NCBI GenBank assembly: GCA_017544835.1
Contig: JAFYDI010000073.1
Span: forward strand, 1-32,019
DNA from: Lachnospiraceae bacterium
GTDB taxonomy: Bacteria > Bacillota > Clostridia > Lachnospirales > Lachnospiraceae
DNA length: 32,019 bases
Direction: 5' to 3'
Positions 1 to 32,019 of the stretch are shown in pieces. Each line of letters starts with the position of its first letter. Position 1 is the first letter of the stretch. The notes beneath the pieces are model-generated. The model had not been told where the DNA came from, did not search any database, and saw only the letters and a program-made list of their open reading frames with translations. Both the position numbers and the translations under genes were made by a program.

Positions 1-1529
<1,529 letters not shown>

Positions 1530-1545
1530 AGAATAAACTTTAAGA

Positions 1546-1574
1546 GGGGCGGGAGTTACTCTCGCCCCGCTTTT
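1546..1574 (+). terminator. Attenuator-like hairpin between dnaK and dnaJ
   Basis: A GC-rich stem (GGGGCG..AG pairing with CTCGCCCC, 5-nt loop TTACT, two-base bulge) is followed by GCTTTT. The short T run suggests a leaky terminator or mRNA-stabilising hairpin that would lower dnaJ expression relative to dnaK. This is inferred from sequence only. Confidence 0.6.
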
Positions 1575-1590
1575 GAGGTTAATATAAACT

Positions 1591-2763
1591 ATGGCAGAAC
1601 AAAAACGAGACTATTACGAGGTACTCGGAGTCGACAAAAATGCCGACGACGATGCCCTTAAAAAAGCATACAGACAGCTCGCCAAGAAGTACCACCCCGA
1701 CGTAAACCCCGGCAACAAAGAAGCCGAGGCCAAGTTCAAGGAGGCTTCCGAAGCCTATGCCGTATTAAGCGACCCCGAAAAGCGCAGACAGTACGACCAG
1801 TTCGGACATGCAGCTTTTGACGGAAGCGGCGGTGCAGGCGGATTCGGAGGATTCGACTTCAGCGGTGCCGACTTCTCCGATATATTCGGCGATATATTCG
1901 GTGATTTCTTTGGCGGTGCAAGATCCCGCGGCGGTTCCAGAAGCAACAGCCCCATGAAGGGCGCCAACCTTCGTACCAGCGTACGTATTACCTTCGAAGA
2001 GGCAGTATTCGGCGTAGAGAAGGAGCTTGATCTTAACCTTAAGGACGAGTGTAAGACTTGTCACGGAACAGGAGCCAAGCCCGGTACTACCAAGGAGACC
2101 TGTACGAAGTGTAAAGGTCAGGGACAGATTGTATATACGTCACAGTCTTTCTTTGGCACTGTAAGAAACGTTCAGGTATGTCCCGACTGTAAAGGTTCAG
2201 GTAAGATTGTACGTGAGAAATGTCCCGATTGCGGCGGTACAGGCTATGTATCAAGCCGTAAGAAGATCGCTGTATCCATTCCCGCAGGTATCGACAACGG
2301 ACAGTGCGTACGTATTCCCGGCAAGGGTGAGCCCGGTACCAACGGCGGCGAGAGAGGCGATTTGCTGGTAGAAGTAATTGTGGCAAGTCATCCTATCTTC
2401 CAGAGGCAGGATACCAATATTTACTCTACCGTTCCGATTTCTTTTGCAGTTGCTGCACTCGGCGGTGAGGTACTTATCGATACTGTTGACGGACGCGTGG
2501 CTTACGAGGTTAAGCCCGGCACCCAGACCGACACCAGAGTACGTCTTAAGGGCAAGGGTGTACCTTCGCTCAGATACAGAGACGTGCGCGGCGACCACTA
2601 CGTAACGCTTGTGGTTCAGACTCCCGACAAGCTTTCCAAGGAAGCCAAGGACTTGCTTAAGCAGTTCGATGCTCTTACAGGCGATTCACTTAACGCAGTC
2701 AAGAACGCCGGAACCTCTTCCAAGGATTCGGATGATTTTAAGAAGAAAAAATTCTGGAAATAA
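1591..2763 (+). CDS. dnaJ: Chaperone DnaJ (Hsp40)
   Basis: Type I Hsp40 co-chaperone that stimulates the DnaK ATPase and delivers substrates. The 390-residue length is typical. It has an N-terminal J domain (about residues 5-70) with the essential HPD triad in KYHPDVNPG, then a Gly/Phe-rich linker (about 75-120). Four CxxCxGxG zinc repeats follow ([32 protein letters not shown]), then the C-terminal substrate-binding domains. The ATG start gives a standard N-terminus ([14 protein letters not shown]). It sits directly behind dnaK and ends at its own terminator, so it is probably the last gene of the hrcA-grpE-dnaK-dnaJ operon. In many Firmicutes the next genes are prmA and rsmE; here they are displaced by about 5.9 kb. 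Confidence 0.98.
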
Positions 2764-2767
2764 ACCT

Positions 2768-2800
2768 AACCCTTCGGGTATGTGCCCGGAGGGTTTTCTT
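2768..2800 (+). terminator. Intrinsic terminator after dnaJ
   Basis: AACCCT-T-CGGG pairs with CCCG-G-AGGGTT around the loop TATGTG. The stem is 11 bp including one T-G pair and is followed by TTTTCTTTG. Confidence 0.85.
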
Positions 2801-2850
2801 TGTTATAGTAAAAAGAAAGATATTATTACATTTTGCGGGCCTTTTTGATA

Positions 2851-2879
2851 TTGACTACATGCGCTTAATTTGGTAGATT
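2851..2879 (+). promoter_or_regulatory. Putative sigma-A promoter of the MATE gene
   Basis: TTGACT (2851-2856), a 17-bp spacer and TAGATT (2874-2879), with a TGG extended -10 element just upstream. Its predicted start point falls only about 3-6 nt before the ATG at 2890. Confidence 0.6.
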
Positions 2880-2889
2880 AGCAAGTATT

Positions 2890-4278
2890 ATGAGAAGTTT
2901 TTTTAAGAGATTTATCGGTGATAAAAAGTTTTATATGATGGTACTGGCGGTTGCGGTACCGATTATTATTCAGAACGGAATCAGTAATTTCGTCAACATG
3001 CTTGATAACATAATGGTGGGACAGGTAGGTACCGAGCAGATGTCCGGTGTCGCTATCGTTAACCAGCTTATGTTTATATTCAATCTGGCGCTTTTCGGAG
3101 CCATCTCTGGCCCCGGTATCTTTACCGCTCAGTACGTAGGCCAGAAGAACAATGAAGGCGTAAGATATACTGTCCGCTTTAAGATCATTATCGTGGCGCT
3201 TATCAGCCTTGGAGGAATTTTACTTTTCCACTATTTTGACGAGCCTTTTATAAGAATTTATCTTACGGATAACGGACAGGGTCTCGACCTTGAAGCTACT
3301 TTGGGTTATGCGCGTGAGTATCTTAAAGTAATGGTTATCGGCCTTGCACCTTTTGCCGTTGCATGCGCTTATGCAGGTACATTAAGAGAAGCGGGCGAGA
3401 CTAAGATTCCCATGTATGCCAGCCTTGTGGCCGTGTTTACGAATCTTATTCTTAACTATGTGCTGATTTTCGGTCACTTCGGCGCTCCCAAGATGGGCGT
3501 TGTGGGTGCGGCGGTAGCTACCGTTATTTCGCGATTCCTTGAGATGTCCATATTGGTGATTTGGGCTCATACACATACGGAGCGCGCGCCCTATATGGTG
3601 GGCGTATACTCAGGCTTCAAGATTCCGCGCGAACTTGTGTTTAAGATTATTAAGACGGGTATGCCGTTATTTATCAATGAGTTTCTTTGGTCACTTGGAA
3701 TGTCCATGCTTACGCAGTGCTATTCCACGAGGGGACTGGAGGTCATTGCGGCGTTTAACATTTCCAACACTATTGTGAACCTGTTTAATATCGTGCTCTT
3801 CACCATGGGTAACGTCGTTGCGATTATCATCGGACAGATTCTCGGCTCCGGTAATACCGACGAGGTCGTAGATACGGATAACAAACTGATAGCCGTGGCA
3901 ATAATGGCTTCGGCAGTGATGGGCGTACTCCTTGCAATCTTTGCACCGTTATTCCCGAAGCTTTACAACACGACGGACGACATACGCTCGATGGCGGTTA
4001 CGTTTATGCGAATCGCTTCGGTGTTCATGCCGATTAACGCGTACCTTAACGCCGCATACTTTACACTTAGGTCGGGCGGCAAGACGGTTATCACGTTCCT
4101 GTTTGACTCAGTATATTTGTGGTGCTTATGCTGGCCTGTGGCTTTTGTTTTGAGCCGTTTTACACCACTCAGCATCATTCCGCTTTACTGCATCGTCCTT
4201 TACCTTGACTTTGTAAAGGTTATCATCGGATACATTCTTTTGAAAAAGAAAGTGTGGATTCAGGACCTTGTAGCATAA
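2890..4278 (+). CDS. MATE family efflux transporter
   Basis: Multidrug and toxin extrusion type antiporter expected to export small organic compounds across the cytoplasmic membrane using a sodium or proton gradient. The 462 residues consist mostly of hydrophobic segments, consistent with the family's usual 12 helices. The first helix region reads VLAVAVPIIIQNGISNFVNMLDNIMVGQVG, the typical MATE opening with a buried N-terminal half motif; the second MatE repeat begins near residue 240. No Shine-Dalgarno sequence precedes the ATG, which fits a nearly leaderless mRNA from the promoter at 2851-2879. The gene has its own promoter and terminator and so is a single transcription unit between dnaJ and the following operon. 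The substrate cannot be predicted. Confidence 0.93.
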   Translation: MRSFFKRFIGDKKFYMMVLAVAVPIIIQNGISNFVNMLDNIMVGQVGTEQMSGVAIVNQLMFIFNLALFGAISGPGIFTAQYVGQKNNEGVRYTVRFKIIIVALISLGGILLFHYFDEPFIRIYLTDNGQGLDLEATLGYAREYLKVMVIGLAPFAVACAYAGTLREAGETKIPMYASLVAVFTNLILNYVLIFGHFGAPKMGVVGAAVATVISRFLEMSILVIWAHTHTERAPYMVGVYSGFKIPRELVFKIIKTGMPLFINEFLWSLGMSMLTQCYSTRGLEVIAAFNISNTIVNLFNIVLFTMGNVVAIIIGQILGSGNTDEVVDTDNKLIAVAIMASAVMGVLLAIFAPLFPKLYNTTDDIRSMAVTFMRIASVFMPINAYLNAAYFTLRSGGKTVITFLFDSVYLWCLCWPVAFVLSRFTPLSIIPLYCIVLYLDFVKVIIGYILLKKKVWIQDLVA

Positions 4279-4301
4279 TAATCATACACGTATACATACG
4301 C

Positions 4302-4329
4302 AAAACGCCTTGGGTTTCCGAGGCGTTTT
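4302..4329 (+). terminator. Intrinsic terminator after the MATE gene
   Basis: AAAACGCCT (4302-4310) pairs perfectly with AGGCGTTTT (4321-4329) around a 10-nt loop, and the stem ends in T residues. It overlaps the -35 region of the next operon's putative promoter. Confidence 0.85.
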
Positions 4330-4339
4330 ATGTTATAAT
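4310..4339 (+). promoter_or_regulatory. Putative extended -10 promoter of the three-gene operon
   Basis: TGTTATAAT (4331-4339) is a perfect extended -10 element. TTGGGT (4310-4315) is a plausible -35 at 18-bp spacing, located inside the MATE terminator hairpin. The predicted start is about 18 nt before the ATG at 4364. Confidence 0.6.
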
Positions 4340-4363
4340 TCTTCTTGGAAAAGGAGAGATTAT

Positions 4364-5257
4364 ATGATTTCTTTTAAATGCTCCAACTGTGGCGGTGAGA
4401 TGACAATTTCCCACGCCGGAGAATTGATGTGCCCGTACTGCGGCACCAAGCACAATTTCAGTGATAAGGAGCTTGAAGGCTACAAGGTATTTCGTCATCG
4501 AATGCTTGAATATCTTGCTGCGGTTGCCGAGAAAAGGGCTAAGGCTTCGGATTTTGACTATCTGTGGACCAATTCTGCCGAGATTCTTTTTAAGACTATA
4601 GGTGATGAAGATATTACCGTGAATTACATCTATGAGTATACCGACGGAGGAATTACCAGTTATGTAGCAAGAGAAAGCGTGGTCATTCTTTTTCCTAAGG
4701 AGCATGCGCATTTGGCGGATGTTGCCAGAAGCGGGGCATCGAATGTTACGGCGCCCAAGGCCGATATGAAGAATCTTTTGCAGTATGTTCCTACGACAAA
4801 GGGAATATTTAAATTGCAGGACGGAGGCGTTCTCTGGGTAATTTCCAAGGACGAGGGAATGTTCCCGCTTGGATTGTTCGGCAATCTTGATTATCAGGAT
4901 GTGGCGTGGATTGTATCGCGACTTGAGAATCTTGCATGTCTATTTGAGTTTAGCGGAATTGTACATGGCGATATAAGTCCGGATACGGTATATATCAATC
5001 CTGCGACGCACGAGGCGGCTATACTGGGCGGCTGGTGGAAATCACACGGGACCGGCAGCGTCAGGACTACGGACCTTAAAGAAATCAGAGATACTGCGCA
5101 TAAGCTTATAGGAGATGCGTTCCCGAGCATACCTAAGATGTTTAAGGAGTTTATTTCGGGGTCGTCCAAGGCAGATGCTTTTGCCGATTTCGAATACTGG
5201 GACGAAGTGATTGAGAAAGGCCTCGGCGGCAGGCATTTTCATAAATTTGGTAAATAA
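4364..5257 (+). CDS. Zinc-ribbon protein with a degenerate protein-kinase-like domain
   Basis: A 297-residue protein. The start at 4364 is preferred over an in-frame ATG at 4310 because AAGGAG lies 7-8 nt upstream and because 4310 would lie inside a terminator. An N-terminal zinc ribbon is formed by C6, C9, C23 and C26 (KCSNCGG and CPYCG). The C-terminal half resembles a protein-kinase C-lobe: HGDISPDTVYIN (H201, D203) matches the catalytic loop. However, the following Asn is Thr, and the DFG position reads LGGW (G222-G223), so both metal-binding residues are missing. DLKEIRDTAHKLIG resembles the later C-lobe helix. A catalytically dead or scaffolding pseudokinase is inferred. The VWA gene follows 11 bp later with its own Shine-Dalgarno site. 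The fold call is by eye and moderately sure; the function is unknown. Confidence 0.75.
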   Translation: MISFKCSNCGGEMTISHAGELMCPYCGTKHNFSDKELEGYKVFRHRMLEYLAAVAEKRAKASDFDYLWTNSAEILFKTIGDEDITVNYIYEYTDGGITSYVARESVVILFPKEHAHLADVARSGASNVTAPKADMKNLLQYVPTTKGIFKLQDGGVLWVISKDEGMFPLGLFGNLDYQDVAWIVSRLENLACLFEFSGIVHGDISPDTVYINPATHEAAILGGWWKSHGTGSVRTTDLKEIRDTAHKLIGDAFPSIPKMFKEFISGSSKADAFADFEYWDEVIEKGLGGRHFHKFGK

Positions 5258-5268
5258 GGAGAGATATT

Positions 5269-6162
5269 ATGGGATTTGGTAGTTACAGAAGCTCTGACTG
5301 GAGCAAGTTAAAGGCAAGCGCGAAGATTACGGATTCTTCAAGCGTTTCGCAGATTTTTAAGAATCGTTCCATGGAGGAGCGTTTCAACCCTAAGTTTATT
5401 AATGTGAGAGAATCTATGGACTCGGAGGAGCACCCCAATTCAACGCCGGTTATCATCGGTCTTGATACTACGGGCTCCATGGGATATTTGTCCGAGGAAA
5501 TTGCCAAGAACGGTCTTAACGAGACTATGCTTAAGATATATGCGACCAAGCCTATCGAGGATCCGCAGCTTATGTTTGCGGCTATCGGTGACGTGACTGA
5601 CAGTGCGCCTTTGCAGGTTACGCAGTTTGAGTCCGACATCAGAATTGCCGAGCAGCTTTTCGCGCTTTGGATGGAAGGACGCGGCGGAGATTCGCCTGAG
5701 GATTTTGAATTGATGTGGTACTTTGCAGCCAAGCATACCAGAATTGATTCGTTTGAGAAACACGGTAAGAAGGGCTTTCTTTTTACAATCGGTGATGCCG
5801 ATGTGCATGAGATGGTGAAGGGACCTTATGTTGAGGATATCTTCAAGGATGAGTCACGTAACTATTCGTCCAAGAATCTTTATGATATGGCTTCCGAGAA
5901 GTATCAGGTGTTCCATATTCATTTAAATGACCACGGTTTGGTTCCCGCGAACTTCTCGTCAATCATGGGCGGAAGGGTAGCTGTGCTCCCGAAGTCGTCG
6001 GTTAACGCTATTCCCGAGACTATCATTACGATTATGCAGCTTGCCAACGGAGAGGACAGGGAGACTGTACTTTCGCAGTGGTCTGAGGTTGCTCGCCCGG
6101 TAGTTGAGAATGCTATTAAGAATATGACTTTTAAGTCGAAAAAGAAGGGTCTTTTCTTTTGA
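5269..6162 (+). CDS. VWA (von Willebrand factor A) domain protein
   Basis: A 297-residue soluble protein with no signal peptide or membrane segment. After about 55 residues of leader, the VWA fold begins at PVIIGLDTTGSMG. D66, T68 and S70 form a metal-ion-dependent adhesion site of the DxTxS type, completed by the later GGDSPED segment. The rest alternates hydrophobic strands (FLFTIGDADVH, VFHIHL) and helices as expected. Intracellular bacterial VWA proteins usually act as scaffolds alongside ATPases or kinases. GGAG lies before the ATG. The gene is sandwiched between the zinc-ribbon pseudokinase and the PurA-like gene and overlaps the latter by 4 bp, so the three products are probably made together. 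The partner and process are unknown. Confidence 0.85.
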   Translation: MGFGSYRSSDWSKLKASAKITDSSSVSQIFKNRSMEERFNPKFINVRESMDSEEHPNSTPVIIGLDTTGSMGYLSEEIAKNGLNETMLKIYATKPIEDPQLMFAAIGDVTDSAPLQVTQFESDIRIAEQLFALWMEGRGGDSPEDFELMWYFAAKHTRIDSFEKHGKKGFLFTIGDADVHEMVKGPYVEDIFKDESRNYSSKNLYDMASEKYQVFHIHLNDHGLVPANFSSIMGGRVAVLPKSSVNAIPETIITIMQLANGEDRETVLSQWSEVARPVVENAIKNMTFKSKKKGLFF

Positions 6163-7358
6163 GTAAGACGGTTTTTAAGGCAGTAATAGGTAAAAATTTC
6201 GGAGACGAAGGTAAGGGTCTTGCCACAGATTTTTTGTGCCTTGGCGGTGCAAAGAATCTGGTGGTGAGGGCCAATGGAGGCGCTCAGTCCGGTCACACAG
6301 TTGAGACGGGGACTAAGCGCTTTGTTTTTCATGAGTTATCGTCCGGGTCATTTAGGCATGCGGATACATACTGGGCGGCGACATATCATCCCGATTTATA
6401 TAAGCTGGCGGAAGAGATTGAGGACTTCCGGGCAGTGGGCGGATTTGTACCGAGAGTGTATGCCTCCAAGAATGCCGGAATTACAACGATTCTCGACGTT
6501 ATTCTGAATATGGCTTTTGAGACGGCTCGAGGTGTGGGTCGGCACGGAAGCTGCGGAATGGGTATCTATGAATGTGAGCTTAGGGAGCAGGCGGGTTATA
6601 AAATAACAGTTGGTGATGTTACCACGCTCGGAGCAGAAGGACTGATTCATGAATTGTTAGAAATCAGAGAAAATTATGTTTCGAAGCGATTAAACGAAGA
6701 GAAAATCGCGATTGATTCGCTCGGAGAATATACACAATTGTTGCGCGATGACAATGTTGTCATAAATTATGCGAAAACTGTGTGCAATAATGTTGGGCTG
6801 ATTGAAATTGTCGATTCGGAGCGTGAATTTTTGGCAGGATATGAACAAGTAATCTTTGAAAACGGACAGGGATTACTGCTTGATTCCGAGTGTGAGCGAT
6901 TCTATCCCAATGTGACCGGCTCTCGGACAGGGCTTGCCAATGTAGCAGCAATTCTCAACAATGTGGGAGAAAAGCTCGATGAAGTACTATATGTCTCCCG
7001 AAGCTATGTTACCAGACACGGAGCGGGAGAACTTCCTTGCGAGTGTGAGGCTTCAGATATACCGGGACTGATAACGGATGTTACCAATTTGCCCAACGAA
7101 TGGCAGGGAAAACTGCGTTTTGGGCTTCATGAATCGGTTGAGGAGTTTATAAGGCCTGTGCAGGAGGACACAAAAGCACTCGATTACAGGCCAAAGTTAA
7201 GTCTTCTTTTAACACATTTAAACGAAACTGACGGGGCTGTCATGAAACGGGACGGAAACGTGCCTGCAGAAGAGTTTGTGACGAATAAAGAGATTGCGGG
7301 ATTGTTTGATAAAGTATATTTATCCGAAGACAGATTTGCAGATAACATTAAAGGGTAA
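6159..7358 (+). CDS. Divergent adenylosuccinate-synthetase (PurA) family protein
   Basis: PurA condenses IMP with aspartate using GTP. This 399-residue homologue keeps the P-loop with the catalytic Asp (NFGDEGKG, D16), the catalytic His loop (SGHTV, H46), an IMP-loop equivalent (GRHGSCGMG, 128-136), ENGQGLLLD (about 234-242) and YVTRHGAG. It departs from canonical PurA in two places. The Arg-rich aspartate loop is replaced by a segment near residues 308-322 that keeps only K318 and R320. The guanine-recognition TKLD motif reads THLN (352-355). The substrate and nucleotide donor may therefore differ, so it should not be taken as the housekeeping purA. The start is TTG overlapping the VWA stop (TTGA), which indicates translational coupling. 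Family assignment is confident; the reaction is open. Confidence 0.85.
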   Translation: MSKTVFKAVIGKNFGDEGKGLATDFLCLGGAKNLVVRANGGAQSGHTVETGTKRFVFHELSSGSFRHADTYWAATYHPDLYKLAEEIEDFRAVGGFVPRVYASKNAGITTILDVILNMAFETARGVGRHGSCGMGIYECELREQAGYKITVGDVTTLGAEGLIHELLEIRENYVSKRLNEEKIAIDSLGEYTQLLRDDNVVINYAKTVCNNVGLIEIVDSEREFLAGYEQVIFENGQGLLLDSECERFYPNVTGSRTGLANVAAILNNVGEKLDEVLYVSRSYVTRHGAGELPCECEASDIPGLITDVTNLPNEWQGKLRFGLHESVEEFIRPVQEDTKALDYRPKLSLLLTHLNETDGAVMKRDGNVPAEEFVTNKEIAGLFDKVYLSEDRFADNIKG

Positions 7359-7376
7359 GCAGGAAGCTTACCCTTT
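7350..7376. terminator. Shared hairpin between convergent genes
   Basis: AAAGGGTAAGC (7350-7360) pairs perfectly with GCTTACCCTTT (7366-7376), with a 5-nt loop. The stop codons of the PurA-like gene and of rsmE both lie inside the stem. There is no long T tract on either side, so termination strength is uncertain. Confidence 0.65.
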
Positions 7377-8108
7377 ATCTAACATCATCATTAAGTTACT
7401 TAATACCACCATACCTGCGGTTTCGGTGCGAAGGATTCTCTTACCAAGAGTGATTATTTCAAAGCCTGCATTGCGGGCTTTTTCAATTTCCGTCTGCTCG
7501 AAGCCGCCTTCGGGACCTATGAAGATTGCAACGGAGTCATCGGGTTTAACCGATTCAAATAGCTTACGCGTATGAGCCATTCCGTCGGCCATCTCGTAGG
7601 GAACCCACTTATGTGTACACTCGCTTGCCCGTGCAACTGCCTCGCCGAAAGTCATAGGCTTTGCAATCTCGGGAATCACAGTACGTTTCGATTGCTTGGC
7701 TGCCGCTTCGGAAATCGCCTGCCAGCGGGCAATCTTGGAATCCGCTTTCTTGGGATCGAGCTTCATGACACATCGCTTCATTTCCACGGGGATAATCTCG
7801 AATGCTCCAAGTTCTACGGCTTTCTGAATTATCAGTTCCATCTTGTCGGACTTAGGAAGCCCCTGATAGAGGTATATCTTGCAGGGAAGCTCTGTTCCTT
7901 CTTTGATAAACGCAAGCTCACAAGTAATCGCGTCATCGGTAAGCTCACGAACAATGCATCTATACTCGGCTTCGGATTCGGTGGTACTAACCGAAATCTC
8001 TTCGCCCAGCTTCATCCTAAGCACGTTCTTGATATGGTTAACGTCCTTGCCGGTTATTGTAATTGTCTTATCGCATATAGCGCTCGGATCTACGAAAAAG
8101 TGATACAT
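7368..8108 (-). CDS. rsmE: 16S rRNA (uracil1498-N3)-methyltransferase RsmE
   Basis: SAM-dependent SPOUT (knotted) methyltransferase that makes m3U1498 in 16S rRNA. The start at 8108 (MYHFFVDPS) is the family-typical N-terminus and has GGAAAGG 8 nt upstream; an in-frame ATG 13 codons earlier lacks this support. The 246-residue product has the N-terminal PUA-like region (GKDVNHIKNVLRMKLGE), the KSDKMELIIQKAVELGA motif, AISEAAAKQSKR, and the C-terminal knot motifs FIGPEGGFEQTE and LGKRILRTETAG. In many Firmicutes rsmE is co-directional and directly downstream of prmA. Here it is divergent from prmA across a 525-bp repeat-bearing gap and convergent with the PurA-like gene, which implies a local inversion or re-insertion. 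Confidence 0.96.
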   Translation of the reverse strand: MYHFFVDPSAICDKTITITGKDVNHIKNVLRMKLGEEISVSTTESEAEYRCIVRELTDDAITCELAFIKEGTELPCKIYLYQGLPKSDKMELIIQKAVELGAFEIIPVEMKRCVMKLDPKKADSKIARWQAISEAAAKQSKRTVIPEIAKPMTFGEAVARASECTHKWVPYEMADGMAHTRKLFESVKPDDSVAIFIGPEGGFEQTEIEKARNAGFEIITLGKRILRTETAGMVVLSNLMMMLDKG

Positions 8109-8239
8109 AAAGACCTTTCCACAAAACTGCCTATGAATCATTTTCACGGCATATGAATGAGTTTTAAGATAACAGTATTATAGAATAACGGCAGCAAAAA
8201 ATAAATATGTCATCTATGAAGCAGAATACCTATCAATAC

Positions 8240-8271
8240 TCCCTATACCCCAAAACTTGATGAATTGGGAG
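8240..8271 (-). repeat. CTCCC-N19-TATAGGGA element, copy R1
   Basis: On the - strand this reads CTCCC, 19 nt, TATAGGGA. The spacer length is identical in all four copies. Its start is 71 bp from that of copy R2. Confidence 0.75.
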
Positions 8272-8310
8272 TAAATGCGCCTCGTTTTCTTTTGAAACAC
8301 GCCCAAATTG

Positions 8311-8342
8311 TCCCTATATGGAAAAAGTGTATTGTATGGGAG
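8311..8342 (-). repeat. CTCCC-N19-TATAGGGA element, copy R2
   Basis: On the - strand CTCCC-N19-TATAGGGA, followed by CAA as in F1 and F2. It is separated from the oppositely oriented F1 by 18 bp. Confidence 0.75.
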
Positions 8343-8360
8343 TAGTTGAGCTCAATATTG

Positions 8361-8392
8361 CTCCCAATACCATTAAAAATTTCGTATAGGGA
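8361..8392 (+). repeat. CTCCC-N19-TATAGGGA element, copy F1
   Basis: Reads CTCCC-N19-TATAGGGA on the + strand, followed by CAAA. It shares CTCCCAAT and CCATTAAAA with F2. Confidence 0.78.
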
Positions 8393-8431
8393 CAAATCGT
8401 AAAAGAAAAAGCCCGCTTTAAGTCGGTTTTA

Positions 8432-8463
8432 CTCCCAATTAACCATTAAAATTCATATAGGGA
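8432..8463 (+). repeat. CTCCC-N19-TATAGGGA element, copy F2
   Basis: Reads CTCCC-N19-TATAGGGA on the + strand, followed by CAAA. It lies 71 bp start-to-start from F1, matching the R1-R2 spacing exactly. Confidence 0.78.
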
Positions 8464-8511
8464 CAAACGCGACACAAGCGCAAAAGAAAATGACGCGAAT
8501 GTGCAAAAACC

Positions 8512-8540
8512 TTGACGAGATCGAAGTATATGTGGATAAT
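8512..8540 (+). promoter_or_regulatory. Putative promoter of the prmA operon
   Basis: TTGACG (8512-8517), a 17-bp spacer and GATAAT (8535-8540). It would give an approximately 85-90 nt leader containing the small hairpin at 8585-8598. Confidence 0.6.
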
Positions 8541-8633
8541 GTGCTATGGCAATTATTTGCAAATTGATTTATAGTTAAGTACAAGGGCAATTGTGCCCAT
8601 AAAGAACGCGGAGTGCAAGCGTAGGATAATAAT

Positions 8634-9689
8634 ATGAAGTGGATTAAATACAGAGTTAAGACAACAACCGAGGCTGAGGACATCATAATCAGCAGCCTCT
8701 ACGATATAGGCCTTGAAGGCGCGCAGATTGAAGATAAGATTCCTCTTACCACCATGGAGAAGGAGCAGATGTTTGTGGATATTCTGCCCCAGACCGAGGA
8801 GGATGACGGTGTGGCTTACCTTAATTTCTTTGTGGAAGAGGGCGATGACGGCAAGCTTTTGCTTGATGACAGAAGCGAGACTGCCAAGGCTAACATTGGT
8901 GAGGATTTATCATATTCTCTCTACACCGACGATGGCACCAAGAAGATTATCTGGGATAAGAACGAGCTACTTAAAGCGATTAAGGACACTCTCGATGAGG
9001 TTAAGTCCTGGATGGACATCGGCGAAGGTACTGTAGAGATAGACAAGACCGAAGATATCGATTGGATTAATAACTGGAAGAACTATTTCCACCAGTTCAC
9101 AATAGAAGACCTCCTTATAACCCCCTCATGGGAAGCGGTTCAAGATAAAGACAAGGACAAAAAAGTCCTTCACATAGACCCCGGTACCGCATTCGGAACC
9201 GGTATGCACGAGACCACAAGACTCTGCATAAAGCAGCTTAAGAAGTTTATCAAGGACGGCGACAGTATTCTTGATGTGGGCACGGGAAGCGGTATCCTCG
9301 GTATTGTTGCGCTTCTTTACGGAGCGGGCCATGTTGTGGGAACCGACCTTGACCCTTGCGCGGAGCCTGCGGTAGCCGAGAACCTTGAGATGAATGGCTT
9401 ACGCGCCGACAGCTTCGACCTTATACTCGGTAACATCATTACCGACCAAGCGGTTCAGAAACAGGTGGGAACAGGCTACGACATCGTATTTGCCAACATC
9501 CTTGCAGAGGTTTTGGTACCCTTAATGCCCGCGGCGGCAGCTGCTGCTAAGGACGGCGGTATCATCATCACTTCAGGCATTCTTAAAGAGAAGAGCTCTA
9601 TGGTAGCTAAGGCTATGGAGGACGCTGGCCTTACCGTAGTCGAGATTACCGAAGACGGAGAATGGGCAAGCGTTACAGGACGTAAATAA
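8634..9689 (+). CDS. prmA: Ribosomal protein L11 methyltransferase PrmA
   Basis: SAM-dependent class I methyltransferase that trimethylates ribosomal protein L11. The N-terminal recognition domain starts MKWIKYRVKTTTEAEDII. WINNWKNYFHQF and the diagnostic HIDPGTAFGTGMHETTRLC precede the SAM motif ILDVGTGSGILGIVALLYGA; FANILAEVLVPL is the PrmA active-site NILA segment. At 351 residues it is longer than the usual 290-320. The extra length appears to be in the N-terminal domain (acidic segment, about residues 60-110) and just before the NILA segment. The stop overlaps the next gene's ATG by 1 bp (TAATG), indicating coupling to the cysteine desulfurase. Only a weak AGGA precedes the start. Confidence 0.95.
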   Translation: MKWIKYRVKTTTEAEDIIISSLYDIGLEGAQIEDKIPLTTMEKEQMFVDILPQTEEDDGVAYLNFFVEEGDDGKLLLDDRSETAKANIGEDLSYSLYTDDGTKKIIWDKNELLKAIKDTLDEVKSWMDIGEGTVEIDKTEDIDWINNWKNYFHQFTIEDLLITPSWEAVQDKDKDKKVLHIDPGTAFGTGMHETTRLCIKQLKKFIKDGDSILDVGTGSGILGIVALLYGAGHVVGTDLDPCAEPAVAENLEMNGLRADSFDLILGNIITDQAVQKQVGTGYDIVFANILAEVLVPLMPAAAAAAKDGGIIITSGILKEKSSMVAKAMEDAGLTVVEITEDGEWASVTGRK

Positions 9690-10855
9690 TGAAAGAAATA
9701 TATTTGGACAATTCCGCCACCACGAAGGTTTACCCCGAGGTGGCTAAGCTTATGACACAAATCATGCTCGAAGATTACGGCAATCCTTCCAGCATGCATA
9801 CGAAGGGCGTTGACGCCGAGAAATATGTCACCGTTGCTACGAAGCAAATGGCCAAGGCCCTGAAAGTAGCAGAGAAAGAAATCCTCTTTACTTCAGGCGG
9901 CACGGAGTCAGACAATCTTGCACTCATCGGCACCGCCAGAGCCAACTGCCGCGCCGGTAAGCACATTATCACCACCAAGATTGAGCATCCTGCGATTCTT
10001 AAGACGGTTGAATACCTCGCGGGCGAAGGCTTTGAAATCGACTACTTATCAGTCGACAATATGGGACGGATAAGCCTCGCTGAACTTGAAGAGAAGTTAA
10101 GACCCGACACCATTCTCGTATCCATCATGCATACGAATAACGAGGTGGGAGCCCTCGAGCCCATAGCCGAGGCGGGCGCACTTATAAAAAGAAAAACCCC
10201 CGGCTGCCTTTTCCACGTTGACGCAGTTCAAGGCTTCGGCAAGACAGAGATTTATCCCAAGAAGTTAAACATCGACATGTTGTCCATAAGCGGTCATAAG
10301 ATTCACGGCCCCAAGGGCATCGGCGTTCTTTATATAGGAGAAAAGGTTAAGATTAAGCCCATATCCTACGGCGGCGGCCAGCAGAAGGGCATGCGCAACG
10401 GAACTCTCAACGTTCCCGGCATCGCAGGTATCGGCCTTGCCACAGAGCTTATTACCAAAGATTTGCAGGAGAATCGCGAGCGCCTTTATGAGCTTAAGAG
10501 TTTCTTTTTACAAGAGATTTCAAAGATAGACAGAGTCAGCATCAACGGCTGCGAACTTGACAAGGTTCATGAGACGGCACCGCACATTATCAATATTTCC
10601 GTAAAGGGGCTTCGCTCGGAGGTTATGCTTCATGCACTTGAGGAGAAAGGCGTGTACGTATCCGCCGGCAGCGCTTGCGCATCTCACAGCAAGAAAGAAT
10701 CCTCGACACTTAAATCCATGGGCGCCACAGCCGAGGAAATGGATGGCGCACTCCGCATAAGCATGTCGGAGTTTAATACCCGCGAGGAGCTTGAGTACGC
10801 ACTCACATCGTTAAGAGAAGTTATAGACATGTATTCACGGTTTGTCAGAAAGTAA
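9689..10855 (+). CDS. Cysteine desulfurase (NifS/IscS family)
   Basis: PLP enzyme that removes sulfur from cysteine as an enzyme-bound persulfide. The N-terminus MKEIYLDNSATTKVYPEV is characteristic. K204 in SISGHKIHGPKG is the PLP lysine, and C330 in SAGSACASHSK is the persulfide-accepting cysteine on the flexible loop. The 388-residue length matches the family. It lies between prmA (1-bp overlap) and thiI (8-bp gap, or an overlap if a TTG start is used). The pairing with ThiI makes it the likely dedicated sulfur donor for 4-thiouridine and possibly thiazole synthesis rather than general Fe-S assembly; this specificity is inferred from context. Confidence 0.96.
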   Translation: MKEIYLDNSATTKVYPEVAKLMTQIMLEDYGNPSSMHTKGVDAEKYVTVATKQMAKALKVAEKEILFTSGGTESDNLALIGTARANCRAGKHIITTKIEHPAILKTVEYLAGEGFEIDYLSVDNMGRISLAELEEKLRPDTILVSIMHTNNEVGALEPIAEAGALIKRKTPGCLFHVDAVQGFGKTEIYPKKLNIDMLSISGHKIHGPKGIGVLYIGEKVKIKPISYGGGQQKGMRNGTLNVPGIAGIGLATELITKDLQENRERLYELKSFFLQEISKIDRVSINGCELDKVHETAPHIINISVKGLRSEVMLHALEEKGVYVSAGSACASHSKKESSTLKSMGATAEEMDGALRISMSEFNTREELEYALTSLREVIDMYSRFVRK

Positions 10856-10862
10856 GGTAAAT

Positions 10863-12053
10863 ATGTTCAGTTCATTTTTGATTAAGTACGCCGAGATAGG
10901 CGTAAAGGGTAAAAACAGATACATCTTCGAAGATATGCTCGTACGCCAGATTAAGTACGCGCTTAAGAGAGTCGACGCTCACAAGGCCGTTACCAAGACA
11001 TCGGGCCGAATCTTCGTAGATTTTGAAGGAGATTTTGATTACGACGAAGTTATCGACAGCCTTCAGCATGTATTCGGTATTTCGGGCATCTGCCCTATGG
11101 TTCGCATCGAGGACATGGAGCCTGATAACCTGTACAAAGAAGTCGTTAAGTACTTTGGCAACGTCTATCCCGACAGGAACAAGACCTTCAAGGTTAACGC
11201 AAGACGTTCCAACAAGACTTATCCACTTGATTCCATGGAACTTAACGCAACCGTCGGCGGTGCGCTTCTTGATGCATTCCCCGAGCTTAAGGTAGACGTT
11301 CACAATCCTGAGATTACCGTAACCGTTGAGGTTCGTGAGAAGATATTTATTTACAGTGAGATTATCCCCGGTCCCGGCGGACTTCCTGTAGGCACCAACG
11401 GTAAGGCGATGCTCCTTCTTTCGGGCGGTATCGATTCCCCCGTTGCAGGCTATATGATTTCAAAGCGCGGCGTTAAGATTGACGCGACTTATTTCCATGC
11501 GCCTCCTTATACCAGCGAGCGTGCCAAGCAGAAGGTTGTGGACCTTGCCCGTTACGTATCACGTTACAGCGGCCCTATCTACCTTCATATCATCAACTTT
11601 ACAGACATTCAGTTGTATATCTACGAGAAATGTCCTCACGAGGAACTTACCATCATCATGCGTCGTTTCATGATGAAGATTGCTGAAGAAATTGCCAAAG
11701 AAACCGAGTGCCAGGCTCTAATCACCGGCGAGAGCATCGGCCAGGTAGCAAGCCAGACCACCCACTCCCTCGCAGTTACCAACGAAGTCTGCACACTTCC
11801 CGTATTCAGACCCCTTATCGGTTTTGACAAGGAAGACATTGTTACGATTTCCAAGAAGATTGATACTTACGAGACCAGCATTCAGCCCTACGAAGACTGC
11901 TGTACCATTTTCGTGGCCAAGCATCCCGTTACCAAGCCCAATCTTTCCGTTATCAAGAAACATGAACTCAACTTAAATGAGAAGATAGACGAACTTGTAA
12001 AGATTGCGCTTGAGACAAGAGAAACGATTATTGTAAGTGCTGACGAGGAGTAA
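10863..12053 (+). CDS. thiI: tRNA 4-thiouridine synthase ThiI (without rhodanese domain)
   Basis: Adenylates U8 of tRNA and inserts sulfur to give s4U; in some bacteria it also serves thiamine thiazole synthesis. The ATG at 10863 gives the family N-terminus (MFSSFLIKYAEIGVKGKNR); an in-frame TTG at 10842 would add seven residues inside the upstream gene. Domains are the N-terminal ferredoxin-like region and THUMP (about 1-165), then the PP-loop ATPase with SGGIDSPVAGYM starting at S187. The chain ends at about 396 residues, so the C-terminal rhodanese domain of the E. coli enzyme is absent, as in most Gram-positives. Sulfur must then come more directly from the adjacent cysteine desulfurase. 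A conserved-looking cysteine pair is present in EDCCTIF. Confidence 0.96.
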   Translation: MFSSFLIKYAEIGVKGKNRYIFEDMLVRQIKYALKRVDAHKAVTKTSGRIFVDFEGDFDYDEVIDSLQHVFGISGICPMVRIEDMEPDNLYKEVVKYFGNVYPDRNKTFKVNARRSNKTYPLDSMELNATVGGALLDAFPELKVDVHNPEITVTVEVREKIFIYSEIIPGPGGLPVGTNGKAMLLLSGGIDSPVAGYMISKRGVKIDATYFHAPPYTSERAKQKVVDLARYVSRYSGPIYLHIINFTDIQLYIYEKCPHEELTIIMRRFMMKIAEEIAKETECQALITGESIGQVASQTTHSLAVTNEVCTLPVFRPLIGFDKEDIVTISKKIDTYETSIQPYEDCCTIFVAKHPVTKPNLSVIKKHELNLNEKIDELVKIALETRETIIVSADEE

Positions 12054-12249
12054 AGAATACAGGAACATTTGCACCACATTCGCATTCGTCGCCTCTTCAA
12101 GGCTCCAGTCCCGCGCTTTGCGCTAAGAATGCTCATGTAGGAAAGCTTACACTTTCCACAATAATATAATTTCAACCCGCTGATTTATGCGCACATAATC
12201 ATCGACTTGCAATTATATTCTTGAGCAAATGATAAGCAATTTTGGGCAT

Positions 12250-12270
12250 AAAAAAAGCCCTCATCGGGGC
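12250..12270 (-). terminator. Possible second terminator on the - strand
   Basis: On the - strand GCCCCGATGAGGGC is followed by seven T residues. It lies beyond the main HPr-like terminator and could be a backup. The stem is only 4-5 bp. Confidence 0.45.
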
Positions 12271-12306
12271 GACTCGGTTGAAGTATTAATAATAGTTAAC
12301 AGTTTC

Positions 12307-12336
12307 AAAAAATTCGGGGCGCGTTTCGGCGCCCCG
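12307..12336 (-). terminator. Intrinsic terminator of the HPr-like gene
   Basis: On the - strand CGGGGCGC and GCGCCCCG form a perfect 8-bp stem with a 6-nt loop, followed by AATTTTTTG. Confidence 0.88.
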
Positions 12337-12351
12337 CATATTGCTTATTGA

Positions 12352-12582
12352 TTAAACCATGTAAGCCTTGAGGACTTCAAGAACTTCTTCAGCGCCGTCT
12401 TCTGCATGGATGTTTAAGTCGATGGGCTTGGAAAGATCCAAACTGAAGATACCCATAATGGACTTAGCGTCGATTACGTATCTGCCTGATACAAGGTCGA
12501 AATCGTAGTCGAACTTAGTGATGTCATTAACGAATGACTTAACTCTGTCAATTGAGTTTAAAGAAATCTGAATTGTTTTCAT
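12352..12582 (-). CDS. HPr-family protein lacking the phospho-histidine
   Basis: A 76-residue protein with the HPr fold pattern. The segment VIDAKSIMGIFSLDLSKPI matches the helix-strand region around the regulatory serine of HPr; S41 here corresponds to Ser46. The N-terminal GLHARPA motif carrying His15 is missing (the region reads SLNSIDRVKSFV), so PTS phosphotransfer through His15 is not possible. In this it resembles Crh of Bacillus, which also lacks the histidine but keeps the serine. A regulatory or structural role is inferred. AGGAGG precedes the ATG, a promoter lies at 12624-12653 and a strong terminator follows, so it is a monocistronic gene divergent from mtaB. Confidence 0.85.
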   Translation of the reverse strand: MKTIQISLNSIDRVKSFVNDITKFDYDFDLVSGRYVIDAKSIMGIFSLDLSKPIDLNIHAEDGAEEVLEVLKAYMV

Positions 12583-12623
12583 GTGTATAACCTCCTATAG
12601 GTAGAACTTCAACCTTCGGTATA

Positions 12624-12653
12624 ATTATCCGACAATTTACGTAGTTTTGTCAA
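12624..12653 (-). promoter_or_regulatory. Putative promoter of the HPr-like gene
   Basis: On the - strand TTGACA (12653-12648), an 18-bp spacer and GATAAT (12629-12624). The -35 is a perfect consensus. Confidence 0.7.
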
Positions 12654-12687
12654 CGCTTAATGTTTAACAAAAATATAGGACAAAATA

Positions 12688-14001
12688 ATGAATACTGTAG
12701 CATTTCACAGCTTAGGCTGTAAAGTAAATTCATACGAGACTGATATTATGCAACAAAAATTCACGGAAAACGGTTTCCGAGTTGTGCCATTTACTCAAAA
12801 AGCCGACGTTTACGTGATAAATACGTGCACCGTTACCAATATTGCGGACCGCAAGAGCCGCCAGATGCTGCATCGTGCCAAGACCTTAAATCCCGACGCG
12901 ATAGTAATAGCGACAGGCTGCTATGTTCAGACCGACACCGAAGGCGTTCTTAAAGACGCCTCTGTTGACATTGCCATCGGTAACAACGAGAAGACACGTA
13001 TCCTCGAGATTCTTAACGAATACGTTTCCAAGCAAAAGAAAACTTCCAGCATCCTAGACATCATGCATACCTCCGAATACGAGAGTATGATGCTTACCGA
13101 AACGGCCGAGCGTACCCGCGCGTATATTAAGATTCAGGATGGCTGCAACCAGTTTTGTACATATTGCCTTATTCCTTTTGCCAGAGGTCCCGTAAGAAGC
13201 CGCGAGAAGGCAGAAATTCTTGACGAAATCAAAGCGCTTGCAGTCAAGGGCTACAATGAATTCGTTCTTACAGGCATTCACGTAAGCTCATACGGAGTCA
13301 CCAGACCGGGACACCTGGAAGAGAACCGCCTTGCGGAACTTTTGGAAGATATCAATGCTCTTCCGGAGGTACACCGTATCCGCTTAAGTTCCCTTGAGCC
13401 CCGCGTTATGACCGAGGAATTCGTACAGCGCATCAGTGCGCTTAAGAAGCTTTGCCCTCACTTCCACTTGTCATTGCAAAGCGGTTGTGATGCTACTCTT
13501 AAACGTATGAATCGCCATTATACATGCGAAGAGTTCCTTGCGGGCGTAAGATTACTTCGCAAGTATTTCGATGACCCTGCCATTACCACAGACGTAATCG
13601 TAGGCTTCCCCGGCGAGACCGACGAAGAATTCGAAGAGTCTCTTAAGTTTGCTGAGACCGTAGGCTTCTACGAAATGCATATATTTAAGTATTCCAAGAG
13701 AAAAGGAACCGTTGCCGAGAAAATGCCCGGTCAGGTAAGCGGTGTAGTTAAAGATGCCCGCTCCGACAAGATGGAGGCTCTCGAGCACGAAATGTCCGTA
13801 GCTTTCAGAAAGCGCCACATCGGCAAGTCTTACAGCATTCTTTTTGAGGAAGAAAAGACTGTTAACGGTAAGAAATACTATATAGGCCACACTCCCGAGT
13901 ATATTAAGGTTGCCGCCATTTCTGATGCCAATCTTTCCGATAAGATTGAAACCCGCACACTTACGGGCTTTTTGACCGACGATATTTTGCTTTCCGAGTA
14001 A
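12688..14001 (+). CDS. mtaB: tRNA t6A37 methylthiotransferase MtaB
   Basis: Radical-SAM enzyme converting t6A to ms2t6A at position 37 of tRNAs reading ANN codons. The N-terminal UPF0004 domain begins MNTVAFHSLGCKVNSYETD, where the cysteine in LGCKVNSYE marks MtaB rather than MiaB or RimO. Further cysteines (NTCTVT, TGCYVQ) complete the auxiliary cluster. The radical-SAM cluster is C153, C157 and C160 (CNQFCTYC). A TRAM-like tail follows (about 375-437). The length of 437 is normal. It is transcribed divergently from the HPr-like gene with 105 bp between them. In many Firmicutes mtaB follows rsmE, so this is a remnant of the prmA-rsmE-mtaB neighbourhood. Confidence 0.96.
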   Translation: MNTVAFHSLGCKVNSYETDIMQQKFTENGFRVVPFTQKADVYVINTCTVTNIADRKSRQMLHRAKTLNPDAIVIATGCYVQTDTEGVLKDASVDIAIGNNEKTRILEILNEYVSKQKKTSSILDIMHTSEYESMMLTETAERTRAYIKIQDGCNQFCTYCLIPFARGPVRSREKAEILDEIKALAVKGYNEFVLTGIHVSSYGVTRPGHLEENRLAELLEDINALPEVHRIRLSSLEPRVMTEEFVQRISALKKLCPHFHLSLQSGCDATLKRMNRHYTCEEFLAGVRLLRKYFDDPAITTDVIVGFPGETDEEFEESLKFAETVGFYEMHIFKYSKRKGTVAEKMPGQVSGVVKDARSDKMEALEHEMSVAFRKRHIGKSYSILFEEEKTVNGKKYYIGHTPEYIKVAAISDANLSDKIETRTLTGFLTDDILLSE

Positions 14002-14090
14002 TTTCTTTTGCCATAAATGCTATTTAAGGATTGTTTAATAAATTCTGTCTTACAGTGTGTACGATCAATCAAGAAAGGGAGGACACATAA

Positions 14091-16463
14091 TTGTTTTTCA
14101 GAATTCTCGGAAGAGACCTTAAGCGAAAAAAAATAATGAACACCATACTGCTGCTGTTTGTAATCCTTTCAACTATGTTTGCAAGCAGCAGTGTCAACAA
14201 CATGGTCTCCGTTTACGGAGGCATCGACTACTTCTTCGAGAAGGCCGGTATGCCGGATTTCATCATACTGACACTTAACACCGGAGGAGAGAACCCCACA
14301 GATAAGATTGTAAGAGAGGCCGAGTCCGTAACAGACTACGGGCAAGAGGATCTTATATATTTTCCTGCCAAGTCTTTAATAAAAGACGGCAACAAATATG
14401 TGGAATTCGAGAACCCCGGACTCATCACATCAATCGATGATGCAGACCTTAATTACTTCAACATGGACGACGAAAAGATTACCGAAGTTCCCAAGGGGCA
14501 CGTTTATTTCAGTGGTCTTCTGGCAGATTCGTCCAAAACCACAATCGGGGACACAGTTACCATTGAACTTGGTGATGTTTCAAGGGACTTTGTAATCGAA
14601 GGATACTGCAAGGACGCGCTTTTCAGTTCACCCTTCCTCGGTAACCCAAGAGTGCTTATGAACGACGAAGATGTGCAGGCTTTTATGGCTGACGAGGAAG
14701 TTAAGAACGCTGATTGCGGCTGCGTCTACTACGTTAACACCGACAATCTCAAAGAACTCAAGAAAGATTTTGCCTATATCCCCAGCGCCCTTTTTGCCAA
14801 AGAAAGCGCGGTTATCAAGCTTACCTACATGCTTGATATGCTTACCGCAGCAATCATACTTGTGGTAAGTATCTGCCTTATACTTATATCCTTCACGATG
14901 CTTTCTTTTACCATTAAATTCACACTTACGGAAGATTTCAGAGAAATCGGCGTCATGAAGGCTGTGGGCCTTCGGAATGGCTCGGTAAGAGGGCTTTACA
15001 TGATTAAGTACCTCTGCATAGCTTGTGTGGGCGCAGTGATAGGCTATATCTTAAGCGTACCGTTTGGCAAGATGCTTCTTAAGAGCGTGTCCGCAAGGCT
15101 TGTGCTAGGTAACGACAACAGCCTGCTCCTCGGCATAGGCAGTGCAATTGCGGTTGTAGTAATAATTGTTGCTTTCTGCTACTCATGTACCCGCGGAATT
15201 AAGAAGCTTTCTCCCATCGATGCCGTAAGAAGCGGCGAAACGGGCGAGAGATACCACAAGAAATCCGTCTTAAGACTTACCAAAAGCAAGGGCAGCAGCA
15301 ACTGGTTCCTGGCGCTTAACGATGTACTCAGCAAGCCCGGCCAGTACATGAGCATGCTTATCACCTTCACGGTATGCCTGCTTCTCATTACGATGCTTGC
15401 TACAACAGCCAATACTCTTGTAAGCGACAAGCTTGTATTCCTCTTCGGAACCACCGAGAGCGACGTATACTTCTCATCTACCGAAAAGATCATGGAGACA
15501 ATGGGCACCACCGACCCGGAAGCTCTTGATAAGATTATCGCGGAAATAGAGGATGAGTTAAAAGAAAACGGAATGCCCGGCAAAGTTCACGTAGAGCTTA
15601 TGTACACACTTCCCATCGAGTATAAGGGCGAGAGAATGCAGATGACGATGCAGCAGTGTAAAGATACCAAGGCATCCGACTACGTCTACAGCGAAGGTGT
15701 TGCGCCCATGTATGAGAACGAAGTTGCACTCACTCCCCAGGTGCTTAAGGACCTCGGCGCTTCCATAGGCGACAAGGTTACAATCGAGATATATGGTGAA
15801 AAGAAAGAATATCTTATTACCGCAACATTTTCTTCTTTTAACCAGATGGGACAGGTAGTAAGACTTCACGAGGATGTGCCCGTATGCGTTAACGACGCTT
15901 CATCCGCACATGCCTTCCAGATTGACTTTGACGATAATCCGTCAGACGAAGTGATTGAAGAAAGAATAGTTAAGTTAAAGAGAATCTTTAACACCAATAA
16001 AATATACAACAAAGCAGACTTCGTAGACATTTCTACCAACTCTTCATCTGCCATCGGCAGTGCCAAGAACCTGGTAATGGTAATAGCTCTTATTATTGCA
16101 GCACTTGTTACGGTTCTTATGGAGCGCTCCTTTATCAGCAAGGAAACCGGTGAAATTGCTCTCATGAAGGCAATCGGTTTCAAGAGCCGCTCCGTAAGCG
16201 CACAGCACACTTACAGATTCGTGATACTGATGATTGCGGCGACGATACTTGCTTCGGCTTTGTCATATCCTTTTACAAAGCTTATATGCGACAGAATATT
16301 CGCCATTATGGGCGCAATGTCGGGCGTTGAATATTCAATCAAACCCCTTGAAATCTTCGCAATTTATCCGCTGATTCTCGGGGCTGTTGTAGTGACGGTG
16401 GCATTCCTTACTTCACTTTACACTAAGACCATTCGCTCTGATGCAATGGGCAATATCGAATAA
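14091..16463 (+). CDS. ABC transporter permease with two FtsX-type modules
   Basis: Membrane subunit of 790 residues. The start is TTG at 14091 with AGGGAGG about 9 nt upstream. The layout is duplicated: helix 1 (about 17-35), a large extracellular domain (about 40-250), and three helices (about 250-370). It then repeats as a helix (about 430-450), a second extracellular domain (about 455-655), and three C-terminal helices. Each module carries the FtsX/MacB-like cytoplasmic signature (FREIGVMKAVGLRNGSV and TGEIALMKAIGFKSRSV). This family moves peptides, lipids or lipoproteins or works mechanically rather than importing nutrients. The ATPase gene follows 15 bp later, then a response regulator and kinase, which suggests a stress-inducible exporter. 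The substrate is unknown. Confidence 0.93.
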   Translation: MFFRILGRDLKRKKIMNTILLLFVILSTMFASSSVNNMVSVYGGIDYFFEKAGMPDFIILTLNTGGENPTDKIVREAESVTDYGQEDLIYFPAKSLIKDGNKYVEFENPGLITSIDDADLNYFNMDDEKITEVPKGHVYFSGLLADSSKTTIGDTVTIELGDVSRDFVIEGYCKDALFSSPFLGNPRVLMNDEDVQAFMADEEVKNADCGCVYYVNTDNLKELKKDFAYIPSALFAKESAVIKLTYMLDMLTAAIILVVSICLILISFTMLSFTIKFTLTEDFREIGVMKAVGLRNGSVRGLYMIKYLCIACVGAVIGYILSVPFGKMLLKSVSARLVLGNDNSLLLGIGSAIAVVVIIVAFCYSCTRGIKKLSPIDAVRSGETGERYHKKSVLRLTKSKGSSNWFLALNDVLSKPGQYMSMLITFTVCLLLITMLATTANTLVSDKLVFLFGTTESDVYFSSTEKIMETMGTTDPEALDKIIAEIEDELKENGMPGKVHVELMYTLPIEYKGERMQMTMQQCKDTKASDYVYSEGVAPMYENEVALTPQVLKDLGASIGDKVTIEIYGEKKEYLITATFSSFNQMGQVVRLHEDVPVCVNDASSAHAFQIDFDDNPSDEVIEERIVKLKRIFNTNKIYNKADFVDISTNSSSAIGSAKNLVMVIALIIAALVTVLMERSFISKETGEIALMKAIGFKSRSVSAQHTYRFVILMIAATILASALSYPFTKLICDRIFAIMGAMSGVEYSIKPLEIFAIYPLILGAVVVTVAFLTSLYTKTIRSDAMGNIE

Positions 16464-16478
16464 TCGGGAGGATTAATA

Positions 16479-17246
16479 ATGAGCACAGTAATAGATGTTA
16501 AAGATCTTTGCAAGACATATGTAGTCAATAAAAAGCACAATAACGTACTTAAGAACGTAAACTTTCATATCGACGAGGGCGAGATGGTAGCCATCATGGG
16601 CCCCTCGGGTTCGGGTAAGTCCACACTTTTATACACTGTTTCGGGCATGGACAAGATGACTGCCGGCAACGTAACCTTCTGTGGCAAAGAACTTGCGGGT
16701 CTCTCCGACAACGAGATGGCAGACGTAAGACTTGACGACATGGGCTTTATTTTTCAGCAGATGTATATGATGAAAAATTTAACAATACTGGATAATATTA
16801 TATTACCTGCGGTAAAATCAAATAGGAACCACGAAAAAAGAAGTGAGACCGAAAAACGCGGCCGCGCCCTTATGAAGAAGCTTGGTATCGAAGAAACCGC
16901 AGACAACGACATTAACGAGGTATCCGGCGGACAGCTCCAGCGAGCATGCATTTGCAGAAGCATGATTAACAACCCCAAGGTTATTTTTGCCGACGAGCCT
17001 ACCGGAGCACTTAACCGTACATCCTCGGACGAAGTAATGTGCGAGATGGTTAAGCTTAACAAAGAAGGCACAACCGTAATGCTTGTAACCCACGACGTTA
17101 AGGTGGCTGCAAAGTGCACGAGAGTCCTCTACATCGTGGACGGTAACATTCAGGGCGAGTACAATCTCGGCGGATACAGTAAACCCGAGGAACTTCGAGA
17201 CAGAGAAAGACAGCTTAACAACTGGCTTATGGAAATGGGCTGGTAA
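16479..17246 (+). CDS. ABC transporter ATP-binding protein (MacB/LolD type)
   Basis: Cytoplasmic ATPase of 255 residues that drives the preceding permease. Walker A is GPSGSGKST, the Q-loop is FIFQQMYMM, the ABC signature is VSGGQLQRA, Walker B is VIFADEPTGALN and the switch histidine is in VTHD. The tail after Walker B is slightly extended (about residues 225-255) and ends in REL/RERQLNNW-type charged helices. GGGAGG precedes the ATG, and there are 15 bp between it and the permease, so it is clearly co-transcribed. The EPTGALN form and the partner permease place it in the MacB/LolD/BceA group. Confidence 0.95.
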   Translation: MSTVIDVKDLCKTYVVNKKHNNVLKNVNFHIDEGEMVAIMGPSGSGKSTLLYTVSGMDKMTAGNVTFCGKELAGLSDNEMADVRLDDMGFIFQQMYMMKNLTILDNIILPAVKSNRNHEKRSETEKRGRALMKKLGIEETADNDINEVSGGQLQRACICRSMINNPKVIFADEPTGALNRTSSDEVMCEMVKLNKEGTTVMLVTHDVKVAAKCTRVLYIVDGNIQGEYNLGGYSKPEELRDRERQLNNWLMEMGW

Positions 17247-17274
17247 TTACGGTCCGAGAAAGCGACAGCGCAAC

Positions 17275-17937
17275 ATGACAGACATTCTGATAGTTGAAGA
17301 CAACACTGAATTAAGAGAAGTCTTAACCGACTTTTTACGTAACGAAGGCTACACCGTCTCCTCCGCGGGAGACGGTGACAAAGCCCTCGCTCTTTACGAG
17401 CGCTACGGAGCCAGACTCTTAGTGCTTGACATTATGCTTCCCGGCGCAAGCGGTATGACCATTCTTAACAAAGTGCGCGAGAACTCCAACACACCTGTCA
17501 TCATGGTCAGCGCGAAACTCGGTAAAGATGATAAGCTTAATGCAATAATTTCAGGCGCCGACGATTACATAGAGAAGCCCTATGACATAGATATTCTGAT
17601 AGCCAAGATTAAAGGTATATTCAAGAGGCGCCTTGCGGTGGACGAACTCACCGACGACAATATTAAGCTCGACATAGCACACGAGCAGATTCTTAAAGAC
17701 GGACAAGTCATTGACGCAACTTCCAAGGAATTTGAGCTTCTCAAGCTCCTTATGGAGAATAAAGGTCAGACTCTTTTAAAACACTATATATTCGATACGG
17801 TTTGGGGCTCCGACTCCGAATCGGAATCTCAGACGCTTACGGTTCATATAAGGTGGCTTCGCGAGAAGCTTGAGGACGACCCTCAGAACCCGAAGAAAAT
17901 CATAACCGTCTGGGGAAAGGGGTACAGATACGAATAA
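17275..17937 (+). CDS. Response regulator, OmpR/PhoB family
   Basis: A 220-residue DNA-binding response regulator. The receiver domain (about 1-115) carries the acidic pair in IVEDN, phospho-acceptor D52 (LVLDIMLPG), the switch Ser in MVSAK and the Lys in EKPYD. A winged-helix output domain (about 125-220) ends with VWGKGYRYE, standard for the family. It follows the ABC ATPase by 28 bp and is followed by a sensor kinase. By analogy with other ABC-linked two-component systems it likely activates the permease-ATPase genes upstream. Confidence 0.95.
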   Translation: MTDILIVEDNTELREVLTDFLRNEGYTVSSAGDGDKALALYERYGARLLVLDIMLPGASGMTILNKVRENSNTPVIMVSAKLGKDDKLNAIISGADDYIEKPYDIDILIAKIKGIFKRRLAVDELTDDNIKLDIAHEQILKDGQVIDATSKEFELLKLLMENKGQTLLKHYIFDTVWGSDSESESQTLTVHIRWLREKLEDDPQNPKKIITVWGKGYRYE

Positions 17938-17977
17938 CGAGGAAGATAAGAACATAATCCGTAAGAACTATATTCGG

Positions 17978-19213
17978 ATGTGCATCGTGATTCTGGCGAC
18001 ATTGGTGATTGTGGCAGTGGCGGCAGATTTTGTCGTGCGTACAAAGAACGACAGACTTGTCAACCTATACAAAATAGAGATTAACCGCGTGGAACATGAG
18101 CTTCGCGGGGCAACTGACACATCAGTCATAGATATAGATCTGACACAATATGAGACCATATTGGGAGTCGTGGCGCTTACGGATGACAACGCAGATTCTT
18201 TTTACGATGCAGACAACAGCTACAAGATTGCCGACATAGATGGGCACCTCTATCGTATCGAGTACAACATCGATTTATCCCGCGAAAAAAGAAGCATGCT
18301 CCGAGTAACGCATATCGTCATAGCGGTGATGCTTGCGGCAGCAGTGCTGGTGATGGTTTATATCTATTCGGCACTGATTAAGCATTTTAACAAGATTTCC
18401 GAATATCCCACGGAACTGGCTAAAGGCAACCTCACGATACCTCTTTCGGAGGAGAAAAGCCGATATTTCGGCCGCTTCCTCTGGGGACTTGATATGTTAA
18501 GAGAGAAGCTTGAAGACGAAAAAAGCAAGAATCTCGAACTTCAGAAGGAGCGTAACGTATTCCTTCTTTCGCTGTCACATGATATGAAGACGCCTATATC
18601 GGCCATCAAGCTTTATGCCGCAGCGATTAAGAAGAACCTGTACAAGGAACCTGAAAAGCTTAAAGAGGTAGGAATTAAGATTGACGAAAACGCTACGGAG
18701 GCCGAAGGGTATGTGGCCAAGATTATTTCGGCGTCGGGCGATGATTTCCTCGACTTAAACGTAAGAAAAGGTGAGTTTTATGTGTCGGATGCTATTGCAC
18801 CTATCAAAGAGTATTACACCGACAAGCTTAAGACTATAGGAACAGAGTTTACGGTCAGCACGTACACCGACGTTTTGCTAAAGGGCGACAAAGAGCGCTT
18901 TATTGAGGTTCTTCAGAATGTTTTGGAGAATGCGATTAAATATGGTGACGGAGATTACATAAAGGTTTCTTTTGCCAACGAGGAAGATGCGAGACTTATT
19001 ACTGTATCAAACAGCGGTTGCACCCTTAAAGAGGATGAAACGGAGCATATTTTCGACAGTTTCTACAGGGGCACAAACGTCGGAAGCCGCCCCGGAAGCG
19101 GATTGGGACTATACATCTGCAAGAAGCTTATTCACAAAATGGGCGGAGAAATTTTTGCGGAGACTGAAGCCGGAGAGATGAAAGTTACGGCGGTGCTTCA
19201 TAAGTCTGTCTGA
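17978..19213 (+). CDS. Membrane sensor histidine kinase
   Basis: A kinase of 411 residues if started at the ATG at 17978. One helix lies at the very N-terminus, then an extracellular sensor of about 85 residues, a second helix (about 108-130) and a HAMP-like linker. The dimerisation domain has H201 (SLSHDMKTPISAIK), followed by the ATPase domain (N-box NVLENAIKYG, G-box GSGLGLYICKKL). The frame stays open for 24 codons before the ATG but without ATG, GTG, TTG or CTG. A GAGGAAG site sits 8 nt before an ATA (17954), whereas the ATG has no Shine-Dalgarno site, so the true start may be an unusual codon adding KNIIRKNYIR-like positive residues. It pairs with the preceding response regulator. Confidence 0.92.
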   Translation: MCIVILATLVIVAVAADFVVRTKNDRLVNLYKIEINRVEHELRGATDTSVIDIDLTQYETILGVVALTDDNADSFYDADNSYKIADIDGHLYRIEYNIDLSREKRSMLRVTHIVIAVMLAAAVLVMVYIYSALIKHFNKISEYPTELAKGNLTIPLSEEKSRYFGRFLWGLDMLREKLEDEKSKNLELQKERNVFLLSLSHDMKTPISAIKLYAAAIKKNLYKEPEKLKEVGIKIDENATEAEGYVAKIISASGDDFLDLNVRKGEFYVSDAIAPIKEYYTDKLKTIGTEFTVSTYTDVLLKGDKERFIEVLQNVLENAIKYGDGDYIKVSFANEEDARLITVSNSGCTLKEDETEHIFDSFYRGTNVGSRPGSGLGLYICKKLIHKMGGEIFAETEAGEMKVTAVLHKSV

Positions 19214-19268
19214 TTCTGTGTTATTTCCAAAGGATTTTTTAAAAGTTTATTCAGATTTCTGTAATTGA

Positions 19269-19297
19269 TTGAAAACACTTTTGTGATAGATTAAAAT
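19269..19297 (+). promoter_or_regulatory. Promoter of the ireB operon
   Basis: TTGAAA (19269-19274), an exact 17-bp spacer and TAAAAT (19292-19297), about 35 bp before the ireB ATG. It starts the long housekeeping run. Confidence 0.75.
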
Positions 19298-19331
19298 AGC
19301 AAGTGTAGTACAAAGAAAGAGAGAATTTACC

Positions 19332-19595
19332 ATGGCTAATGTTGACCAGACTCAGTTCTTTAAAGTAGAACAGGAAAGACCTTTAAGCGCTTCCGAGATT
19401 CTTGAAATTGTATACAGAGCCAATGTTGAAAAAGGTTACGATGCCGTTAATCAGATTACAGGTTATCTCGTATCCGATGACCCTACCTACATAACCTCTC
19501 ACAACGATGCAAGAAAAATGGTTCGTCGTATTGAAAGAGACGAGATTATCGAGGAACTCCTTCTTTCGTATGTTAAGGCTAAAGGTTGGAACTAG
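19332..19595 (+). CDS. ireB: IreB family regulatory phosphoprotein
   Basis: A small (87-residue) cytoplasmic protein of the former DUF965 family. In Enterococcus it is phosphorylated by the PASTA kinase IreK and restrains cephalosporin resistance. The conserved core EIVYRANVEKGYDAVNQITGYLVSDDPTYITSHNDAR and the closing RIERDEIIEELLLSYVK are plain. A Thr at position 7 sits where the Enterococcus protein carries a phosphorylated Thr; this alignment is from memory. AAAGAGAG precedes the ATG. It leads the conserved ireB-ruvX-DUF1292 block. Confidence 0.95.
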   Translation: MANVDQTQFFKVEQERPLSASEILEIVYRANVEKGYDAVNQITGYLVSDDPTYITSHNDARKMVRRIERDEIIEELLLSYVKAKGWN

Positions 19596-19604
19596 GTTAG
19601 AATC

Positions 19605-20036
19605 ATGAGAATAATGGGACTCGATTTGGGCTCAAAGACAGTGGGTGTGGCAGTAAGCGACCCGCTTCTTAATGTTGCCAGAGAAGTGGAAATTATAAGG
19701 CGCAAAGAAGAGAATAAGTTAAGACAGACCCTTGCCCGCATCGAGGAACTGATTGTAGAGTACGAAATCGGCGAGATAGTGCTGGGACTTCCCCTTAACC
19801 TTGACGGAACCGAGGGCGAGAGAGCGGAATTATCCCGTGAGTTTAAGGATAAGCTCGAGCGTCGCACGGGGCTTCCCGTTCATATGTGGGACGAACGTCT
19901 TACCACTGTCGAAGCCATAGAGATAATGGATGCCGACGGCATTAAGCCTAAGGATAGAGAGAAATATGTTGACATGATTGCCGCACGTGTTATACTTGAG
20001 GGCTATATGAACTACGGCGACAAACAGGATAAATAG
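19605..20036 (+). CDS. ruvX: RuvX/YqgF family nuclease
   Basis: RNase H-fold protein of 143 residues, in other bacteria a Holliday junction resolvase and/or a pre-16S rRNA 5'-end maturation nuclease. The first catalytic Asp is D7 (IMGLDLGSKTVGVAV). LGLPLNLDG and WDERLTTVEA are the family blocks, and DMIAARVILEGYM carries the last catalytic acid. It starts 9 bp after ireB and is followed 10 bp later by the DUF1292 gene, the usual Firmicute order. Confidence 0.95.
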   Translation: MRIMGLDLGSKTVGVAVSDPLLNVAREVEIIRRKEENKLRQTLARIEELIVEYEIGEIVLGLPLNLDGTEGERAELSREFKDKLERRTGLPVHMWDERLTTVEAIEIMDADGIKPKDREKYVDMIAARVILEGYMNYGDKQDK

Positions 20037-20046
20037 GGTAGATTGT

Positions 20047-20304
20047 ATGGAGAAAATTTCTTTTGCCGGCAATAACGGTGATGCCATTGAATTTTATGTA
20101 ATTGAAAAAACCACCCTTGGCGGTGTTGATTATATGTTGGTAACCGAGAGCGAGACCGAAGACGGTGACGCGTATGTGCTGAAGGACCTTTCGAAATCGG
20201 GTGATTCGGAAGGCATCTACGAAATCGTTGATGACGAGGACGAGCTTCAAGCCGTAGGTCAGGTATTCGGCGCACTTTTAGAGGATATCGACATCCTGCA
20301 GTAG
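20047..20304 (+). CDS. DUF1292 family protein
   Basis: An acidic protein of 85 residues, mostly beta-rich, of the YrzB/DUF1292 family. Recognisable features are the early EFYVIEKTTLGGVDYMLVTE block, a central EDGDAYVLKDL and a C-terminal EIVDDEDELQAVGQVF. No catalytic motif or membrane segment is visible, and the family has no settled function. It is placed directly after ruvX and before the RNase J gene, the usual neighbourhood. Confidence 0.88.
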   Translation: MEKISFAGNNGDAIEFYVIEKTTLGGVDYMLVTESETEDGDAYVLKDLSKSGDSEGIYEIVDDEDELQAVGQVFGALLEDIDILQ

Positions 20305-20322
20305 TCAGGAGAAAGGATTTAA

Positions 20323-21999
20323 TTGAATAAAGAGAAAGAAAAGAACGTTTCAAAGCTTAAGATAATCCCCTTAGGCGGTTTGGAACAGATCGGAATGAAC
20401 ATTACTGCCTTCGAGTATGAAGACAGTATTATTGTCGTGGATTGCGGCCTTGCTTTCCCTGAAGGCGATATGCTGGGAATCGACCTTGTAATCCCCGACG
20501 TAACATATCTTAAAGAGAATATTGATAAGGTAAAGGGATTTGTAATTACCCATGGTCACGAGGACCATATCGGTGCGCTTCCTTATGTACTCAGGGAAGT
20601 TAATGTGCCTATTTATGCTACCAAGCTTACAATCGGTATCATTGAAAATAAGTTAAAAGCACATGAAGGTTTACTCAAGAACGTTAAGAGAAAGGTCGTT
20701 AAGTTCGGACAGAGCATTAACCTTGGTCAGTTCAGAGTCGAGTTTATCAAGACCAATCACTCTATCGTCGATGCGGCAGCGCTTGCAATCTTCTCCCCTG
20801 CGGGAGTAGTGGTGCACACCGGTGACTTTAAGGTTGACTATACACCTGTATACGGCGACTCCATTGACCTTGAGCGTTTTGCAACTCTCGGTAAGAAGGG
20901 TGTGCTTGCACTTATGTGCGACTCCACCAATGCAGAGCGCCCCGGCTTTACTCCTTCGGAGCGTACCGTCGGCAGAACCTTCGACACCATATTTAACGAG
21001 CACAAAAATACGCGTATCATAATTGCTACTTTTGCATCCAACGTTGACCGTGTTCAGCAGATTATCAACACTGCGCACGCTCACGGCAGAAAGGTTGCGG
21101 TGGAAGGCCGCAGCATGGTCAGCATCATTGATATTGCACAGACTTTAAAGAGAATATCCATCCCCCCGAATACACTTGTGGATGTAGACCAGATTAAGAA
21201 CTTCCCTCCCGAGCAGACGGTTATTATCACTACCGGAAGTCAGGGCGAGAGTATGGCCGCTCTTTCCAGAATGGCTAACGGTACCCACAAGAAAGTATCT
21301 ATCGGTGCGGGTGATACCGTAATTTTCTCTTCGAACCCCATCCCCGGCAACGAGAAGGCGGTTACGAAGATTATCAACGAACTTTTGGTTAAGGGCGCAG
21401 ATGTTATTTTCCAGGATGCTCACGTATCGGGACACGCATGTGCGGAAGAGATTAAGCTTATTTACTCCCTTGTACAGCCCAAGTACTCGCTCCCCGTTCA
21501 CGGAGAATACAAGCACCTAAAGGCTCAGGCCAAGATTGCCGAGTCGTTGGGATTTGAGAAGGATAAGATTGTAATCCTTCGTTCCGGCGATGTGCTTGAA
21601 CTGTCCGAAGAGAGCGCCAAGGTTGTGGATAAGGTTCCCTGCCAGTCTGTTTACGTAGACGGACTCGGTGTCGGAGATGTAGGCAACTCCGTACTTAAGG
21701 ACCGCCAGAGACTTTCCGAAAGCGGTGTCGTAATCGCAAGTATTGTTGTCGACGAATACTCAGGCACCATGATTGCGGGACCTGATGTATATACTCGCGG
21801 CTGCATTTATGAGAAAGAATCCGAAGAGATTCTGGAGGGTGCGCGTAAAGAGCTTACAAGAGCACTTAACAGTGCTTTTGACCGTAACATTTTCGACTGG
21901 GGCAAGCTTAAGACCATTATGAAGGATACGCTTTCCGATTACTTTTGGCGTACCAACAAGCGCCGCCCGGTTATCGTACCCATTATAAGCGGAGTATAG
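20323..21999 (+). CDS. Ribonuclease J
   Basis: Metallo-beta-lactamase/beta-CASP ribonuclease with 5' exonuclease and endonuclease activity in mRNA decay and rRNA maturation. The start is TTG at 20323 with GGAGAAAGG upstream. The zinc motif HGHEDH is at 77-82 in VITHGHEDHIGALPYV. HTGDFKVDYTP and CDSTNAERPG are hallmarks, the beta-CASP block spans about 205-360, and SGHACAEEIKLIYSLV and VHGEYKHL follow. The length of 558 is typical of J1/J2, and the two paralogues cannot be told apart here. It is followed by a YlbF-family gene, a protein type that in Bacillus modulates RNase Y. Confidence 0.96.
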   Translation: MNKEKEKNVSKLKIIPLGGLEQIGMNITAFEYEDSIIVVDCGLAFPEGDMLGIDLVIPDVTYLKENIDKVKGFVITHGHEDHIGALPYVLREVNVPIYATKLTIGIIENKLKAHEGLLKNVKRKVVKFGQSINLGQFRVEFIKTNHSIVDAAALAIFSPAGVVVHTGDFKVDYTPVYGDSIDLERFATLGKKGVLALMCDSTNAERPGFTPSERTVGRTFDTIFNEHKNTRIIIATFASNVDRVQQIINTAHAHGRKVAVEGRSMVSIIDIAQTLKRISIPPNTLVDVDQIKNFPPEQTVIITTGSQGESMAALSRMANGTHKKVSIGAGDTVIFSSNPIPGNEKAVTKIINELLVKGADVIFQDAHVSGHACAEEIKLIYSLVQPKYSLPVHGEYKHLKAQAKIAESLGFEKDKIVILRSGDVLELSEESAKVVDKVPCQSVYVDGLGVGDVGNSVLKDRQRLSESGVVIASIVVDEYSGTMIAGPDVYTRGCIYEKESEEILEGARKELTRALNSAFDRNIFDWGKLKTIMKDTLSDYFWRTNKRRPVIVPIISGV

Positions 22000-22033
22000 T
22001 TTTCTTTGGCTGCTTAAGGCAAGGAGGCATGTT

Positions 22034-22357
22034 ATGACAGATTTAACCTATTTAAGCAATCAGGTTCTCGATGCGATTCGCAACACTCCAGAGTATGCGG
22101 AATTTATAAGACTTCTTAATCAACTTCGTGAGAATCCCGAGCTTTATGCCCGCGTTGATGAGATGCGCGACAAGAATTTCCTGATTCAGCAGGGCGATAT
22201 CGGCGATCCCTACGATATGATGGATGCATTGACTAATGAGTACGAAGATGTTATTAATAATAAGTCGGTAGGCGAGTTTATCAATGCCGAGGTGGCACTT
22301 TGCAGAATGATACATGAATTTAACAGAAATGTTACCGCGGGTTTGGAGATAGAATAA
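22034..22357 (+). CDS. YlbF/YmcA family protein
   Basis: An all-helical protein of 107 residues of the YlbF (former DUF964) family. Conserved features are VLDAIRNTPEYAEFIRLLNQLRENPEL and a second helix pair ending in CRMIHEFNRN. In Bacillus, YlbF, YmcA and YaaT form the Y-complex that steers RNase Y and development. AAGGAGG lies 7 nt before the ATG. The gene begins 34 bp after the RNase J gene and overlaps the next gene by 1 bp. A link to RNA decay is inferred from this neighbour. Confidence 0.88.
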   Translation: MTDLTYLSNQVLDAIRNTPEYAEFIRLLNQLRENPELYARVDEMRDKNFLIQQGDIGDPYDMMDALTNEYEDVINNKSVGEFINAEVALCRMIHEFNRNVTAGLEIE

Positions 22358-22749
22358 TGAAACTTACACAGATTTTGGCCACGATTCTATCGGCAATCAT
22401 TAAGATAGCCATAGCAATCTGGATAGTTAACTTTTTGTATACCAAGACTCTGGCAGCGTACGATTTTGGGTACAGAATATTTACTGAAGCACCCATTTCA
22501 CCCGCTCCCGGAAGGGATGTGGTAGTATCTTACACTGAAGGCAAGTCCTTTAAAGACCTTGCCAAGACACTTGAAGAGAAAGGCCTTGTAAGAGACTACA
22601 AGCTTGCGATGGTGCAGATGTATGTATCCGTTTACAAGGATACCATCAAGCCCGGCGCATACACGCTCAACACATCCATGACTACCGAGGAAATGATGAA
22701 GGCAATGAGTCCTTCCAAGAACGGCTCGGAAGAAGATGAAGAGGAATAG
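22357..22749 (+). CDS. Short MltG-like membrane protein without catalytic domain
   Basis: A protein of 130 residues with one N-terminal membrane helix (about 8-30), then an extracellular module. VVVSYTEGKSFKDLAKTLEEKGLVRDYKLA resembles the LysM-like part of the endolytic transglycosylase MltG (YceG), and GAYTLNTSMTTEEMMKAM resembles the segment leading into its catalytic domain. The chain then stops in an acidic tail, so no transglycosylase active site is present. It occupies the position of mltG (yrrL) between ruvX and trmR in Bacillus. It overlaps the YlbF stop by 1 bp (TAATG). It may be a peptidoglycan-binding remnant or a regulator. Confidence 0.8.
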   Translation: MKLTQILATILSAIIKIAIAIWIVNFLYTKTLAAYDFGYRIFTEAPISPAPGRDVVVSYTEGKSFKDLAKTLEEKGLVRDYKLAMVQMYVSVYKDTIKPGAYTLNTSMTTEEMMKAMSPSKNGSEEDEEE

Positions 22750-22752
22750 CAC

Positions 22753-23397
22753 GTGATAGTTAATGAGCGCATGACCTCGTTTATAAATTCATATGCCTCG
22801 GCGGATTCCGAAGTACTTTCGGAACTTGAGAGGTTCTCACTTGAAACCAATGTACCGATTATACGCAAGGAGATGCAGACACTTATAAAGTTTCTTCTTG
22901 CCGCGCACAGTCCGCGCTCCGTTTTGGAGGTAGGAACCGCCATTGGTTTTTCCGCTGTTTTAATGGCAGATAATCTGCCCGCGGATTCCCACATCACCAC
23001 CATCGAGAAGTATGAAAAAAGAATACCGGTGGCGCGCGAGAACTTTAAGAAGTTCGGGTATGAAGACAAGATTACGCTTCTTGAAGGGGATGCCACAGAG
23101 ATACTTAAAGAGCTTACGGGTTCTTACGACTTTATATTTATGGATGCGGCGAAGGGGCAGTATATTAACTTCTTCCCGGATGTAATGAGACTTTTATCGC
23201 CCGGAGGAATTCTTCTTACCGACAATGTGATGCAGGAAGGAGATATCTTAGAGTCCAAATTCGCGGTTGAGAGACGTAACCGCACCATATACAAGCGTAT
23301 GCGCGATTATCTCTACGAGCTTACACACAACGACGAACTTACAACCGTAATTCTTCCCATCGGGGACGGAGTTACCATCAGCACCAAAAGGAAATAA
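22753..23397 (+). CDS. trmR: tRNA 5-hydroxyuridine methyltransferase TrmR (O-methyltransferase)
   Basis: SAM-dependent O-methyltransferase of 214 residues. In Bacillus, TrmR (YrrM) methylates 5-hydroxyuridine to mo5U at wobble position 34. The start is GTG with GAGGAA upstream. The SAM motif is VLEVGTAIGFSAVLMA; DYDFIFMDAAKGQY is the post-motif segment with the metal-binding Asp, and ILLTDNVMQEG follows. It is immediately followed by a U32-family gene whose relatives make the 5-hydroxyuridine precursor, so the two probably act in sequence on the same tRNA base. Confidence 0.88.
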   Translation: MIVNERMTSFINSYASADSEVLSELERFSLETNVPIIRKEMQTLIKFLLAAHSPRSVLEVGTAIGFSAVLMADNLPADSHITTIEKYEKRIPVARENFKKFGYEDKITLLEGDATEILKELTGSYDFIFMDAAKGQYINFFPDVMRLLSPGGILLTDNVMQEGDILESKFAVERRNRTIYKRMRDYLYELTHNDELTTVILPIGDGVTISTKRK

Positions 23398-23398
23398 A

Positions 23399-24643
23399 AT
23401 GACTAAGAAACCCGAACTGCTGGTTCCCGCCGGCAGCCTTGAAGTATTAAAAACTGCAGTTATATACGGAGCCGACGCTGTATTTATCGGTGGCGAGGCC
23501 TTCGGACTTCGCGCCAAGGCCAAGAACTTTTCCAAAGAGGAAATGGCCGAGGGCATTAAGTTTGCCCATGAGCACGGCGCCAAGGTTCACGTTACCGCCA
23601 ATATCCTTGCGCACAATTACGATCTTGACGGCGCCCGTGAATATTTTAAAGAGTTAAAAGAACTGAGTCCCGATGCGCTTATTATTGCCGACCCCGGCAT
23701 GTTTCAGATTGCAAGGGAAATCTGTCCCGAGATAGAAATTCACATTTCAACCCAGGCCAACAATACGAACTATGCTACCTGCAATTTCTGGTACGGCCTC
23801 GGTGCCAAGCGCGTTGTTATGGCGCGTGAGCTCTCCCTTCGCGAGATTAAGGAGATTCGTGAGAAGGTTCCTGCAGACAGAGAGATTGAGTGCTTTATCC
23901 ACGGAGCTATGTGCATTTCCTATTCAGGCAGATGCTTGCTCAGCAATTATTTTGTAGGCCGTGACGCCAACCGCGGCGCATGCACTCACCCCTGCCGCTG
24001 GAAGTATGCGGTAGTGGAGGAGAAGCGTCCCGGCGTATATCTTCCCGTTTACGAGAATGAGAGAGGAACCTTTATTTTTAACTCAAAGGACCTTTGCATG
24101 GTGGAGCATATCCCCGAGCTTGTGGATGCGGGCATAGACAGCTACAAGATTGAAGGCCGTATGAAGACTGCATTGTACGTTGCTACGGTTGCGCGTACTT
24201 ACAGGAAGGCCATCGACGATTTCTTTGAGTCACGTGAGAAATACGAGGCGAATCTTGACTGGTATCGCGAAGAGATTGCCAAGTGCACTTATCGTCACTT
24301 CTCGACAGGCTTCTATTTCGGCAAGCCCGACGAAGACAGTCAGGTATACGACTCCAATACGTATGTCAATGAATACATTTACCTCGGCACCGTAGAGCGC
24401 GCCGACGGCAATCGTGCATATATAGAGCAAAAGAACAAATTCCTCGTAGGCGACGAGATTGAAATCATGAAGCCTTCGGGAGACAATGTTAAGGTAAAGG
24501 TTCTTTCCATACAGGATGAGGATGGTAACGAGATGGAATCTTGTCCGCACTCAAGACAGAAACTCTGCATCACCTTATCAGAGCCTGCGGAAGAATATGA
24601 TATTTTACGCGTTAAGGGTGAAAAAACCACAAACGAGCAATAG
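23399..24643 (+). CDS. U32-family tRNA 5-hydroxylation protein (TrhP type)
   Basis: Annotated historically as peptidase U32. Relatives (TrhP, YrrN/YrrO) perform prephenate-dependent 5-hydroxylation of U34 in tRNA. The 414-residue chain starts PELLVPAGSLEVLKTAVIYGADAV. The family block ECFIHGAMCISYSGRCLLSNY and NRGACTHPCRW supply the cysteines expected to bind an Fe-S cluster. SYKIEGRMKTALYVA is also diagnostic. A C-terminal beta domain spans about 320-414. It is one base after trmR's stop and coupled to it. Only one U32 gene is seen here, whereas Bacillus has two neighbouring ones. Confidence 0.93.
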   Translation: MTKKPELLVPAGSLEVLKTAVIYGADAVFIGGEAFGLRAKAKNFSKEEMAEGIKFAHEHGAKVHVTANILAHNYDLDGAREYFKELKELSPDALIIADPGMFQIAREICPEIEIHISTQANNTNYATCNFWYGLGAKRVVMARELSLREIKEIREKVPADREIECFIHGAMCISYSGRCLLSNYFVGRDANRGACTHPCRWKYAVVEEKRPGVYLPVYENERGTFIFNSKDLCMVEHIPELVDAGIDSYKIEGRMKTALYVATVARTYRKAIDDFFESREKYEANLDWYREEIAKCTYRHFSTGFYFGKPDEDSQVYDSNTYVNEYIYLGTVERADGNRAYIEQKNKFLVGDEIEIMKPSGDNVKVKVLSIQDEDGNEMESCPHSRQKLCITLSEPAEEYDILRVKGEKTTNEQ

Positions 24644-24674
24644 CTTTCTTTTGCTTATTTATCTATCTGTTATA

Positions 24675-24704
24675 TTGACCGAACTTACGATTTTGGAGTA
24701 AAAT
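24675..24704 (+). promoter_or_regulatory. Putative promoter of the glutamine synthetase gene
   Basis: TTGACC (24675-24680), an 18-bp spacer and TAAAAT (24699-24704), giving a roughly 25-nt leader. Confidence 0.6.
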
Positions 24705-24734
24705 CCATTAAAAAGCATAAAAGAGGAAACCGAC

Positions 24735-26846
24735 ATGTGTGCCAAAGCTAACATCGAAGAGATTTTTGCCAAAAATGTATTTACCGTCGGAAAGATGAAG
24801 GAATACCTTCCCGAACAGGTATTTAAAGAAGTCATGCAAGTCAGAGAAGAGGGCGGAGAGCTTTCTTTGAAAACTGCTGACGTGGTGGCCGCTGCCATGA
24901 AAGACTGGGCAGTTTCAAACGGTGCCACTCATTTCACACATTGGTTCCAGCCTCTCACGGGCATTACTGCGGAGAAGCAGGATGCGTTTATTAAGCACCC
25001 CGATGAAGAGGGCAGATGCCTTCTTGAATTCTCGGGCAAGGAACTTATTAAGGGCGAAGCCGATGCTTCGAGCTTTCCTTCGGGCGGTCTTCGTGCGACT
25101 TTCGAAGCCCGCGGTTATACCGCATGGGACATGACCAGCCCTGCATTTCTTAAAGAGGACGCAATCGGCGTTACTCTCTGTATCCCCACAGCATTTTGTT
25201 CATATAAAGGTGAAGCACTTGATATGAAGACGCCTCTTCTTCGCTCCATGGAAGCGGTGAGCGAGCAGAGTATCAGGCTTTTAAGATTATTCGGAAATAC
25301 CACGTCCAAAAAGGTTACCGCTTCGGTAGGACCAGAGCAGGAATACTTCCTTGTGGACAGAGACAAATATTTAAAGAGACAGGACCTTATTTTTGCGGGC
25401 CGTACTCTTTTCGGAGCTCCGGCACCCAAAGGACAGGAGCTTGACGACCATTATTACGGCACCATAGAAGAGAGCATAGGAAGCTTTATGAATGACGTAA
25501 ATACCGAACTTTGGAAGCTCGGTGTTACAGCCAAGACACAGCACAATGAAGCGGCTCCTGCTCAGCACGAACTGGCTCCCATCTATGAGACCGCCAATAT
25601 CGCCATGGATCACAACCAGCTTACCATGGAGATTATGAAGAAAGTGGCTACTCGCCACAATCTCGCATGTCTTCTCCACGAGAAGCCCTTCACAGGTGTT
25701 AACGGTTCAGGTAAACACGACAATTGGTCTCTTAATACCGACGACGGCATCAACCTTATCGATCCCGGCGATACTCCCAATGAAAACATACAGTTTCTTT
25801 TGGTATTGTCATGCATACTCAAGGCGGTGGACAGACATGCCGACTTGCTAAGACTCAGTGCTGCCTGCCCCGGCAACGATGAACGTCTCGGAGGTTCCGA
25901 GGCACCTCCGGCCATCATTTCGGTGTTCCTCGGCGAACAGCTTGAGGATGTGGTGCGTCAGCTTGTGGAGACCGGTTCCGCCAATACCCTTATTTCCGGC
26001 GGCAAGCTTAAGACAGGCGTTTCAACCCTCCCTGATTTTGAGAAGGATGCAACCGACCGTAACCGTACATCACCTTTTGCTTTTACAGGTAACAAGTTTG
26101 AGTTCAGAAGCGTAGGCAGCTCCGATTCCATAGGTTCTGCCAACACCACCATGAATACCATTGTGGCCGAGAGCTTTGCGGAGGCTTGTGACGTTCTTGA
26201 GAAGGCCGAGGATTTCGGCACCGCCGTTCACGATCTTATAAAGAAGAACTTTACCGAGCATCAGAGAATTATTTTCTCCGGAGACGGCTATTCCGAAGAA
26301 TGGGTCAAAGAAGCCGCAAGACGCGGACTTCCCAACCTTCCCACCATGGCTGAGGCTATTTCCGCTCTTACCACCGACAAGGCTGTTGCTTTGTACGAGA
26401 AATTTAAGATTTTCACCAAAGCCGAGCTTGAATCAAGAAGCGAAGTTTTGTATGAGACATATTCCAAGACCATTAACATCGAAGCTCACACCATGACGGG
26501 TATGGCCTCCAAACAGATTATTCCCGCGGTTATGTCCTATGCCAAATCTCTTGCCGACACGGTTAACTCCATGAGAGCGGCAGGCGTGGAACCTGAAGTT
26601 CCCGCTAAGATGCTTAAGCAGGTTAACGAGCTTTTAAGCGAAATGCAGGATGCACTTGAAAAGATGAAAGATGCCAGAAAGGCAGCAGTTGTAATATCCA
26701 GTCAGAAGGAGCGAGCTCTTACCTACTTAAGAACCGTGGTTCCTGCCATGAAAGCCCTTCGCGACCCTGCAGACAAGCTTGAGAAGATTGTCAACAAGAA
26801 GTATTGGCCCTTCCCTACATATGCGGACCTTATGTTCGAAGTATAA
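24735..26846 (+). CDS. glnN: Type III glutamine synthetase (GlnN)
   Basis: ATP-dependent synthesis of glutamine from glutamate and ammonia. The 703-residue length and sequence mark the GSIII class rather than GlnA. Seen are HWFQPLTGITAEKQDAF, the GSIII block FPSGGLRATFEARGYTAWD, and SVGPEQEYFLVD with metal-binding glutamates. QHNEAAPAQHELAPIYE, NGSGKHDNWSLNTD and the C-terminal long helices (about 600-680) follow. AGAGG precedes the ATG. It has its own promoter and stands alone, so regulation by nitrogen is possible, but no binding site was recognised. GSIII is common in Lachnospiraceae and Bacteroidetes. Confidence 0.97.
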   Translation: MCAKANIEEIFAKNVFTVGKMKEYLPEQVFKEVMQVREEGGELSLKTADVVAAAMKDWAVSNGATHFTHWFQPLTGITAEKQDAFIKHPDEEGRCLLEFSGKELIKGEADASSFPSGGLRATFEARGYTAWDMTSPAFLKEDAIGVTLCIPTAFCSYKGEALDMKTPLLRSMEAVSEQSIRLLRLFGNTTSKKVTASVGPEQEYFLVDRDKYLKRQDLIFAGRTLFGAPAPKGQELDDHYYGTIEESIGSFMNDVNTELWKLGVTAKTQHNEAAPAQHELAPIYETANIAMDHNQLTMEIMKKVATRHNLACLLHEKPFTGVNGSGKHDNWSLNTDDGINLIDPGDTPNENIQFLLVLSCILKAVDRHADLLRLSAACPGNDERLGGSEAPPAIISVFLGEQLEDVVRQLVETGSANTLISGGKLKTGVSTLPDFEKDATDRNRTSPFAFTGNKFEFRSVGSSDSIGSANTTMNTIVAESFAEACDVLEKAEDFGTAVHDLIKKNFTEHQRIIFSGDGYSEEWVKEAARRGLPNLPTMAEAISALTTDKAVALYEKFKIFTKAELESRSEVLYETYSKTINIEAHTMTGMASKQIIPAVMSYAKSLADTVNSMRAAGVEPEVPAKMLKQVNELLSEMQDALEKMKDARKAAVVISSQKERALTYLRTVVPAMKALRDPADKLEKIVNKKYWPFPTYADLMFEV

Positions 26847-26898
26847 GGAATCGCAGACCTGCAGTTTAGACCGGCGCCGAAAGGGCTGCATCTTTGAT

Positions 26899-26927
26899 TT
26901 ACAAATTTAATTTCTTTATGCTATAAT
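26899..26927 (+). promoter_or_regulatory. Promoter of fba
   Basis: TTACAA (26899-26904), a 17-bp spacer and TATAAT (26922-26927), preceded by TGC (extended -10). It leaves a leader of about 85 nt, AT-rich, ending in AAAGGAGG before the ATG. Confidence 0.75.
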
Positions 26928-27017
26928 ACTTGTTGGTTTTAAGGCCTATTAAGATTCTAATGTGCCCCGAGCATATTATTATAAAAATCAATTATTTCAC
27001 ATAAAGGAGGACAAAAA

Positions 27018-27986
27018 ATGTCTTTAGTTACCACAACTGAAATGTTTAAGAAGGCATATGACGGCGGATACGCAGTCGGCGCTTTCAATGTAAACAACAT
27101 GGAAATCGTACAGGGTATCACTGAAGCAGCAGGCGAGTTAAAGAGCCCTGTTATTCTTCAGGTTTCAAAGGGTGCGCGTGCATACGCTAACCACACTTAT
27201 CTTGTAAAGCTTGTTGAAGCAGCTGTTATCGAGAATCCCGAGATTCCGATCGCTCTTCACCTTGACCACGGCGATTCTTTCGAACTTTGTAAGTCTTGTA
27301 TCGACGGCGGATTCACTTCCGTTATGATTGATGCATCTTCCAAATCTTTCGAAGACAACATCGCTCTTACCAAGCAGGTTGTTGAGTACGCTCATGAGCA
27401 TGGCGTAGTAGTAGAAGCAGAACTTGGTACCCTTGCAGGTATCGAGGACGAAGTAGTAGTTGAGTCCGGTCACGAGTCTTACACCAGACCCGAAGAAGTT
27501 GAAGAGTTCGTTACCCGTACAGGTTGTGACTCTCTTGCGATCGCTATCGGTACTTCACACGGCGCTTACAAGTTCACCGCAGCTCAGTGCACCAGAAATG
27601 CTGACGGTATCCTTGTTCCCCCTCCGCTTCGTTTCGACGTTTTGGAAGAGTGCATCAAGAGACTTCCCGGTTTCCCGATCGTTCTTCACGGTTCATCTTC
27701 AGTTCCTCAGGAATTCGTTAAGATGGTTAACCAGTACGGCGGAAACATGCCCGACGCAGTAGGTATTCCGGAAGAGCAGCTTCGTAAAGCAGCTACACTT
27801 GCCGTATGTAAGATCAACATCGACTCCGATATCCGTCTTGCTATGACAGGTACCATCCGTAAGTACTTCGCAGAGCATCCCGATCACTTCGATCCCCGTC
27901 AGTACCTTAAGCCCGCTCGTCAGGCAGTTAAGGACATGGTTGCTCACAAGATCGTTAACGTTCTTGGTTCCAACGGAAAAGCTTGA
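27018..27986 (+). CDS. fba: Class II fructose-1,6-bisphosphate aldolase
   Basis: Zinc-dependent glycolytic aldolase cleaving fructose-1,6-bisphosphate to dihydroxyacetone phosphate and glyceraldehyde 3-phosphate. YAVGAFNVNNMEIVQGI is the N-terminal signature. D83 (catalytic) and H84 (zinc) lie in LHLDHGDSF; VEAELGTLAGIEDEV and AIAIGTSHGAYKF supply further metal and phosphate ligands, as do VLHGSSSVP and KINIDSDIR. The length of 322 is usual. AAAGGAGG is an excellent ribosome site, and the codon choice is notably uniform (GGT, CTT, GTT), fitting high expression. It is monocistronic, with its own promoter and a perfect terminator. Confidence 0.97.
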   Translation: MSLVTTTEMFKKAYDGGYAVGAFNVNNMEIVQGITEAAGELKSPVILQVSKGARAYANHTYLVKLVEAAVIENPEIPIALHLDHGDSFELCKSCIDGGFTSVMIDASSKSFEDNIALTKQVVEYAHEHGVVVEAELGTLAGIEDEVVVESGHESYTRPEEVEEFVTRTGCDSLAIAIGTSHGAYKFTAAQCTRNADGILVPPPLRFDVLEECIKRLPGFPIVLHGSSSVPQEFVKMVNQYGGNMPDAVGIPEEQLRKAATLAVCKINIDSDIRLAMTGTIRKYFAEHPDHFDPRQYLKPARQAVKDMVAHKIVNVLGSNGKA

Positions 27987-28004
27987 TCATAATATCAATC
28001 ATTT

Positions 28005-28031
28005 GCGGCAGGTTTATACCTGCCGCTTTTT
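28005..28031 (+). terminator. Intrinsic terminator of fba
   Basis: GCGGCAGGT (28005-28013) and ACCTGCCGC (28018-28026) form a perfect 9-bp stem with a TTAT loop, followed by five T residues. Confidence 0.95.
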
Positions 28032-28033
28032 AA

Positions 28034-28062
28034 TTGCTTATTTGTTAATAAAGATGTATTAT
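28034..28062 (+). promoter_or_regulatory. Putative promoter of the YjfB-family gene
   Basis: TTGCTT (28034-28039), a 17-bp spacer and TATTAT (28057-28062). No good sigma-28 (flagellar) match was seen. Confidence 0.5.
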
Positions 28063-28096
28063 ACTTCTATCACAAAGATCGGAAAGGAGACCGACT

Positions 28097-28285
28097 ATGG
28101 ATATCGCAGCATTATCAATGGCAATGTCACAAAACAAAATAATGAGCGATGTAGGAACCGCAGTTTTATCAAAAGCAATCGATACCGGCGAACAGATGGG
28201 CGCAAGCATCGTCAACATGATCGACCGTTCCATGGAATTATCGGTCAACCCCAACATCGGTTCAAACATCGATATTTCCGTATAA
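28097..28285 (+). CDS. YjfB family putative motility protein
   Basis: A small (62-residue) protein matching the YjfB motility family by its MDIAALSMAMSQNKIMSDVG start and the following VLSKAIDTGEQMG helix. The family is widespread in flagellated Firmicutes and lacks an established biochemical role. AAAGGAG lies 9 nt before the ATG. It stands alone between two strong terminators, with its own probable promoter and no flagellar neighbours. Confidence 0.82.
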   Translation: MDIAALSMAMSQNKIMSDVGTAVLSKAIDTGEQMGASIVNMIDRSMELSVNPNIGSNIDISV

Positions 28286-28303
28286 CGACATACAGTATTC
28301 AAG

Positions 28304-28334
28304 ACGCCGTGGTTTATTTGCCATGGCGTTTTTT
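28304..28334 (+). terminator. Intrinsic terminator of the YjfB-family gene
   Basis: ACGCCGTGG (28304-28312) pairs with CCATGGCGT (28321-28329), one mismatch or wobble, with an 8-nt loop, followed by six T residues. Confidence 0.88.
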
Positions 28335-28375
28335 CTTGGGCTCCTCGCCTGTTATCGAAAATATTAAAAAGGGAC

Positions 28376-28404
28376 TTGCAAAAATAAAACATTTCTTATA
28401 TACT
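28376..28404 (+). promoter_or_regulatory. Promoter of tRNA-Gln
   Basis: TTGCAA (28376-28381), a 17-bp spacer and TATACT (28399-28404), about 30 bp before the tRNA 5' end. Confidence 0.7.
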
Positions 28405-28433
28405 ATCTCAGTGTGCTGATACAAATGTTTTAT

Positions 28434-28505
28434 TGGGGTATCGCCAAACGGTAAGGCAACGGACTCTGACTCCGTCATTTCAAGGTTCGAATCCTTGTAC
28501 CCCAG
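28434..28505 (+). tRNA. tRNA-Gln (anticodon CUG)
   Basis: A 72-nt cloverleaf. The acceptor stem is TGGGGTA/TACCCCA, the D-arm GCC-AAACGGTAA-GGC, the anticodon stem ACGGA/TCCGT with loop CTCTGAC (anticodon CTG, reading CAG), and the T-arm CAAGG-TTCGAAT-CCTTG. The discriminator is G, and CCA is not encoded. The weak first pair (U-A) is typical of glutamine tRNAs. A normal Firmicute also needs tRNA-Gln(UUG), not present here. Confidence 0.95.
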
Positions 28506-28510
28506 CTTTA

Positions 28511-28540
28511 AACCTTAGTGATTTATCACTGAGGTTTTTT
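28511..28540 (+). terminator. Terminator of tRNA-Gln
   Basis: AACCTTAGTGAT and ATCACTGAGGTT pair almost fully (one T-G) with a very short loop, followed by a long T run (28535-28543). Confidence 0.88.
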
Positions 28541-28581
28541 TTTCCCAAGGTTCACAAAACGGTCACAATATTGGAGTATAT

Positions 28582-29415
28582 ATGATAAAGACGGCAGAAT
28601 TTCAGACGTTGATAATGAGCCGATCCGTAGAGTTCGGTGTGTATTTGAAAGATAAAGAGGGCGAAGGCGAGGTGCTGCTTCCGAAAAAGCAGGTGCCGGA
28701 AGGACTTAAAGTCGGCGATGAGATTGAGGTTTTCGTTTATAAGGATTCCAACGACAGACTTATTGCGACGGTGAACAAGCCCTTTGTTACCTTGCACAAG
28801 GTCGCTCGACTTAAAGTTTCCCAGGTTACCAAGATTGGGGCTTTTCTCGACTGGGGACTTGAGAAGGATCTTTTTCTTCCTTTCGCACAGCAGACCTACA
28901 GAGTTAAAGAAGGTGATGAGATACTCGTCTCGGTTTATATCGATAAGTCCGAGAGAGTAGCGGCGACTATGAAGATATATCCGTACCTTGAGAATGCCAA
29001 GGACATTAAGGCCGAGGATGTTGTCGAGGGAACGGTTTATGAGATAAGCGACAATTTCGGTGCATTTGTGGCCATCGACGATAAATATCAGGGTCTTATT
29101 CCCAAAAGAGAGCTTTACGGAGACGTTGAGGTAGGAAGAAAAGTCAACGCAAGAGTTATATCCGTTCGTGAGGACGGGAAGGTTAACCTTAGTATTCGCA
29201 AGAAATCATATTTGCAGATCGAGAGCGATGCCGAGAAGCTCATAGAGATAATCAAGAGCTATGACGGGGTGCTTCCTTTTACGGATAAAGCGTCGCCGGA
29301 AGTCATAAAACGTGAGACGGGAATGAGCAAAAACGAGTTCAAAAAAGCTGTCGGCAATTTGTACAAAAACCGTGTCATAGAAATCACCGAAAACAATAAA
29401 ATCAGGTTGATTTGA
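28582..29415 (+). CDS. cvfB: CvfB/YitL family S1 RNA-binding protein
   Basis: A cytoplasmic protein of 277 residues with tandem S1-like beta-barrel domains. The first is near 15-65, the second starts [23 protein letters not shown] (about 78-135), and the third [30 protein letters not shown] (about 150-210). A winged-helix tail (about 225-277) includes [20 protein letters not shown]. This order matches CvfB of Staphylococcus, an RNA-binding regulator of virulence gene expression. GGAG lies 7 nt before the ATG. No partner gene is adjacent; tRNA-Gln is upstream and a CdaR-type regulator downstream. Confidence 0.92.
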
Positions 29416-29552
29416 CCGAAACTGCGGGATTTTTTGTATATCTTTTTACTGTGAAAAGTGCACAAAAAATTTTCAAATTTTAAAAATATATACAAAAATC
29501 GGGCCTTCGGGTATGGCAATTTTAAGTAAAATATAATAAAATAGTCCCTGTA

Positions 29553-29581
29553 TAGGTGTTTTTGACGAAAAATAACACCTA
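29553..29581. promoter_or_regulatory. Inverted repeat in the leader of the CdaR-like gene
   Basis: TAGGTGTT (29553-29560) and AACACCTA (29574-29581) are a perfect 8-bp dyad with a 13-nt centre. It lies just downstream of an AT-rich -10-like region (TATAAT 29532-29537; TAAAAT 29537-29542) and about 40 bp before the ATG. It could be an operator or an RNA hairpin. Confidence 0.55.
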
Positions 29582-29620
29582 AAATCATTGTGAAAATTGT
29601 CCAACGAAAGGATGTAAACC

Positions 29621-30706
29621 ATGATTTCAAATCAGATCTTGCAGGGAACGATCGACGGTTTAAAGGCTATTTCTCGTGTTGAGTTGTGTATTGTCGACAC
29701 AGAAGGCAGAGAAATGGTATCTACGACACAGGGTCTTAACAACGTATCGGGACAGGCCCGCGAATTTGCCAAGTCCCCGGCCGATTCACAGGAAATTCAG
29801 GGATACTCCTATTTCAAAATATATGATGACTCATCTTTGGAATATATACTTATCGCAGCCGGTACAGGTGAAGATGTATATATGATCGGAAAGATGGTCG
29901 CTTTCCAGATTCAGAATCTTATTGTCGCTTACAAGGAGCGCTTTGATAAGGACAACTTTATCAAGAACCTCCTTCTTGACAATCTTTTGTTAGTCGACAT
30001 TTACAGCCGTGCCAAGAAACTTCATATCGCACCCGACGCAAAACGTGTCGTTATGATAGTCGAATCCGACGATCACAAGGATTTCAATGTTCTTGAGAGC
30101 GTGCGGACTCATTTTGGTTCCAATTCCAGCGATTTCATTACCGCGGTAGACGAAAATGACGTTATCGTGGTCAAAGAAGTGGAGGATTTCGAATCAACGA
30201 GAGAAGTTGAAAAGGCAGCGGCCACCATACTTGCCAAGCTTAAAGACGAAGGCATGACGGACGTTCATGTTGCGTACGGCTCGGCGGTAGGCGAGATCAA
30301 AGAAGTCAGCCGTTCTTACAAAGAAGCAAAGATGGCCATGGACGTAGGCAAGATCTTCTTTACGGAAAGAGAGATCGTTGCTTATTCGGAGTTGGGTATC
30401 GGACGTCTTATCTATCAGCTTCCGGTTCCTTTGTGCAAGATGTTCATAAAGGAGATCTTCGGCGGAAAGAGTCCCGACGAGTTCGATGAGGAAACCCTCG
30501 TAACCATCATGCGTTTCTTTGAAAATAGCTTAAACGTATCCGAAACCTCCAGACAGCTTTACATTCACAGAAATACGCTTGTTTACAGACTTGACAAGCT
30601 TCAGAAGTCAACGGGTCTGGATCTTAGGATATTTGAAGATGCGATCACCTTCAAGATCGCACTTATGGTAGTCAAATACATGAAATACATGGAGAAAGAT
30701 AACTAA
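29621..30706 (+). CDS. CdaR/PucR-type transcriptional regulator
   Basis: A 361-residue protein. The N-terminal part (about 1-100) is a sensory region of uncertain type (ISRVELCIVDTEGREM) resembling a small ligand-binding domain. A middle GGDEF-like fold of the CdaR family (about 135-260) includes VHVAYGSAVGEIKEVSRSYKEAKMAMDVG. A C-terminal PucR-type helix-turn-helix (about 295-350) reads NVSETSRQLYIHRNTLVYRLDKLQ. The family usually governs sugar-diacid or purine catabolism, but no such genes are nearby. GAAAGGA precedes the ATG. ftsE begins 14 bp after the stop, so the regulator is probably co-transcribed with ftsEX. Confidence 0.9.
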   Translation: MISNQILQGTIDGLKAISRVELCIVDTEGREMVSTTQGLNNVSGQAREFAKSPADSQEIQGYSYFKIYDDSSLEYILIAAGTGEDVYMIGKMVAFQIQNLIVAYKERFDKDNFIKNLLLDNLLLVDIYSRAKKLHIAPDAKRVVMIVESDDHKDFNVLESVRTHFGSNSSDFITAVDENDVIVVKEVEDFESTREVEKAAATILAKLKDEGMTDVHVAYGSAVGEIKEVSRSYKEAKMAMDVGKIFFTEREIVAYSELGIGRLIYQLPVPLCKMFIKEIFGGKSPDEFDEETLVTIMRFFENSLNVSETSRQLYIHRNTLVYRLDKLQKSTGLDLRIFEDAITFKIALMVVKYMKYMEKDN

Positions 30707-30720
30707 GGAAGGGGTAAGTT

Positions 30721-31449
30721 ATGCCTAGACGCAAGAAACGCTACATGGAAGACGATGAAGTCATCGTATTCGATCATGTGAGCAAAATGTATAAAGAAAA
30801 CTCCAACTACGCCCTGGACGATGTGTCCATCCGCATCAAGAAAGGCGAGTTCGTATTCGTGGTAGGTGAATCGGGTTCCGGTAAATCTACTCTTACCAAA
30901 CTTCTCTTAAGAGAGCTTGTTCCCACAAAGGGAAACATCTACGTATTAAATTACGATCTTAAAAGACTAAGACACAGGAAAGTTCCGAAATACCGTCGTA
31001 ACATCGGTGTCGTATTCCAGGATTTCAGACTTCTTCGCGACCGTAACGTATATGAAAATGTTGCTTTCGCACAGAGGATCATACAGGTATCGGGCCGTGA
31101 GATCAGAAGAAACGTTCCCAGAGTCCTTGCGACCGTTAACCTTGCCGGAAAATACAAGGCTAAGCCCAACAATCTTTCCGGCGGTGAGCAGCAAAGAGTT
31201 GCCATAGCAAGAGCACTTGTTAACAGACCTTCGATCCTTCTTGCCGACGAGCCCACAGGTAACCTCGATCCCAAGACTTCTTTGGAGATCATGCACCTGT
31301 TTGAAGAGATCAACAACGCGGGAACCACCGTAATAATGGTTACCCACGACAAAAATATCGTTAATGCCATGAGCAAGCGAGTTATCACATTAAACCGCGG
31401 CGTTGTGGTAAGCGACGAGGAGAACGGAGTGTATATCGATGAAGATTAG
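30721..31449 (+). CDS. ftsE: Cell division ATP-binding protein FtsE
   Basis: ABC ATPase partner of FtsX. In Gram-positive bacteria the pair activates peptidoglycan hydrolases for wall remodelling at division or elongation. The chain has 242 residues with a basic N-terminal extension (MPRRKKRYMEDDE) before the usual VIVFDHVSKMY start. Walker A is GESGSGKST, the Q-loop is GVVFQDFRLL (diagnostic of FtsE), the signature is LSGGEQQRVAIARAL and Walker B is LLADEPTGNLDP. GGAAGGGG lies before the ATG. It overlaps ftsX by 11 bp. Confidence 0.96.
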   Translation: MPRRKKRYMEDDEVIVFDHVSKMYKENSNYALDDVSIRIKKGEFVFVVGESGSGKSTLTKLLLRELVPTKGNIYVLNYDLKRLRHRKVPKYRRNIGVVFQDFRLLRDRNVYENVAFAQRIIQVSGREIRRNVPRVLATVNLAGKYKAKPNNLSGGEQQRVAIARALVNRPSILLADEPTGNLDPKTSLEIMHLFEEINNAGTTVIMVTHDKNIVNAMSKRVITLNRGVVVSDEENGVYIDED

Positions 31450-32019
31450 TACATTGTTTTATACTATCTGGCAGGGTATCAAAAATCTGTTCAGAAATAA
31501 GTTATTTACATTGGCTTCCATAGCCACCATAAGTTCATGTCTTTTCCTTTTCGGTATTTTCTATGCGGTTTTGGCAAACTTCCAGAACATCGTAAAGACG
31601 GCCGAAGAGGGAGTCTGCGTTGTTGTTTTCTTTGACGAAGGCATTTCCGAAGACCGCATCGAAGAGATCGGCGAGATGATCAAAAAGCGTGGTGAAGTTT
31701 CGGCAATCAACTTCGTATCCGCAGACGAAGCATGGGATTCATTTAAAGAAGAATATCTCGGCGAGTACAGCGAAGGCTTCCTTGAGAACCCTCTTGCGGA
31801 CTCGGCAAACTACGAGATCTACTTAAACGACGTATCCATGCAGAACAGTCTCGTTACTTTCCTTGAATCCGTTGACGGAGTAAGGGAAGTCAAGAGAAGT
31901 GAGATGACTGCCATGACTCTCGACGGCGTCAACAAGCTGATTGGTTACGTATCACTTGGTATCATCCTGTTACTTTTCTTTGTATCGGTATTCCTTATAA
32001 GCAATACCGTTACGATAGG
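31439..32019 (+). CDS. ftsX: Cell division protein FtsX, 3'-truncated by the window edge
   Basis: Membrane partner of FtsE. The ATG at 31439 overlaps the ftsE end by 11 bp, the standard arrangement, and opens MKISTLFYTIWQGIKNLFRN. Helix 1 spans about 22-42 (LASIATISSCLFLFGIFYAVL). An extracellular domain (about 45-165) includes VVVFFDEGISEDRIEEIGEM. Helix 2 begins near residue 165 (IGYVSLGIILLLFFVSVFLI). About 193 codons are present; the frame is still open at the window end, so roughly the last third of the protein is missing. Confidence 0.95.
   Translation, partial: MKISTLFYTIWQGIKNLFRNKLFTLASIATISSCLFLFGIFYAVLANFQNIVKTAEEGVCVVVFFDEGISEDRIEEIGEMIKKRGEVSAINFVSADEAWDSFKEEYLGEYSEGFLENPLADSANYEIYLNDVSMQNSLVTFLESVDGVREVKRSEMTAMTLDGVNKLIGYVSLGIILLLFFVSVFLISNTVTI

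Follow-up and report, generated by a model that had tools for sequence, protein, structure and literature searches.

TerY-P triads comprise a kinase, a PP2C phosphatase and a von Willebrand A (VWA) protein. The excerpted text of PMC7159879 places genes for a zinc-ribbon kinase, a PP2C protein and a vWA protein near GAP1-N2 systems, and the excerpt of PMC9503650 describes systems of a Nudix-TF, an ADP-ribosylglycohydrolase and a phosphatase, often with a vWA protein; PurA and adenylosuccinate do not occur in the main text of the latter. MoxR-vWA chaperone pairs are described in jumbo phages (PMC7824862, as excerpted). Among relatives of adenylosuccinate synthetase (PurA), all 147 phage PurZ sequences of PMC12884076, likewise as excerpted, carry Ser in place of Asp13, and von Willebrand does not occur in the main text of that paper. 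In the papers searched we found no description of the gene set reported here, namely a zinc-ribbon pseudokinase (KIN), a VWA protein (VWA) and an altered PurA homologue (PUR), encoded in this order in the window, the whole 32,019-nucleotide stretch that was analysed.

The three genes lie on the plus strand (Table 1). The 11-bp gap between KIN and VWA and the 4-bp TGA/TTG overlap of VWA and PUR are borne out by the ORF coordinates. The operon proposed in the first-pass annotation is real in its ORFs and spacing, and it is more than a chance arrangement, since phages, plasmids and other bacteria have these genes in the same order. The single promoter ascribed to it is plausible. By eye, an extended -10 element stands after the T-run-bearing hairpin behind a MATE gene, and ahead of KIN lies AAGGAGAG (4351-4358), which resembles a Shine-Dalgarno sequence; we go no further than plausibility because the -35 is poor and the promoter is absent from the promoter scan list. 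The hairpin said to close the operon exists, but the scan lists it for the minus strand only, that of the convergent gene, and by eye no T-run follows it on the plus strand. A prophage remnant in the window was considered and rejected: inspected by eye, its neighbours look like housekeeping genes (MATE alone was scanned), and L050-L053, the four closest loci, have the operon in the same place.

Table 1. Features of the KIN-VWA-PUR locus, in window positions.
Feature	Position	Strand	Basis
Extended -10 promoter-like element, TGTTATAAT	4331..4339	+	by eye
KIN, zinc-ribbon pseudokinase, 297 aa	4364..5257	+	ORF call, profiles, AlphaFold2, Foldseek
KIN four-Cys zinc ribbon	about 4379-4441	+	sequence
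VWA, MIDAS-containing von Willebrand A protein, 297 aa, phrog_2971	5269..6162	+	ORF, AlphaFold2, Foldseek
VWA N-terminal tail, MGFGSY	5269..5286	+	sequence survey
MIDAS motif, DTTGS	5464..5478	+	D66, T68 and S70 invariant in 99 rows of alignment A4
VWA C-terminal tail, GLFF	6148..6159	+	sequence
PUR, PurA-like protein, 399 aa, TTG start overlapping the VWA stop	6159..7358	+	ORF, profiles, residue audit
Retained catalytic loop, GDEGKG (E. coli Asp13, Lys16)	6201..6218	+	alignment
GGAQSGHT: His41 kept, Asn38 replaced by Gln	6276..6299	+	alignment
His codon at E. coli position 273 (Val in 19/19 canonical PurA rows)	7017..7019	+	alignment
TNLPNEWQGKLRFG, replacing the aspartate-binding loop; Arg303/Arg305 absent in the alignments made	7083..7124	+	alignments, HMM-HMM
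12-bp hairpin between PUR and the convergent gene	7349..7377	.	scan

PUR of the window matches PF00709 (3.1e-35) over residues 8-298 only, corresponding to the first two thirds of the model. The C-terminal part is not lost in all PURs, since the Rhodococcus plasmid PUR matches PF00709 over almost all of its own length (1.7e-60). The protein falls in phrog_1211, which carries the description '2-aminooxy adenylosuccinate synthetase', and its match to the NCBIfam PurZ model is weak (4e-11). PUR is not the only purA of the strain: a canonical purA lies at C17 of the same genome, scoring 547 bits against 121. In the PUR tree canonical PurA forms one clade (SH-aLRT 98), and the window falls in a 50-row clade (SH-aLRT 99; 48 bacterial rows, one viral row and the window) amid mostly viral rows.

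Residues were audited in 161 of 174 PUR sequences, chosen by G[DN]xGKG and a length of 330-520 aa. Five sequences within that range were dropped for want of the motif (three Asp-keeping variants and two ORFs called after it); the other eight dropped rows were outside the range. Because the rows were chosen by G[DN]xGKG, the free choices in the audit are Asp over Asn at position 13 and His41, and both residues are present in 161/161. Asn38 is replaced by Gln in 158 rows, Thr129 by Cys in 149 and Val273 by His in all 161. In 161/161 the aspartate-binding loop has lost four residues and lacks Arg303/Arg305, whereas Asn38, Thr129, Val273, Arg303 and Arg305 are kept in 19/19 canonical PurA rows. 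For the numbered PurA residues, including Arg303/Arg305 of the aspartate-binding loop, we assume their accepted roles. The plasmid PURs, separate from the audit set, show identical changes (4/4), with Asp13 and His41 kept and the loop shorter by four. An HMM-HMM alignment of separately built alignments also gives PUR a shorter loop, its local match ending just before it; the alignment of the loop is uncertain, and in an alternative register, set by eye, position 305 would still be Arg. The audit bears out the altered PurA of the first-pass annotation: its sequence shows PUR to be a PurA-derived protein in which the catalytic Asp and His are kept while the pocket is altered and the aspartate-binding loop shortened, and it seems to be without a site for the normal amino-acid partner, aspartate. 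The role suggested there, in making a modified purine nucleotide, may now be argued from residues too.

PUR is neither an ordinary PurA nor a PurZ, because it keeps Asp13 and His41, has Gln for Asn38 and His for Val273, and has a shortened loop; an assignment to PurZ was rejected on the kept Asp13. It is improbable, in our judgement, that PUR is a PurZ-like modified-base enzyme supplying a nucleotide for hypermodified phage DNA, with VWA and KIN as accessories and the set acquired by bacteria. That account would fit the description of phrog_1211, the many carriers that are large phages, and the Asn at position 333 in 85/161 PURs, as in phiVC8 PurZ. Yet PUR keeps the Asp that is Ser in each of the 147 phage PurZ, PurZ condenses aspartate (PMC12884076, as excerpted) whereas the PUR loop is shortened, and in Clostridia the module is kept on chromosomes. 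Moreover, beyond VWA, PUR, KIN and the clusters c4 and c5, no cluster occurs in more than nine of the 85 viral loci, whose neighbours are partly annotated.

KIN has weak Pfam matches, all of the zinc-ribbon type, and its ribbon scores 18.8 bits against TerY_C, for which the cut-off is 28.4. Its AlphaFold2 model (mean pLDDT 89.8) gave 1263 Foldseek matches at E<=0.001, and the 50 listed are protein-kinase entries, VRK3 and STK40 among them; both model and search support a predicted kinase fold. The KIN profile found nothing below E 0.039 among PDB sequences. The pseudokinase named in the first-pass annotation is supported, as kinase catalytic residues are mostly lacking in KIN: in a hand-thinned alignment (A5, the window and 72/81 references) the HRD Asp is present in 8/73 rows and the DFG Asp in 4/73, with Gly at the DFG position in the window. 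The head is a zinc ribbon or a J domain, the HPD J-domain motif being found in 17/73 rows, and 2/73 have neither two early CxxC motifs nor HPD. By its sequence KIN is a pseudokinase whose head is exchangeable, being a zinc ribbon in some proteins and a J domain in others. In many phages other small proteins occupy its place.

An HPD J-domain motif should recruit Hsp70, and inteins usually sit in conserved active sites. These two points bear in opposite directions on an explanation that we regard as unlikely, by which PUR would be a catalytically dead or regulatory PurA sensing purine nucleotides and the complex would serve protein assembly as a chaperone or scaffold gated by nucleotide. Against it, the intein-like insert of the L141 PUR lies at the His41 motif, and Asp13 and His41, the free choices of the audit, are constant across very divergent PURs. 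The HPD-bearing KIN heads would suit a chaperone, as would the Met-rich tails carried by the c4 and c5 partners and the account of the vWA domain as a peptide-binding chaperone in the excerpt of PMC9503650.

VWA matches no Pfam family at E<=1, and its profile found nothing below E 0.1 among PDB sequences. Its AlphaFold2 model (mean pLDDT 92.6) gave 120 PDB matches in Foldseek at E<=0.001, the best being integrin beta subunits and other VWA domains, with TM-scores below 0.6; here too model and search support the prediction of a VWA fold and an integrin-like MIDAS protein. In alignment A4 (the window and 98 of 138 references, hand-thinned) the invariance of M1 and G2 is partly by construction, because the rows were trimmed to MGx[GA]. 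The fairer figure is 172/183 VWA sequences with the N-terminal motif [MVL]Gx[GA]x[WYFH], in a tail conserved as MGxGx[WYF]; the motif stands at an ATG in 169/172 and has a Shine-Dalgarno-like sequence ahead in 167/172. The first ORF start gives MG in 154/183 VWA sequences vs 86/1970 other ORFs, and MGxG in 2/1970 of the latter. In viral loci the type of C-terminal tail varies with the upstream partner, by counts that are uncorrected for kinship and include ORFs cut at contig ends: the tail has Trp in 13/14 c5 loci and Leu in 9/9 c12 loci, and VWA ends in F, W, L or Y in 20/26 viral KIN loci, 1/18 c4 loci, 8/18 viral loci without a recognised partner and 76/88 bacterial KIN loci. The plasmid VWAs, all KIN-type, have a C-terminal Phe in 1/4. 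The N-terminal tail is present in 14/15 tandem VWA copies, whereas Phe stands at the C-terminus in 7/7 of the first copies and in 1/8 of those that follow. Mutual information over 157 VWA-PUR pairs is dominated by clade-marking positions.

PUR directly follows VWA in 78/78 testable GTDB genome_contigs loci, 10/10 G-genome loci and 63/79 testable IMG/VR loci; in the last set 13 more have an intervening ORF, two are without PUR and one has it upstream. The surveyed loci lean towards the window's kind, being the best 80 of at least 542 in GTDB and the best 80 of 279 in IMG/VR, and the count treats L082 as lacking VWA owing to an overlapping ORF, both genes being present there. PUR adjoins VWA in three of five isolate phages, with a small ORF between them in the other two, and all three genes occur in Mycobacteriophage Pleione and in 4/4 plasmid loci examined. 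Carriers also include a Rhizobium phage. In one genome (G111) PUR has no adjoining VWA, and a VWA lies at the end of another contig. With the window's own genome counted each time, VWA was found in 9/18 genomes of the genus, 12/200 of the family, 10/295 of the order and 1/398 of the phylum. The first-pass annotation had proposed a dedicated, acquired module. The wide co-occurrence of the genes upholds the former, as they are not confined to this strain, and the patchy VWA counts, varied flanking genes and sharing with phages make acquisition probable. A constant fourth partner in Clostridia was rejected, as no Pfam family occurs in more than three of the 109 flanking proteins scanned (from 187 candidates at Clostridia loci); PP2C is not among the 25 listed of the 175 families in these proteins, where a rare one is possible.

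Some copies have NAD-related neighbours. An NrtR gene is adjacent on the same strand at L095 and L215-L219; at the plasmid loci it is divergent in Agrobacterium and weaker, below Pfam cut-offs, in the soil isolate Rhodococcus sp. DK176. NAMPT or NMNAT-Nudix genes accompany 9/18 c4 loci vs 1/67 other viral loci, and the c4 phages may be one lineage. BLAST clustering of the 80 genome_contigs loci placed NrtR adjacent in L095 only and three genes away in L073, and none was found at L211-L214, the four long-flanked G-genome loci of group 1, so the NAD link may be lineage-specific. The window operon has no NrtR or NAD gene beside it.

This NrtR context, the patchy distribution of VWA, and the recurrence of VWA and kinase proteins in conflict systems (PMC9503650 and PMC7159879, as excerpted) would be in keeping with a bacterial anti-phage defence system copied by phages for inter-phage competition. 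We think such an origin improbable. Against PADLOC 2.0, KIN has one match at E 0.04 and none of the three proteins has one below that value, with none for VWA and PUR up to E 1; no PADLOC family occurs in more than four of the 109 flanking proteins of Clostridia loci. In addition, the main bacterial PUR clade lies among viral rows, which suggests phages first, in a tree with many weakly supported forks.

We put at about even the chance that KIN, VWA and PUR form a self-contained module of phages, plasmids and bacteria, in which VWA would be an adaptor and PUR a purine ligase using something other than aspartate, and which would serve purine-nucleotide or NAD/ADP-ribose stress or conflict. The NAD/ADP-ribose part is proposed because some bacterial copies adjoin an NrtR-type regulator and one phage group NAD-salvage genes. 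PUR would still activate its purine nucleotide through O6 phosphorylation and couple the nucleotide to an amine other than that of aspartate. VWA would most likely present this ligase to the pseudokinase or its substitutes, its common N-terminal tail contacting PUR, which is likewise common, and its C-terminal tail the variable partner. A bolder version is a long shot: PUR would link C6 of the purine nucleotide to the N-terminal Gly of VWA by the alpha-amine of that residue, which, exposed by Met removal, would replace that of aspartate; the pseudokinase or its substitutes would read or deliver the tagged VWA, with NAD/ADP-ribose stress as the trigger in some hosts. If true, adenylosuccinate-synthetase chemistry would be placing a nucleotide tag on the N-terminus of a protein; with the partner's N-terminus as acceptor, this would be a protein modification of a new kind. 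More broadly, the fold of a purine-biosynthesis enzyme has been remodelled as part of a recurrent module that also comprises a pseudokinase and an adaptor-like VWA protein and that is found in large phages, plasmids and gut Clostridia. The PUR family would hold a new purine-nucleotide ligation reaction if something other than aspartate is the acceptor, and the module would explain many phage genes annotated as adenylosuccinate synthetase or 2-aminooxy adenylosuccinate synthetase.

With the TerY-P triads and the sets of PMC7159879 (as excerpted) the locus shares a zinc-ribbon kinase-like protein adjoining a standalone MIDAS VWA protein; it differs in having a PurA homologue as its third member, no PP2C in the operon and, in most KIN, no active-kinase residues. 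The TerY-type resemblance noted earlier therefore does not extend to membership: the third gene is PF00709, not PP2C, and the TerY_C match is weak. Some copies resemble the systems in the excerpt of PMC9503650 in that a VWA protein is encoded close to a Nudix regulator of the NrtR type, the PurA homologue in the core being the difference. The MoxR-vWA pairs (PMC7824862, as excerpted) also place a VWA protein in large phages, but the present operon has no MoxR. PUR is like PurA (PF00709) in its family match and its GDEGKG and His41 motifs; it departs from PurA in Asn38 to Gln, Thr129 to Cys, Val273 to His and the shorter aspartate loop, and in being a second copy beside a canonical purA. Like PurZ/PurZ0, the 2-aminoadenylosuccinate synthetases of Z-DNA phages, it is a phage-borne relative of PurA, yet where phiVC8 PurZ has Ser for Asp13 and Val at position 273, PUR has Asp in 161/161 and His.

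The three ORFs, with an 11-bp gap and a 4-bp overlap, stand as the first-pass annotation described them. KIN encodes a zinc ribbon with four cysteines and a kinase fold, VWA a MIDAS-bearing VWA fold, and PUR a PurA homologue that matches PF00709. The single promoter then proposed is plausible, not proven (an extended -10 element at 4331-4339, recognized by eye); the closing hairpin exists, lacking a T-run on the + strand. That PUR might be the only purA of the genome, a circumstance held to speak against a dedicated module, is ruled out by a separate canonical purA (547 vs 121 bits).

The pairing of VWA and PUR recurs well beyond this genome. PUR directly follows VWA in 78/78 testable GTDB loci (among the best 80 of at least 542 confirmed relatives), in 10/10 loci from the family genome sample, and in 63/79 testable IMG/VR loci (among the best 80 of 279 confirmed relatives); the other 16 IMG/VR loci have intervening ORF(s) (13), PUR upstream (1) or no PUR (2). 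Within the same best-80 sets, KIN lies at most three genes upstream of VWA in 72/79 GTDB and 23/80 IMG/VR loci. In phages without KIN, the upstream gene belongs to protein cluster c4, c5 or c12 or is unclassified (23/80). Clusters c4 and c5 are homologous (HHalign probability 97.1), both have Met-rich tails, and their small proteins replace KIN in 32/85 viral loci. The flanks in Clostridia are varied, any one Pfam family occurring in at most three of 109 flanking proteins. With the window's own genome counted, VWA is found in 9/18 genus, 12/200 family, 10/295 order and 1/398 phylum genomes; the 12 family genomes with VWA also yield strong PUR matches (E at or below 2.5e-42), as does G092, which holds a PUR fragment close to a contig end. 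Among 50,697 phage records, 206 match VWA and 224 match PUR, the latter count taking in records without a VWA match. Five isolate phages were examined at locus level. Mycobacteriophage Pleione has the order kinase (Pkinase match at 8.7e-9), VWA, small ORF, PUR, and in the Pinkcreek announcement three gene numbers separate a PurA-like gene from a serine/threonine kinase. VWA matches 21 of 72,556 plasmids, and all four examined (Acetobacter, Agrobacterium, Rhodococcus and Variovorax) match KIN, VWA and PUR.

We aligned PUR with canonical PurA (19 rows, one of them E. coli, whose numbering is used here) and audited 161 of 174 PUR sequences. Asp13 and His41 are constant across the audited set. Val273 is replaced by His, and the Arg303/Arg305 loop is four residues shorter, in 161/161; Asn38 is replaced by Gln in 158/161 and Thr129 by Cys in 149/161. 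The four plasmid PURs, outside the audited set, have the same state at all of these positions. When separately made alignments were compared HMM to HMM, the local match ended immediately before the loop, and the global run likewise gave a shorter PUR loop. Arg303 and Arg305 are, we presume, the aspartate-binding residues of PurA; under a different register one Arg of the loop could be kept, which leaves the exact replacement tentative. The canonical rows (those of the window's family being L001 and L033-L049) have Leu for E. coli Gln224 and Lys for Arg143 in 18/19, all but E. coli, and Val at 331 in 17/19. A quick tree of 145 rows, in which 48/142 inner branches are open, groups canonical PurA as one clade (SH-aLRT 98). 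The window's PUR falls in a clade of 50 rows (SH-aLRT 99; 48 bacterial, one viral and the window) surrounded by mostly viral rows, and the bacterial label takes seven changes.

Of 183 VWA sequences, 172 carry the N-terminal motif [MVL]Gx[GA]x[WYFH], which starts at an ATG in 169 cases and has an SD-like sequence in 167; several of the remaining 11 still start with MG. The untrimmed first start gives MG in 154/183 VWA vs 86/1970 other ORFs of at least 100 aa, and MGxG in 2/1970 of the latter. In the AlphaFold2 model the mean pLDDT is 70 for the first ten residues and 69 for the last block, with 81-98 between, and such lower-confidence ends fit tails that may contact partners. Ignoring kinship, VWA ends in F/W/L/Y in 76/88 bacterial KIN loci and, among viral loci, in 20/26 with KIN, 1/18 with c4 and 8/18 unclassified; the last residue is Trp in 13/14 c5 and Leu in 9/9 c12 loci. 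Seven loci have VWA in tandem; there, 14/15 copies keep the N-tail, and a C-terminal Phe is found in 7/7 first copies vs 1/8 later ones. We read the N-tail as probably serving PUR and the C-tail as probably serving the variable partner. The plasmids, all with KIN, strengthen the evidence for PUR and the N-tail (PUR residues and N-tail in 4/4) and weaken the C-tail rule (C-terminal Phe in 1/4), leaving the odds of the readings given below as they were. Among 73 KIN sequences, 56 have Cys in the four zinc-ribbon columns and 17 an HPD motif, none having both; eight have the HRD Asp and four the DFG Asp, as placed by alignment and motif. Matches of KIN to DnaJ recur at 8.1e-5 to 0.013, below Pfam's cut-off.

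Genes connected with NAD or ADP-ribose are found beside some modules. In L215-L219 (five genomes belonging to the window's family) and in L095, an NrtR-type gene (Nudix plus NrtR_WHD) adjoins the module in the same orientation. Such a gene is divergent on the Agrobacterium plasmid (NrtR_WHD 2e-15), follows PUR on the Rhodococcus plasmid with matches below cut-offs, and is absent beside the module in L211-L214 and the window. NAMPT or NMNAT-Nudix genes occur in 9/18 c4 loci vs 1/67 other viral loci (kinship ignored), and phiKT1024 has a NADAR gene upstream. Further neighbors are tabulated; we take PRTase_3 to be a family of Ter systems.

Features of the module and its neighborhood (L-numbers, relative loci or sequence records)
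Feature	Location	Detail
VWA tandem duplication/triplication	L076, L078, L079, L093, L103, L111, L129	
c4/c5 proteins	L015:6222-6935, L016:5777-6568, L018:6391-6999	Met-rich tails
PUR, viral contig	L141:3403-5925	long intein-like insert directly after His41 (AGH) motif
PUR, Bxz1-type	L017:8097-9425 and other records	annotated '2-aminooxy adenylosuccinate synthetase', the phrog_1211 description
PRTase_3 gene	L016:2570-3424	Rhizobium phage Y65; PF15610, 9.4e-46; some genes before VWA
Gene downstream of PUR	L015:11354-12862, L019:9566-10867	Vibrio phages; annotated TROVE-domain protein in phiKT1024; clustered relatives in 6 viral loci
RNA-ligase gene	L138:10170-11423 and four other viral loci	PF09414; near module; 4/5 KIN-type

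Taken as a whole, a frame of PUR as ligase, VWA as adaptor and KIN or its substitute has in our judgment an even chance of being right, and we infer its every functional step. PUR would activate a purine nucleotide and couple it to an amine other than aspartate, VWA would act as the adaptor, and KIN or the substitute would give specificity or contact with Hsp70. In the boldest reading the acceptor would be the N-terminal glycine of VWA, which we regard as a long shot. No description of the module was found in the literature searched (at abstract level, with subscription journals thinly covered), and neither PurA nor adenylosuccinate occurs in the main texts of PMC7824862, PMC9503650 and PMC7159879. 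PMC12884076 counts 481 viral PF00709 proteins and a PurZ group of 151 sequences, four of them archaeal, with Ser at position 13 in all 147 phage PurZ; its section 24 leaves the viral proteins outside this group without description. PurZ of phiVC8 has Ser13 and Val273, whereas PUR has Asp13 and His273. The Pleione PUR was ruled out as a PurZ, Asp13 and His273 being kept. The novelty lies in the module and not in its folds: the module lacks defining features of PurZ and of the TerY-type triads, to which the first-pass annotation had likened the operon.
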